Assembly (NCBI GenBank): GCA_028344855.1
Contig: JAOMCC010000003.1
Location: forward strand, 1 to 62,375
DNA: 62,375 nucleotides
Direction of reading: 5' to 3'
DNA from: Nitrosomonadales bacterium
GTDB taxonomy: Bacteria > Pseudomonadota > Gammaproteobacteria > Burkholderiales > Methylophilaceae
Numbering within the stretch: position 1 is the stretch's first letter; the number at the start of each line of letters is the position of its first letter. Both the position numbers and the translations under genes were made by a program. Positions 1 through 62,375 of the stretch are shown here, piece by piece. Below the pieces are notes generated by a model. The model saw nothing but the letters and a program-made list of their open reading frames with translations. It was not told where the DNA came from and made no database searches.

Positions 1-314
1 GTTACTAAAGGGCAAGTTGCATCAATTGAAATTAGATTTAAATTTTCTGATTCTTTTTTAACTAATTTCGATACGCCATGAGCGCTAAAAATAACATGGC
101 TAGATTGTGGAATTTCTTTTAAGTTTTCAACAAAAATTACACCTTTTTTATTAAGTTCTTTAATGACATATTTGTTATGGACTACTTCATGATGGACATA
201 AATTGGGGCACCATATTTTTCTAATGCCTTTTCAACGATTAAAATTGCTCTTTCTACTCCTGCACAAAATCCTCTTGGATTTGCTAGTGATATATTGATA
301 ATTTCTTTGGACAT
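1..314 (-). CDS. ispH: 4-hydroxy-3-methylbut-2-enyl diphosphate reductase, N-terminal part
   Basis: This gene is cut by the window edge; about 104 codons are visible and it is absent from the ORF track. The product makes IPP and DMAPP in the last step of the MEP isoprenoid pathway, using a [4Fe-4S] cluster. Visible IspH hallmarks are [12 protein letters not shown] with the first cluster cysteine near residue 17, the substrate-binding HHEVVHN, SAHGVS, and DATCPLV with the second cysteine. The ATG at 314 fits the usual IspH N-terminus. It lies 8 bases after the lysA stop on the same strand, so it is probably the last visible gene of the long minus-strand run. Confidence 0.93.
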
Positions 315-322
315 AATGTAAT

Positions 323-1573
323 CTATGGAAGTAATTGTTCTCCATTAATCAAATCTGCAAATGTATCTTTTTTTCTTATAATAAAAAATTTATCTTTGTC
401 TACCAATATTTCAGATACTTTGGGTCTAGTATTGTAGTTAGAACTCATTGACATTCCATATGCACCAACATCTAAAATAGCTAATAAATTCTTCTCTTCG
501 ACCGATAACGTACGATTTTTACCAAGGAAATCTCCTGTTTCACAAATTGGACCAACAATATCATATTTTTTTCTTCGGGATGGAGATTCAGAAAGGTTTA
601 CTATTTTATGAAAAGCACTATAGAGTGATGGCCTCATTAAGTCGTTCATTGCTGCATCAACAACAACAAAGTTTTTTTCGGTACCATTTTTAATGAACTC
701 TACCGTTGTTAGTAATATTCCTGCATTACCAATTAAGACTCTCCCTGGCTCAAAAATAATTTTTAAACCTGTACCTTTAAGAATTTTTTTAACACTTTTA
801 GCATATTCAGAAATATTAGGGGGCTTCTCTTTGTCATATTGAATACCTATACCTCCTCCAATATCAATATGTTCAATAGATATATCAATTGACTTAAGAT
901 AATTTACTAATGTAAGTAATTTTTTTATTGAATCTTTAAATGGTTTTAACTCTGTAATTTGTGAACCTATATGACAATCAATACCTTGAATATCAATTGA
1001 ATCAAGTTTTTTTGCTATTTTATAAAGTGAAATCGCATTTTTTTCATCAACCCCAAATTTATTTTCTTTAAGTCCAGTTGAAATATAGGGGTGTGTTTTT
1101 GGGTCCACATCAGGATTAACTCTAATTGAAATACGAGCTCTTTTCTTTAATTTTTTTGCTGCGTTATGAATGCGATGAAGTTCTGGCTCAGATTCAACAT
1201 TAAATGTCAGAATATCATATTTAATTGCTAATTCAATATCTTCTAATGATTTTCCAACTCCAGAAAAAACAATTTTTTTGGGGTCACCTTTTGCAGCTAA
1301 TACTCTTTGAAGCTCTCCACCAGAAACAATATCAAAACCTGCCCCATTCTTTGCAAGTAAATTTAAAATAGCTATATTTGGATTTGATTTAACAGCAAAG
1401 CAAATAAGATGATCCATCTCCTTAAATTGATTCTGAAAATTTAAATAATTATCTAAAATTATTTTTTTTGAATATACATATGAAGGAGTATCAAATTTAT
1501 TGGAAATGTCTTCAACAAGAACATTTTCAATGTAGAATTTTTTCCCTTTTAATTTTAAAATAGATGCAGTCAT
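323..1573 (-). CDS. lysA: Diaminopimelate decarboxylase
   Basis: PLP enzyme (416 aa, normal length) that decarboxylates meso-diaminopimelate to L-lysine in the cytoplasm. Visible motifs are FAVKSNPN with the PLP lysine near residue 62, HIGSQI, the phosphate-binding [19 protein letters not shown], and GPICETGD with the active-site cysteine contributed to the partner subunit. It is preceded by the small lptM-like lipoprotein gene with a 10-base gap, an arrangement common in proteobacteria (lptM-lysA), and is followed directly by ispH. No own promoter was recognised. Confidence 0.96.
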
Positions 1574-1583
1574 TTTGTTTAAA

Positions 1584-1730
1584 TTAAGTTCGTTTGCTTT
1601 CTAAAATTTTTTCTTCTTGTAATTTTGCTTGAGGATACTTCTCTTCTGGAAAATAAAGCGGCCCTTTAGTTCCACAACTATTTAAAAATATTGAGACAGT
1701 TAGTAATACAAATATATAATAAATTTTCAT
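1584..1730 (-). CDS. lptM: Small LptM/YifL-type lipoprotein
   Basis: A 48-residue ORF missed by the ORF track. It has a hydrophobic signal segment ending in a lipobox (FLNSC, Cys at residue 19) followed immediately by GTKGPLYFPEE. The C-G-x-K-G-P-L-Y-x-P pattern after the lipidated cysteine is the hallmark of the short lipoproteins encoded just before lysA in many proteobacteria. In E. coli the family member (YifL, now LptM) helps maturation of the LPS translocon LptD/LptE; that role is taken from the family, not from this sequence. The rest is a charged tail rich in Lys and Glu. The position directly before lysA supports the call. Confidence 0.85.
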   Translation of the reverse strand: MKIYYIFVLLTVSIFLNSCGTKGPLYFPEEKYPQAKLQEEKILESKRT

Positions 1731-1760
1731 AATTAATTCCTATTTTATCATTAATAAAAA

Positions 1761-2276
1761 TTATTTCTTTGTGTTTAATTGAAGAAGTTTATTTGTTATT
1801 AGGGCATTAACTAAGCCAAAAATAAATGCTGATATTAAAAAAATTGGTAAAAGATAGAAAATTCCATTATGAGGTATTATCCAAATTCTTACGACAATAA
1901 ACTGCCCGAATATATGAGCCAATGAAGCAATTAAGCTAAAAGTTATAAGGCTAAAATGCTTTCGATTTAAATTTTTAAAAATGCTTAGAAAAAACAGACT
2001 AAATAATGATCCACTCAGACTTAAGAAGAAGGTGGGACTTAGAAATGAACCAAGTATTATGCTTGTTACAAATACTCTAATAAGAGATACCCAGACTCCC
2101 ATGTTGAAATCAAATTTAAAAATAGTATATAAAATTATAATATTTGCTATGCCTGGTTTAACGCCAGGTATTGGACTTGGAAAGAAAAATTCGATAAGCG
2201 ATAATGCAATAGCAATAGCAGATAATTTTGCAATCTGATGATCCCTATCTGAAATATTAATAGTTGACAGAGTCAT
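1761..2276 (-). CDS. Gx transporter family membrane protein (EetB-like; often annotated heptaprenyl diphosphate synthase component I)
   Basis: Integral membrane protein of 171 aa with about five hydrophobic segments. It carries the family signature FFPSPIPGVKPGIANI near residues 31-46 and the later GSLFSLFFLS segment. Databases often call this family heptaprenyl diphosphate synthase component I, but it is all-membrane and does not look like a prenyl synthase. From memory, relatives are EetB of Gram-positive extracellular electron transfer loci. Its start overlaps the end of the NusG_II gene by 20 bases and that gene overlaps apbE, so the three are probably translated together. Function is inferred: a membrane part of an extracytosolic flavin or quinone redox system. 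An ECF-type small-molecule transporter is the alternative. Confidence 0.75.
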   Translation of the reverse strand: MTLSTINISDRDHQIAKLSAIAIALSLIEFFFPSPIPGVKPGIANIIILYTIFKFDFNMGVWVSLIRVFVTSIILGSFLSPTFFLSLSGSLFSLFFLSIFKNLNRKHFSLITFSLIASLAHIFGQFIVVRIWIIPHNGIFYLLPIFLISAFIFGLVNALITNKLLQLNTKK

Positions 2277-2646
2277 ATTTCTTTTCTTTTCCTACAATGG
2301 AAATAGATATTTTATTTGGAATACAAATAATTGTTTGATTAGCCTTATTTATCCAGGCTTGATGGATACAATATTTTTTTGAGCAAGGAGAAGATGAAAA
2401 TCTAGCTCGTCCATCATTGATAATTATTTCTGTTGTACCTTTTGAACCATCAATTTTTTTTGAAATTTTTTGGTTAAGAGTATAGGTAGTTAATAGTTTA
2501 TTATTTTTGTAGATTTCAAGATATTCACCTTGTGGAAGATTCCAAAAAAACCCTATACTTACTATAACAAGTATACAAAATAAACTAATCAGTAAGCAAT
2601 CACCTGGCTTAACTACTTTCAATAATTGTAATATTTTTTTTATCAA
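2257..2646 (-). CDS. NusG domain II-containing membrane-anchored protein (EetA-like)
   Basis: Protein of 129 aa with one N-terminal membrane segment (about residues 18-37) and a periplasmic domain. The domain ends in the typical NusG_II pattern SSPCSKKYC, then HQAWINKANQ, then IICIPNKISI. Three conserved-looking cysteines (C-x4-C and a later C) sit in this part and could form a disulfide or bind a cofactor; that is inference. It is not the transcription factor NusG. It overlaps apbE by 38 bases upstream and the Gx gene by 20 bases downstream. Proteins of this type accompany Gx_transp proteins and ApbE in flavin-based extracytosolic electron transfer loci, where EetA is the named example to my recollection. 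Confidence 0.75.
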   Translation of the reverse strand: MIKKILQLLKVVKPGDCLLISLFCILVIVSIGFFWNLPQGEYLEIYKNNKLLTTYTLNQKISKKIDGSKGTTEIIINDGRARFSSSPCSKKYCIHQAWINKANQTIICIPNKISISIVGKEKKYDSVNY

Positions 2647-3661
2647 TGGTCTCTTCCCAAATAATTTTGTCGTTCATGGATTTACTTATAAAAATTAAAT
2701 TATCATTCATAATAATTATAAAATCATTTATGTTTAATGCTTTTGCAACAGCCATTTTATTTTTTTTATTTGCAATAAAAAGTGGTTTTGAAAAAACATC
2801 AGATTTTACACCTACATTTTCCGAAGGCGGAACTAAAACAGTAGCGGATTGTGAATTACTTGCTGGATAACCTGTTTTTGGATCTATAAGGTGGGAATAT
2901 CTTACATTATCTATTATTATATATCTTTGATAATCACCAGATGTTCCGATAGCCCAACCAGGTTTTAAGTCAATTGTAGCAATCACATTTGGTTTTCTAG
3001 GATGTTGAATTCCAACCTTCCAGTATTTCTCACCATTTTTTCCAAAAGCTAAAATATTTCCGCCAATATTAATCAGTGCATTTTTAATATCATTTTTATT
3101 CAGAATCTTTTTTGCTTGATCTAAGGCATAACCTTTTGCATAGCCACCTAAATCTATTTGAACATTCTTCTTATTACTTTTTAGGATTTTGTCATTGATT
3201 TTTATTGAATTCATAGAAGGTTTTAATAAAACCAATCTTTCGATTTCTTCTTCTTTAGGAATAACCTCTTGATTAAAATCATTTGAATGAAACCCCCATA
3301 GTTTAATGAGTTTACCAATAGCTGGATTGAAATAGTTTTGAGTTTGAGTTTCAAGGTTTTTAGCATCTTTTATAATTGAAATAACTTCCTCATTATCGAT
3401 AGTAATATATTTGCCTTTAAATATTGCATCATTAATATCTGTGATTAAACTTTTTTCCCAAGGATGAAGAAGTTTGTGTAAGCGATGAAATTCATTAAAT
3501 ATCTCTCTGGAAGTTTTTTCAGCCTTAATTTTAGTCTCATTATAAATTTTGATGCCTATAATCGTTCCAAAAATATAATCTTCTTGCTGCTGAATTTTGT
3601 TGTCACTACAGCCGACAAAAAAGACCACTAGAAAATATACAAGAAGGTTATTTAAACGCAT
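2609..3661 (-). CDS. apbE: FAD:protein FMN transferase (ApbE family), lipoprotein
   Basis: The enzyme covalently attaches FMN from FAD to a Thr/Ser of exported or membrane redox proteins. I chose the ATG at 3661, inside the track ORF, because it gives a clean lipoprotein signal (MRLNNLLVYFLVVFFVGC) and overlaps the gshB stop by 14 bases; the product is 350 aa. Family motifs are DLGGYAKGYALD, INIGGNILAFG, AIGTSGDY and SHLIDPKTGYPA. In the usual metal-binding motif D-x-x-[SA]-T the aspartate is kept (about residue 288) but the Thr position is Lys (SDVFSKPLF). No FMN-acceptor protein is encoded beside it. Confidence 0.92.
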   Translation of the reverse strand: MRLNNLLVYFLVVFFVGCSDNKIQQQEDYIFGTIIGIKIYNETKIKAEKTSREIFNEFHRLHKLLHPWEKSLITDINDAIFKGKYITIDNEEVISIIKDAKNLETQTQNYFNPAIGKLIKLWGFHSNDFNQEVIPKEEEIERLVLLKPSMNSIKINDKILKSNKKNVQIDLGGYAKGYALDQAKKILNKNDIKNALINIGGNILAFGKNGEKYWKVGIQHPRKPNVIATIDLKPGWAIGTSGDYQRYIIIDNVRYSHLIDPKTGYPASNSQSATVLVPPSENVGVKSDVFSKPLFIANKKNKMAVAKALNINDFIIIMNDNLIFISKSMNDKIIWEETIDKKNITIIESS

Positions 3662-4571
3662 TAATAATAAATTCTGCTGTTTTAAAATTTGTTTGCTCTT
3701 CAATTTCGACAATTCCTGTAGGACTTGTAATATTAATTTCAGTTAAAAAATTACCAATAATATCTAATCCAACAAAATTTAGTTGATTCTCAATTAAATA
3801 TTTTTTTATCTTTTGAACTATTTTTTTATCTATAGAGGTCAATTTTTGTGCTTTTCCGTTACCACCTTTTGCTAAGTTAGCCCTTATTTCACCTTTAGAT
3901 GGAATTCTTACAAGTGAATATGGAATAGCCTTTCCTTTAATAACAATGATTCGTTTATCTCCATTTTTAATTTCAGGGATATATTTTTGAATCATAACTA
4001 CTGTTGAATTATTGTTTGTCGAAGTTTCTAAAATAACATTAATATTTTTATCTTGAGGGGTTAAGAAAAAAATTCCATTGCCTGCCATATCGTCAAGAGG
4101 TTTTAAAATTACTTTCCCTTGTTTTTTTATAAAATGAATTATTTCTTTAGATTTAGCTGAAATAATTGTGGGTGGAATAAGAGATTTAAATTGAAGTATC
4201 GATAATTTCTCATTCTGATTACGAATCGCAGTAGGATTATTGATAATTTCTACATTTAAATTTCTCGTGCGTTCAAGAATAAAAGTCAGATTTAGATAAT
4301 TTTTATCAAAAGGAGGATCCTTCCTAATATAAATTTTTGTAAAATATTGAATTTTATTTTTTGCATTATTTTTTTTTATTATTGATGAATCAATTGCAGA
4401 TATTTTATAAGAATCAACGATTATATTACTGTTTGTATCAATGGATATAGAATGTATTTCTGAGTAATGAACTTCAATGTTTTGTTTAAGACATTCTTTC
4501 ATTAAAGCTATTGAAGTATCTTTATAAAAAGATAGTTTATTTGGGTTATCAATTATAAATAAACATTTCAT
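3648..4571 (-). CDS. gshB: Glutathione synthetase
   Basis: ATP-grasp ligase (307 aa) joining gamma-glutamylcysteine and glycine to give glutathione in the cytoplasm. It has the usual GshB layout: an N-terminal domain with KDPPFD near residue 85, NNPTAIRNQNEKL, an ATP-grasp core with KPLDDMAGNGIF, the IVIKGKAIPYSLVRIP strand, and ANLAKGGNGKA. NFVGLDIIGNFLTEINITSPTG near the C-terminus holds the metal and substrate residues. It lies 6 bases after gshA on the same strand, so both glutathione steps are co-transcribed. In methylotrophs glutathione may also take part in formaldehyde handling; the window does not show that directly. Confidence 0.95.
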   Translation of the reverse strand: MKCLFIIDNPNKLSFYKDTSIALMKECLKQNIEVHYSEIHSISIDTNSNIIVDSYKISAIDSSIIKKNNAKNKIQYFTKIYIRKDPPFDKNYLNLTFILERTRNLNVEIINNPTAIRNQNEKLSILQFKSLIPPTIISAKSKEIIHFIKKQGKVILKPLDDMAGNGIFFLTPQDKNINVILETSTNNNSTVVMIQKYIPEIKNGDKRIIVIKGKAIPYSLVRIPSKGEIRANLAKGGNGKAQKLTSIDKKIVQKIKKYLIENQLNFVGLDIIGNFLTEINITSPTGIVEIEEQTNFKTAEFIINAFK

Positions 4572-4577
4572 AATAGT

Positions 4578-5855
4578 TTAGTTTTGTAACTCTTTAGCTG
4601 CAGCTAGTAATGCTAATCGAGCTATAACACCATATGCATAAAATCTGTTTGCTTTATCATCGCAGGGTCTTCCTTGATCTGGCATAAGGCATGATGTTTC
4701 AAAAGCAACTGGAACAAAATGCATTCCTGGTGAATTTAGATTTTCATCTTTTTCTTTATTTGTGTGTATTCGATAGAATCCGCCAACAACAAAATGATCA
4801 ATCATATAAACAACAGGCTCTGCCACAGCATTTTTTATTGTCTCTTCTGTGTGAATCCCCTCTTGAATAATGACTTCTGTAACTTTTAAACCTTCTTTTA
4901 CAACCGACATTTTCTTTCTCATTTTACGGTTAAGATTTATAACATCTTCACTATTTTTAATGGTCATTATTCCCATCCCGTATGTGCCAGCGTCTGCTTT
5001 TATTACTACATATGGTTCATGATTTATATTGTATTGTGAATATTTTTCTTTTATCTTTAATAAAAGTTTTTCAACCTGTTCAGATAGAGCAATTTCTCCT
5101 TCTCTTTCAAGGAAATTTAAATTCCCTAGTTTTTCAAATAGTGGATTTATTAACCAAGAATCTATTTTTGTAAATTTAGAGAACTCTTCTACTACTTCGT
5201 TATAGTATTTAAAATGTGTAGATTTTCTTCTATTTGGCCATCCAGCAGAAATAGGTGGAATAATATTTTGATCAAGATTTTTAAGTATTTCGGGTATGCC
5301 TCCGGAAAGATCATTATTTAATATGACAGCACAAGGCCTAAAAGTTGTAGAATCCGAATTTTTTATAAATAAACTGTCATTTTCTCTATGGATGGGCTCT
5401 ATTTTAATTTCATGTTTATCATCAATTTTAATTTTTTGTATTTCATTTTCGTTTGGATCAATATTTCCAATCCTAACTTCAAGCCCTGAATTTTTTAAAA
5501 TTTCTGTTAATTCAAAAATATTTTTTAAATAAAATAGGTTTCGTCTATGATTTTCAGGAATAATCAGCACTCGCCAGGCATCAGGACAAACTTTTTCAAT
5601 AGCAACAGAAATAGCTTGAATTGTTAGTGGGGCAAAATCAGGATTTAAGTTATTAAATCCTCCTGGAAAGAGGTTGGTATCTACGGGAGCTAATTTAAAC
5701 CCAGAATTTCTGAGATCAACAGAAGCATAAAATGGTGCATCGTGGTCAAGCCATTGAGTTCTAAACCAATGCTCAATATCACAACTATGGTGAATAATAT
5801 AATTTTCTAAATCAAACAACTCAGAACTTAATTCCGTTTTTAAAATGGGAATCAT
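4578..5855 (-). CDS. gshA: Glutamate--cysteine ligase, betaproteobacterial/Acidithiobacillus type
   Basis: First enzyme of glutathione synthesis (425 aa), joining glutamate and cysteine. It belongs to the ATP-grasp-like GshA form found in betaproteobacteria and Acidithiobacillus, which differs in sequence from E. coli GshA. Recognisable parts are DLRNSGFKLAPVDTNLFPGGFNNL at the N-terminus, ISAGWPNRRKSTHF in the middle, VIKADAGTYGMGIMT (nucleotide binding) and VGGFYRIHTNKE near the end. The assignment rests on these blocks and on the neighbouring gshB. The upstream gene lipA ends 5 bases before it, so it is part of the long minus-strand run. Confidence 0.92.
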   Translation of the reverse strand: MIPILKTELSSELFDLENYIIHHSCDIEHWFRTQWLDHDAPFYASVDLRNSGFKLAPVDTNLFPGGFNNLNPDFAPLTIQAISVAIEKVCPDAWRVLIIPENHRRNLFYLKNIFELTEILKNSGLEVRIGNIDPNENEIQKIKIDDKHEIKIEPIHRENDSLFIKNSDSTTFRPCAVILNNDLSGGIPEILKNLDQNIIPPISAGWPNRRKSTHFKYYNEVVEEFSKFTKIDSWLINPLFEKLGNLNFLEREGEIALSEQVEKLLLKIKEKYSQYNINHEPYVVIKADAGTYGMGIMTIKNSEDVINLNRKMRKKMSVVKEGLKVTEVIIQEGIHTEETIKNAVAEPVVYMIDHFVVGGFYRIHTNKEKDENLNSPGMHFVPVAFETSCLMPDQGRPCDDKANRFYAYGVIARLALLAAAKELQN

Positions 5856-5860
5856 AAAAT

Positions 5861-6799
5861 TTATAATCCTTGGGCTTGTTGATCTGCATGGTAACTGCTT
5901 CTGACCATTGGACCACTTACAACTGATGTAAAGCCTAACTTTTCCGCTTCTTTTTTTAAATTATCGAAATCTATTGGCGAAACATATCTTTCTACAGGGA
6001 GGTGATAAGGAGTAGGTTGCAAATATTGGCCTAATGTCAGCATATCAACATTGTGTTCACGTAAGTTTTTCATTACCTCTAATATTTCTTCATTAGATTC
6101 TCCTAACCCAAGCATTAACCCAGATTTAGTTGGAATAAAAGGCAGCTTTTTCTTAAAATTTTTCAAGAGCAAAAGAGAATGTTCATATCGGGCTCCTGGT
6201 CTCGCTCTCTTGTAAAGTCTTGGAATAGTTTCAAGATTATGATTTAAAACATTTGGAGGTTGTTCAAATAATATATCTAGTGCTTTTTCTATTTTCCCAC
6301 TGCCTCTAAAGTCAGGAACAAGTATTTCTATCTTAATACTATTATTTCTTTTTCTGATTTCTTTTATACACTCTGAAAAGTGGCTAGCCCCTCCATCTTC
6401 TAAATCATCTCTATCTACGCTGGTTATAACAACATATTTTAATTTGAGTTTTGCAATTGTTTGTCCTAATTTTATCGGTTCGTTTTTGTCAGGATTGAGA
6501 GGTATTCCACTTGCAACATCACAAAACGGGCAGCGTCTAGTGCAAATTTCTCCTAAAATCATAAAAGTTGCAGTGCCATGACTATAACATTCAGCGATAT
6601 TAGGACAACTAGCCTCCTCACATACAGTGTTAAGTTGGTTTTCTTTAAGTAATTGGCTTACCTCGTGAAATTTATCACTTCTAGGGAGCTTCATTTTTAT
6701 CCATGAAGGTTTTACCAATTTTTCATTATCATTAATTTGTATTGGCAGCCTTGCTATTTTATCTTTTCCAACTTCCTTAATTTTTATTATTTTGTTCAT
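5861..6799 (-). CDS. lipA: Lipoyl synthase
   Basis: Radical SAM enzyme (312 aa) that inserts two sulfurs into octanoyl groups on the E2 and H proteins. The auxiliary cluster cysteines are visible as [12 protein letters not shown] (C-x4-C-x5-C, around residues 60-70) and the radical SAM cluster as CTRRCPFC. The auxiliary-cluster serine is in the C-terminal VRSSYHAD. Also present are [19 protein letters not shown] and [14 protein letters not shown]. The start overlaps the end of lipB by 23 bases, suggesting coupled translation of the octanoyl transferase and the synthase. Confidence 0.97.
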
Positions 6800-7412
6800 A
6801 GTGATCTTTTAATTTTTTACCAATAATTAATGCAATTTCTTTACCTGATTTTACTACTGAGCTTTTAATACCAAATTCTGATAATTGTGCCATTTTTAAA
6901 CCATTAAAGCCACAAGGATCAATTATTGTAAATGGTTTGGTGTCCATATCAACATTAAAACTTAAACCATGGTATGAATAATTTTTTTTAATTCTTAAGC
7001 CAATAGAGCAGATTTTCTTTTCATCTATATATACTCCTGGCGCTTCTTTTAAAGAATGGGAATTAACACCATTGATTTTTAAGAAGTCAATAATAGAATT
7101 TTCAAGAATTGATACTAATTGTCTTATTGTTAAATTATTTTTTTTTATATTAATAAGTGTATAAATAATTAATTGCCCTGGTCCGTGATAAGTAATTTTA
7201 CCTCCCCTGTCAACAAATAAGTGGGGAATATTTCCTTTAGGGAGCATACTATTCTTTTTATTTACACCGGTAGTAAAAATTGGTTTATGTTCAGTAATCC
7301 AAAGTTCGTCTTTAATTGGTGATTGACCAATAAAGTCTTTCATATTTTGCCAAGTATCAAAGTAATTAGTGCACCCTAGATTCTTGATTGTTATCGGCAT
7401 ATTATAAAACAA
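6777..7412 (-). CDS. lipB: Octanoyl-[acyl carrier protein]:protein N-octanoyltransferase
   Basis: Transfers octanoate from acyl carrier protein to lipoyl domains, feeding LipA. The 211-aa protein shows [17 protein letters not shown] near residue 75, the acyl-binding lysine and cysteine in [12 protein letters not shown] and [11 protein letters not shown], and YHGLSFNVD with the [13 protein letters not shown] block. A second in-frame ATG at residue 5 (MPITIKNLG) is an alternative start. It overlaps the ybeD gene by 11 bases and lipA by 23 bases. The order ybeD-lipB-lipA is the standard proteobacterial one. Confidence 0.96.
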
Positions 7413-7674
7413 ATTTTGTCATAGGATTTTTTGATAAAGCTGTGTAAATTCTATCAAGTTGGGACTGTGAAGTGACGTAAACATTGCATGACAAACTTAA
7501 ATATTTTCCCTTGCTGCTCCCTTTCATTTCAATTTTTGAGCTATCAAAATTTAAATCATATTTTTTTATTATAGAAATAATATCATTGGAGAAATTTTTA
7601 TTTGATTCGCCCATAACTTTTATTTCAAAGTCACAAGGAAATTCTATAAGTGATTTTTTTTCTTCTTGGTTCAT
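7402..7674 (-). CDS. ybeD: YbeD/DUF493 family protein
   Basis: A 90-aa cytoplasmic protein of the DUF493 family, a small ferredoxin-like fold with ACT-like topology whose exact function is unknown. Recognisable pieces are the N-terminal IEFPCDFEIKVMG and the C-terminal [20 protein letters not shown], which is nearly invariant in the family. Placement directly before lipB with an 11-base overlap is conserved across proteobacteria and suggests a link to lipoate attachment, though none is proven. In many relatives dacA and sometimes a D-amino acid transaminase gene precede it; here rlpA does. Confidence 0.92.
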   Translation of the reverse strand: MNQEEKKSLIEFPCDFEIKVMGESNKNFSNDIISIIKKYDLNFDSSKIEMKGSSKGKYLSLSCNVYVTSQSQLDRIYTALSKNPMTKFVL

Positions 7675-7682
7675 TAAGTATA

Positions 7683-8549
7683 TTATTCTGAAATGATAAA
7701 GCTATTTAATTGAATTTTTTTTGAAATCTCTCTGAGCGCCTTTTCTGCGATTTCTTCATTTTTATATGGCCCAATTGTAATTAGATGTAAAGATTTCTTT
7801 TTTAATTTTTTTATATTCAATGAATTTTTAAATTTAACCTTTGCTAACCTTTGCATTAAATTAGTTGCATTTTGCTCACTTGAAAAAGCTCCAGCTTGAA
7901 TATAAAAATATTTTCCTGAATCTTTAATTGAAGGCTTGAGATTATTTTCTTGGTTTGCTTTTGTCGAAGATGGATTTACCATTTCAACTTTTACTAGCTC
8001 ACTTCCTTTTTCAATAATTTTCAGTCGATGAGCAGCGGCGTATGATAAGTCAATAATTCTTTCATCGATAAAAGGCCCCCTATCATTTATACGAATAATA
8101 ACTGAAAGTTCATTTTTTAAATTTGTTACTTTTACATAGCATGGAAGCGGAAGAGTTTTGTGCGCACCTGTCATTTGGTACATATCATAAGTTTCGCCAA
8201 TCGAGGTTTTTCTTCCATGATATCTTTTACCATACCAAGATGCATAACCTTCTTCAACGAAAGGTATGATTTTTTTCATGGGAATATATTTTTTATTGAA
8301 TGCTATGTATGGGCGATTAGCTCTTTTTGACAGTGCTTCATATTTTGGTTTTGCATTTGGAATCTTATCCAAATTCTGAGGAGGGTTCTCTTCAGGACCA
8401 TCATCTAGGTAATAGCCTCCGGATTTATTTTTTTCTGCAGTTTTTTTTGTATTATTTTTATTTGTTTCTTCATCAAATATAGGTTCATTTGATGCACATC
8501 CAATTAGAAAAAAGTTAATTATTATTAATTTAGATATTTTTGTAATCAT
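7683..8549 (-). CDS. rlpA: Septal ring lytic transglycosylase RlpA family lipoprotein with SPOR domain
   Basis: 288-aa lipoprotein: signal segment with lipobox FLIGC (Cys at about residue 18), a low-complexity linker, a double-psi beta-barrel RlpA domain, then a C-terminal SPOR domain. The RlpA domain runs from GYASWYGKRYHGRKTSIGE to RINDRGPFIDERIIDLS and keeps the catalytic Asp of INDRGP and the His of GRKT-region relatives (YHGR). The SPOR domain begins at YFYIQAGAFSS and would bind denuded glycan strands at the septum. The start overlaps the rodA stop by one base. In Pseudomonas RlpA cleaves naked glycan; this protein's activity is inferred from the family. Confidence 0.93.
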   Translation of the reverse strand: MITKISKLIIINFFLIGCASNEPIFDEETNKNNTKKTAEKNKSGGYYLDDGPEENPPQNLDKIPNAKPKYEALSKRANRPYIAFNKKYIPMKKIIPFVEEGYASWYGKRYHGRKTSIGETYDMYQMTGAHKTLPLPCYVKVTNLKNELSVIIRINDRGPFIDERIIDLSYAAAHRLKIIEKGSELVKVEMVNPSSTKANQENNLKPSIKDSGKYFYIQAGAFSSEQNATNLMQRLAKVKFKNSLNIKKLKKKSLHLITIGPYKNEEIAEKALREISKKIQLNSFIISE

Positions 8550-9643
8550 TAGTTAGCAATTAAAGATTTATGGGAATGTAAGCTCATTATGATACCAACC
8601 ATAGTTAAAGATACAACCATAGATGTTCCACCGTAACTAATAAATGGTAATGGTGCCCCAACAATAGGCAACATTCCAGAAACCATACCAATATTAATGA
8701 AACTAGAAATAAATATTGTAAATACTAAGGCAGCAGTAGTTAATCTTGAAAAGGTATTTTGCATCTTTTGCGCCATGAAAACGCATCTATAAAGTATAAA
8801 AAAATATATGATAAAAATTCCAAAGGTACCAATAAAACCAAATTCTTCTCCATAAACTGAAAAAATAAAATCAGTGGTTGTTTCAGGTAAAAAATTAAGT
8901 TGGGTTTGACTTCCATAAGACCAACCTTTTCCGAAAAAACCACCAGAGCCAATAGCGATTATTGATTGGATACTGTGATAACCTGTTCCCAAAGGATCTC
9001 TTCCAGGATCGATTAAGCTTAAAACTCTGTTTTGTTGATATAAATGTAATGATGACCAAATATATGGTAAAGCAATTAAAAGACCCAAAATGCTGGTTAA
9101 AATAAATTTTAATGGTAGCCCTGCTAAGAATATTATTACTAAACCAGAAAGACTTATTAAAATAGCAGTCCCTAAGTCTGGTTGATAACATATTATTGAA
9201 CATGGAATAATTAAAATAATAAACGCAATTAAATGTGTCTTATAGTTTATTGAATTTTGATATCGATGATAAAGCCAAGCTAACGTTAAAGGAATTGTAA
9301 TTTTTATGATTTCAGAGGGCTGCAAATTAAAAAATAAAATTTTTATCCAACGTTTTGCACCATGACTTTCAAATCCAAAAAAATAAACAGTGGCTAGTAT
9401 AATCAAGCTAAATATATATAGATATGGCGCATAAAAAAGAAAACGTCTTGGATCTATATTACTTAAAAATAATAGTAAAATCATTCCAATTGAGATATTA
9501 ATGATTTGATTTGATAGTAAAAAAATATTTTGTTGAGAAGCGCTAGCTAAAGTGATAAAGCCTAAAGTAATTATAAAAACAACGAGCGACATTAAAATAC
9601 CATCAATATTTTCAAACAATCTAAACAAATTTGATTTAATCAT
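8549..9643 (-). CDS. rodA: Rod-shape peptidoglycan glycosyltransferase RodA (SEDS family)
   Basis: Polytopic membrane protein (364 aa, about ten hydrophobic segments) that polymerises lipid II for side-wall growth together with PBP2. SEDS motifs include FESHGAKRWIKI, LQPSEIIKI, CYQPDLGTAILI with the catalytic-region aspartate, GTGYHSIQS, FLPETTTDFIFSVYGEEFGF and PLPFISYGGTS at the end. Its start overlaps the stop of mrdA (ATGA type, 4 bases), matching the functional PBP2-RodA pair. The two ORF-track lines inside it on the same strand are frame shadows. Confidence 0.96.
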   Translation of the reverse strand: MIKSNLFRLFENIDGILMSLVVFIITLGFITLASASQQNIFLLSNQIINISIGMILLLFLSNIDPRRFLFYAPYLYIFSLIILATVYFFGFESHGAKRWIKILFFNLQPSEIIKITIPLTLAWLYHRYQNSINYKTHLIAFIILIIPCSIICYQPDLGTAILISLSGLVIIFLAGLPLKFILTSILGLLIALPYIWSSLHLYQQNRVLSLIDPGRDPLGTGYHSIQSIIAIGSGGFFGKGWSYGSQTQLNFLPETTTDFIFSVYGEEFGFIGTFGIFIIYFFILYRCVFMAQKMQNTFSRLTTAALVFTIFISSFINIGMVSGMLPIVGAPLPFISYGGTSMVVSLTMVGIIMSLHSHKSLIAN

Positions 9644-11454
9644 AAGTTACCCGTGTTTATATAAGTATCAAAAACTTTTTTTGCAATTGGTCCAGCTGTA
9701 GACCCACCATGTCCTCCATTTTCAACAACTATAGATACAACAAGTTTTGGATTATCAGAGGGTGCAAAAGCAATAAAAAGAGCATGATCTTTTAGTCTAT
9801 CAGGAAGGATAGACTCATCATAAATTTCATCTTTTTTTAAACCAAATACTTGGGAAGTACCTGTTTTTGCTGACATAGAATAATTTGAAGTTCTTCCAAT
9901 AAACGCTGCTGTACCTCCTTCTTGAGTTACAAGAGACATACCCTCTTTAATTAAATTTATATCAATATTATTACTTTCTAAATATTTCGAATTTATTTTC
10001 TTCAAATGAGAAACATGATCTTTTTTAAATAGATGGGGACGTATATTTTTAATATTAATGAGTTTTGCAGTAGCTAATGCTAATTGAATAGGAGTTGTTT
10101 GAGTGTAACCTTGACCTATTGCAGTTATGGCTGTCTCACCTTGATACCATTTTTTATTGAATTTCTTTTTTTTCCATTCTGCGTTAGCAATCAAACCTTT
10201 TTTTTCATTTGGTATATCAATATTAGTTTTTTCTCCAAAACCAAATCTCTTTAAAACCTTATTTAATTTGGGGATTCCTAATTCAATACCAAGTCCATAA
10301 AAAAAAGTATCGCATGAAACAGCTATAGCTTTAACTAGGTCTACTTCACCATGACCACCTTTTTTCCAGTCCTTGAATATTTTTGATGAATTTGGCATTT
10401 TAAAAAACCCTTTATCTATGATAGAAAAAGGAGGTCGTCTAACATTATTTTCTAAAGCTGCTAAAGCAACAAATGGTTTAAGCGTTGAACCTGGTGGGTA
10501 TATTCCCGATACAACTCTATCTAATAAAGGTTTATGAATTGAATCGTTTAGTCTTTTCCAATTAGCTTCATCGATACCATTCGTAAATAAATTAGGGTTA
10601 TAAGTTGGTTGACTAACGTAAGCTAATATCTCTCCATTTTCTGGATTCATGGCGACTAGCGCCCCCTTATAATTTCCAAAAGCCTTTTCAGCAATTTTTT
10701 GTAGTTTGTAATCTATACTTAGAGCTATATCATCTCCATGCATAGGTTCAATTGTTTCAATTGTTCTAATAACTTTATTATTAGCATCAACTTCAATTTT
10801 TTTATATCCAGGAAACCCATGAAGTTTATTTTCGTAAAAATATTCAATACCAGTTTTTCCTATATGATCTAAACCTAAATAACTTTCGTAAACATTTTGC
10901 TTTTTTAAATTAATAATATCTTTTTTGTTAATCCTATTAATGTGGCCTATAAAATGTGCGCCTGATTCTTGTTTCGGATAAGATCTAGAGAATTTATGTT
11001 TTAAAAGAATATATGGATATCTATATTGATTAGCTACAAACTTTGCAACTTCAATATTTGTTAGATTTACTTTAATTGGAAGAGTTGATGAATAATGACT
11101 TTCTTTAAGAATTTTTTTATATTTTCTTATATCATTTTTTGTTATTTGAACAACACCAATTAATTGATTTTTTAATTCATAAATATCTAATTTTTGCTCA
11201 GGATTTATTTCTAATGTGTATATTAGTTTATTTTCAGCAAGTATTTCTCCATTTCGATCTAAAATTTGACCTCTAATGGGTGGAATTGGAATAACCTTAA
11301 TACTATTATTTTTAGAAAGAGATGAATATAAATCAAATTGGGATACTTGCAAGTAAAAAAACTTTACCAACAAAATAAGAAAAATAAATATTATCAACCC
11401 AAAAATAAAATTTAGTCTTTTTTTAAAGGTGTATTTAAATTTATATAAATCCAT
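9640..11454 (-). CDS. mrdA: Penicillin-binding protein 2 (peptidoglycan transpeptidase)
   Basis: Class B PBP of 604 aa that cross-links peptidoglycan in the elongasome. An N-terminal membrane anchor (about residues 13-33) is followed by the pedestal domain (PPIRGQILDRNGEILAEN, GHINRINKKD, HIGKTGIEYFYENKL) and the transpeptidase. The three catalytic boxes are GSTLKPF (SxxK), SCDTFFYG (S-x-D as in PBP2) and SAKTGTSQVFG (KTG). It overlaps rodA by 4 bases and lies 3 bases after mreD, giving the classic mreBCD-mrdA-rodA unit. Confidence 0.97.
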   Translation of the reverse strand: MDLYKFKYTFKKRLNFIFGLIIFIFLILLVKFFYLQVSQFDLYSSLSKNNSIKVIPIPPIRGQILDRNGEILAENKLIYTLEINPEQKLDIYELKNQLIGVVQITKNDIRKYKKILKESHYSSTLPIKVNLTNIEVAKFVANQYRYPYILLKHKFSRSYPKQESGAHFIGHINRINKKDIINLKKQNVYESYLGLDHIGKTGIEYFYENKLHGFPGYKKIEVDANNKVIRTIETIEPMHGDDIALSIDYKLQKIAEKAFGNYKGALVAMNPENGEILAYVSQPTYNPNLFTNGIDEANWKRLNDSIHKPLLDRVVSGIYPPGSTLKPFVALAALENNVRRPPFSIIDKGFFKMPNSSKIFKDWKKGGHGEVDLVKAIAVSCDTFFYGLGIELGIPKLNKVLKRFGFGEKTNIDIPNEKKGLIANAEWKKKKFNKKWYQGETAITAIGQGYTQTTPIQLALATAKLINIKNIRPHLFKKDHVSHLKKINSKYLESNNIDINLIKEGMSLVTQEGGTAAFIGRTSNYSMSAKTGTSQVFGLKKDEIYDESILPDRLKDHALFIAFAPSDNPKLVVSIVVENGGHGGSTAGPIAKKVFDTYINTGNL

Positions 11455-11457
11455 AAA

Positions 11458-11946
11458 TTATTTAGAAGAAAATTTTATGATAATTAGTTTTGTTATTAAG
11501 TACGCAAAAAAAGTTAAAATTCCTTGTACTAAAAGTAAACTAGGAGATCTAAATATATCATGGCTTTGAGAAGTTACCCACAATATAAAAAAACTATTTA
11601 CTATTAAAAAAATACTTAAAGTTGATTGCTGTATTTCAGTCTTGATAATAAGTAGTTTATTGACAAGGAAAGATAAAAGAAAAATAGTTATGAAAATTAG
11701 GGCATGCTGACCCATGAGCTGACCTGTAAATAAATCAACTATCAAGCCAAGAATCACAAGCTTATATAAGTTTAAATTAGCTTTATTGCTTATTATAAAA
11801 GCAATGACTAGTCCAATGAAATAATTAGGCATATTTCGAGGGTCCGTAATACCATAAATACCTATATTTGATAGAAATAGTGATATAAATATAAGAATAA
11901 AAAATAAGTAATTTTCTTTTTCTTGATTATTATATTTTTTAATCAT
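11458..11946 (-). CDS. mreD: Rod shape-determining protein MreD
   Basis: 162-aa integral membrane protein with about five hydrophobic segments, a member of the poorly conserved MreD family. Visible hallmarks are NMPNYFIGLVIAF and the LGLIVDLFTGQLMGQHAL block (the conserved GLI-D-h-x-G-x-x-x-G-x-x-A pattern). Position between mreC and mrdA confirms it. It links the MreB/MreC scaffold to PBP2 and RodA. It overlaps mreC by 8 bases. Confidence 0.93.
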   Translation of the reverse strand: MIKKYNNQEKENYLFFILIFISLFLSNIGIYGITDPRNMPNYFIGLVIAFIISNKANLNLYKLVILGLIVDLFTGQLMGQHALIFITIFLLSFLVNKLLIIKTEIQQSTLSIFLIVNSFFILWVTSQSHDIFRSPSLLLVQGILTFFAYLITKLIIIKFSSK

Positions 11947-12787
11947 TTTTATTTATTTTAAGAACTGTTAATTGTGAAAAGGTAGTAGGTTGAAAAAAGG
12001 GAGTTACTAAAATATAGTTAAATTTTGGAGATTTAGTGGGGTTAATCTTAGTAACTACTCCAATTTTTATCCCTTTAGGATAAATACCATCAACACCTGA
12101 TGTTATAAAAATATCTCCAATTTTAATAAAAGAACTTGCTGGAAAAAGAGGAATTTCTAATTCACTGTTACCATTTCCATAAAGAATTATATTTTCTTTT
12201 CCAGTATCTAAAACAGCAGGAACTGCAAAAGTTTTTGATGTAATTGGTTTTATTTCACTATAGTTTCTTGATGTGTTTATTATTTGCCCAACTAGTCCAC
12301 TATTATTAATTACTGCAGAACTATTTTCAATACTATCTTTATAGCCTTTATTGATAGTTAATATTGAATATCCATTTCTAACATTTGGTAAAACTATTTC
12401 AGCATTTTGACCTACTATATCGAATTCTTTATGAATTTTTAATAATTTTCTTAGTTGGGTATTTTCTGATTTGAGTAGTTTATTTTCTTGAATTTTAATA
12501 GATAGATCATATATTTCTTTTTCAAGTATTTGATTTTCTTGTGTAAGAAGTCTGACTGTATTAAAAGATTTTTTACTATTATGGAATATCTCAATAGGTA
12601 AATTTATTATATAATTGATTGGGACAATTATTAATGATAATTCAGATTTAATTTTTGTTGATAGGTTATATCGAAAATCAAAACCCATAATAATTATACA
12701 TATTAAAAATAATACTAAGAAAGTAAATAAAGGAAATGCATTTCGGTTGAAAAGTTTTAAATTATTGCTGTTTGCTTTTTTTGCCAT
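11939..12787 (-). CDS. mreC: Rod shape-determining protein MreC
   Basis: Periplasmic scaffold of the elongasome (282 aa). It has an N-terminal transmembrane anchor near residues 16-36, a coiled coil (LTQENQILEKEIYDLSIKIQENKLLKSENTQLRKLL, quoted in part) and a beta-rich MreC core. Core hallmarks are TINKGYKDSIENSSAVIN, GLVGQIIN, the SELEIP strand and FITSGVDGIYPKGIKIGVV. It lies 2 bases after the mreB stop and overlaps mreD by 8 bases. Confidence 0.95.
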   Translation of the reverse strand: MAKKANSNNLKLFNRNAFPLFTFLVLFLICIIIMGFDFRYNLSTKIKSELSLIIVPINYIINLPIEIFHNSKKSFNTVRLLTQENQILEKEIYDLSIKIQENKLLKSENTQLRKLLKIHKEFDIVGQNAEIVLPNVRNGYSILTINKGYKDSIENSSAVINNSGLVGQIINTSRNYSEIKPITSKTFAVPAVLDTGKENIILYGNGNSELEIPLFPASSFIKIGDIFITSGVDGIYPKGIKIGVVTKINPTKSPKFNYILVTPFFQPTTFSQLTVLKINKND

Positions 12788-12789
12788 TT

Positions 12790-13851
<1,062 letters not shown>

Positions 13852-13965
13852 TTATCTTTAATATTAAGTTATTTTCGAGTTTCTAAATAAAAACATTTTT
13901 AAACCCATGTATAATAACTGATTATTTGCAATTCCTTAAAAAAAAATTATTAATTTTATTAAACT

Positions 13966-14253
13966 ATGAGTATAAAAAAAGAAGAAATTAAAAAAATTGC
14001 ACATTTGGCAAGAATAAAAGTTTCTCAAGAGGAGCTTGATCAAGTTGAAAAAAAACTTGATGGGATTATGACTTTGATTGAAAAAATGCAAGAGGTCAAT
14101 ACAGAGTCAATTGAGCCAATGTCTCATGCTCTTGATATTGATCAACCATTAAGAGAAGATAAAGTCACAGAAAAAGATATTCGAGATAAATCACTTTCTT
14201 TAGCTCCTCACGCAGATAAAGATCTTTTCATCGTCCCTCAAGTTATAGAATAA
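13966..14253 (+). CDS. gatC: Asp-tRNA(Asn)/Glu-tRNA(Gln) amidotransferase subunit C
   Basis: 95-aa small subunit that stabilises the GatA-GatB interaction. The family pattern is clear: [17 protein letters not shown] at the N-terminus, then [19 protein letters not shown], and a C-terminal [17 protein letters not shown] hexamer at 13910-13915 lies about 50 bases upstream and may be the -10 box for gatCAB, though no good -35 was seen. gatA follows after one base. Confidence 0.96.
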
Positions 14254-14254
14254 A

Positions 14255-15709
14255 ATGTTAAATTTGTCTCTTAAAGAACTTTCTCTTGCTTTAGGGAGTA
14301 AGAAGTTTACCAGTGTTGAATTAACACAATTTTTTCTTAATCGAATAAAAAAGTTTAATTCTTCACTTAATGCATTTATTACTATTGATGAAGAGAAGAG
14401 TTTGGCAATGGCAAAAAAATCTGACCAACTAATTCAATCAGGAAGTAAATCTTGTTTAACTGGAATACCAATAGCACAAAAAGATATTTTTTGTGCCGAT
14501 GGATGGAAAACTACTTGTGGTTCAAAAATGTTAGAAAATTTCATCGCTCCCTATAATTCAACTGTTATTAAGAAATTTAATGAATCTGGAGCAGTTAATA
14601 TTGGCAAAACAAATATGGATGAATTTGCAATGGGATCCTCTAATGAAACTTCTTATTTTGGAACAGTTAAAAATCCTTGGAATCATGATTGTGTTCCAGG
14701 TGGAAGTTCTGGAGGAAGTGCAGCAGCAGTTGCAGCAAGGCTAGCTCCAGCAGCTACTGGAACTGACACTGGGGGATCTATCAGACAACCTGCGTCACTT
14801 TGCGGTTTTACTGGGCTAAAGCCTACTTATGGTCTTGTCTCTCGTTATGGAATGATTGCTTTTGCTTCTAGTTTAGACCAAGCAGGACCTATGGCAATTA
14901 GTGCCGAAGATTGTGCATTAATGTTAGAAGTTATGACAGGATATGATAATAAAGACTCAACAAGTATCAATAGAAAAAAACAAAATTATACAAATTGCCT
15001 TGATGAGAAAATAGAAGGTGTCAGAATTGGAGTACCCAAAGAATTTTTTGAAGATACTTTAAATCCTGATGTCCAAAAAGTGGTTCAAGAAGCATTAACA
15101 CAGTATGAAAAATTGGGAGCAAAAATTATAAATATTTCACTCCCAAATAATTTTTTAGCAATTCCAGCATATTATGTAATTGCTCCAGCAGAAGCTTCTA
15201 GTAATTTATCCAGATATGACGGGGTACGATATGGGTATAGAACCAAAGAATATGATGATTTAATGGATATGTATTTTAAGACTAGACAAGAGGGTTTTGG
15301 AGATGAAGTTAAAAGAAGAATTTTGATTGGTACTTATGTTCTTAGTGCAGGCTATTTCGATGCTTATTATCTTAAGGCACAAAAGATAAGAAGATTAATT
15401 GCTAATGATTTTAAACATGCTTATGAAAAATGTGATGTTATTTTGGGACCATCAGCACCTTCAGTAGCTTTTAATTCAGGTGAAAAACAAGAAGACCCAC
15501 TTGCAATGTACATGCAAGACATTTTTACAATTTCAACAAATCTTGCCGGCTTACCAGCTATGAGCGTTCCAGCTGGATTTATTAAAGATCTTCCAGTAGG
15601 TCTTCAGTTAATAGGAAATCATTTTGAAGAAAGTAAGATTCTCAACATGGCTCACGTTTATCAACAAAACACTGATTGGCATTTACATAAGCCTAAAGGA
15701 ATAGATTAA
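14255..15709 (+). CDS. gatA: Asp-tRNA(Asn)/Glu-tRNA(Gln) amidotransferase subunit A
   Basis: Amidase-signature glutaminase subunit (484 aa) that releases ammonia from glutamine for the transamidation done by GatB. The Ser-cisSer-Lys triad is visible: Lys in IPIAQKDIF (near residue 76), and the two serines in [15 protein letters not shown] and [40 protein letters not shown] follows, as in all GatA proteins. Its stop overlaps the gatB start by one base, so gatCAB is a compact operon. Confidence 0.98.
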
Positions 15710-17142
15710 TGAATTGGGATATTGTAATTGGAATTGAAACACATGTGCAGTTGAAAACGAATACAAAACAATTTTCTGGTGCCCCTGTAGAATTTGGAAA
15801 AGAGCCAAATTCACAAGCTTGTTTGGTTAGTATGGCTTATCCAGGAGTCCTTCCAGTTCTTAATAAAGAGTCAGTGAATAGTGCAATTCGTTTTGGCCTT
15901 TCAATAGAGGCTGAAATTGCTTCAAGATCAATATTTGCTCGAAAAAATTATTTTTATCCAGATTTACCTAAAGGCTATCAAATTAGTCAATTTGAATTAC
16001 CAATAGTAGGAAAAGGTAAACTATCAATTGATATTGGAGATGATTTAAAAGAAGTAAGAATTCTCAGAGCTCATTTAGAAGAAGACGCCGGCAAGTCATC
16101 GCATGGTGTAATTGAGGGTAAATCTGGTATTGATTTAAATCGAGCAGGGACTCCTTTACTTGAAATTGTAACTGAACCAGATATGAGCTCAGCCGAAGAG
16201 GCGGTAACTTATGCAAAAAAACTTCATAATTTAGTTCAATGGATAGGAATATGCGATGGCAATATGCAGGAGGGAAGTTTTCGTTGCGATGTAAATGTAT
16301 CAGTTAAAAAGAAGGATACTGACGTACTCGGTACTAGAAGAGAAATTAAAAATTTAAATTCTTTTCGATTTATCAAGCAAGCAATAGATTATGAGGTTAA
16401 CTGGCAAATCGAAAGACTTGAGGATGGAGGAGAAATAGAACAAGCGACAATTCTATTTGATCCAGAATCTGGTGAAACAAGATCAATGAGATCAAAAGAA
16501 GAAGCTAATGATTATAGATATTTTCCAGATCCAGATTTATTACCTTTAATTATTTCTGATGAAGATATTAAAAAAATAAAAAAATTAATGCCTGAATTAC
16601 CAGAAGAAATGAAATTGCGCTTTGAAAAAGATTTAGGTTTGTCAGCCTATGATGCTGAAGGAATTACATCTAGTCTTGACGTCACCCAATATTTTTTAAG
16701 CCTTATAGATTTAGGAGTTAATCCCAAATTGTCAGCGAATTGGATTCTTGGAAATTTATTTTCTAAATTGAAAGAAAAAGATATTGGTATTGAAAACAGC
16801 CCAATTCCTCCAAAAAAATTAAGTTCTTTAATTAGTCGTATTCAAGATAAAACGATTTCAAATAATGCAGCAAAACAGATATTTGAAATTTTGTGGGAAG
16901 ATTCAGATAAAGAAGTAGATTTAATAATTGATGAACTTGGCCTAAAACAAATATCTGATAGCAATAAAATTGATGAAATAGTTGACGAAGTGATGAAAAC
17001 CAATTCAGCTATGGTGGAGGAGTTCAAATCAGGCAAAGATAAAGCTTTTAATGCTCTTATTGGGCAAGTAATGAAAGCATCTAAAGGAAAAGCAAATCCT
17101 TCTCAAGTTGCTTCTATTTTAAAAGAAAAACTTTCTAAATAA
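15709..17142 (+). CDS. gatB: Asp-tRNA(Asn)/Glu-tRNA(Gln) amidotransferase subunit B
   Basis: tRNA-binding kinase/amidotransferase subunit (477 aa). N-terminal IGIETHVQLKTNTKQFSG, YFYPDLPKGYQISQFELP, HLEEDAGKSSHG, NRAGTPLLEIVTEPD and GSFRCDVNVSV form the catalytic cradle; the C-terminal YqeY-like tail ends in IGQVMKASKGKANPSQV. With the His-type AspRS encoded at 49209 it probably makes Asn-tRNA(Asn) by transamidation. The 3' end overlaps convergent pyrE by 8 bases. Confidence 0.98.
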   Translation: MNWDIVIGIETHVQLKTNTKQFSGAPVEFGKEPNSQACLVSMAYPGVLPVLNKESVNSAIRFGLSIEAEIASRSIFARKNYFYPDLPKGYQISQFELPIVGKGKLSIDIGDDLKEVRILRAHLEEDAGKSSHGVIEGKSGIDLNRAGTPLLEIVTEPDMSSAEEAVTYAKKLHNLVQWIGICDGNMQEGSFRCDVNVSVKKKDTDVLGTRREIKNLNSFRFIKQAIDYEVNWQIERLEDGGEIEQATILFDPESGETRSMRSKEEANDYRYFPDPDLLPLIISDEDIKKIKKLMPELPEEMKLRFEKDLGLSAYDAEGITSSLDVTQYFLSLIDLGVNPKLSANWILGNLFSKLKEKDIGIENSPIPPKKLSSLISRIQDKTISNNAAKQIFEILWEDSDKEVDLIIDELGLKQISDSNKIDEIVDEVMKTNSAMVEEFKSGKDKAFNALIGQVMKASKGKANPSQVASILKEKLSK

Positions 17143-17776
17143 CCCCATAAGTTTTTTGAAAATTTTTAATTAATTCTAATTCATTATTAAAACCATTAAC
17201 TGATTCTAAATAATTAACAATATCCTCCAAAGTAATAATTGAAAATACTGGTATTGAATATTTTATTGCAATTTCTTGAGTTGCAGATAATGAATCTTCA
17301 CCTTTTTCTTGTCGATCTATCGCTACAATGACTCCAACTATATGGGCTCCGCTATTTTTGATTAGATTATAAGATTCACTAATTGACGTTCCAGCAGAAA
17401 TAACATCATCTAAAATTAGTACTTTACCTTTAATTGGAGATCCAATAATTTGCCCACCTTCACCATGATCTTTTATTTCTTTTCTATTAAAAGAATATGG
17501 AGCATTAATATCTTTATTTGATAAAGCTACAGAAGCTGAACTAACAATTGGGATTCCTTTGTAAGCTGGACCAAAAATTAAATCAAATTCTATTTTTGTG
17601 TCTATAATTTTATTAGCGTAAAATTCACCAAGTAACTTAAGACTTTTACCGTCATTGAATTTGCCTAGATTAAAAAAATAAGGGCTATTACGCCCAGCTT
17701 TGGTTATAAAATCACCAAATTGGAGCACTTTTTTTTCTATTGCAAACTCAATAAATAATGAAGTAGATGATGTCAT
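17135..17776 (-). CDS. pyrE: Orotate phosphoribosyltransferase
   Basis: Adds ribose phosphate from PRPP to orotate, giving OMP in pyrimidine synthesis (213 aa, normal length). Motifs are FGDFITKAGRNSPYFFNLG, FGPAYKGIPI, the flexible-loop NRKEIKDHGEGGQIIG and the PRPP-binding VLILDDVISAGTSI. It runs convergent to gatB with an 8-base overlap and is divergent from xth across 16 bases, so its promoter must lie within or beyond the start of xth. Confidence 0.97.
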   Translation of the reverse strand: MTSSTSLFIEFAIEKKVLQFGDFITKAGRNSPYFFNLGKFNDGKSLKLLGEFYANKIIDTKIEFDLIFGPAYKGIPIVSSASVALSNKDINAPYSFNRKEIKDHGEGGQIIGSPIKGKVLILDDVISAGTSISESYNLIKNSGAHIVGVIVAIDRQEKGEDSLSATQEIAIKYSIPVFSIITLEDIVNYLESVNGFNNELELIKNFQKTYGVI

Positions 17777-17792
17777 ATAAAATAAATTTTTT

Positions 17793-18569
17793 ATGAAGAT
17801 TATAACCCTAAATTTAAATGGAATCCGTTCTGCATCAAGAAAAGGTTTTTATGATTGGTTTCCTAATCAAAAAGCAGATTTTGTGTGTCTTCAAGAATTG
17901 AAAGCTCATCAAGAGGATTTAGACGAACAGATGAAGGCACCCAAAGGATATTTTGGCAATTTTAGTTATGCAAATAAAAAAGGTTATAGTGGGGTTGGTA
18001 TATATTCTAAAGAAGAGCCTAATAATATTATTACTAAAATTGGTATTCCTGAATTAGACGATGAAGGACGTTATATTGAAATTAATTTAGATAAAATTAG
18101 TATTATTTCAATATATTTACCTTCAGGCTCTAGTGGTGAAGAAAGACAGAGATTTAAATATAAAGTTTTAGATAAAATTTTAGCAGTCTTAAAAAAGAAA
18201 TTAAAAATAGGTAAAAATATTGTTATTTGTGGAGACTTTAATATTGCTCACCATGAAATAGACTTAAAAAATTTTAAAGGTAATAAAAAGAACTCTGGAT
18301 TTCTTCTAGAAGAGAGAGCTTGGCTCTCTAAATTGTTTATAGAAGTTGGTTGGGTAGATATCTATCGCAATCTTTATCCACAAAAAAGGGAAGAAGGTTA
18401 TACCTGGTGGAGCAACAGAGGGCAGGCTTGGGCAAAAAATGTTGGATGGCGTATTGATTACCAAATTACTAATCAAGAATTAGCAAAGAAGGCAAAAAAA
18501 GCAAATGTCTTTAAAACAAGAAGGTTTAGTGATCATGCTCCCTTAATAATTCATTATGATGATTTTTGA
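17793..18569 (+). CDS. xth: Exodeoxyribonuclease III
   Basis: AP endonuclease / 3'-5' exonuclease of base excision repair (258 aa). EEP-fold catalytic motifs are present: LNLNGIRSA with the metal Asn, CLQELKA with the metal Glu, YLPSGS, ICGDFNIAHHEIDL, YTWWSNRGQAWAKNVGWRIDY and the C-terminal RRFSDHAPL with the catalytic Asp-His. Its end overlaps the convergent AmpG-like gene by 16 bases. Confidence 0.95.
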   Translation: MKIITLNLNGIRSASRKGFYDWFPNQKADFVCLQELKAHQEDLDEQMKAPKGYFGNFSYANKKGYSGVGIYSKEEPNNIITKIGIPELDDEGRYIEINLDKISIISIYLPSGSSGEERQRFKYKVLDKILAVLKKKLKIGKNIVICGDFNIAHHEIDLKNFKGNKKNSGFLLEERAWLSKLFIEVGWVDIYRNLYPQKREEGYTWWSNRGQAWAKNVGWRIDYQITNQELAKKAKKANVFKTRRFSDHAPLIIHYDDF

Positions 18570-19792
18570 TTCCATGGTGCAATCTTAAATAGCAAAAGCA
18601 TCCCAGGTATAGCTATAACTGCACAAAAAATATAAAAGTTATACCACCCAAAAAATTCAACGAGATAGCCAGTTGACGCATTTGTAAATGTTCTAGGCAC
18701 TGAAGCTAAACCAGTAAATAACGCAAATTGAGTTGCTGTATATTTTGGATGAGTCGTTTTTGCAATATAAGCTATGAAAGCAGTAGTTCCTAGACCAGCT
18801 GCAAAAAATTCTAAGCCAACTGTAATTCCCAAGATTAAATTGTTATCTCCGGACATTGCAAGCCATGCAAAACTCAAGGTTGCAAACATTTGCATAAATC
18901 CAAATATCCACAAAGCTTTGTTAATACCAAGTTTTATCATCCATATACCTCCGGCTAATCCACCAATAATACCTGGCCATAACCCAGCATTTTTAGCAAT
19001 TACTCCTATTTCAGTCATTGAAAAACCAAGGTCTAGATAAAATGGTGTAGCAAGTGCAGTTGCCATACTGTCACCAATTTTGTATAAGAAAATAAAAAGA
19101 AGAATAAGAAGAGCACCTTTTATTCCTTTGCGATTTTTAAATTCTTTAAAAGGTTGAATAACAGCGTCTTTTAAAGTCCTAGGAACTCCATGCTTTAATA
19201 AAGGTTCTTTGATCATTAGAGTCATAAAAATACCTGGTAACATAAATAATCCTGTTACTAAGAAAACAAACTCCCAATCAAAAAAATCAGCAAGGATTAA
19301 AGATAAAGAACCAGGAATGAGACTAGAAATTTTATATGCATTAACATGGATAGCATTACCTATACCTAATTCATGATCAGAAAGTAATTCTCTTCTATAG
19401 GCATCTATAACAACATCTTGGCTGGCACTAAAGAAAGCAATGACAGTTGAGATTATTATAACTACAATTAATTGACTCTTAGGCTCGAAGAGACCAAAGC
19501 TACAAATTGTTGCTAAAAGTAATAGTTGAAAAATAATTAGCCATCCTCTTCGCCGACCCATACCAAAAGAGAATCTATCAAAAATAGGAGCCCAAATAAA
19601 TTTCCAAGTAAATGGAAATTGGATGAGTGCAAATAGCCCTATAGTTTTAAGATCAATTCCACTAGTACTTAACCATGCAGGAAGAAGGCTAATTAGAATG
19701 AATAAAGGTAGGCCAGAGGTAAAGCCTGTGAAAATACAGATAAGCATTTTCTTTGTGAGTAAATCACGCCAAATTATTGATGAACTCGACAT
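18554..19792 (-). CDS. ampG: AmpG-like major facilitator permease (muropeptide transporter family)
   Basis: 412-aa membrane protein with about 12 hydrophobic segments, typical of MFS carriers. AmpG-type features are FTGFTSGLPLFILISLLPAW at the N-terminus, FTWKFIWAPIFDRF, GRRRGWL, ASQDVVIDAYRREL and the central PFKEF linker. Family members import anhydromuropeptides for wall recycling. Placement next to metW and metX is common in betaproteobacteria. Whether this copy recycles wall fragments is inferred; ampD, nagZ or mpl are not in the window. Confidence 0.85.
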   Translation of the reverse strand: MSSSSIIWRDLLTKKMLICIFTGFTSGLPLFILISLLPAWLSTSGIDLKTIGLFALIQFPFTWKFIWAPIFDRFSFGMGRRRGWLIIFQLLLLATICSFGLFEPKSQLIVVIIISTVIAFFSASQDVVIDAYRRELLSDHELGIGNAIHVNAYKISSLIPGSLSLILADFFDWEFVFLVTGLFMLPGIFMTLMIKEPLLKHGVPRTLKDAVIQPFKEFKNRKGIKGALLILLFIFLYKIGDSMATALATPFYLDLGFSMTEIGVIAKNAGLWPGIIGGLAGGIWMIKLGINKALWIFGFMQMFATLSFAWLAMSGDNNLILGITVGLEFFAAGLGTTAFIAYIAKTTHPKYTATQFALFTGLASVPRTFTNASTGYLVEFFGWYNFYIFCAVIAIPGMLLLFKIAPWNQKSS

Positions 19793-19799
19793 CTTTTAG

Positions 19800-20399
19800 C
19801 TAACGATTTACCAAGCTATATAGGGCAAGCGCACCAAGCAAATTGGGAAAGAACTTTACTGACTTAGTATCAGTAAGAACTAATCTATCAACAATTTGAT
19901 ATTTATTTGATTTACATAAATTATCAAAATCTTTAATTGTACATAAATGAACATTTGGAGTGTTAAACCATGAATAAGGTAATTCTTTTGATTTAGGCAT
20001 CACTCCACGGATTGTTTGAATTCTATCTCTCCAATAACCAAAATTCGGAAATGTAACAATTACTTGCTTTCCAACTCTTAGCATCTCATTAAGAATTTCT
20101 TCTGTATTATGCATTGATTGGATTGTTTTAGATAAGATTACAACATCAAATGAATTATCCTCAAATTCTGGTAATCCAGCTTCTATGTCTACTTGAAGAA
20201 CATTAACTCCTGCTTTTAGAGATTTTAACCAGTTGTCAGGGTCTTTTTCAATTCCGTATCCAGTAGTGTTTCTTTCTTTCTTCAAGTAGTTTAATAATTC
20301 TCCATCACCACAACCAAGGTCTAGAACCTTAGAATTTGGTGCTACCCAATTAGCTATTATTGGAAAATCATACCTAGAATTTTTCTTTTTAAAGACCAT
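19800..20399 (-). CDS. metW: Methionine biosynthesis protein MetW
   Basis: Class I SAM-dependent methyltransferase fold of 199 aa. Motif I is VLDLGCGDGELLNYL near residue 28, followed by GYGIEKDPDN, VDIEAGLPEFEDNSFDVVILSKTIQSM and the family-typical FPNFGYWRDRIQ and LPYSWFNTPNVHLCTI. MetW proteins are encoded with MetX and are needed for, or activate, homoserine acylation in several bacteria; a methyl substrate is not established. The start abuts the metX stop with a one-base overlap. Confidence 0.95.
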   Translation of the reverse strand: MVFKKKNSRYDFPIIANWVAPNSKVLDLGCGDGELLNYLKKERNTTGYGIEKDPDNWLKSLKAGVNVLQVDIEAGLPEFEDNSFDVVILSKTIQSMHNTEEILNEMLRVGKQVIVTFPNFGYWRDRIQTIRGVMPKSKELPYSWFNTPNVHLCTIKDFDNLCKSNKYQIVDRLVLTDTKSVKFFPNLLGALALYSLVNR

Positions 20400-21529
20400 C
20401 AGTTTCTTAACATTTCTTTAAAGTAAGATTCTAAAATTGCATGATATCTTGGTTCAGTCATTAAAAAAGCATCATGTCCGCTAGCAGCAGTAATTTCTGC
20501 ATATTTAACATTAATATTATTATCTAAAAGTGCTTTAACAATCTCTTTAGATCGGTTTGGTGAGAAACGCCAATCACTTGTAAAAGCAACAACAAGAACT
20601 TTAGATTTAATTTTTTTAAAGATTTTGCTTAGATTTTTTTTATTTCCATTTGCAGGGTCATAATAATCTAAAGCTTTAGTCATTCTAATATATGTATTTG
20701 CATCAAATTCCTCTGCAAATTTGTCTCCTTGATAATTTAAATAAGATTCAATTTCAAATTCTGTATTAAAATCATATTGATAACTCTTATTTTTTTGTTT
20801 CCTACCAAATTTTGAACCCATAACGTCGTCTGATAAATAAGTTATGTGACCTAGCATTCTTGCAATTCTTAGCCCTCTTTTTGGAAGTTTCTTTTTTTCA
20901 TAATAGTTACCTTTGTTAAAATCTGGATCTGTAATAATTGATTGCCTCGCAACTTCATTAAATGCAATGTTTTGAGCAGTTAGATTTGGTGCAGCTGCTA
21001 TTACAATCGCATGTTCTATTTTTTCGGGGTATTGAATAGACCATTGAATAGCTTGCATTCCACCTAGACTTCCACCAATTACAGCTGCTAATTTTGAAAT
21101 ATTTAGATATGTTATTAATGCTTCATGGGAATTTACCCAATCTTCAACTGTGGTAATTGGAAATTTTGATCCCCACGGTTTGTTTGTTTTTTTGTTGATA
21201 GATTTTGGTCCAGAACTTCCATCGCTTCCACCTAAATTATTTATACCTATTACAAAGAATTTATTTGTGTCTAAGGGTTTATTTGGTCCTATGAGATTAT
21301 CCCACCATCCTGGATGTTTATCCTTAGAAGAATATTTTCCAGCTAAATGATGGTTTCCAGAAAGAGCATGACAAACTAAAACAGCATTATTTCTTTTTGC
21401 GTTAAGTTTGCCATAAGTTTCATATACTAAAGAATATTCTTTTAATACTTTTCCACTTTGTAGCCTCAAAGAATTGGAGGATTTAAAGATTTTTGTTTTA
21501 ACAATGCCAATACTATTCTTTGTAGTCAT
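20399..21529 (-). CDS. metX: Homoserine O-acyltransferase (MetX family)
   Basis: Alpha/beta hydrolase (376 aa) that acylates homoserine, the committed step to methionine. It shows the nucleophile elbow [12 protein letters not shown] with the catalytic Ser, the N-terminal [37 protein letters not shown], and the C-terminal TSDWRFSP and SGHDAFL with the catalytic Asp and His. MetX members can use acetyl-CoA or succinyl-CoA; the betaproteobacterial MetX/MetW pairing often goes with succinyl transfer, but the specificity cannot be settled here. Confidence 0.93.
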
Positions 21530-21563
21530 ATGTGAATTATACTATTGAGTGTTAATTAAAACA

Positions 21564-22469
21564 TCAAATTTTAATTACACCTGATGTTATTCTGTAAATT
21601 TTGTTTATGTCTTGTTTTTGTTTTATTTTTATAAAATTATTTTTTTGAAATAATTCTTTGACTTTTCTTGATTGATTGTAACCATGTTCAATATATAAAG
21701 CTCCATTTGATTTCAAAAAGTTTGGACTTAATTTGATTATTTTTGTTATGTCTGCATACCCTTTTTGTTCAGAAATTAATGCATTTTTCGGCTCAAAAAG
21801 TAATTCTTTATTTTTTAAATGGGTATCTATTTTATTTATATAGGGAGGATTACTTACAATTAAATCAAATTTTTTATTAGAAATTTTTTCAAACCAATCA
21901 CTTTTTAATGTGGATATATTTTTTAGTTTGTGAAAAAAAATATTTTTTTTTGTGATAAAAAGAGCTTTGGATGACAAATCAGTAAGAAGAACCTTTGCCT
22001 TCTTGAATTTACTTGCAAGAACAATACCAATCACTCCTGATCCAGTTCCTAAATCAAGAATAGTTAAATTTTCTTTTTTTTGATAATTGTTAAGAATTAA
22101 ATCAATCATTAATTCAGTATCTTGTCTTGGAATTAATACATGTGAATTTACAAAAAATTTCATATCGTAAAATTTCCACTCTTTTAAAATATATGCAAGA
22201 GGTTTGAAAGATAATCTTTCTTTTACATACCCCATTATTTTTTTAAATTTTTCTGGTTTAATTAGCTCATTAGAATTTTTAATTAAATATTGGTGTTGGA
22301 CTTTAAGCGTGTGTTCGATTATAAATCTTGCCTCCAACCTTGCTTCTCTTAAGCTAAGGCTGAGATTTTCTGAGAGTAGTTTAGTAATTTCTGAATAAAT
22401 TTTTTGAATGAATAATGACTCATTCGAAGAGTTAAAAATTTTTTGATAGTGTTGATTAATCCTCATCAA
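21564..22469 (-). CDS. prmC: Peptide chain release factor N5-glutamine methyltransferase
   Basis: 301-aa methyltransferase that modifies the GGQ glutamine of release factors. It has an N-terminal helical domain ([13 protein letters not shown]), the [18 protein letters not shown] block, PRQDTE, the SAM motif [16 protein letters not shown] and the catalytic NPPYI near residue 200. The 5' end overlaps the prfA stop by 14 bases, so the enzyme is encoded with its own substrate RF1, as in most proteobacteria. The start could be either of two adjacent ATG codons (MMRIN). Confidence 0.96.
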
Positions 22470-23535
22470 GTTGTGCTAATAAGTCTGCTTGATGTTCAGA
22501 ATTTAAAGCCTCAATAAGTTCATTCAAATCACCATCCATTATGAAATCTATCTTATAGAGTGTTAAATTTATTCGATGGTCTGTAATTCTTCCTTGAGGA
22601 AAATTATAAGTTCTTATTCTTTCACTTCTATCACCGCTTCCAATTAAAGTTTTTCTTTCTGATGCAATTTTTAGTTCTTGTTCTTGTATTTGACTATCTT
22701 TAATTTTAGCCGCTAAAACACTCATTGCTTGTGCTTTATTTCTGTGTTGTGATCTATCATCCTGACACTCAACAACTAATCCTGAAGGCAAATGTGTAAT
22801 TCTAACTGCAGAATCTGTTTTATTAATATGTTGGCCGCCCGCACCTGAGGCACGATATGTATCTATTCTAATTTCAGCTGGATTTATATCTACATCACTT
22901 ATTTCATCTGCTTCAGCTAAAATTGCAACCGTGCAAGCTGAGGTATGAATTCGCCCTTGAGTTTCAGTGTCTGGAACTCTTTGAACTCTATGACCTCCTG
23001 ATTCAAATTTAAGTTTTGAGTAAGCCCCTAACCCATTAATTTTTGCAATTACTTCTTTATACCCACCAACTTCTGCTTCGTTAGTAGATATGATTTCTAT
23101 TTGCCAACGCATTCTTTCTACGTATCGTGTATACATTCTAAAAATATCTCCCACAAATAGCGCTGATTCATCTCCTCCTGCACCTGCTCTTATTTCTAGA
23201 AAAATATTTTTTTCATCGTTAGGGTCTTTAGGTAATAATAATTTTTGTAATTGCTCTTCAATTTTTTTTAATTTTTCTTTTCCAGAATCAATTTCTGCTT
23301 GGGCAAAAATTTTTATTTCAGGGTCGTTTAGCATTTCTTTTGCATCTAAGATATCTTTATCAAATTTTAAATACTCTTTATAAATATCTACAATAGGCGT
23401 TATGTCTGAATGTTCTTTGGATATTTTTTTAAATCTTTCCATGTCTTTCGTAGCATCTTCTTTACTAAGCTCAACATTTAGCTCTTGTATCCTCTTCGAC
23501 AAAGTACTTAATTTATTTTGCATAGATGATTTCAT
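22456..23535 (-). CDS. prfA: Peptide chain release factor 1
   Basis: Recognises UAG and UAA stop codons and triggers peptide release (359 aa, normal length). The peptidyl-hydrolysis loop is in [19 protein letters not shown], with GGQ near residue 233, and the PxT anticodon-like motif region is in [20 protein letters not shown] (P-[AET]-T type, here PDTETQG). [17 protein letters not shown] and [19 protein letters not shown] are also typical. It sits between hemA and prmC, the common hemA-prfA-prmC operon. Confidence 0.97.
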
Positions 23536-23541
23536 TATTAT

Positions 23542-24786
23542 TTATTCTTTTATGTTGTATATTTTTTTTAGTAAATCTGAAATTTCTTTAGTTTTAGATG
23601 CTGCAGATTCGTTTAATGCTTTTGTAGGATGATGTAGAAATTTATTTGATAAATTATTACTAAGCGACTCTAAAATTTCGTCGATAGATTTTCCTTTTTC
23701 TAACTGTTTTTTTGCTTTATTTATTTCTTTTAATCTACTTTCTTCAAATTGATTTCTTAATGATTTTATTGCGGGTGTAGCTTTTTTTTGATTATCTGCA
23801 AGATAAAAATTAGCTACCTTTTTTTTAATAATTTTTTCTGCATCTTTAATAGCATCAGTTCTCCTATCGATTCCTTCTTGAGCAGTTTGAGCAAGCTCAT
23901 CGAGTGTATATAAGAAAATATCATTAAGCTTGGAAGCTTCTGATTCAATATCTCTTGGAATTGCAAGATCAATTAACAGCATAGGCTTATGCTTTCTAAT
24001 TTTAAGTGCTCTTTCTATCATACCAAGCCCAATAACTGGGAGCTGGCTTCCTGTACAACTAATTACAACGTCAAAATCATGTATTTGGTCATTTATTTCA
24101 GCAAGAAGACAAGCTTCGCCACTAATTTTTTTTGCTAATGAGTTTCCTCTACTAATAGATCTATTAGCGATAACAATTTTTTTTGGTTGGTATTTGTTGA
24201 AGTATTTAGCAATTAATTCTGTCATTTCCCCTGCCCCAACAAAAATAATTTGATTTTGAGAAATATCTCCAAATATTTTTTTTGTAATCGATATAATTGA
24301 AGAAGCTATAGTTGTATTACTTGCACCGATATTAGTTTTAGATCTTATTTCTTTAGCAGCTGAAAAAACTTTTTGGAAGAAAGATGATAAAAATTTTCCT
24401 TGTGTTCCTGCATAATCTGAAATTTTAGAGGCTTGTTTCATTTGCCCTAAAATTTGACTTTCTCCAAGCAACATACTGTCTAAACCACATGCAACTCTAA
24501 AGGCATGAACTAAAGCAGATTTATTTTGATGATGATACAAATGTTTTTTTAATTCCCTTAATTTTATATTATGGTAATTCGCAAGCCATTGAAAAACAAT
24601 TTGTACTTTTGATCCATTGAAATAAATTTCAGTTCTATTACATGTTGAGAGAATAGCAACCTGACTAATTTTTTTACCTTTAAGATCTAACAGGGCATGG
24701 CTAATTTGATCAGAATGAAAAACAAATCTTTCTCTCAAAGATAAGGGCGCAGTCTTATGATTTAATCCAATAATATTCAAATTCAT
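23542..24786 (-). CDS. hemA: Glutamyl-tRNA reductase
   Basis: Reduces Glu-tRNA(Glu) to glutamate-1-semialdehyde, the first step of C5 haem synthesis (414 aa). The catalytic cysteine is in ILSTCNRTEIYF near residue 50. GLDSMLLGESQILGQMK, the NADPH-binding IIFVGAGEMTELIAKYF, IANRSISRG and LAIPRDIE follow, and the C-terminal dimerisation helix is Lys/Glu rich. It is the first gene of hemA-prfA-prmC and is divergent from rpe over 94 bases, where a TTGCCT and a TATAAT can be seen but do not form one well spaced promoter. Confidence 0.97.
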   Translation of the reverse strand: MNLNIIGLNHKTAPLSLRERFVFHSDQISHALLDLKGKKISQVAILSTCNRTEIYFNGSKVQIVFQWLANYHNIKLRELKKHLYHHQNKSALVHAFRVACGLDSMLLGESQILGQMKQASKISDYAGTQGKFLSSFFQKVFSAAKEIRSKTNIGASNTTIASSIISITKKIFGDISQNQIIFVGAGEMTELIAKYFNKYQPKKIVIANRSISRGNSLAKKISGEACLLAEINDQIHDFDVVISCTGSQLPVIGLGMIERALKIRKHKPMLLIDLAIPRDIESEASKLNDIFLYTLDELAQTAQEGIDRRTDAIKDAEKIIKKKVANFYLADNQKKATPAIKSLRNQFEESRLKEINKAKKQLEKGKSIDEILESLSNNLSNKFLHHPTKALNESAASKTKEISDLLKKIYNIKE

Positions 24787-24880
24787 CTTAATTTAATTGC
24801 CTTACTTTATAATATTAATCAAAAAAGGGTAAAATACGCATTTTACAATAATTAATCACAATTTTTAGGAACATAGACAT

Positions 24881-25579
24881 ATGGAAAAAACATTTAGAAT
24901 TGCCCCAAGTATCCTTTCAGCTAATTTCTCAAAATTAGGACAAGAAATAAATGATGTAATTTCATCTGGTGCTGACATCGTTCATTTTGATGTAATGGAC
25001 AATCACTATGTACCTAATTTGACGATTGGCCCACTAGTATGTCAGGCAATAAGGCCAGTTACAGACGCTATAATTGATGTTCACTTGATGGTTAAGCCTG
25101 TTGACAGAATTATTCCTGATTTCGCTAAAGCTGGAGCTAATATTATCACATTTCATCCTGAAGGCTCAGATCATATTGATAGAAGTTTATCCTTAGTAAG
25201 AGATAATGGATGTAAGTCAGGTTTAGTTTTTAATCCAGCTACACCCTTAGAATATTTAGATCATGTAATGGATAAGATTGATATGGTTTTACTTATGTCA
25301 GTCAACCCTGGCTTTGGTGGCCAAAAATTTATTCATGAAACTCTTAACAAACTTAAAACAGCAAGAAAAAAAATTGATGATTACACTGAAAAAACTGGGC
25401 GTGAAATTTGGCTTGAAGTTGATGGTGGAGTTAATGCAGAAAATATTACTGAAATAGCTAAAGCTGGAGCAGATACTTTTGTTGCAGGCTCGGCAATTTT
25501 TGGGGCTGCTAACGATGATGATCCAAATCGATATAATACAGTTGTGGATTCATTAAGAGCTTCTCTATCAAAAGCTTAA
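24881..25579 (+). CDS. rpe: Ribulose-phosphate 3-epimerase
   Basis: TIM-barrel enzyme (232 aa) interconverting ribulose 5-phosphate and xylulose 5-phosphate. Motifs are [35 protein letters not shown] with the metal His and Asp, [21 protein letters not shown], and [12 protein letters not shown]. It serves the pentose phosphate pathway and, in RuMP methylotrophs, regeneration of ribulose 5-phosphate for formaldehyde fixation. trpE follows 53 bases later; the gph gene that often lies between them in betaproteobacteria is absent. Confidence 0.97.
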
Positions 25580-25632
25580 ATTGAAAAAATTTAATCATAT
25601 TTAAATAACCTTGTGGTAATAATAAATTAAAA

Positions 25633-27129
25633 ATGTTTAGTACTCTTTCGAAAGAACAATTTTTAGCATATAAAAAACAAGGATTTAATAGAATCCCGCT
25701 AGTTTTAGAGACTTTTGCTGATTTAGATACCCCACTTTCTGTTTATGCAAAATTAGCTAATCTACCTTACAGTTATTTATTGGAATCAGTTGAAGGTGGA
25801 GATAAATTTGGAAGATATTCAATTATTGGTCTTCCTTCTAAATTAAGAATACAAATCACTGATAATAAAATTTTAGTTATTGAGGGAGATGAGGTAAAAA
25901 AGGAAATAATTGATGAAAATCCATTAGACTTTATTGATAAATTTATGGGTGACTTTAAAGTCCCAACTGATCTAGATTTACCAAGATATTCTGGAGGTCT
26001 TGCAGGATATTTTGGGTATGAAACCATCAAATATATTGAGCCAAAACTTTGTAAAGAATTTTTAGAAGATGATTTAAATCTACCCGATATTTTATTGATT
26101 TTTTCAGATGAGATTGTGGTATTTGATAATATATCTGGCACTTTATTTATGATTAATTATGTTGATCCTGGTATTGCAAACTCTTATGAATTAGGAATAA
26201 AAAATTTACAATCATTAGCAAAAAAATTACAATCTGGACCATCCCCTTTTTCTTCATTTGAAGACACCAAATTAGATAATAATAATTTAACAAAAGTATT
26301 TTCAGAATTTGGAGAAAATGAATTCAAGTCAGCCGTGTCAAAAGCTAAACAATATATTTTTGATGGGGATATTATGCAGGTAGTTATATCTCAAAGGATG
26401 AATAGATCTTTTAAATCAAATCCATTAGCTTTATATCGAACATTAAGAAGTTTGAATCCATCACCTTATATGTTTTTTTATAATATGGGAGATCATTATG
26501 TGGTTGGAGCATCTCCTGAAATTCTAGTAACTTTGGTTGGAAAAAAAGTAACTGTAAGACCAATTGCGGGAACTCGACCAAGAGGTATGGATGAGATTGA
26601 AGATATTAAACTTGAAAAAGAATTATTAGCAGATCCAAAAGAAATTGCGGAACATGTCCAATTAATGGATTTAGGAAGAAATGATATAGGTAAGGTATCA
26701 AAAACAGGAACTGTAAATGTAACAGATAAAATGATAATCGAAAGGTATTCTCATGTAATGCACATTGTTTCAAATGTTGAGGGTATTATTAAAAATAAAT
26801 TATCTGCAATTGATGTTTTGAAAGCTTCTTTTCCAGCTGGCACTGTAAGCGGGGCGCCTAAAGTAAGAGCAATGGAGATTATTAATGAATTAGAATCAAC
26901 TAAACGAGGAGTTTATTCTGGTGCTGTAGGTTATCTTGGTTTTGATGGAGATATGAATGTTGCAATTGCAATTAGAACTGCTGTCATTAAAGATGATAAG
27001 TTATATGTTCAAGCGGGGGCTGGCATAGTTGCTGATTCAATTCCTTCAAATGAATGGATAGAAACACAAAATAAAGCTAAAGCAATTTTAAAGGCATCGG
27101 AGCTAGTTCAATCTGGCTTAACTGAGTAA
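25633..27129 (+). CDS. trpE: Anthranilate synthase component I
   Basis: Converts chorismate to anthranilate using ammonia supplied by the TrpG subunit (498 aa). The N-terminal part has the feedback-site region [18 protein letters not shown]. The chorismate-binding domain has [83 protein letters not shown], and [14 protein letters not shown]. It leads trpE-trpG-trpD-trpC. No trp leader peptide or attenuator was seen in the 53 bases before it. Confidence 0.97.
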
Positions 27130-27134
27130 AAATA

Positions 27135-27704
27135 ATGATAGTGATGATAGATAATTATGATTCTTTTACATACAATCTTGTACAGTATTTTTCTGAGCTT
27201 TCACAAGATGTTGTTGTTCATAGAAATGACAAAATAACTATTGATCAAATAAAAGATTTAAATCCTAAATATATAGTATTATCACCCGGGCCATGTACTC
27301 CAAAAGAAGCAGGTATTTCTTTACAGGTAGTTGATTTTTTTAAAGGTAAGATACCTATATTAGGTGTATGTTTGGGGCATCAAACAATTGGACAGGCATT
27401 TGGAGGTAAAATTATTCATGCAAAAACAATTATGCATGGTAAAACTTCTGAAATTTATCATAACAATGTAGGGGTATTTAAAGATATAAAAAGCCCCTTT
27501 ATAGCTACGCGCTATCATTCATTGGTTGTTGAAAAGGCTACTTGTCCCGATTGTTTTGATATAACAGCATGGACTGATGACGATGAAATTATGAGTATTA
27601 AACATAAAACCATGCCGATTGAAGGCGTTCAATTTCATCCTGAGTCTATTTTGAGTCAACATGGACATGATTTACTATTAAATTTTTTAAAAAATTATGG
27701 GTAA
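27135..27704 (+). CDS. trpG: Anthranilate synthase component II (glutamine amidotransferase)
   Basis: Class I glutamine amidotransferase of 189 aa. The catalytic Cys is in [15 protein letters not shown] (near residue 79) and the His-Glu pair in [41 protein letters not shown] and [10 protein letters not shown] are typical. In small genomes this subunit may also serve aminodeoxychorismate synthase (PabA role); no other copy is in view to decide. It overlaps trpD by 8 bases. Confidence 0.95.
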
Positions 27705-28711
27705 CCAGTTTAAAAATTATCTGAATCCTTTATTAAGACAAGAAGATTTAACTTCATTAGAAATGAAGTCTTTGATGGACCTTATAATGACTGGAAAATT
27801 AGGATCTGCTCAGATAGCCAGTTGTATTGTTGCATTGCAAATTAAAGGAGTCACTTCAGATGAAATTGCTTCTGCAGCTTCAGTTATGCGTAAACATGCT
27901 AACAAAGTAAAAATTAAAGATTCAAAGTATCTTATAGATACATGTGGGACCGGTGGCGATAGCTTACAAACATTTAATGTATCAACTTTGAGTGCTATTG
28001 TTGCTGCATCTGCTGGGGCAAAAGTAGCAAAGCATGGTGGAAGATCAGTCTCATCGAAGTGCGGAAGTGCAGATGTTTTAGAAGATTTAGGGGTTAATGT
28101 AAATTTAAATCAAAAAAATTTAGGTGATTTAGTAGATGCCATAGGTATTGGTTTTATGTTTGCCCCAAATTATCATCCAGCAATGAAATTTGTAGCGCCA
28201 GTTAGAAAAGAATTGGAAGTTCGAACAATATTTAATTTACTTGGCCCCTTAACAAATCCAGCTTTGGCTAAAAAACAAATTATTGGAGTTTATAGTAAGG
28301 AATTAACAATAACCTTTGCAAAAGTATTAAAAGAATTAGGAAGTGATCATGTACTTGTAGTCCATGGAGAAGATGGAATGGATGAAATTTCAATTACAGG
28401 TAATACCTATGTTGCTGAACTAAAAAATAATATGATAACCGAATATATTATCAATCCAGAAATGTTTGATTTAGAAAGAGGAACGCTAGAAAGTATTGTA
28501 GTTAAAGACTCATCTCAATCAAAAAATATGATCCTTGATATATTAAAAAGAAAATCTAGTGTAGGGCGGGATATCATACTTTTGAATGCTGGCGCTGCTA
28601 TATATATTAGTGGTTTAGCTGAAGATATAAAACATGGTGTTTCAATTGCTAAAGATATGATTGAACAGGGAAAGGCTTTAGAAAAATTAAATCAATTAAT
28701 AGTTTTATCAA

Positions 28712-28719
<8 letters not shown>
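27697..28719 (+). CDS. trpD: Anthranilate phosphoribosyltransferase
   Basis: Transfers phosphoribose from PRPP to anthranilate (340 aa). Motifs are [17 protein letters not shown] (PRPP loop), [58 protein letters not shown] and [11 protein letters not shown]. It overlaps trpG and trpC by 8 bases each, so the trp genes are translated in series. Confidence 0.97.
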
Positions 28720-30483
<1,764 letters not shown>

Positions 30484-30484
30484 T

Positions 30485-31084
30485 TTATTTAAACTCAAAT
30501 TTTTCTATTAATTTGAGGTTCATCCCTTTGTTTTTAAGAGTATTATTTTTCTGATTACGTATATCATTTTCAAAATATACTTTTAGCTCAATGGGAAACC
30601 ATATTCCATCAATAATAAAAGTCGGAATAATTTTCGTAGATTGTTTTTTGTTGAATTTCTCCTGATAATTTGTATCTTTTAAATCAAAAGAGATATTGTT
30701 ATTTAGAAGAATATATTCAACCTCTTTAATATTGTCTGTAAAAAGATTGATTTGGATTTTGAGAAATTTTGGGATTAAACCTTCAAGTAATTGTCCAGCT
30801 AAATGAGGATTAAATTCTTTAAAAAGTTTCATGATATTTAAAGCTTCTTTTTTTATTTTAATTAATATTTCTGAATCAACTTCCTCCTGAAAAATATTTT
30901 GGTATTCTTTTAAAGCATTATCAATTTCATGATTTGATGGTAAATTTTCTTTTGAAAATAATGCTAATGATTTTGCGGCTTTTCTTTTTGCAAATAAATA
31001 ATCAGTTATTCCTTCTTCCATAATTATCTTTGCTGCCTGTTTGGCAACAATAGATCTATTATAATTTATGTTTTCAAGAGCCAT
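30485..31084 (-). CDS. Conserved proteobacterial protein of unknown function
   Basis: 199-aa soluble protein with no recognised catalytic motif. It begins with a helical part (SIVAKQAAKIIMEEGITDYLFAKRKAAKSL) followed by NLPSNHEIDNALKEYQ and then a mixed alpha/beta part (HLAGQLLEG, INLFTDNIKEVEYILL, IPTFIIDGIWFPIELKVYF). To my recollection similar betaproteobacterial proteins with EEGI-DY-AKRKAA and LP-N-EI motifs are often mislabelled UDP-N-acetylmuramate--alanine ligase; nothing here supports a ligase. The second half weakly recalls a degenerate nucleotidyltransferase fold. It precedes mrcA-downstream space: it starts 6 bases after the mrcA stop on the same strand. Confidence 0.7.
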   Translation of the reverse strand: MALENINYNRSIVAKQAAKIIMEEGITDYLFAKRKAAKSLALFSKENLPSNHEIDNALKEYQNIFQEEVDSEILIKIKKEALNIMKLFKEFNPHLAGQLLEGLIPKFLKIQINLFTDNIKEVEYILLNNNISFDLKDTNYQEKFNKKQSTKIIPTFIIDGIWFPIELKVYFENDIRNQKNNTLKNKGMNLKLIEKFEFK

Positions 31085-31090
31085 GTCAGG

Positions 31091-33376
31091 TTAATTAAGA
31101 AGAAAATAAGCATTTTTATCTGGTAGGAATTCATCATAAAAGTATTCGAAAATTCCATCTTCACCTTTCTTAGCAAGCATGCCATTTTTAGGATTTATTC
31201 TTAGAGGTACTATTCCATATGGGCTTTCTAATATTTTAGTAGGGTACTCATTAATTATTGGCTTCATGTAGTCAATCCATATTGGAAGAGCTGCTCTTGA
31301 GCCACTTTCATGCTTTCCTAGAGTTCGAGGTTGGTCAAAGCCCATCCATGTAACCGTTACAATATCTGGATTAAATCCCGCAAACCACGCATCTACTAGC
31401 TCATTTGTTGTTCCAGTTTTACCAGCAATATCCTCACGTTTAAGTCTTTTAGCTTTTCTAGCCGTTCCAGTATTTATTACTTCTTGGAGAAGTGAAGTCA
31501 TAATGTATGCATTCCTTGGGTCAATAATCCTAGGCGTTTCTTCATTTGTTACAGAAAAGTTTTGTTTAATTTTTCTTCCTTTAACATCTATAATTTTTTC
31601 AATAAAATAAGGTTTTTTAAGATAACCTCCATTTGCAAAAACACCATATGCTGCAACCATTTCTAAAGCTGTAACCTGACCAACTCCCAATGCCATTGAC
31701 AAGTAAGGCGAATGTTTTTTTTTGTTAAACCCAAATCTTGTTATGTAATCAAGTGCATATTTTGGATCAATATGTTTTAAAACTCTAATAGCAACTAAAT
31801 TTTTTGATTTGGCTAAACCTTGTCTAAGTCTTATTGCTCCATCATATTTTTCATTATAATTTTGTGGCTCCCAGTTTTCATTAGTATTAAGTTCTTTCGC
31901 TGTAATATAGATAGGCGCGTCATTCACTAAAGTTGCAGGGGTTATGCCTTTTTCAAGTGCAGCTGAATATATGAATGGTTTAAAAATTGATCCTGGCTGT
32001 CTATTTGCTTGTGAAACATGATTGTATTTATTTCGATGAAAATCAAATCCCCCAACTAAAGCTAAGATAGCCCCTGTTTGAGGATCCATAGACACAAGTG
32101 AGCTTTCTACTTCGGGAAGTTGAGTCGCAATCCAATAATTTCTTTTTTTAACAAATCTTATAACAGATCCAGGCTTTAGTAATTTTTCACCTTCGTTTTG
32201 TAATTCCAAATCTTTTTTAAGTAATTTCAACCCTTTTTTATAAACACTTATTTTTTTTCCATTTTTCAGGAGGACATCAACTCGCAAAGGTTGTAAATCT
32301 AAAATAACACCGGGAATAAAATTACTATAAGTGGGTATTAACTTAAGTTTCTTTAGGATAAATTTATCCCGCTCTTTTTTATTTTTAAATTCTTGAGATT
32401 TAAAACCGATAAAATCTTCAGGGGGGGCCAAATCATGTCGTGCTATATAATTTATGATGCCATTTTGAACTGCACGATTTGCCATCAATTGATTTTTCTT
32501 TTTAATCGTTGTATAAACTTTTAGTCCACTGGTATAGATTTTATCTCCAAATTCTTCAAATAAAGTTTGTCTCACCATTTCGGCAACATAATTAGCTTGA
32601 AGCTCACTTTTCATAAATCTATCTTTTAAACCAAGAGGTTCCTCCAAGGCGATTATATGAGTTGGCTTATCAATATAACCATGACGTAACATACTATTTA
32701 GAACATTTTGCTGTCTATTTATTGCAAGATTTGGTCTCACTAATGGATTGTATCTGCTTGGTGCTTTTGGAAGACCAGCAAGTAAAGCGGTTTCTCCTAA
32801 ATTCAATTGATCAAGATTTTTTCCAAAATAAGTATTCGCTGCTGCTGCAAAACCAAAAGATCTTTGGCCAAGATATATTTGATTAATATATAGCTCAAGT
32901 ATTTCTTCTTTTGATAATGTTCTTTCAATTTTGACTGCAAGTAAAATTTCATTAATTTTTCTTTTAAACGTCTTTTCAGAAGTAAGAAAAAAGTTTCTTG
33001 CTACTTGCATTGTGATTGTGCTTGCACCCTCATGGCTTTTACCAAGTATATTTTTAATTGCAGCTCTTGTTATCCCAATTAAATCAATGCCAGGGTGCTC
33101 AAAAAAACGTCTGTCTTCTATTGAGAGAATTGCATTAATCATTTGCTGCGGAGTATCTGAAATAGCTATAAAATCTCGTCTTTCCTCTCCAAATTCTGCA
33201 ATGAGAATTTCTTCTTTTGAAAAAATTTGCAAAGGTTGTTTAGGGCGATATTTTTCTAGATGAGAGATATTAGGAAGTGTTGGGTAGATTAAGGCAGACA
33301 CAAAAAAAGCCATTGCGAGAATAGATAAAGCCCCAAAAAAGGCCATAAAAAGATAATTCTTAATGATTGAATACAT
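31091..33376 (-). CDS. mrcA: Penicillin-binding protein 1A (bifunctional peptidoglycan synthase)
   Basis: Class A PBP of 761 aa with a glycosyltransferase and a transpeptidase domain. One N-terminal membrane segment (about residues 11-31) precedes the GT51 domain: ILSIEDRRFFEHPGID with the catalytic Glu, GASTITMQVARNFFL, EILELYINQIYLGQRSFG and TALLAGLPKAPSRYNP. The transpeptidase has GSIFKPF (SxxK), SKN and AGKTGTTNELVDAWFAGF. It is divergent from aroK; the pilMNOPQ genes commonly found in that divergent position are missing. Confidence 0.97.
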   Translation of the reverse strand: MYSIIKNYLFMAFFGALSILAMAFFVSALIYPTLPNISHLEKYRPKQPLQIFSKEEILIAEFGEERRDFIAISDTPQQMINAILSIEDRRFFEHPGIDLIGITRAAIKNILGKSHEGASTITMQVARNFFLTSEKTFKRKINEILLAVKIERTLSKEEILELYINQIYLGQRSFGFAAAANTYFGKNLDQLNLGETALLAGLPKAPSRYNPLVRPNLAINRQQNVLNSMLRHGYIDKPTHIIALEEPLGLKDRFMKSELQANYVAEMVRQTLFEEFGDKIYTSGLKVYTTIKKKNQLMANRAVQNGIINYIARHDLAPPEDFIGFKSQEFKNKKERDKFILKKLKLIPTYSNFIPGVILDLQPLRVDVLLKNGKKISVYKKGLKLLKKDLELQNEGEKLLKPGSVIRFVKKRNYWIATQLPEVESSLVSMDPQTGAILALVGGFDFHRNKYNHVSQANRQPGSIFKPFIYSAALEKGITPATLVNDAPIYITAKELNTNENWEPQNYNEKYDGAIRLRQGLAKSKNLVAIRVLKHIDPKYALDYITRFGFNKKKHSPYLSMALGVGQVTALEMVAAYGVFANGGYLKKPYFIEKIIDVKGRKIKQNFSVTNEETPRIIDPRNAYIMTSLLQEVINTGTARKAKRLKREDIAGKTGTTNELVDAWFAGFNPDIVTVTWMGFDQPRTLGKHESGSRAALPIWIDYMKPIINEYPTKILESPYGIVPLRINPKNGMLAKKGEDGIFEYFYDEFLPDKNAYFLLN

Positions 33377-33494
33377 AATGCACTTAAATAAAATTTAACT
33401 ATAATATAAACTTCATTATAGTAGTTTAGTAAGATATTTAATCTTAATTTAGATATTTTATTATTTATTTGGTAACTTTTATAGAGAATTGGTA

Positions 33495-34013
33495 TTGAAA
33501 AATTCAAAAAACATTTTTTTAATTGGATTAATGGGTTCTGGGAAGACAACAATCGGAAAGCTTCTATCAAAAAAATTAGATAAAGATTTTTATGATAGTG
33601 ATTCTGTTGTTGAAGAAAGGACTGGCGTTAAAGTACCTTTGATATTTGAATATGAAGGAGAAGTTGGTTTCAGAAGAAGAGAAGAGAACGTTTTAAAAGA
33701 TTTAGTTAATTTAAAAAATATTGTTTTAGCAACTGGCGGCGGTGTAATTTTATCTAAAAATAATCGTAAATTACTCAAAAATAATGGATATGTTATTTAT
33801 TTAAAATCAGATTGTGTCGATTTAGCAGCTAGAATGGAAAATGATAAATCTAGGCCACTTTTACAAAAAGGTGATTTAAAAGAAACACTAGACAATTTAT
33901 TTAAATTTAGAGATCCATTATATGTGGACATTTCTGATCAAATAATTGAAACTAAAAATAAACGAGCTAGTGATGTTACTTCTGAAATCGAATCTTTGCT
34001 AAACAAATTATGA
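33495..34013 (+). CDS. aroK: Shikimate kinase
   Basis: Phosphorylates shikimate in the chorismate pathway. P-loop is IGLMGSGKTTIGKLLS at the N-terminus, followed by FYDSDSVVEERTG (shikimate-binding Asp), FRRREENVL, ATGGGVIL and the lid arginine in DKSRPLLQ. No ATG start exists; the track begins at TTG 33489, but the TTG at 33495 is better spaced from the purine-rich GAGA at 33484-33487 and gives LKNSKNIFLIG. It overlaps aroB by 4 bases. Product about 172 aa. Confidence 0.93.
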   Translation: MKNSKNIFLIGLMGSGKTTIGKLLSKKLDKDFYDSDSVVEERTGVKVPLIFEYEGEVGFRRREENVLKDLVNLKNIVLATGGGVILSKNNRKLLKNNGYVIYLKSDCVDLAARMENDKSRPLLQKGDLKETLDNLFKFRDPLYVDISDQIIETKNKRASDVTSEIESLLNKL

Positions 34014-35095
34014 CAGAAACTATAAATATAAATTTAGGAAAAAGAAGCTATCCAATATATGTAGGTGAGCATCTTTTAACAAATGGCGATTTATTTGAAA
34101 AGCATATTTCTAATAAAAAAGTAGCAATTGTTACCAATGAAACTATTTCTCCATTATATCTTCAAAAAATTTCTAAAACTTTCAAAGATATAAATAAAGA
34201 GATAATTCCAATAATTCTTCCCGACGGAGAAGCATTTAAAAATTTTGAGACTTTAAATTTAATTTATGACGAATTACTAAAAAATAGAGCTAATCGTCAA
34301 ATATCATTGGTTGCCTTAGGAGGAGGTGTTGTTGGCGATATAACTGGTTTTGCAGCTGCAACATTTATGAGAGGTGTTGATTTTATTCAAATCCCTACAA
34401 CTCTTTTATCTCAGGTTGATTCTTCTGTCGGAGGAAAAACTGGAATTAATCATCAGCTTGGAAAAAATATGATAGGTGCTTTCTACCAACCAAAATGTGT
34501 AATCGCAGATATAAGTTTATTGGCAACATTACCTGATAATCATTTATCTGCAGGTTTGGCTGAAGTCATCAAATATGGCCTAATTCGTGATTTTAGTTTT
34601 TTTGAATGGCTTGAAAAAAATATTAATGGCATTATGAAAAGAGATTCTAAATTATTAATTAATGCAGTAATTTGTTCGTGTAAGAATAAAGCAGACATTG
34701 TGGAATCTGACGAATTTGAGTCTAACATTAGAGCTATTTTAAATTTAGGCCACACTTTTGGACATGCTATAGAAACTGCTACAGGTTATGGAAAATGGCT
34801 TCATGGAGAAGCTATTGGAATAGGAATGGTTATGGCTGCTCATTTATCAGAACAAATGGGATGGTTAAAAAAAGAAGAGTATCAAAGAATAAAGTCTTTG
34901 ATAGTTAGTTCAAATCTACCAATTAATCCTCCAGAGATTTCAAAAAAAGACTTTCTTGATTTGATGCAACTGGATAAGAAAACAAAAGATGATCAAATTA
35001 ATCTTGTTCTTCAACAAGGTATAGGTAAAGCTATTCTTACCTCTGATTATGACGAAGAAAAACTCCATAACACCCTTTTAAAGAAATCTTTTTAA
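34010..35095 (+). CDS. aroB: 3-dehydroquinate synthase
   Basis: NAD- and metal-dependent cyclisation of DAHP to 3-dehydroquinate (361 aa). Motifs are ILPDGEAFKNFETLN, VALGGGVVGDITGFAAATFMRGVDFIQIPTTLLSQVDSSVGGKTGINH (quoted as a known block in parts), GLAEVIKYGLI with the metal Glu, NLGHTFGHAIE with the metal His, and LHGEAIGIGM with the third ligand. aroK and aroB overlap by 4 bases, and dgt follows after 8 bases, the conserved aroK-aroB-dgt order. Confidence 0.97.
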   Translation: MTETININLGKRSYPIYVGEHLLTNGDLFEKHISNKKVAIVTNETISPLYLQKISKTFKDINKEIIPIILPDGEAFKNFETLNLIYDELLKNRANRQISLVALGGGVVGDITGFAAATFMRGVDFIQIPTTLLSQVDSSVGGKTGINHQLGKNMIGAFYQPKCVIADISLLATLPDNHLSAGLAEVIKYGLIRDFSFFEWLEKNINGIMKRDSKLLINAVICSCKNKADIVESDEFESNIRAILNLGHTFGHAIETATGYGKWLHGEAIGIGMVMAAHLSEQMGWLKKEEYQRIKSLIVSSNLPINPPEISKKDFLDLMQLDKKTKDDQINLVLQQGIGKAILTSDYDEEKLHNTLLKKSF

Positions 35096-35103
35096 AGGCT
35101 TTT

Positions 35104-36231
35104 ATGACATTAGAACCTTATGCAGCAAATCCAGAATACACATTGGGTAGAGAATTTAATGAATCTAAATCAAAATTTAGAAATGATTTTCAGAGGGATC
35201 GAGATCGAATAATTCATTCATCTGCATTTAGAAGACTAGAATATAAGACTCAGGTATTTGTGAACCACGAAGGGGATATGTTTCGAACACGTCTCACTCA
35301 TTCTCTTGAAGTTTCACAGATTTCAAGAGGAATAGCACGCACACTAAAATGTCATGAGGATTTAGCTGAAGCAATTGCATTGGCCCATGACCTTGGTCAT
35401 ACCCCTTTTGGACATGCTGGACAAGATTCTTTAAATAATTGTATGAAACCTTTTGGTGGCTTTGAACATAATTTACAATCTTTAAGGGTTGTTGATTTTT
35501 TAGAGCAAAGATATGCTAATTTTGATGGATTAAATTTAACGTTTGAGACACGTGAAGGAATATTAAAACATTGTTCTTTTAAGAATGCTAAGAATTTGGG
35601 TGCTGTAGGCGAAAGATTTATAAAAAAACAACAGCCCTCTTTGGAGGCTCAATTAGTAAATTATGCTGATGAAATTGCTTACAACAGTCACGATATTGAT
35701 GATGGATATCGTTCAGGAATTATAAAATTTAAAAAATTAATGGAAGTTTCTTTATTTAAAGAATGTGCTGAGCTTGTAAAAAAAGAGTATCCCAATATAG
35801 GTGAAATTAGGTGGCTTCACGAGACTATAAGAAGAGTTACATTTTCTTTGATATTTGATATATGTGAAACAAGTTCTTTAAATATAGATAAATATAAACC
35901 TAAAAGAATTGAGGATATTAGAAAATTACCTAATTTAATTAATCTATCTAAAAATATGGAACAAAAACAATTAGAACTTAAGCAGTTTTTAAGACATTTT
36001 CTTTATGAGCATGAGCGAGTAGTTAAGATGACAGATAATGCAAAAAAAATAATTAAGGACTTATTTTTTCATTTCATGAATGATCCCTCTTTATTGCCAG
36101 AATCATATACAAAGAATTCGGGTAATGATTTTAGCCGATCAATAGCAGATTATTTAGCTGGAATGACAGATAGGTATGCTATTAACATTCATAAAGACTA
36201 CAAGTTGAATAGTAAAAAACACTGTTTGTAA
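35104..36231 (+). CDS. dgt: Deoxyguanosinetriphosphate triphosphohydrolase-like protein
   Basis: HD-domain dNTP triphosphohydrolase (375 aa, shorter than E. coli Dgt and typical of the YfbR-unlike, betaproteobacterial Dgt-like group). Start region has YAANPEYTLGREFNE and RDRDRIIHSSAFRRLEYKTQVF. Metal ligands are in RLTHSLEVSQISRGIAR (H), AHDLGHTPFGHAG (HD) and the downstream ADEIAYNSHDIDDG (D). Family members hydrolyse dNTPs to deoxynucleosides and triphosphate. It ends the aroK-aroB-dgt unit; no strong intrinsic terminator follows. Confidence 0.93.
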   Translation: MTLEPYAANPEYTLGREFNESKSKFRNDFQRDRDRIIHSSAFRRLEYKTQVFVNHEGDMFRTRLTHSLEVSQISRGIARTLKCHEDLAEAIALAHDLGHTPFGHAGQDSLNNCMKPFGGFEHNLQSLRVVDFLEQRYANFDGLNLTFETREGILKHCSFKNAKNLGAVGERFIKKQQPSLEAQLVNYADEIAYNSHDIDDGYRSGIIKFKKLMEVSLFKECAELVKKEYPNIGEIRWLHETIRRVTFSLIFDICETSSLNIDKYKPKRIEDIRKLPNLINLSKNMEQKQLELKQFLRHFLYEHERVVKMTDNAKKIIKDLFFHFMNDPSLLPESYTKNSGNDFSRSIADYLAGMTDRYAINIHKDYKLNSKKHCL

Positions 36232-36245
36232 TAGATTCATGGTAG

Positions 36246-36267
36246 ATTGTTGTAAATTTACAACAAT
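36246..36267. repeat. Perfect 22-bp palindrome between dgt and the porin
   Basis: ATTGTTGTAAA followed directly by its exact reverse complement TTTACAACAAT. There is no loop and no T-run, so a terminator is unlikely. The shape suits a dimeric regulator binding upstream of the porin promoter. A related TTTGTTACAAA lies about 10 bases further on. Confidence 0.6.
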
Positions 36268-36301
36268 ATTCTAGATTTGTTACAAAAAAGTCACAATTAT
36301 C

Positions 36302-36331
36302 TTGCTTTTTAATGTAAACATTAGGGATAAT
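36302..36331 (+). promoter_or_regulatory. Possible sigma-70 promoter of the porin gene
   Basis: TTGCTT at 36302-36307 and GATAAT at 36326-36331 are separated by 18 bases. This would give a leader of roughly 110 bases containing the repeats at 36346-36397. It is read by eye only; the spacing and hexamers are acceptable but not strong. Confidence 0.35.
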
Positions 36332-36345
36332 GGTATTAACTTTTC

Positions 36346-36397
36346 TTAATGAGAAAGTTTATCTTAAGAAAGTTTTTTTGTTAAGAAAGTTTTTTGA
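36346..36397. repeat. Tandem TTAAGAAAGTTTTTT repeats in the porin leader
   Basis: Two near-identical 17-base units (TTAAGAAAGTTTTTTTG and TTAAGAAAGTTTTTTGA) stand in tandem at 36364-36397, preceded by a diverged copy TTAATGAGAAAGTTT at 36346-36360. The GAAAGTTT core recurs at spacings of 15 and 17 bases. They lie between the putative promoter and the start codon and may act on the mRNA or bind a regulator. Confidence 0.6.
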
Positions 36398-36450
36398 ATT
36401 ACTTTTTTAACCTATGTTACAGAAGTAATTTTTAATTTTAGGAGAAATTT

Positions 36451-37839
36451 ATGAACAAGAAAATTAATCTAGCAGTTGCGGGTGCAGCTCTAGCTTTAGG
36501 TGCTTCGGCAGCTAATGCTGGAATCGTTATCCCAGCTGGTGATTGGACATTAGATGTAAATGGTAATGTTAATGCATTCTTGAACTTCAATGATGCTGAC
36601 GCTGCTAACGGCTCTGCTGTTACAGGTGCTATTGCTAATGGCCAAGATGGACTAGGTGAATCTGATTCACAAGGTATTAATACAGGTCTATTACCATCAT
36701 GGTTAGGATTTACTGGTACTACACGTCAAAATAATACTGATGTGTCATTTACTATTTCATTCCAACCTAATGCTTCAGACAACACTACACCATTTCATGG
36801 TGATTCAAAAACACCTCTAAATCGTCAGTCATATTTATCATTTGGTGATAAATCATGGGGTTCGATTAAACTTGGTAAAGATATTGGTATCTTTGCTTCT
36901 GGTGCGATTCTTAATGATATGACATTATTAGGTGTTGGTTCTGGTGCTAATGGTCGTTCAGGTGGTGCTACAACACTTGGTGGTATTGGTACTGGTTATG
37001 TATACGCTGCATGGAAGGGTCAAGCTACATATACGACTCCAAACATGGGTGGATTCCAAGCTAAAATTGGTTTAATGAATCCAAACAATATTCCTGATGC
37101 TAATACAACATCAACAACTAGAACATACACAACAATATCAATCTTGACAGGTACTACAGCAACCCTTACTGGTTCACTGTCAGCTGCTGGTATTGCAACA
37201 TCTATATCAACAACTGTTGTGTCTGCTGGTACTATTGCTTCAACAACAACTGATACTGATACAACTACTGGTGCATCTAATGGTGCTGTTAACCAAGATC
37301 GTTTCGGTATTGAGGCAGAAGCTTCATATTCATGGACAGGCGATGTTGCTGGTAAAGTATGGGTATCTGGTGCTTCATACGAAGTTACTCGTATCCAAGC
37401 TGGTACATCTGCAACTAAACAAGATTATGACATCGAAGCAGTTGATGTCGGTGCTTCTTTAAGTGCTGGTAACTTCGGCTTAGTTGGTTACTACTATGAT
37501 GGTGAAGGCCTAGGTACTACACTATTCGGTAACTTAGGTGTAACATCTGGAGGTAAAGAGCGTGATTCAGACGGTGGTTATGTTCAAGCTACATATGTAA
37601 TACCAACAGGTACTAAACTTGGTGTTGCTTATGGTGTTTCAAATCTTGACACAGCTAGTGGTGAAACTAACGCTACTTTAGTTGACGAAAATGAACGTTG
37701 GACTGTGGGTGCATATCATCCATTAACTAAGCATCTAAATTTAGTTGCTGAGTACAATTCAACAGAGACAGAAGGTCAAACAGGTTCAAATAACGCTGAG
37801 AATGATTCATTATCTCTTGGTGCTATCTTATTCTTCTAG
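36451..37839 (+). CDS. Outer membrane porin, Gram-negative general porin family
   Basis: 462-aa exported protein with a classic signal peptide ending ASAANA, followed by GIVIPAGDWTLDVNGNVNAFLNF. The body has alternating beta strands, QSYLSFGDKSWGSIKLGKDIGIF (the porin FVGL-type strand), many Gly-Asp-Asn turns and a C-terminal strand SLSLGAILFF ending in Phe, as outer membrane barrels do. A Thr/Ser-rich stretch of about 60 residues (around residues 210-280) is probably an external loop. The ribosome site TTTTAGGAGAAATTT is strong, codon use is richer in GGT, GCT and AAC than neighbours, and an excellent terminator follows, all pointing to very high expression. Confidence 0.88.
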   Translation: MNKKINLAVAGAALALGASAANAGIVIPAGDWTLDVNGNVNAFLNFNDADAANGSAVTGAIANGQDGLGESDSQGINTGLLPSWLGFTGTTRQNNTDVSFTISFQPNASDNTTPFHGDSKTPLNRQSYLSFGDKSWGSIKLGKDIGIFASGAILNDMTLLGVGSGANGRSGGATTLGGIGTGYVYAAWKGQATYTTPNMGGFQAKIGLMNPNNIPDANTTSTTRTYTTISILTGTTATLTGSLSAAGIATSISTTVVSAGTIASTTTDTDTTTGASNGAVNQDRFGIEAEASYSWTGDVAGKVWVSGASYEVTRIQAGTSATKQDYDIEAVDVGASLSAGNFGLVGYYYDGEGLGTTLFGNLGVTSGGKERDSDGGYVQATYVIPTGTKLGVAYGVSNLDTASGETNATLVDENERWTVGAYHPLTKHLNLVAEYNSTETEGQTGSNNAENDSLSLGAILFF

Positions 37840-37881
37840 GACTTACCTCTTAGTAGAAGTTTGATCAGTAGTAGATTTAAT

Positions 37882-37913
37882 AAAAAACGGCATCTTCGGA
37901 TGCCGTTTTTTTT
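37882..37913 (+). terminator. Rho-independent terminator of the porin gene
   Basis: Perfect stem ACGGCATC / GATGCCGT closed by a UUCG tetraloop, flanked by A-run and eight Ts. It isolates the porin transcript from the TPR gene and is the best terminator in the window. Confidence 0.95.
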
Positions 37914-37969
37914 ATTTCTTCTGCACTAATCATGTGAAATAATAGGTTTAAATTTTAAATTTTTAGATT

Positions 37970-39718
37970 ATGACAAACAATACCAATTTAAATGAATTAC
38001 TCGATGAGGCTTTAAGTTTATTAAAATTAAAGGATTTTGATAAGGCTATTCCAATCTATGAAGCTATCTTAAAAATAGATAGCGTGCATTCGCAAGCACT
38101 GTCTCATTTATCAATAATATTTTTAATTAAAAAAAGATATCAAGAAGCAATAGAAATGATTCATAAATTATTTCAAATAGTAGAACCAGTTATTGGTGAT
38201 TATCAAAATTTGGCTAGTGCTTATTTAGCGCTAAATGATTACAAAAATGCAATTGATTCCTATGAAAAAGCCATTCAAATTAATCCTAATATATCAGAAA
38301 TACATAAGCTTCTTGGAGATGCACAAATTAAAGTAGCAGATCATATAGGAGCTTTTGACTCTTATGAAAAAGCTTATAAGTTAGAGCCAGAAAAATTTCA
38401 AAGATTATTTGATTACGGAATTATATTGCATCTTTGCAGGCATCATGAACAAGCATTAGATATCTTTAATAAAGCACAAAAGATTGACCCTAATCATATC
38501 GAATGTATGAATAAAACTGCTGCATGTTTAAGTGCAATCGGCGATTATAGTAAAGCTAAAAGTATTTATAAAAAATTAATGGAGTTAGCTCCAGAGGCAA
38601 CCGCCCCTATAATAGATTTTGCCTCATGTTTAATGTATGAGGACAAATATGATGAACCCATTAAAATACTAAAAGAAGTCCTAATTAAAAAACCATATCA
38701 GAGTATAGCTAGATCTAATTTAAGCCTTTTGTATTTAACTAAAAAAAATTTTAAAGAAGGTTGGGACTGCCATGAGGCAAGAATTCAAATGAGGAATGAA
38801 TTTGACGCAACTAAAAGATACGATTCACTTCAGAAGTTTTTTAGTATAGATGTAGGTAAAAAAGAATTAAAATCAAATGAAAAAATTATTATATTGTTGG
38901 ATGCAGGAATTGGGGATGTAATTCTTGGCTTTAGTATGCTCAAGGATTTTTATAAAAAATTTAAAAATATTAGTGCTGAAGTGGATTATCGTTTGGTAAA
39001 TCTTTTTAAAAGATCATTTCCAGAAATTAATTTTTTTGGAATTAAAGAAGATAAACATGAAATTTTAATTAATCATAATCTTACCGATTATGACAAAGGT
39101 ATTTATTGGATGAGTTTGGGTAAATATGTTCGTCAGAATATATCGGATTTTCCAAAAGAAAGTTTAGCTTTTATGAAGCCAGATGAAAAAAAAGTTAATG
39201 AAATCAGAAATAATCTAAAAAAAGACAAAAAAATTGTTTGTGGAGTATCTTGGAAAAGTGCTGCGACAGAAGATAGACATAAATCTATTCTCCTTCAAAA
39301 TTTAATTCCTATTTTTTCTCTTCATGGACTAAGATTTATAGATTTACAGTATGAAATTCCTCAACATAAAGGTCAAACAGCTCTAGAAAAGAAAAATCTT
39401 TTCAAGAATAATCAAATTAAAATTGAAAAATATAAGGATTTAGATACGTTTAATGATATTGATGGTTTATCAGCATTAATAGAAAATTGTGATATTGTTG
39501 TTACAGCTAGCAATGTAACTGCACATATAGCAGGAGCATTAGGTAAAAAAACTTTTTTGTTTGTTCCTTTTTCAAGAGGTAAGCTTTGGTATTGGCATGA
39601 TGAAAAAGGTTCAAGTATTTGGTATCCAAGTATTAAAATATTTAGAGCAGAATCAGTTAATAAATGGGGTAGGGTTTTTATAAGAATTGCTGAAGAGATT
39701 AAAAAAGAATTAACTTGA
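37970..39718 (+). CDS. TPR-repeat protein with C-terminal glycosyltransferase-like domain
   Basis: 582-aa protein. Residues about 1-270 are tandem tetratricopeptide repeats (for example AIPIYEAILKIDSVHSQALSHL, AIDSYEKAIQINPNISEIHKLLGDA in part). Residues about 300-580 form a domain like the GT-B, GT9/O-GlcNAc transferase-like end of TPR-glycosyltransferase fusions: LDAGIGDVILGFSMLKDF, GVSWKSAATEDRHKSI and VTASNVTAHIAGALGKKTFLFVPF. No signal peptide is seen, so it is cytoplasmic. Possible roles are protein or surface-polymer glycosylation; the acceptor is unknown. It is monocistronic, with the porin terminator before it and convergent ntrC overlapping its end by 9 bases. Confidence 0.8.
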   Translation: MTNNTNLNELLDEALSLLKLKDFDKAIPIYEAILKIDSVHSQALSHLSIIFLIKKRYQEAIEMIHKLFQIVEPVIGDYQNLASAYLALNDYKNAIDSYEKAIQINPNISEIHKLLGDAQIKVADHIGAFDSYEKAYKLEPEKFQRLFDYGIILHLCRHHEQALDIFNKAQKIDPNHIECMNKTAACLSAIGDYSKAKSIYKKLMELAPEATAPIIDFASCLMYEDKYDEPIKILKEVLIKKPYQSIARSNLSLLYLTKKNFKEGWDCHEARIQMRNEFDATKRYDSLQKFFSIDVGKKELKSNEKIIILLDAGIGDVILGFSMLKDFYKKFKNISAEVDYRLVNLFKRSFPEINFFGIKEDKHEILINHNLTDYDKGIYWMSLGKYVRQNISDFPKESLAFMKPDEKKVNEIRNNLKKDKKIVCGVSWKSAATEDRHKSILLQNLIPIFSLHGLRFIDLQYEIPQHKGQTALEKKNLFKNNQIKIEKYKDLDTFNDIDGLSALIENCDIVVTASNVTAHIAGALGKKTFLFVPFSRGKLWYWHDEKGSSIWYPSIKIFRAESVNKWGRVFIRIAEEIKKELT

Positions 39719-41113
39719 TCCTTTTGAGATTTTAAGTTCTTTAATTTTTCTTGCAACCGTGTTTCTTCCAATCCCTAATAAATTTGCAGCATCAATTTTT
39801 CTGTATTTAGTAAATTCAAGAGTCTTTTCGATTAAAATTTTCTCAATTTGGTCTATATATAATTTGTGCAATTCTAATTGACCATCTAGTAATTTTCTGG
39901 ATACGTCCCTGCCAAGATTGTCTTGCCAATTAGCTGAGTTATTATTAGAGTTGATTGGTTCATCTTTTAATTCTGAAGGTAAATCTCCAACTGATATTTG
40001 ATTTCCAGGGGACATTACAGTTAACCAATGACAAACATTTTCGAGTTGCCTAACATTACCTCTCCATTGAAGATTATTAAAATATTTTAAAACTTCTTCT
40101 GATAATATTTTAGGCTTTACTTTTAGTTGCTGAGCGCTTTTAAATAAAAAATATTTAGATAATGTTGGTATATCTTCAATTCTATTTCTTAATGGTGGAA
40201 CTGTAATTCTTATAACATTTAATCTATGAAATAAATCTTCTCTAAATTCTCCATTTTTAACTAATTCTTCTAAATCTTGATGGGTTGCAGCAATAACTCT
40301 TACGTCAACATTAATAGAGTCTTGCCCTCCTATTCTATAAAAGTGTCCATCACTTAGAACCCTTAATAATCTAGTTTGAAGCTCCATTGGCATATCGCCA
40401 ATTTCATCTAAAAATAACGTGCCACGATTAGATTGTTCAAATCTACCTTTGCGAAGATTTTGAGCTCCAGTAAAAGAACCCTTTTCATGACCAAATAATT
40501 CTGCTTCTAAAAGTTCTTTAGGGATTGCAGCGGTATTAATAGCAATAAATGGAAAATCTTTCCTATTACTATTTTTGTGAATTGCATTTGCAACTAATTC
40601 TTTACCAGAACCAGATTCTCCGTTTAATAAAACTGTTGCATTTGATTGACTCAATCTTCCAATAGCCCTAAATACTTCTTGCATTGATTGTGCCTGCCCA
40701 ATAATTTCAGGTAATTTATTGTCTTGTTCACTTTGTTTTTTTTCTATATTTTTTGTTTGCTCTAATGCTTGATTAATTATTTCTAGAACTTTATCTATAT
40801 CAAAAGGTTTGGCTATGTATTCAAAAGCGCCTTTCTGAAATGCAGAAACAGCTGTATCAAGATCAGAATAGGCTGTCATTATGATGATCGGTATATGAGG
40901 AAATTTTTCTTTCACTTTTGTTAAAAATTCAATACCTGATTCACCAGGCATTCTTATATCGCTTACAATAACAGAGGGCGCTTCATGATTAAATTGATTA
41001 ATTGCTTCATTTGTATTGCTAAAACATTGGCAAGGAAGATTTGCTTTTGATAATGTTTTTTCAAATACCCATCTTATAGACTGGTCATCATCAAGTACCC
41101 ATATTTTTTTCAT
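39710..41113 (-). CDS. ntrC: Nitrogen regulation response regulator NtrC (sigma-54 activator)
   Basis: 467-aa regulator with receiver, AAA+ and Fis-type DNA-binding domains. The receiver has DDDQSIRWVF and VSDIRMPGESG with the phospho-Asp near residue 53. The AAA+ core has Walker A GESGSGKELVANAIH, GTLFLDEIGDM, and the sigma-54 contact loop as GSFTGA instead of the common GAFTGA. The C-terminal helix-turn-helix is AANLLGIGRNTVARKIKEL. It overlaps ntrB by 4 bases. Its expected target, the glnA control region, is visible at 43822-43944. Confidence 0.95.
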   Translation of the reverse strand: MKKIWVLDDDQSIRWVFEKTLSKANLPCQCFSNTNEAINQFNHEAPSVIVSDIRMPGESGIEFLTKVKEKFPHIPIIIMTAYSDLDTAVSAFQKGAFEYIAKPFDIDKVLEIINQALEQTKNIEKKQSEQDNKLPEIIGQAQSMQEVFRAIGRLSQSNATVLLNGESGSGKELVANAIHKNSNRKDFPFIAINTAAIPKELLEAELFGHEKGSFTGAQNLRKGRFEQSNRGTLFLDEIGDMPMELQTRLLRVLSDGHFYRIGGQDSINVDVRVIAATHQDLEELVKNGEFREDLFHRLNVIRITVPPLRNRIEDIPTLSKYFLFKSAQQLKVKPKILSEEVLKYFNNLQWRGNVRQLENVCHWLTVMSPGNQISVGDLPSELKDEPINSNNNSANWQDNLGRDVSRKLLDGQLELHKLYIDQIEKILIEKTLEFTKYRKIDAANLLGIGRNTVARKIKELKISKGSS

Positions 41114-42207
41114 TTAACTACCCCATTAATTTTTAAATTATTTTCAATGGGTAAAATAATTGAAAATTTTGTTTGGCCAGACTCGCTTGAACAATCAATC
41201 ATTCCATTATGTTGGGTTATAAAATTTTGTGCTAAGGATAGTCCTAATCCAGACCCAGTTTCTTTTCCTGAAACCAATGGATAAAATATTTTATCTAATA
41301 ATTCATTTTTAATACCTGGTCCGTTATCGATAATATCTAAACGTATTGCTGTTGTATGTTTCTTTTTATGAAACACAATTTGACTTTCAGCTCTCGTAAT
41401 AAATTGTAAATTCATTTTTTCTTTTGTATTATTATGAGACATAGCTTGAACCCCATTTCGTGCAATATTAAGGACAGCTTGTATTAGTTTTTCTCTATCC
41501 CCAATAAACTCTGGAAGGCTGATATCATAGTCTCTTATTAGCTCAAGATTGTCAGGAAATTCTGATAAAACTAGACTTCTTACTCTTTCTAACACTTCAT
41601 GTATGTTTGTTTTTTTATATACAGGTAGTTGATGTGGAGTTAATAATTTATTCATAAGATTTTGAAGACGATCCGCTTCATTTATTACAATTTGCGTATA
41701 TTCTTTCAATGATTTCTCTTTTAATTCACTTTCTAAAAGTTGTGCGGCTCCTCTTAAGCCTCCAAGAGGATTTCTTATTTCATGAGCTAAGTTTCTTAAT
41801 AGTTCTGAGTTTGCTTGTTGTTGAATAAACATTCTTTCTTCCTTTGCTACTCTTAATTGTTGGTCCATTTGAATAAATTCGACTATAAAGTCAAATTCAT
41901 TTTGTTCAATTGGGGTAATTGTAAAGCTAACGCAAATAGTTTTGTTTTGTTTGGTTTTAATAAAATATTCATGTTCACGATAAGAGCTTTGTTTTTTTTT
42001 AGCTTGCGTTAATGCTTCCTTAAAAAAATCAATATCTTCAAAAAATAATTCAATATGCTCGTTAAGAGCATTTCCATGACTTAATTCAAATAAAATCTCT
42101 GCACTTGGATTTATGTATTGAATTTTTAAATTTTTATCACATACAATTATTGCAGTAGCTTGATCTTCCATTCCTTTCAGATTATCTTTAATTTTTACTA
42201 GTGCCAT
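41110..42207 (-). CDS. ntrB: Nitrogen regulation sensor histidine kinase NtrB
   Basis: 365-aa cytoplasmic kinase/phosphatase controlling NtrC in response to PII. An N-terminal PAS domain (ATAIIVCDKNLKIQYINPSAEILF) is followed by the H-box NLAHEIRNPLGGLRGAAQLLE, then HATPase motifs IARNGVQAM (N-box), LDIIDNGPGI and GSGLGLSLAQNFI. No membrane segment is present, as usual for NtrB. It lies 157 bases downstream of glnA on the same strand, beyond a terminator, resembling glnA-ntrB-ntrC of enterics with partial read-through or its own promoter. Confidence 0.95.
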   Translation of the reverse strand: MALVKIKDNLKGMEDQATAIIVCDKNLKIQYINPSAEILFELSHGNALNEHIELFFEDIDFFKEALTQAKKKQSSYREHEYFIKTKQNKTICVSFTITPIEQNEFDFIVEFIQMDQQLRVAKEERMFIQQQANSELLRNLAHEIRNPLGGLRGAAQLLESELKEKSLKEYTQIVINEADRLQNLMNKLLTPHQLPVYKKTNIHEVLERVRSLVLSEFPDNLELIRDYDISLPEFIGDREKLIQAVLNIARNGVQAMSHNNTKEKMNLQFITRAESQIVFHKKKHTTAIRLDIIDNGPGIKNELLDKIFYPLVSGKETGSGLGLSLAQNFITQHNGMIDCSSESGQTKFSIILPIENNLKINGVVK

Positions 42208-42325
42208 TTTTATACCTTATATAATTTATTAAGCAAGAATAGGACCAAGATTTAATCAATATTTACTTTCATTCTCACTTACAATATTATTTCATTGCAC
42301 AACATTAGTGCATATTAATTTTAGT

Positions 42326-42358
42326 CAAAAAAAGGGCGAATTAAAAATTCACCCTTTA
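42326..42358 (-). terminator. Rho-independent terminator after glnA
   Basis: On the minus strand the sequence reads AAAGGGTGAATT, a short A/T loop, then AATTCGCCCTTT followed by Ts. One A-C mismatch interrupts the stem. It lies 7 bases beyond the glnA stop and would limit read-through into ntrB-ntrC, as the terminator between glnA and glnL does in E. coli. Confidence 0.85.
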
Positions 42359-42364
42359 TTAAAA

Positions 42365-43774
42365 CTATATGCTGTAATACATATCGAATTCAATTGGATG
42401 AGGAGTCATTCTTAACCTAGTAACTTCTTCCATTTTTAAATCGATAAAGCTATCAATAAAGTCATCAGAAAAAACTCCTCCCGCTGTTAGAAAATCTCGA
42501 TCAACTTTAAGTGCATCAAGGGCTTCAGGCAAGGTAGCAGCAACTTGAGGAATTTTTGCTTCTTCTTTAGCTGTTAAATCGTACAAATCCCTAGTCTCAG
42601 CTTCCCCAGGATGAATTTTATTTTTAATACCATCTAATCCAGCCATTAAAAGTGCGCTAAAAGCTAGGTATGGATTTGCTGTTGGGTCTGGAAAACGGAC
42701 CTCAATTCTTCTTGCTTTGTCAGATGCTACATATGGAATTCTTATTGCAGCAGATCTATTTTTCGCTGAATATGCAAGCATAACTGGCGCCTCAAAACCG
42801 GGGACTAATCTTTTGTATGAATTAGTTGATGGATTGGTAATTGCATTTAATGCCTTTCCATGTTTGATTATGCCACCTATATAATAAAGAGCAGTGTCAC
42901 TTAAGTTCGCATATTTTTTACCGGCAAACATATTTTTACCACCCTTCCAAATTGATTGATGAACATGCATACCTGTTCCGTTGTCATCAAGTATTGGTTT
43001 TGGCATAAAAGTAGCTGTTTTTGAATATCTATGCGCTGTATTTAAGACTACATATTTAAGTATTTGAGTCCAATCAGCTCTTTGTGTAAGAGAAGAAAAT
43101 TTGGTGCCAATTTCGTTTTGACCTGAACCAGCTACTTCATGATGGTGAACTTCAACAGGCACTCCCATTTCTTCTAATGTTAAACACATTTCTGAACGAA
43201 GGTCTTGTAAAGAATCTACTGGAGGGACCGGAAAATAACCTCCTTTAACTCTAGGGCGGTGACCAACATTACCCCCATCATGTTCATTTTTTGAGTCCCA
43301 TTCAGCTTCTTCAGAACTTACATTTACCGAAGAACCACTCATTCCAGAGTCCCATGTAACTGAATCAAATACAAAAAATTCAGGCTCTGGTCCAAAATAA
43401 ACAGTATCACCTATACCAGTTTTTTTGAGATAGGCTTCTGCTCGATTCGCAATTGTTCTTGGATCCCGATCGTAACCCTTACCATCTGTAGGATCTACAA
43501 CATTACAAGTTAAGATAAGAGTTTTTTCTTCCATGAATGGATCGATGTTGGCTGTGTTAGGATCAGGATAAAGTAACATATCTGATGCATTAATACCTTT
43601 CCAACCGGCAACAGATGAGCCATCAAAGGCATGACCATCTGTAAATTTACTTTTATCAAATGCAGCTGTTGGAACAGAAACATGTTGTTCTTTACCTTTG
43701 GTATCAGTAAAACGAAGATCGATAAATTTAACTTTTTCTTGTTTAATTTTTTTTATTACATCTGCGACAGCCAT
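42365..43774 (-). CDS. glnA: Glutamine synthetase, type I
   Basis: ATP-dependent synthesis of glutamine from glutamate and ammonia (469 aa, GSI-beta length). Motifs are [89 protein letters not shown] and RSAAIRIP. The adenylylation tyrosine is present in [15 protein letters not shown], so activity is probably tuned by GlnE. The AAGGAG ribosome site is strong. Transcription is very likely driven by sigma-54 and NtrC from the sites upstream. Confidence 0.98.
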
Positions 43775-43821
43775 ACTAAAACTCCTTAAAAAAATAATTA
43801 TTCGGTATATATATTATCTAA

Positions 43822-43837
43822 AGCAGAATCTATGCCA
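43822..43837 (-). promoter_or_regulatory. Sigma-54 (-24/-12) promoter of glnA
   Basis: The minus strand reads TGGCATAGATTCTGCT. It matches the sigma-54 consensus TGGCAYR-N4-TTGCW at all but one position and has the required GG-N10-GC spacing. The predicted start is near 43812, about 37 bases before the glnA ATG. Two NtrC-like sites lie upstream. Confidence 0.85.
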
Positions 43838-43895
43838 ATATTTAATTGGCTAAAATACCTTATTTATTTATAAAATACATTAAATAAATAGATAT

Positions 43896-43912
43896 TGCAC
43901 TATTATAATGCA
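43896..43912. promoter_or_regulatory. NtrC-binding site 1 upstream of glnA
   Basis: TGCACTATTATAATGCA is a dyad with TGCA arms in the 17-base frame of the NtrC site (TGCACC-N5-GGTGCA). Its centre is about 92 bases before the predicted glnA start. Confidence 0.8.
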
Positions 43913-43927
43913 TAATTAGAAATTAAT

Positions 43928-43944
43928 TGCACTATTATATTGCA
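43928..43944. promoter_or_regulatory. NtrC-binding site 2 upstream of glnA
   Basis: TGCACTATTATATTGCA repeats the first site with one change. The two centres are 32 bases apart, three helical turns, the same spacing as the paired NtrC sites before E. coli glnA. It also lies 48 bases before aroE. Confidence 0.8.
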
Positions 43945-43991
43945 TTAATATTTCTCTTGGATATTTTTTTATTATCTATAATAATAATTTA

Positions 43992-44846
43992 ATGAATAAA
44001 TTAATTAAAAAGTTTGCAGTACTTGGTCATCCAATTTCTCATTCTCTCTCCCCTCAAATACATTCTTTATTTGCAAAAGAATTATCAATTATATTAGAGT
44101 ATAAAAAATTCGACATCAATCAAGACAAGTTTGATGAGCACCTTAAAAATTTTATAAAAAAGGGATTTTATGGTCTTAACATAACTCTTCCGTTGAAAAA
44201 TTCTGCCTTTAAAATTTGCAGCGAGCTTTCGGAAAGAGCATCTTTATGTAAATCTGTTAATACAATTACATTCTTAGATAATAAAATTCTAGGAGACACA
44301 ACAGATGGTATAGGTATAGTTAACGATTTAAAAAATAAAGCTATAAATCTTGAAAATAAGAATATTTTATTGGTTGGAGCAGGAGGGTCAGCAAATGGAA
44401 TTCTTTATGATCTTATTCAAACAAAGGCAAAGCGAATTTTTATTACTAATAGAACTTTGAGCAAGGCAGTTGAAATGAAAGAGTATTGGGGAAAATTTTC
44501 TAATAAAAATCAAGTTATCTTAAAAGTTGTTGAATTAAATTCTTTTAGTAATTTAAATTTTGATTTAATAATTAATGCAACTTCTTCTTTTTTAACTAAT
44601 GGAGAGTCACCAATATCTAATAATGTATTTAATCATTTAAATGATGGTGGTGCTTGTTATGAATTAATGTATGGACAAGAGACACCTTTTATGAAAGAAG
44701 CAAGCAACAAAACCAATTTAGTTTTTGATGGACTAGGAATGCTTGTTGAACAAGCAGCAGAAAGTTTTTATATTTGGCATAATTTAAAACCAAAAATAAA
44801 AAATGTGGAAATCTTTAACTCAAGTGGTTTTGAAAGTTTTAGGTAA
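43992..44846 (+). CDS. aroE: Shikimate dehydrogenase (NADP+)
   Basis: Reduces 3-dehydroshikimate to shikimate (284 aa). Motifs are VLGHPISHSLSPQIHS, GLNITLPLKNSAF with the catalytic Lys, NTITF, GDTTDGIGIVNDL with the catalytic Asp, and the NADP-binding ILLVGAGGSANGILYDL with NRTLSKA. The C-terminal GLGMLVEQAAESFYIWH is typical. It is divergent from glnA, with the NtrC sites in between. No clear Shine-Dalgarno is visible before the ATG. Confidence 0.95.
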   Translation: MNKLIKKFAVLGHPISHSLSPQIHSLFAKELSIILEYKKFDINQDKFDEHLKNFIKKGFYGLNITLPLKNSAFKICSELSERASLCKSVNTITFLDNKILGDTTDGIGIVNDLKNKAINLENKNILLVGAGGSANGILYDLIQTKAKRIFITNRTLSKAVEMKEYWGKFSNKNQVILKVVELNSFSNLNFDLIINATSSFLTNGESPISNNVFNHLNDGGACYELMYGQETPFMKEASNKTNLVFDGLGMLVEQAAESFYIWHNLKPKIKNVEIFNSSGFESFR

Positions 44847-44882
44847 ATTTAAATTTTTATTTATATAGTGTTTTAATAGGAA

Positions 44883-47693
44883 TTATAAATATTTTTTTAG
44901 ATATTTACCTGTAAAACTTTTTGCATTGGAAGCAATTTCTTTAGGGGAGCCTTCAGCAATTATCTCTCCACCCCCATCTCCTCCTTCTGGACCTAAATCA
45001 ATAATCCAATCAGCAGTTTTAATTACGTCTAAATTATGTTCTATAACTACTAGAGTATTTCCATTCTCTCTTAATTTATGAAGAACATTTAGTAATAGTT
45101 GTATATCAGAAAAATGCAAACCAGTAGTTGGCTCATCTAATATATAAAGAGTTCTACCGGTATCTCTTTTGGATAGTTCTAAAGCCAACTTAACTCTTTG
45201 GGCTTCACCTCCTGAAAGAGTTGTAGCATTTTGACCTAATTTTATGTACCCAAGACCAACATCTAGTAGTGTTTTGAGCCTTCTTTCTATTGTTGGGACA
45301 GCATTAAAAAATTCATAGGCCTCCTCTACAGTCAGGCTTAAAATATCATGAATATTTTTCCCTTTGTAAAATATTTCAAGTGTTTCTCTGTTATAACGAT
45401 GCCCATAGCAAACGTCGCATTCGACATATACATCTGGTAAGAAATGCATTTCAACTTTAATCACTCCATCTCCTTCACATGCTTCACATCTGCCACCTTT
45501 CACATTAAATGAAAACCTTCCTTGGTTATAACCTCTAGTCCTACTTTCTTGAACTTTAGAAAAAAGATCTCTTATCGGAGTGAATAATCCTGTGTAAGTG
45601 GCGGGATTAGATCGTGGTGTCCTCCCAATTGGACTTTGGTTGACATCAACAACTTTATCGAAAAAATCAAAACCTGATATATCTTCATGATTTGCTGGCT
45701 CCAAATTACTTCGGTAAAGATGTTTTGCAACAGCATTGTATAAAGTATCGTTTATAAGAGTAGATTTACCACTACCAGAAACCCCAGTAACACAAGTAAA
45801 AAGTCCTATTGGTAAATTTAAATTAATTTCTTTTAAATTATTTCCAGTCGCTTTTGTTATCTTAAAAAAAGAATTATTATGAGATTTTGGTTTTTTTGAA
45901 ATTATTATTTTTTTCTGCCCACTTATATATTGACCTGTTAAAGATTTTTTGTCTTTTGATATATCCTTAGGGGTGCCCTGAGAAACAATTTCTCCACCAT
46001 GAACTCCGGCACCAGGACCAATATCAACAACATAGTCAGCTTTCATAATTGCATCATAATCATGTTCAACTACTATTACAGTGTTGCCAATATCTCTTAG
46101 ATTTTTAAGTGTCTTTAGGAGTTTGTCATTATCTTTTTGATGGAGCCCTATGGAAGGCTCGTCTAAAACATACATTACACCCGTTAACCCACTTCCAATT
46201 TGTGATGCCAATCTGATTCTTTGCGCTTCTCCCCCAGACAAAGTTTCTGCAGATCTTGAAAGAGACAAATAATCTAAACCTACGTCTATAAGAAAATTTA
46301 ATCTATTCTTTATTTCTTGAATTATTTTATTTGCAACTTGAGCTCTAAAGCCTAACAACTTAATAGTATTAAAAAAATCAAAAGTTTTTTTCAGTGGCAG
46401 TTTACAAATTTCATGAAGGTTAAAATCTGCGACTAAAACGTTTCTTGCCTCAATTCTTAATCTAGTTCCGTTACAAGCTGGACATTCTTGATTGCTCAAA
46501 TATTTTGATAACTCATCTCGAACAGTTGATGAATCAGTTTCTTGATATCTTCTTTTAAAATTATTTATTATGCCTTCGAAAGAATGCCTTTTTTTATTTA
46601 TAGTTCCTTGTTCATTAAAATAGCTAAATTCTATTTGTTCCTTTTCACTACCATATAAAATAATATTCTGGATATTTTCTGGAAGTTGTTCATATGGGAT
46701 TTCAAGATCAAAATTATAATGATCAGCAAGACTTTTTAACATCTGGTAATAAAATTGATTACGTTTATCCCAGCCTTTAATTGCACCTGATGATAGAGGT
46801 AGTTGAGGGAAAGCTACTACACGATTAGCGTCAAAAAAGTTTTTATGTCCTAAACCATCACATTCAGGACATGCTCCCATTGGATTATTAAAAGAAAATA
46901 ATCTTGGCTCTAATTCAGTTAGTGCATAGTCACAGTGAGGACATGAGAATTTTGCAGAAAATAGCTGAGTTTCTTCGGTTTCTATATTAATTGACACAAT
47001 TTTTCCATTAGCTATTTTTAATCCTGTTTCAACCGATTCGGTTAAGCGCTGTTTTATATCTTGATGAATTTTTACTCGATCAATTACAACGTCTAACTGA
47101 TGTTTAATATTTTTTTCTAGTGAGGGAATTTCATCTATCTCATAAATTGTTCCATCTAATCTAATTCTGATAAAACCTTGAGCACGTAATTCATCAATTA
47201 AATCTGAGTGAGTTCCTTTTCTACCATTTATTACTGGAGCCAATATCATAATTTTAGTTTCTTCTGGCAATGAAAGAAGCTGGTCAACAATTTGTGAGAC
47301 AGTTTGTGCTTCAAGTTTTATTTTATGTTCAGGACAGTATGGATCGCCAGCTCTTGCATATAATAATCTAAGGTAGTCGTGAATTTCAGTAACTGTGCCT
47401 ACAGTTGACCTAGGATTATGGGAAGTTGATTTTTGCTCTATAGAGATTGCAGGGGATAAACCTTCGATCATGTCTACGTCTGGTTTGTTCATGCGGTCTA
47501 AGAATTGTCTTGCATAAGCAGACAATGACTCAACATATCTTCTTTGACCTTCAGCATATAGTGTATCGAAAGCTAATGAAGATTTACCAGAGCCAGATAA
47601 ACCAGTAATAACTATTAATTTATTTCTAGGAAGATCTAAGGAAATATTTTTTAAGTTGTGGGTTCTGGCCCCTTTAATTTTTAGGTAATCCAT
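44883..47693 (-). CDS. uvrA: Excinuclease ABC subunit A
   Basis: DNA damage recognition ATPase of nucleotide excision repair (936 aa, full length). Two ABC ATPase halves are visible: Walker [32 protein letters not shown] and [18 protein letters not shown], with signature [19 protein letters not shown] and [15 protein letters not shown]. Zinc-binding CxxC pairs appear in CPHCDY/CPECDG and [18 protein letters not shown]. It is divergent from ssb, a common pairing; no LexA-type operator was recognised in the 142-base gap. Confidence 0.98.
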
Positions 47694-47835
47694 TTAATTC
47701 ATTCTTTTATTAGGAGCAACCTGATATTATATTTTATTATTCTAGAATTAGAAACTAATGTTTTACTATTCGCGATAGAAATATATTATTATTAATGAAA
47801 AAAAGTAATTAAATTTATAAAGGATAGGAGAAGAT

Positions 47836-48306
47836 ATGCCGTCAGTTAATAAAGTAATGTTACTTGGTAATTTAGGCAGAGATCCAGAAGTTAGAACTTT
47901 CCCAAATGGGGATTCGGTTTGTAATTTTAGTATTGCTACTAGTACCTCTTGGAAAGATAAGAATTCCGGAGAGAAAAGAGAAAAAACAGAATGGCATAAT
48001 ATTGTAATGTATAGAAAATTAGCAGAAATCGCAGGGGAATATTTAAAGAAAGGGAGTTCTGTTTTTGTTGAAGGCAGCCTTCAAACTAGAAAATGGCAGA
48101 CAAAGGAAGGACAAGACAGATACACTACTGAGGTTGTTGCTGATACTATGCAAATGTTAGGGGGTAAAGATAATAGAAATAATTCATCAAATGAAACTGA
48201 TGATAATTATAATCAAGAACCAGATAGAACTGCCCAGACTAAAGAAAGTTCAAGTGTATCAAGTGAGCCTTCTCTTGAACTTCCGGATGATGATATACCG
48301 TTTTAG
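47836..48306 (+). CDS. ssb: Single-stranded DNA-binding protein
   Basis: 156-aa SSB with an N-terminal OB fold ([51 protein letters not shown] in part) and an acidic, Asn/Ser-rich tail ending in DDDIPF, the peptide that docks repair and replication partners. AGGAG in AGGATAGGAGAAGAT is a strong ribosome site. It is divergent from uvrA. Confidence 0.97.
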
Positions 48307-48319
48307 ATAGGTTTTTGAG

Positions 48320-48583
48320 ATGCCTTTATATGATTTTCTATGTTCTAATTGTGGGCATCAAGATGAGGTAATTACTAAGTTATCAGATGGTTCGACAATG
48401 GTTTGCCCTGTTTGCAAAAATAAAACTTTTAAAAAACAATTGTCAGCGCCCAATTTTAAATTAAAAGGATCAGGCTGGTATGAAACAGATTTTAAAAATA
48501 AACCTAAAATAAAAAATTCTAAAAAAGATAATGAAAAATCTTCTAAAATAAATAAAACCGAGAAATTAAAAAATAATGATTAA
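48320..48583 (+). CDS. FmdB-family zinc ribbon protein
   Basis: 87-aa protein with an N-terminal zinc ribbon: PLYDFLCSNCGHQDE and MVCPVCKNKTFKKQLSAPNFKLKGSGWYETDF. Two CxxC pairs should bind one zinc. The Lys-rich tail is unstructured. FmdB-like proteins were named from a methylotroph amidase regulator, but the role of most members is unknown. Placement before DUF502 and aspS is conserved in proteobacteria. Confidence 0.88.
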   Translation: MPLYDFLCSNCGHQDEVITKLSDGSTMVCPVCKNKTFKKQLSAPNFKLKGSGWYETDFKNKPKIKNSKKDNEKSSKINKTEKLKNND

Positions 48584-49187
48584 AAAAAATTTTATAACTG
48601 GCTTACTAGTTTTAATTCCTTTAATTCTTACCTTTTGGGTATTATTTTCATTAATTAAGTTTTTAGACCAAGTGTTATTTTTACTTCCAGAAACATTAAG
48701 ACCAGATTATATATTGGGTATTGAAGTTTTTGGTTTTGGTGTTATTTTGACATTTATTATTATTCTCCTAACAGGAATAATTGCAAATAATTTTTTTGGA
48801 AAAAAGATTATTACTTTGTATGAGGTGCTGCTTAATAAATTACCTTTTGTTAAATCAATCTATAAAAGTATTAAACAAGTTTCAGATACCCTATTATCAA
48901 GCTCGGGAAACGCATTCACTAAGGCAGTTTTAATTGAATTTCCAATTTCAGGAACATATACTTTTGCATTTATTACTGGCGAACCTGATCAGATATTAAC
49001 TAAAAATTTAAAGGGCAAATATTTAAATGTTTATGTACCGACGACACCTAATCCAACATCTGGGTATACGCTGATGGTTCCCAGAGATAAGGTTGTTGAA
49101 TTAGATATTGGAGTAGATCAAGTACTTAAATATGTTATCTCAATGGGAGTAGTCCCTGGAGATAAAAAACTTAAGCAAAAAAAATAA
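48576..49187 (+). CDS. DUF502 family membrane protein
   Basis: 203-aa protein with two hydrophobic segments (about residues 8-30 and 48-70) and a soluble C-terminal part. Family landmarks are FITGLLVLIPLILTFWVL, IPGIGV-like LTGIIANNFFGKK, PFVKSIYKSIKQV, and YVPTTPNPTSGYTLMVP. Its function is unknown; a link to membrane or envelope homeostasis is only a guess. It overlaps the fmdB-like gene by 8 bases and precedes aspS by 21 bases. Confidence 0.87.
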   Translation: MIKKNFITGLLVLIPLILTFWVLFSLIKFLDQVLFLLPETLRPDYILGIEVFGFGVILTFIIILLTGIIANNFFGKKIITLYEVLLNKLPFVKSIYKSIKQVSDTLLSSSGNAFTKAVLIEFPISGTYTFAFITGEPDQILTKNLKGKYLNVYVPTTPNPTSGYTLMVPRDKVVELDIGVDQVLKYVISMGVVPGDKKLKQKK

Positions 49188-49208
49188 TTATTTAGAAAGA
49201 GAATTTAG

Positions 49209-51002
49209 ATGAGAACGCATTATTGTGGTGAATTAAACAAAAGTCATAAAAATAAAGAAGTTATTCTTTGTGGCTGGGCTCACAGACGAAGAGATCATGG
49301 CGGAGTTATATTTATTGATTTGAGAGATAGAGAAGGTTTAGCACAGATAGTTATTGATCCAGATACACCAGAAGCTTTTAAAATTGCTGAAACAATTAGA
49401 AATGAATTTGTACTAGAAGTGACCTGCAAAGTTAGGCTTAGACCAGAGGGAACTATTAATTTAAATTTACCTACTGGAGAAATTGAAATGCTGGCATCTA
49501 AAGTTAAAATTTTAAATGAATCTCATACACCTCCTTTTATGCTTGATGACGAAACAATTTCAGAAGCAGTTCGTTTGGAGTATCGTTTTATTGATTTAAG
49601 GCGAGAAGTTATGCAAAAAAATCTCAAAATTAGGCATAATGTCTCAAAAAGTGTAAGAAATTTTTTAGATCTTGAAGGATTTATTGAATTAGAAACACCA
49701 ATCTTAAATAGAAGCACACCCGAAGGAGCTAGAGACTATTTAGTTCCTTCAAGAATTCACCATGGTAATTTTTTTGCTTTACCTCAATCACCACAATTAT
49801 TTAAACAAATATTAATGGTCTCTGGTTTTGATAGATACTATCAAATTGCGAAATGCTTTAGAGATGAGGATTTAAGAGCTGATCGTCAACCAGAATTTAC
49901 TCAGATTGATATTGAAGCATCATTTATAAATGAAAAAAATATTATAGAAATTTCCGAAAATATGATTATGCAAACTTTTTCAAGCGCTATGGATATTACT
50001 TTGCCTAAATCTTTTCCTAAAATATCATATAAAGAGGCAATGAGTAGATATGGCTCTGATAAGCCTGATTTAAGAGTTACTCTTGAATTAGTAGAATTAA
50101 CTGAAGAGATGAAAGATGTAGATTTTAAGGTATTTTCTTCTGCAGCAAATATGAAGAATGGAAGAGTTGCAGCATTAAAAATTCCTGGTGGCGCAACTCT
50201 GTCTCGTTCAGAAATAGATGAATATACTGAATTTGTGAAAATTTATGGAGCCAAGGGTTTAGCTTATATTAAAGTAAATGATAAAAATATTTTAAATGAA
50301 GAGGGATTACAAAGCCCTATAGTTAAAAATATTCACACAAAGGCATTACAGTCAATTATTGAAAAAACTAATTCAGAAAATGGCGATCTTATTTTCTTTG
50401 GAGCAGATAAAATTAAAGTTGTGAACGAGGCTTTGGGAGCTCTTAGAGTGAAAATTGGACATGCAAAGAAACATATAAATGATATGGAATGGGCACCATT
50501 ATGGGTAGTGGATTTTCCAATGTTTGATTATGATGAAAATTCAGATACATGGAACGCCCTTCATCATCCATTTACTTCCCCCCAAGATGGACATGAAGAA
50601 TATTTAGATTCAGATCCTGGTAAATGTTTATCAAAGGCTTACGATATGGTTATAAATGGTTGGGAATTGGGAGGAGGATCTATTCGTATTCATAAATCTG
50701 AACTTCAATCTAAGGTTTTTAAGGCCTTAGGTATTTCGAAAAAAGAAGCAAAAGAGAAGTTTGGTTTTTTATTAGATGCTTTACAGTATGGGGCACCCCC
50801 TCACGGAGGAGTAGCATTCGGATTAGATAGATTGATAACATTATTGGTTAGGTCTGATTCTATTAGAGATGTAATAGCTTTTCCAAAAACACAAAAAGCT
50901 CAATGCTTAATGACACAGTCACCAAATGAGGTTGATGAAAAACAACTAAAAGAATTGAACATTAAGTTAAGAGCTTCAAATATTCAACAAAAGAATGATT
51001 AG
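49209..51002 (+). CDS. aspS: Aspartyl-tRNA synthetase, probably non-discriminating
   Basis: Bacterial-type class II AspRS of 597 aa with N-terminal OB fold, catalytic core and GAD insertion. Motif 2 is [18 protein letters not shown], motif 3 GVAFGLDRL. In the anticodon-binding domain the sequence is [18 protein letters not shown]; the His at residue 30 matches His31 of Pseudomonas aeruginosa AspRS, which contributes to charging tRNA(Asn), whereas E. coli has Leu there. Together with gatCAB at 13966 this suggests Asp-tRNA(Asn) is made and then amidated. Confidence 0.97.
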
Positions 51003-51375
51003 TGCAATTAATCACTTCAATTTAAGATCAGAGCCTAAAATGATGGAAATTTTAAAGAATTTTTACATCGAAGTTGTTGGGCTTAAAATGGGCACTAGAC
51101 CCCCTTTTAAAAGTAATGGATTTTGGTTAAATGCAGGAAAAAAAGATGTGTTACATTTAAGTGAAACAAAAATAAATGATACAAATCCTGTTAATATAAA
51201 AAATACTTTTGATCATATGGCTTTTACTGCAGAAGGTAAAGAAAAATATATTAAAATCTTAAAAGAAAGAGAAATAGAATTTTACTTACGTAAAGTGCCA
51301 GAAATAGGAACTGAACAAATATTTTTTAAAGATCCAGCTGGAAATGGAATTGAATTAATTTTTTGTAAAACATAG
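50995..51375 (+). CDS. VOC-family (glyoxalase/bleomycin resistance) protein
   Basis: 126-aa single-domain vicinal oxygen chelate protein. It starts [13 protein letters not shown], has DHMAFTA in the middle and ends [17 protein letters not shown], the usual C-terminal metal-site strand. The His of NHFN, His of FDHMAF and Glu of GIELIF could bind metal. Substrate is unknown. It overlaps aspS by 8 bases, so it belongs to the same transcript. Confidence 0.82.
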
Positions 51376-51387
51376 TAAGGACATGAT

Positions 51388-52074
51388 ATGTCTGAAAATC
51401 AAAAAGTAAAAATTTATATAGGATTTGATCAAAGAGAATCGGTTGCATACCATACCTTCGTTCAAAGCCTAATTGATCATGCTTCAATACCATTAGATAT
51501 AACTCCTCTTGCCATGAGAACCTTAAAAGGTTACGAAGAAAAACACAAAGATAAAAGTAATGATTTCGTATATTCACGTTTCTTAACTCCATTTTTAAAT
51601 GATTTTAAAGGTTGGGCGATTTTTGCAGATGGAGATATGATTTGCCAGAAAGATATTAAAGAATTATTAGACTTAAAAGATAGCTCAAAGGCTCTGCAAG
51701 TTGTAAAGCATGATTATAAAACAAAGGCTAACCAAAAATATTTAGGTAATATAAATCAAGACTATCCAAGAAAGAATTGGTCTAGTGTTATTTTATGGAA
51801 TTGTGAACATCCCAAGCATAAAATTTTAACGCCAGATTTTATTGCAAATCAAACAGGAAAATATCTTCATCGGTTTTCATGGCTTGAAGATCAAGAAATA
51901 GGAGAACTTCCTCAAGAATGGAATTGGTTGGCAACTGAGTACCCCAATAATGAACAAGCAAATATAATTCATTACACTCTGGGAACTCCATGTTTTAAAG
52001 ATTATAGAGAAACAGAAATGGCAGATATTTGGTTAAAAAAACATGATCGATTAAATGATGGAATGGAGGATTAG
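51388..52074 (+). CDS. Glycosyltransferase-like protein (GT-A fold, DxD motif)
   Basis: 228-aa soluble protein resembling family 8-type glycosyltransferases. [18 protein letters not shown] begins the nucleotide-binding part; [26 protein letters not shown] carries the DGD metal motif near residue 81; [15 protein letters not shown] and [14 protein letters not shown] hold likely catalytic His/Trp residues. No signal or membrane segment. Donor and acceptor are unknown. It has 12 bases to the VOC gene and 2 bases to yjbQ, an unusual insertion between aspS and yebC. Confidence 0.78.
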
Positions 52075-52076
52075 GT

Positions 52077-52496
52077 ATGAAAAGTTATCGTAAAGAATTA
52101 TGGTTTAATGCGCCAGAAAGAATGCATTTTACCAATATAACTTCTGAAATTAGAACTTGTTTGGATGAAAGTGGAGTTCAAGAAGGTTTGGTTTTGGTTA
52201 ATGCAATGCATATCACAGCTAGTGTTTTTATCAATGATGATGAATCTGGTTTACATCATGATTATAAAAAATGGTTAGAACATTTAGCCCCTCATGAACC
52301 TGTTAGCGGATATCGACATAATGATACTGGAGAAGATAACGCTGATGCTCATATGAAAAGGCAAGTAATGGGAAGAGAAGTTGTGGTTGCTATAACCGAT
52401 GGACAACTTGACTTTGGGCCCTGGGAACAAATTTTTTATGGTGAATTTGATGGCAGAAGAAAAAAAAGAGTTTTAGTTAAAATTATTGGCGACTAA
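52077..52496 (+). CDS. yjbQ: YjbQ family protein (secondary thiamine-phosphate synthase enzyme family)
   Basis: 139-aa protein of UPF0047. Motifs are [57 protein letters not shown] and [21 protein letters not shown]. The conserved His and Asp/Glu residues form a putative metal site. Family proteins have weak thiamine-phosphate synthase activity; their main role is uncertain. It lies 2 bases before yebC. Confidence 0.93.
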
Positions 52497-52498
52497 TT

Positions 52499-53227
52499 AT
52501 GGCAGGACATTCAAAATGGGCAAATATTCAACATCGCAAAGGTAGACAAGATGCTAAGAGAGGAAAGATTTTTTCAAAATTAGTTAAAGAAATTACAGTT
52601 GCTGCAAGAATGGCTGGTGGAGATGTAAATTTTAACCCAAGACTTAGAACTGCAGTTAGTGCAGCAAAAGAAGAAAGTATGCCTGCAGATAATATAACTA
52701 GAGCAATAAAGAGAGGCACAGGAGAGCTTGAAGGCGTTAATTACGAAGAAATTCGTTATGAAGGTTATGGCGTTAATGGAGCAGCAATTATTATTGATTG
52801 TTTAACTGATAACAAGCAGCGTGCAGTTGCAGATGTTCGACTAGCCTTAAGTAAAAATGGTGGTAATTTGGGCACTGATGGATGTGTTTCTTATTTGTTT
52901 AAACATTGTGGCGTTATTCTTTTTGCACCAGGAGTGAATAACAATGAATTAGCAGAATTAGCAATTGATTTAGGTGCAGATGATATTATTAATAATGATG
53001 ATGATAGCGTTGAAATAATTACTGCCCCAAATGATTTTTTAAATATTAAAGATGGGTTTGATAAAACAGAATTGAAATACGAATTTGCTGAATTAACAAT
53101 GAAAGCTGAAACTGAGATAGCTTTAAAAGGATCTGAGGGAGATAAGATGAGAAAGATTCTTGATTCGCTAGAGGATTTGGATGATGTTCATGAAGTTTAT
53201 ACAAATGTTGCAATTGAGGATGGCTGA
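52499..53227 (+). CDS. yebC: YebC/PmpR family regulatory or translation-associated protein
   Basis: 242-aa three-domain protein. Start [31 protein letters not shown] is the family signature, followed by [35 protein letters not shown] and the C-terminal [16 protein letters not shown]. Described members act as transcription regulators or help ribosomes at proline stretches; which applies here is not shown. It is the usual upstream neighbour of ruvC, and its stop overlaps the proposed ruvC AUU start by one base. Confidence 0.95.
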
Positions 53228-53760
53228 TTAAAATTTCCAATAAAATTCTTGGTATTGACCCAGGATTAAGAATTACAGGATACGGTGTAATATTAAATTC
53301 TTCCGGCACTTTATCCTATGAAACAAGTGGAATTATTAAAACAACTAATCAAGACGTAAATTTAGCTTCTCGAATTAAAATAATTCTTGCGGGCTTGGAA
53401 GAGGTTATTGAGCAATGCAAGCCAGATTGTGTTGCAATTGAAAAAGTTTTTTTAAATACAAATCCACAATCTACTTTACTATTAGGTCAAGCTAGAGGTG
53501 CAGCAATTAGTGCCGCAGTTATTAAAAACCTTGATGTTTATGAATATACTGCATTACAGGTCAAGAAATCTGTTGTGGGGATGGGGCACGCAAGCAAATC
53601 TCAAGTTCAAGTAATGGTCCAAAAATTACTAAATCTTCCTTCAATACCAAGCACAGATTCAGCAGATGCTTTAGCTTGTGGTATTTGTCATGCTAATATT
53701 AGTGGAAGTCTTGCTAAATTTGGAACTGGAAATAGAATGAAATCTGGAAGAATAATATGA
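53227..53760 (+). CDS. ruvC: Holliday junction resolvase RuvC, likely AUU start
   Basis: The track ORF begins too late (TTG at 53395) and would lack the first catalytic Asp. The same frame is open upstream to a TGA at 53215-53217 and encodes KISNKILGIDPGLRITGYGVI, the conserved RuvC N-terminus with Asp in GIDPG. No ATG, GTG or TTG lies between that TGA and 53395. The best start is ATT at 53227, 6 bases after GAGGA; CTG at 53224 is the alternative. From ATT the protein is 177 aa, the family length. AIEKVF and DSADALACGICH give further catalytic acids. It ends in ATGA overlap with ruvA. Confidence 0.9.
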   Translation: MKISNKILGIDPGLRITGYGVILNSSGTLSYETSGIIKTTNQDVNLASRIKIILAGLEEVIEQCKPDCVAIEKVFLNTNPQSTLLLGQARGAAISAAVIKNLDVYEYTALQVKKSVVGMGHASKSQVQVMVQKLLNLPSIPSTDSADALACGICHANISGSLAKFGTGNRMKSGRII

Positions 53761-54338
53761 TAGGGAGAATTCAAGGAAGTTTATTAGAAAAAACTCCACC
53801 CATGATTCTGTTGGATTGTCATGGTGTTGGTTATGAATTAGAAGTATCAATGCCTACTTTTTATGATTTACCAGAAATAGGCGCAGAAGTTACATTATTA
53901 ACCCATTTTATTGTTAGAGAAGATGCTCAATTATTATTTGGCTTTGCATCAACGCAAGAACGTAAAATATTTAGATTACTTATTAAAGTTAATGGGATTG
54001 GTGCGAAAGTAGCTTTATCAATTCTTGGTGGTATGACAGTTAATGAATTAATGTTGGCAATATCTAATCAAGAATCTGATTTATTAATTAAAATACCAGG
54101 TATAGGCAAGAAGACAGCAGAAAGATTAGTTTTGGAGTTAAAAGACAAATTTAAAGAAGACCAATTAAAAATAATATCAAATAAAGAACCAACTATACTT
54201 GAAGATATTCAAAATGCATTAATTGCATTAGGATATAGCTCAAAAGATGTAACTAATGTTACCAAAGAATTAGATTCAGATATTTCTTTAAATGATGGAA
54301 TAAGAAAAGCGTTAAAGTTGTTATCTAAAAACTCATAG
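53757..54338 (+). CDS. ruvA: Holliday junction branch migration protein RuvA
   Basis: 193-aa protein that binds four-way junctions and loads RuvB. N-terminal OB domain [28 protein letters not shown] (read in part), then helix-hairpin-helix motifs [18 protein letters not shown] and [21 protein letters not shown], and the C-terminal RuvB-contact domain ([16 protein letters not shown]). Starts within the ruvC stop (ATGA) and is followed by ruvB after 13 bases. Confidence 0.97.
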
Positions 54339-54351
54339 TGATTTTAAAAAA

Positions 54352-55389
54352 ATGATTGAACCAGATAGATTTATAAATCCTTCAAATCAAGATACTGAAG
54401 AAGAAAATTTTGAGCACGCATTGAGGCCAAAAAAACTTTCTGAATATGTTGGACAAGAAAAAATTAGAGAGCAATTAGAAGTTTTTATTGGGGCAGCTAA
54501 GAAAAGAAATGAAGCTCTAGACCATGTTTTATTATTTGGGCCACCTGGTCTTGGTAAAACAACTTTAGCAAATATAATTTCAAAAGAGATGGGGGTTAAT
54601 TTAAGACAAACGTCCGGCCCTGTTTTAGAAAAAACGGGTGACTTAGCAGCTCTATTATCAAATCTTGAAGAAAATGATGTTTTATTTATTGATGAAATCC
54701 ACAGATTATCCCCGGTTATTGAGGAAATTCTCTACCCGGCGATGGAAGATTATCGTTTAGATATTATGATTGGTGAAGGTCCGTCTGCTAGATCAGTTAA
54801 ATTAGAACTTCCTTCATTTACTTTAATTGGGGCAACAACAAGAGCTGGGATGCTGACCAATCCACTCAGAGATCGATTTGGTATTGTGTCAAGATTAGAA
54901 TTTTATTCACATGAAGAATTGACCAAGATTGTGACGCGTTCAGCTAATCTTCTAGAGGTTGAAATTGATCAAGAGGGTGCAAATGAGATTGCAAATCGAT
55001 CGAGAGGAACACCAAGAATTGCCAATAGATTGTTGAGGCGAGTTAGAGATTTTGCAGAGGTTAAGTCAAAAGGAAAAGTCAATAAATCAACGGCTGATGC
55101 AGCTTTAAAAATGTTAGATGTTGATTTGATTGGTCTGGATTTGATGGATAGAAGTTTTTTACTTTCGATTATTGAAAAATTTTCTGGTGGGCCAGTAGGG
55201 CTAGATAATATAGCTGCTGCAATTAGTGAGGAAAAAGAAACAATTGAAGATGTTATTGAGCCTTATTTGATACAACAAGGTTATTTAATGAGATCACCAA
55301 GAGGTCGTTTAGCTACCGAAAAAGCATACAAGCATTTTGATTTAAAGTATTCTAAAAATAATCAAAATGATGAGCTATGGAAAGATTAG
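54352..55389 (+). CDS. ruvB: Holliday junction branch migration ATPase RuvB
   Basis: AAA+ motor of 345 aa. Walker A is [18 protein letters not shown], Walker [17 protein letters not shown], sensor 1 [21 protein letters not shown], and sensor 2 [18 protein letters not shown]; the winged-helix end has [16 protein letters not shown]. The start shows [14 protein letters not shown]. Its 3' end overlaps ybgC by 13 bases. Confidence 0.98.
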
Positions 55390-55784
55390 TATTTACATGG
55401 GCTGTTAGAGTTTATTTTGAAGATACTGATAGTGGCGGTGTTGTTTATCATGCAAATTATCTAAAATTTATGGAAAGGGCTAGAACTGAATGGTTAAGAA
55501 GTTTTGGATTCAATCAAAAAAAATTAAAACAAGAAGAAAATATAATGTTTGTTGTACGAAAGATTGATATTCAATATAAAATACCAGCAAGGTTTAACGA
55601 TTTATTAAAAATACAAACTAATTGTATAAAAGCGAACGATTATTCGTTTACATTGAAGCAAAATATTATGAGAGAAAATCAAGTTATAAGTGAAGGAAAG
55701 GTTGAAATTGTATGTATTAGTGCAGATATTTTTAAACCTGTTCGTATTCCAAAAATAGCCAAAAAACTTATGGAGATATTATGA
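55377..55784 (+). CDS. ybgC: Tol-Pal system-associated acyl-CoA thioesterase
   Basis: 135-aa hot-dog fold thioesterase. [34 protein letters not shown] (read in part) holds the catalytic Asp of DTDSGG and the conserved His. It is the first gene of the tol-pal cluster in most proteobacteria and hydrolyses short-chain acyl-CoA or acyl-ACP. It overlaps ruvB by 13 bases and tolQ by 4. Confidence 0.95.
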
Positions 55785-56452
55785 TGTTGGGAAGTGATTT
55801 ATCATTTTTTTCGTTAATTCTGGGGGCTAGTTTACCTGTTCAGATTGTAATGTTAATTTTAGTTTTTGCTTCAGGCATGTCCTGGAAATATATTTATTTA
55901 AAAATAAAAGTTTTAAAAATTACTGAAGAAAATACAAATGAATTTGAAAAATTCTTTTGGTCTGGAGGAGACTTAGGTAAGCTTTATGATTCATTAACTT
56001 CAGTGCATGGAGACATGAATGGTTTAGCAACAATTTTTAAGGCTGGATATAAAGAATATATGAGCCAAAAAGATTCTAGATCTTTTGATAAGAAAAGCAT
56101 AGAAAGTGTTAGAAGAGCAATGAGTGCAAGTTATAACAGAGAAGTAGATTCACTTGAAAGACATTTACCATTTCTTGCGTCTGTTGGATCTGTAAGTCCA
56201 TATATAGGGCTATTTGGAACTGTATGGGGCATAATGAATGCGTTTATTGGTTTATCGAATGTAGCGCAGGCTACTTTAGCTCAAGTTGCACCAGGAATAG
56301 CAGAAGCTTTAATTGCAACAGCTATTGGATTATTTGCCGCAATTCCAGCTGTTATTGCATACAATAGATTTGCAGCAAAGGTTGATCGATTGTCTGTCAG
56401 ATATGAAAGCTTTATGGAGGAATTTATAAATACAATAGATCGTAAGGGCTAG
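55781..56452 (+). CDS. tolQ: Tol-Pal system proton channel subunit TolQ
   Basis: 223-aa inner membrane protein with three transmembrane segments. [34 protein letters not shown] (read in part) and [28 protein letters not shown] are the ExbB/TolQ hallmarks. It drives TolA with the proton motive force together with TolR. The start is one of two adjacent ATG codons overlapping the ybgC stop. Confidence 0.97.
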
Positions 56453-56457
56453 AGATT

Positions 56458-56844
56458 ATGAATAAAAGAAGGCTAATGAATCAGATAAATGTTGTTCCAT
56501 ATATAGATGTTATGTTGGTTTTACTTGTGATTTTTATGGTTACTGCTCCAATGACCAATCCTGGGGTTGTAGATTTACCTAAAGTTGGCCAATCTCTAAA
56601 GCAACAAGTTACCCCTATAGTTATTTCAATAAAAAAAGATGCTTCTACTGAAATAAAAGGTAAAAAATATAAAAAAGATAATTTATTAGCCTATATTAAA
56701 AAGTCTATTGAAAAAAATCCAGATCAATCAGTAGTAATTGCAGCAGATAAAAAAGTCCAATATCAAGAAGTTATAAAGGTTATGGATTTACTAAAGCAGA
56801 ATGAAATTAATAAAGTTGGATTATTACTTAAACCAGAAAAGTAA
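56458..56844 (+). CDS. tolR: Tol-Pal system protein TolR
   Basis: 128-aa ExbD/TolR family protein with one membrane segment (about residues 13-33). NQINVVPYIDVMLVLLVIFMVTAPM contains the essential membrane Asp of IDVMLVLL. The C-terminal periplasmic part includes VVIAADKKVQYQEVIKVMDLLK. It sits 5 bases after tolQ and 3 before tolA. Confidence 0.96.
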   Translation: MNKRRLMNQINVVPYIDVMLVLLVIFMVTAPMTNPGVVDLPKVGQSLKQQVTPIVISIKKDASTEIKGKKYKKDNLLAYIKKSIEKNPDQSVVIAADKKVQYQEVIKVMDLLKQNEINKVGLLLKPEK

Positions 56845-56847
56845 TTC

Positions 56848-57744
56848 ATGAAAATACCTCAACTAAATTTTGATTTTATTCGTAATTCAAATGCTTGGAC
56901 TATTCTTGAAAATGATCATAATCTTCAGGCTAATTTATTTTCTTTTTTAATACATTTTTTGTTATTTATTTTTATGGTTTTTTCAATTCAATGGCAAATT
57001 AAAATACCTAATTATGCCGAAGTTGAACTTTGGGATGCAGTTCCAACTCAAATTAAAAATAAACAAATAAAAAAAGAACCAAAAAGAACTAAACAAATAA
57101 AAAAAACAAAAGTAATTCCACCAAAAATAACTAATCAACAATTAAAGACAAATGAAGAAGCAGAAATTAAATTAAAGAAAAAAAAGGCTGCTGAAAAAAA
57201 AGCATTGGCAAGAAAGAAAAAGTTGCAAGAAATAAAAAAACTTCAGGCTAAATTATTAAAACAAGAAGAAATAGAAAAATTACAAGATAAATTACTTGAA
57301 CAAGAAAAATTAGATCAGATAAAAGATAAATTACTTGAACAAGAAAAAGTTGATAAATTACAAGATTCCATTAGAGAGGAAGAATTAGTGAAGAAACCTA
57401 GGGTGGCAATTGAAGCAGATAAGGATCTATTAGCAGGAATAAATTCAGGTGAATTAGATAGGTTTAAAGCACTTATTCAACAAAAAATACAACAAAATGT
57501 AAATAATCAATTGTGTGGCCTTGATAGAGTTGAACTTGAATTTGAAATATCTTTAATGCCAACAGGAGATTTACTTGGAGAACCTAAAATGACTCAATCA
57601 AGTAATATTGCAAGTTGTGATGCTGCCGTTGAAAGGGCAATTCTTCAATCTCAACCACTCCCAATTCCCAAAAATAATAAATTATTTAAACGACTGAAGG
57701 ATTTAAAATTAAAGTTTCACCCGAATGGGCATTATGATTTGTAA
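56848..57744 (+). CDS. tolA: Tol-Pal system protein TolA
   Basis: 298-aa protein bridging the inner membrane and Pal. It has a cytoplasmic start, one transmembrane segment (about residues 27-48), a long Lys/Glu/Gln-rich helical domain II (residues about 65-185) and a C-terminal TolA domain with LNSGE-like DLLAGINSGELDRFKALIQQKIQQN and a Cys pair (CGLDRVELEFE, ASCDAAVERAI). The helical part has imprecise internal repeats KLQDKLLEQEK / IKDKLLEQEK. Position confirms the call. Confidence 0.9.
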   Translation: MKIPQLNFDFIRNSNAWTILENDHNLQANLFSFLIHFLLFIFMVFSIQWQIKIPNYAEVELWDAVPTQIKNKQIKKEPKRTKQIKKTKVIPPKITNQQLKTNEEAEIKLKKKKAAEKKALARKKKLQEIKKLQAKLLKQEEIEKLQDKLLEQEKLDQIKDKLLEQEKVDKLQDSIREEELVKKPRVAIEADKDLLAGINSGELDRFKALIQQKIQQNVNNQLCGLDRVELEFEISLMPTGDLLGEPKMTQSSNIASCDAAVERAILQSQPLPIPKNNKLFKRLKDLKLKFHPNGHYDL

Positions 57745-57808
57745 TCTAATTACAATTAATCAAAGTTAAAGTGTTATCTTATTAAACTTTATAAGGATAT
57801 TTAAAAAT

Positions 57809-59101
57809 ATGGTTTTTCGATTTTATTCTCTCTTTGTTGGTATTTTGCTATTAATTTCAACTCCAATTTATTCATTAGAGGTGATTGAAATTTTGGGAGG
57901 TAAAGCAAGTGAAATCCCTATCGCTATTGTTCCTTTTGAAGACTCAGTTGGGATAAATAGCCAAAAAGCACATCAAATTATTTCTCAAGATCTTGATCGA
58001 ACAGGTTTATTTAGGCCTTTAAACATCACAGGAATATCGAATTCTCCAAGTAGTGATATTAATATAAATTATACAAAATGGTCTGCAATGGATGCACAAT
58101 TTATAGTTGTTGGTAAAGTTGAATCAGAAAATCGTGATAAAAAAAATATAGAGATCACTTGGAGTTTAATAGATATATTTAAAGAAAAAACTGTAGTTAC
58201 AATGAGATATATTGGCAAGAAGAAACAATATAGAGCTATAGCACACAAAGTATCCGATCATGTATATGAGTATTTAACTGGAAGTAAGGGTATATTTCAT
58301 ACAAAGATCGCTTATGTTAAAAAAATTAATAATAAGAAATATAGCCTAAATATTTCAGATTTTGATGGTTTTAATTCTAGACCCATCTTAAATACTACTC
58401 AGCCAATTATTTCGCCGAGGTGGTCACCGGATGGGAAAAAAATTGCTTATGTTTCCTTTGAAAAAAAGAAACCAGTTATATATATTCAGAATTTAAGAAC
58501 AGGCAAAAGAACTTTATTAGCAAATTTTAAGGGTAATAATAGTGCGCCAGCATGGTCACCTGATAGTAAAAAACTAGCAATAGTTTTAACCTACAACAGA
58601 AATTCACAAATTTATATAATTAATGAAGATGGGACTGGAATTAAGCAATTGATGAGGTCGAATTCAATAAATACAGAACCATCATGGTCACCAAATGGAA
58701 AAGATATCTATTTTTCCTCTAATAGGGGTGGAAGCCCGCAAATCTATAAGATAAATATTGAGGATGATGAAATTACAAGAATTACATATGAAAGTAAATA
58801 TAATTTAAGTCCAAGCTTATCTTATGATGGTAAATTATTACTTTTCCTTGCACAAGATCAAGGGAAGTTTAAAGTAGCTATTCAAAATTTGATTTCAAAC
58901 CAGGTTTTAAAGCTTACAAAAGGCCCAGCAGATGAATCACCAATATTTGCTCCAAATGGACATTTAATATTATTTACCTATAAAGACTATGGAAAAACTA
59001 CAAAAATTGGTACAGTATCTATTAATGGTTTGAAAAGAGTGCCAATAAATGTAGGTAATGCCATAATTCAGGAGCCTACATGGGGGCCGATAACAAATTA
59101 A
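57809..59101 (+). CDS. tolB: Tol-Pal system periplasmic protein TolB
   Basis: 430-aa periplasmic protein with a signal peptide ending near TPIYS, an N-terminal alpha/beta domain (IAIVPFEDS, DLDRTGLFRPLN) and a beta-propeller of WSPDGKKIAYVS-type repeats (ISPRWSPDGKKI, APAWSPDSKKLAIVL, EPSWSPNGKDIYFSS, SPSLSYDGKLLLF, SPIFAPNGHLILF). It binds Pal and coordinates outer membrane constriction. A 64-base gap separates it from tolA, possibly with its own promoter. Confidence 0.96.
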   Translation: MVFRFYSLFVGILLLISTPIYSLEVIEILGGKASEIPIAIVPFEDSVGINSQKAHQIISQDLDRTGLFRPLNITGISNSPSSDININYTKWSAMDAQFIVVGKVESENRDKKNIEITWSLIDIFKEKTVVTMRYIGKKKQYRAIAHKVSDHVYEYLTGSKGIFHTKIAYVKKINNKKYSLNISDFDGFNSRPILNTTQPIISPRWSPDGKKIAYVSFEKKKPVIYIQNLRTGKRTLLANFKGNNSAPAWSPDSKKLAIVLTYNRNSQIYIINEDGTGIKQLMRSNSINTEPSWSPNGKDIYFSSNRGGSPQIYKINIEDDEITRITYESKYNLSPSLSYDGKLLLFLAQDQGKFKVAIQNLISNQVLKLTKGPADESPIFAPNGHLILFTYKDYGKTTKIGTVSINGLKRVPINVGNAIIQEPTWGPITN

Positions 59102-59185
59102 GTTGTGTCCAAATGATGTTGGGTCAATCTTAATTTGTGTTACAGTATCAATTACATACAGCTTTTACTTAAGGGAGAAATTAAA

Positions 59186-59692
59186 TTGAAAAAATCATTA
59201 TTATTGCTATCGCTAGTAGGTGTATTAATGGCGGGATGTAGCTCAACTCCAATGGATGCTCCAGGTGATCCTTCGTCAAATTATTATGGTCAAGATGGAT
59301 CTTCTGATGCAGCGACTTCTGAATCTTTAGGTTTAGATGAGCTTAGAAGTAATACACTACTCTCTCAACGTAGCGTATTCTTCGATTTTAATAAATACGA
59401 TATTAAGCCTGAATACTCAGATTTAATTGGTGCTCACGCTCAGTATTTAAACAATCATTCGGCCGCAAGAATGATTATAAAAGGAAATGCTGATTACAGA
59501 GGTTCACATGAATATAATCTAGCTTTAGGACAAAAAAGATCAGTAGCAGTTAAAGATGCATTAAATTCGCTAGGTGTCGATGACTCTCAAATTGAAACTA
59601 TTAGTTATGGCGAAGAATATGCAAATCAAGAATGTCAAGCTGATGCATGCGGTCAAGACAGGCGAGCTGATATTACATACGAAGTAGAGTAG
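59186..59692 (+). CDS. pal: Peptidoglycan-associated lipoprotein Pal, TTG start
   Basis: OmpA-like outer membrane lipoprotein of 168 aa. I place the start at TTG 59186 rather than the track's 59135: AAGGGAG lies 8 bases before it and the product begins MKKSLLLLSLVGVLMAGCSS, an ideal lipoprotein signal with Cys near residue 17. The OmpA domain has SVFFDFNKYDIKPEY, the peptidoglycan-binding IKGNADYRGSHEYNLALGQKRSVAVKDAL and ISYGEEYANQEC...DRRADITYE. It anchors the outer membrane to peptidoglycan. Confidence 0.95.
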   Translation: MKKSLLLLSLVGVLMAGCSSTPMDAPGDPSSNYYGQDGSSDAATSESLGLDELRSNTLLSQRSVFFDFNKYDIKPEYSDLIGAHAQYLNNHSAARMIIKGNADYRGSHEYNLALGQKRSVAVKDALNSLGVDDSQIETISYGEEYANQECQADACGQDRRADITYEVE

Positions 59693-59714
59693 ATTTAATT
59701 TTATAGCAATATTT

Positions 59715-60617
59715 ATGAAAAAATATTTATTGGTTGGCTTTGTGTTGTTTTCAAATTGTGCTTTTGCATTACTTGAAGACGAAGAAGCAAGAAAGAAAAT
59801 TAATGAAATGCAAAGCCAGCTTAATAATATTGAAAAATCTTTAGAATTTAAGATTAACCAAAAGTTTTCAATAAACTTATCGAAATATAATTCAAAGTTA
59901 AACGAGTTACTTGATAGTGTTGCTAAATTAACTGGAGATGTAGAAGTTTTGCAACACAGAATAAAAAATTCAGAAGAACGACATAAAGTCCTCTATCAAG
60001 AATTAAATGAAAGAATTTTAAAGCTCGAACTGGCACTTGAAGAAAAAATTAGAAACGTTTCTGATCAAGGCCCTGTTGAGAATATTAAACAAAAAATTAA
60101 TTCCAAAGTTCAGCCAGAAGTTCAGCCAGAAGTTCAGCCAGAAGTTCAGTCAGAAGTTCAATCAAAAATTATTCCGCAAACTGATGACCCAGTTATAGAA
60201 AATGGTGACATACCTCCTTTAGTTGATGAAAATATTGAGCTTGATGCATATGCAGAAGCTGATGCATTAATTAGATCAACAAAATATAAAGAAGCCTTTA
60301 AAGCTTTTGACAAATTTATTACAAGTTACCCAAATTCTAATTTATTATCTGATGCAAAATATAAGCTTGGATATTCGCAATTTGCATTAAAAAATTATAA
60401 TGCAGCAATTAAAACATATACTAAGCTAATTAAAATTCATTCTGATAGTCCAATAATACCTGAAGCTATTTATGGTATTGCAAATTGTGAGATTCAATTA
60501 ACAAGAATTACAAAAGCTAAAAAAACTTTAAGAGGCCTAATAAAAAATTATCCACAAGCTGAAATAATCGAAAAAGCGAAAAAAAGACTGAAAGCTCTAG
60601 AATCTATTAAACTTTAA
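59715..60617 (+). CDS. cpoB: Cell division coordinator CpoB (YbgF)
   Basis: 300-aa periplasmic protein with signal peptide (cleavage near CAFA), a coiled-coil trimerisation domain (about residues 30-115), a repetitive linker, and a TolA-binding TPR region starting at YAEADALIRSTKYKEAFKAFDKFI (read in part). It links PBP1B and Tol-Pal during division in E. coli. The linker has VQPE repeats coded by a tandem 12-base repeat. It is the usual last gene of the tol-pal cluster. Confidence 0.93.
   Translation: MKKYLLVGFVLFSNCAFALLEDEEARKKINEMQSQLNNIEKSLEFKINQKFSINLSKYNSKLNELLDSVAKLTGDVEVLQHRIKNSEERHKVLYQELNERILKLELALEEKIRNVSDQGPVENIKQKINSKVQPEVQPEVQPEVQSEVQSKIIPQTDDPVIENGDIPPLVDENIELDAYAEADALIRSTKYKEAFKAFDKFITSYPNSNLLSDAKYKLGYSQFALKNYNAAIKTYTKLIKIHSDSPIIPEAIYGIANCEIQLTRITKAKKTLRGLIKNYPQAEIIEKAKKRLKALESIKL
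60108..60164 (+). repeat. 12-bp tandem repeat inside cpoB
   Basis: GTTCAGCCAGAA is repeated about 4.7 times in frame, the last copies diverged, encoding VQPE VQPE VQPE VQSE VQSK in the linker between coiled coil and TPR domain. Copy number could change by slippage without shifting the frame. Confidence 0.9.
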
Positions 60618-60643
60618 TATCTATTATTAAAAATGAGTTTCAA

Positions 60644-61285
60644 TTGAAGCAATTAAAAGTTAATGAAATTTTCTATTCACTTCAAGGTGAGTCATCCTAC
60701 GTTGGAATTCCTACTATTTTTATAAGATTAACTGGTTGTCCAATGCGATGTGGCTATTGTGATACGTCATATGCTTTTAATGAGGGGAAAAATTTCACTT
60801 TATATGAAATTGAAAAAAATATTTCACAATATAAAACTAAGAATATTACTGTCACTGGTGGTGAGCCCCTCGCTCAAAAAGAATGCTGGGACCTTTTAAA
60901 ATCTCTATGTGATAAAGGACACATAGTTTCATTAGAAACAGGCGGAGCAATTTCTATAAGTAAAATCGATGATCGAGTTAAAATAATTTTAGATATTAAA
61001 ACACCAGGCTCAGGTGAAGAAAAAAATAATCTATGGAGTAATTTAGAATTAATAAAACCAAAAGATGAAATTAAATTTGTTATAACTGATCGTAATGATT
61101 ATATTTGGGCCAAAGAAATTTTAGTCAAAGAAAAATTAAATGAAAAGGCATCTGTATTATTTTCTCCCGTTTATGGAAATATTGAACCAAAAGATTTGGC
61201 TGAATGGATTTTAGATGATCATTTACCGGTTAGATTTCAAATTCAACTTCATAAAATGATTTGGGGGCAAATCCCCGGTGTCTAA
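60644..61285 (+). CDS. queE: 7-carboxy-7-deazaguanine synthase, TTG start
   Basis: Radical SAM enzyme (213 aa) of queuosine synthesis, converting 6-carboxytetrahydropterin to 7-carboxy-7-deazaguanine. The cluster motif is RLTGCPMRCGYCDTSYAF (C-x3-C-x2-C) near residue 32, followed by ITVTGGEPLAQ and LDIKTPGSGEE. Start is TTG; the near ATG is out of frame. It overlaps queC by 8 bases. Confidence 0.95.
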   Translation: MKQLKVNEIFYSLQGESSYVGIPTIFIRLTGCPMRCGYCDTSYAFNEGKNFTLYEIEKNISQYKTKNITVTGGEPLAQKECWDLLKSLCDKGHIVSLETGGAISISKIDDRVKIILDIKTPGSGEEKNNLWSNLELIKPKDEIKFVITDRNDYIWAKEILVKEKLNEKASVLFSPVYGNIEPKDLAEWILDDHLPVRFQIQLHKMIWGQIPGV

Positions 61286-61952
61286 AAAAGCAATTATTCT
61301 ATTATCGGGTGGGCTGGATTCAACAACAGTTTTGGCAATTGCTAAATCGCAAGGTTACGAATGTTATGCTATGACAATAAATTATCAACAAAGACATAGC
61401 TCTGAAATAGAAGCAGCAAAAAAAATCGCTAATTTATATAGTGCAAAAGATTTTAAAATTGTTGATATAAATTTGAGTTGGTTAAAAAGTTCAGCATTAA
61501 CAAATAAAGAAATTAATATTCCAGAAAATGCTCCAACAGGTATACCAGTAACATATGTTCCAGCTCGTAACACAATAATGATGACCTTGGCATTAGCTTG
61601 GGCAGAAACTATTAATAGCCAAGATATTTTTATAGGGGTAAATTCCATCGATTACTCCGGATATCCTGATTGCCGACCGGAGTATATAGAAAGTTTTCAA
61701 AAAATGGCAAATTTAGCAACAAAGGCAGCAATTGAAGGGAATAAGATTAAAATACATGCTCCTTTAATTAAATTAACTAAAGCGGAAATAATTCATGAAG
61801 GAATAAAAAATAAAGTTGACTATGCGATGACAATTTCTTGTTATCAGGCTTCAGAAAATGGTTTAGCTTGTGGTAAGTGTGACTCATGTAGACTTCGAAA
61901 AGATGGATTTAAATCTGCAAATATAAAAGATCCAACAAAGTATAAGATTTAA
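61278..61952 (+). CDS. queC: 7-cyano-7-deazaguanine synthase, GTG start
   Basis: ATP-dependent enzyme (224 aa) turning 7-carboxy-7-deazaguanine into preQ0. PP-loop ILLSGGLDSTTVLAIAKSQG at the N-terminus, TYVPARNTIMMTLALAWAE, and the zinc site CYQASENGLACGKCDSCRLRKDGF near the end. Start is GTG at 61278 within the queE end. queD and queF are not in the window. Confidence 0.96.
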   Translation: MSKKAIILLSGGLDSTTVLAIAKSQGYECYAMTINYQQRHSSEIEAAKKIANLYSAKDFKIVDINLSWLKSSALTNKEINIPENAPTGIPVTYVPARNTIMMTLALAWAETINSQDIFIGVNSIDYSGYPDCRPEYIESFQKMANLATKAAIEGNKIKIHAPLIKLTKAEIIHEGIKNKVDYAMTISCYQASENGLACGKCDSCRLRKDGFKSANIKDPTKYKI

Positions 61953-61999
61953 ATATAAAAATTAAGCTATTAAAAAATTTTTAGGAAATATTAATTAAC

Positions 62000-62029
62000 T
62001 TGCCAAATATAGCTAAAATAGCGTAAAAT
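62000..62029 (+). promoter_or_regulatory. Probable sigma-70 promoter of rpsP
   Basis: TTGCCA at 62000-62005 and TAAAAT at 62024-62029 with an 18-base spacer, about 45 bases before the rpsP ATG. It is a reasonable match and lies in the only sizeable gap before a ribosomal protein operon. Confidence 0.5.
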
Positions 62030-62073
62030 TTTGCCCTTTCTAAAGAAAACAATTAAATTAAAGAGATTAAATT

Positions 62074-62375
62074 ATGGTGGTTATTAGGCTTTCAAGAAGT
62101 GGCAACAAAAACAGACCTTATTTCAATGTAGTAGTAGCAGATTCTAGAAAACCTCGAGATGGGCGTTTTATTGAGAGAATCGGTTTTTATAACCCAATGG
62201 CTAGAGAAGGTTCTGAAACATTAAGATTAGAGACAGATAGAATTGAATACTGGCAAGAACACGGGGCCTTATTATCAGAAACAATGACTAGAATTGTAAA
62301 ACTTCATGCTAAAGGGCCTGAAGGTTTAGTAGAGATGAAAAAAAATGATGTAAAAAAATCTGCATCAAAAAAAGC
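62074..62375 (+). CDS. rpsP: 30S ribosomal protein S16, 3' end cut by window
   Basis: About 100 codons are visible and no stop is reached. [40 protein letters not shown] is the S16 core (read in part), followed by [22 protein letters not shown]. The Lys-rich end ([12 protein letters not shown]) suggests a longer C-terminal tail than E. coli S16. It is absent from the ORF track. It normally heads rpsP-rimM-trmD-rplS. Confidence 0.95.

Follow-up and report, generated by a model that had tools for sequence, protein, structure and literature searches.

A likely FAD-export and flavinylation unit in Methylophilaceae, with an unlinked EcfT-like candidate partner in relatives

What is the function of three overlapping genes that encode an FMN transferase, a NusG domain II protein and a small membrane protein in a Gram-negative bacterium? 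The locus lies in 62,375 nucleotides of a very small marine methylotroph, a Nitrosomonadales bacterium of the Methylophilaceae (contig JAOMCC010000003.1), the whole of which is here called the window, and the assembly to which the window belongs measures 815 kb and is rated 61% complete. The closest named relatives are the Methylophilaceae isolates AH-578-O07 and AH-229-A22; more distant is the marine strain HTCC2181, which has been assigned to the OM43 lineage (PMC6794327). All three genes are on the minus strand: apbE (2609..3661, ATG start at 3661) encodes a periplasmic lipoprotein FAD:protein FMN transferase of 350 aa; nusG_II (2257..2646, TTG start), which is eetA-like, encodes a single membrane anchor and NusG domain II in 129 aa; and gx (1761..2276, ATG start), which is eetB-like, encodes a 171-aa membrane protein that is of the ECF S-component type by its structure model and a putative FAD exporter subunit. 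The original prediction had described an overlapping ApbE, NusG_II and Gx_transp trio and proposed profile searches for each member, and both the arrangement and the three matches were confirmed. The overlaps are 38 bases for apbE/nusG_II and 20 bases for nusG_II/gx, and scores were well above curated cut-offs for PF02424 (232 bits, E 9e-69), PF07009 (94 bits, E 6e-27) and PF07456 (133 bits against a cut-off of 30, E 8e-39), indicating that the matches are not due to chance. We conclude that the correspondence of NusG_II, Gx_transp and ApbE to EetA, EetB and ApbE holds.

The surroundings of the trio are not those of a Gram-positive-type extracellular electron transfer (EET) locus, as neither Ndh2 nor a flavinylated acceptor is encoded there and the neighbors are lipB, lipA, gshA, gshB and lysA. 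Upstream, gshB (3648-4571) and apbE share a 14-base overlap, which places the trio at the end of the lipB-lipA-gshA-gshB run. Downstream, a short lipoprotein-like open reading frame is followed by lysA. The open reading frame, located between gx and lysA at 1584-1730 on the minus strand, encodes 48 aa beginning MKIYYIFVLLTVSIFLNSCGTKGPLYFPEEK, and we take it to resemble the LptM-type small lipoproteins. No FMN riboswitch was found near the trio, and a scan for consensus promoters and terminators returned sites no more frequently than did shuffled sequence.

ApbE carries an N-terminal lipoprotein-type signal ending in VGC, retains the Asp of the DxxxT metal motif in addition to its PF02424 match, and aligns with solved FMN transferases, including 1vrm (E 8e-44) and 7esa (E 2e-29). 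Solved ApbE proteins have DxxxT where the ApbE clade has an SDVASK-type sequence, such that Thr is replaced by Lys in 22 of 22 aligned entries, which comprise the window (repeats included) and the relatives' loci L034-L063. Potential clients of ApbE are present in the same genome, where FMN attachment sites were found in two FMN_bind proteins. One is NqrC, whose gene belongs to an nqrBCDE run and whose attachment site reads DAIAGATLTS; NqrB, encoded beside NqrC, is probably a further client, and NQR has been described in HTCC2181 (PMC6794327). The other is a 177-aa periplasmic FMN_bind protein with an N-terminal signal and the site DGVSGATLS, the gene for which adjoins a Porin_O_P-type gene. 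The gene for this small exported protein has the Porin_O_P-type outer-membrane gene on one side and one for a pseudouridine synthase on the other, an arrangement conserved in the genus (L033:1450-3162 on the genome's own contig C8; L164:3284-5068 in G220). A search for exported flavinylation targets with the motif [ST]GA[ST]x[ST] had been proposed: targets do exist, unlinked to the trio, but the strict motif would miss the genome's own NqrC site. Among relatives, strong FMN_bind matches were RnfG in seven of the eight that are named and NqrC otherwise. The observation that no partner lies beside the trio thus stands for adjacent genes but not for the genome as a whole, as clients are encoded elsewhere, and a candidate ECF-T partner is encoded elsewhere in relatives.

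The sequence of Gx found no match among PDB chains at E values up to 1, and its one link to solved structures is by fold. The predicted structure (pLDDT 88.9) has RibU as its best PDB neighbor, with ThiT also among the top neighbors (probability 1.00, TM about 0.6, E only 0.005 to 0.1 overall and 0.005 to 0.05 for riboflavin S-components), and the modeled Gx therefore has the fold of an ECF S-component, with modest E values. The Pfam name of PF07456 refers to a prenyl-diphosphate synthase, an assignment that we rejected since Gx has the S-component fold. No relatives of Gx or of the T-like protein described below were found on plasmids. In Listeria monocytogenes, EetB, for which PF07456 was the search profile, is an ECF S-component. 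It pulls down FAD, and the export of FAD for ApbE (FmnB) depends on it, as it also does on the T unit, FmnA, and on the ATPases, EcfA/EcfA′ (PMC9973259). Moreover, a clean deletion of eetA in Listeria caused no electron-transfer defect, and EetB cannot replace RibU for uptake (PMC9973259). A survey in the same study counted 2,169 genomes in which eetB is co-localized with apbE and 3,328 in which it is co-localized with eetA, most commonly with Rnf and EET systems (PMC9973259). The Listeria data on EetB and eetA point to the trio as a cofactor-delivery unit for NQR/RNF rather than an electron path. We infer the substrate of Gx, its direction of transport and its energy source here.

The protein encoded between ApbE and Gx may be an accessory of the latter. 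NusG_II has the predicted C-x4-C and third Cys, as C88-x4-C93 and C108; all 64 sequences compared have C93 and C108, and C88 is Cys in only 55% of them. Matches were obtained to 4esn (E 5e-8) and to 3ld7/2kpp, Lin0431 (E 0.0035). NusG_II and Gx (PF07009 beside PF07456) were found together in the loci examined, and of the 31 loci from across the order in which the overlap of their genes was measured, 26 show exactly 20 bases. NusG_II would be an accessory whose gene overlaps that of Gx, one that might serve in periplasmic hand-over or docking.

Co-inheritance connects Gx to flavinylation. The trio co-occurs across relatives, as had been anticipated: Gx was detected in 92 of 120 Methylophilaceae genomes, in 89 of which ApbE is encoded directly upstream of Gx, 471 to 932 bases away on the same strand. 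Within the family (n=120), Gx and an RnfG/NqrC-type FMN_bind protein were both present in 89 genomes, both absent in 25 and discordant in six. At the level of the order (n=120), FMN_bind matches of at least 48 bits, a threshold chosen after the scores had been seen, occurred in 37 of 37 genomes with Gx, and six genomes (G010, G019, G040, G044, G066 and G110) had FMN_bind matches of at least 59 bits without Gx. Outside the family, apbE was not found beside gx within the fetched 3.4-kb loci, and rapZ and ubiX flank the NusG_II-Gx pair in 24 of 29 loci (L002-L031). The product of ubiX uses FMN. Two genomes of the same genus, G196 and G225, keep the order gshA-gshB-apbE-lysA, with NusG_II, Gx and the T-like protein absent; both retain apbE and a small FMN_bind protein, and thus another source of FAD for ApbE apparently exists there. 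A natural exception is G206 (one contig, 99% complete; L148), in which RnfG, ApbE and the T-like protein are present and neither NusG_II nor Gx follows apbE.

As export in Listeria needs a T unit, such a unit was sought in relatives with PF02361. The relatives' genomes encode a divergent EcfT-like protein of about 200 to 240 aa, unlinked to gx. In the loci fetched, the gene for this protein is flanked by fimV and truA; in the same genus, truA-trpF follows it directly. A sequence model built from ten T-like proteins (A1) found the protein in 88 of 120 family genomes, and the homolog in the congener G133, too divergent for Pfam, was identified by A1 and by position. The T-like protein and Gx were both present in 86 family genomes and both absent in 26, with six containing Gx only and two the T-like protein only; all six Gx-only genomes are less than 90% complete, and the window's own is among them. 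In that 61%-complete assembly the T-like gene was not found, and truA is also missing. Across the order (n=120), both were present in 35 genomes, neither in 80, and five were discordant. Co-inheritance gave p values of about 1e-18 and below, with kinship ignored, and the T-like protein is also co-inherited with RnfG/NqrC. The structure predicted for the T-like protein (pLDDT 91.9) resembles those of solved EcfT chains (E 3e-7, probability 1.00, TM 0.5 to 0.6), and the sequence profile aligns only to EcfT residues 28 to 177 of 265. R115 in TMH4 of EcfT contacts the S-component (PMC4820897), and the equivalent Arg is kept in 43 of 49 T-like sequences; on the S side, the two Ala of the AxxxA docking motif of Gx are kept in 58 and 55 of 59. 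What is new here is the finding, in relatives, of such a T-like gene unlinked to gx, placed upstream of truA and inherited along with Gx and RnfG/NqrC.

One explanation for how export is powered is that Gx and the T-like protein form a conventional ATP-driven ECF exporter by recruiting an ABC ATPase that profiles missed, as EcfA/EcfA′ serve EetB in Listeria. Consistent with an ATP-driven exporter, every ECF exporter that has been tested depends on ATPases, as with EcfA/EcfA′ in Listeria (PMC9973259). Moreover, among the 12 ATPases found in the complete one-contig genome of G133, two DrrA/GldA-like ones have no certain role. Two Ala-Arg-Gly signatures, however, are the ATPase contact sites described for all T units (PMC3246461), and they are absent as a conserved pair from 49 of 49 T-like sequences, in five of which isolated XRX triplets occur. 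Furthermore, no ATPase in six relatives' genomes exceeded the ECF cut-off, and genomes with Gx had best scores similar to those of genomes that lack it. This cut-off was fitted to a single ECF ATPase family, such that the absence is not absolute. The 12 ATPases of G133 best resemble the Dpp/Opp, MsbA, MlaF, LptB, FtsE, DrrA/GldA, PstB, LolD and ModC families, several of them scoring below those families' own cut-offs. Recruitment of a hidden ATPase is therefore possible but, in our judgment, rather unlikely. The T-like protein and Gx do not make up a complete ECF transporter, as coupling motifs and ATPases are lacking, and our claim is that they work like an ECF exporter. The lack of coupling motifs together with the lack of a recognizable ECF ATPase argues that export is probably not ATP-driven, and the sequences suggest an ECF-type exporter that does without an ATPase and is drawn along by the consumption of FAD.

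A further alternative is that the T-like protein has nothing to do with Gx and just shares its distribution. The two genes are not side by side in the loci examined, and the T-like protein occurs without Gx in G206, G177, G036 and G064, and weakly in G093. The T-like protein, however, was not selected by correlation among many genes, and the near-perfect co-inheritance includes joint absences within three genera (g1, with G196 and G225; g95; and g98, with G139 and G166). The protein is also the sole PF02361 match in the genomes searched, and S-docking features are kept on both sides. We consider an unrelated T-like protein improbable.

Gx could also be an importer, salvaging riboflavin or FAD as RibU does. 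The fold neighbor RibU is an importer and sequence cannot tell direction, but the gene neighbor and co-inheritance partners of Gx are a periplasmic flavinylation enzyme and its clients, and EetB is no substitute for RibU in Listeria uptake; we give import little credence. The original prediction that NusG_II and Gx pass electrons to a periplasmic flavoprotein is not supported and very improbable, for although NusG_II carries a pair of invariant Cys, apbE adjoins the two genes, and EetA/EetB occur in EET loci, profiles found no heme, flavin or iron-sulfur domain in the trio, no dehydrogenase lies within or adjacent to it, and in Listeria EetB exports FAD and eetA is dispensable.

The trio is likely a FAD-export and flavinylation unit, with an EcfT-like partner in relatives that is probably motor-free. 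Gx, as an EetB-type S-component, would bind FAD and carry it across the inner membrane, in relatives probably in partnership with the EcfT-like scaffold, the unlinked gene for which precedes truA. Lipoprotein ApbE would split FAD and attach FMN to NqrC, probably to NqrB, and to the periplasmic FMN_bind protein, and the main client in most relatives would be RnfG of the RNF complex. As FAD is made in the cytosol and would be consumed outside by ApbE, the simplest inference would be that export runs downhill. More tentatively, and with slightly less than even confidence, we propose for the Burkholderiales an ECF-type exporter that has no ATPase. Its parts would be an EetB S-component, a NusG_II subunit whose gene overlaps that of the S-component, and an EcfT scaffold that lacks a motor; this set, inherited together with NQR/RNF, would let FAD pass downhill into the periplasm, with ApbE consumption pulling. 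For the supply of FAD to ApbE in NQR/RNF flavinylation in Gram-negative bacteria, Gx, NusG_II, the T-like protein and RnfG/NqrC are now named candidates, a co-inherited set present in culturable Methylotenera and HTCC2181. Should the T-like scaffold work without a motor, this would show that an ECF S-component can export without ATP, and what EcfT does as a scaffold could be told apart from what it does in coupling. We found no report of a Gram-negative EetB or of a motor-less ECF-T in the open-licence literature.

Comparison with known systems places the locus among three. With E. coli and other Gram-negatives that have ApbE and NQR/RNF clients, the family shares ApbE and the FMN_bind client families; the E. 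coli control genome has no PF07456 match, though ApbE and FMN_bind match, and FAD supply there must therefore differ. With the T units of ECF transporters (EcfT, BioN and CbiQ; PF02361), the T-like protein shares the fold, the TMH4 Arg equivalent and the position of the S-docking helices, but it lacks the two Ala-Arg-Gly signatures and is shorter (about 200 to 240 versus about 265 aa), and in the loci seen its gene is not accompanied by A or S genes. Unlike the L. monocytogenes EetB/FmnA/EcfA/EcfA′ exporter (PMC9973259), the system resides in a Gram-negative host, has NQR/RNF clients, no EET genes alongside and no recognizable EcfA, and its T-like gene in relatives is unlinked, shorter and without paired Arg motifs. 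Like that exporter, it combines a PF07456 S-component, a NusG_II partner gene (EetA) and ApbE (FmnB), a relative of the T unit co-occurs with it, and what it would provide is FAD for flavinylation.
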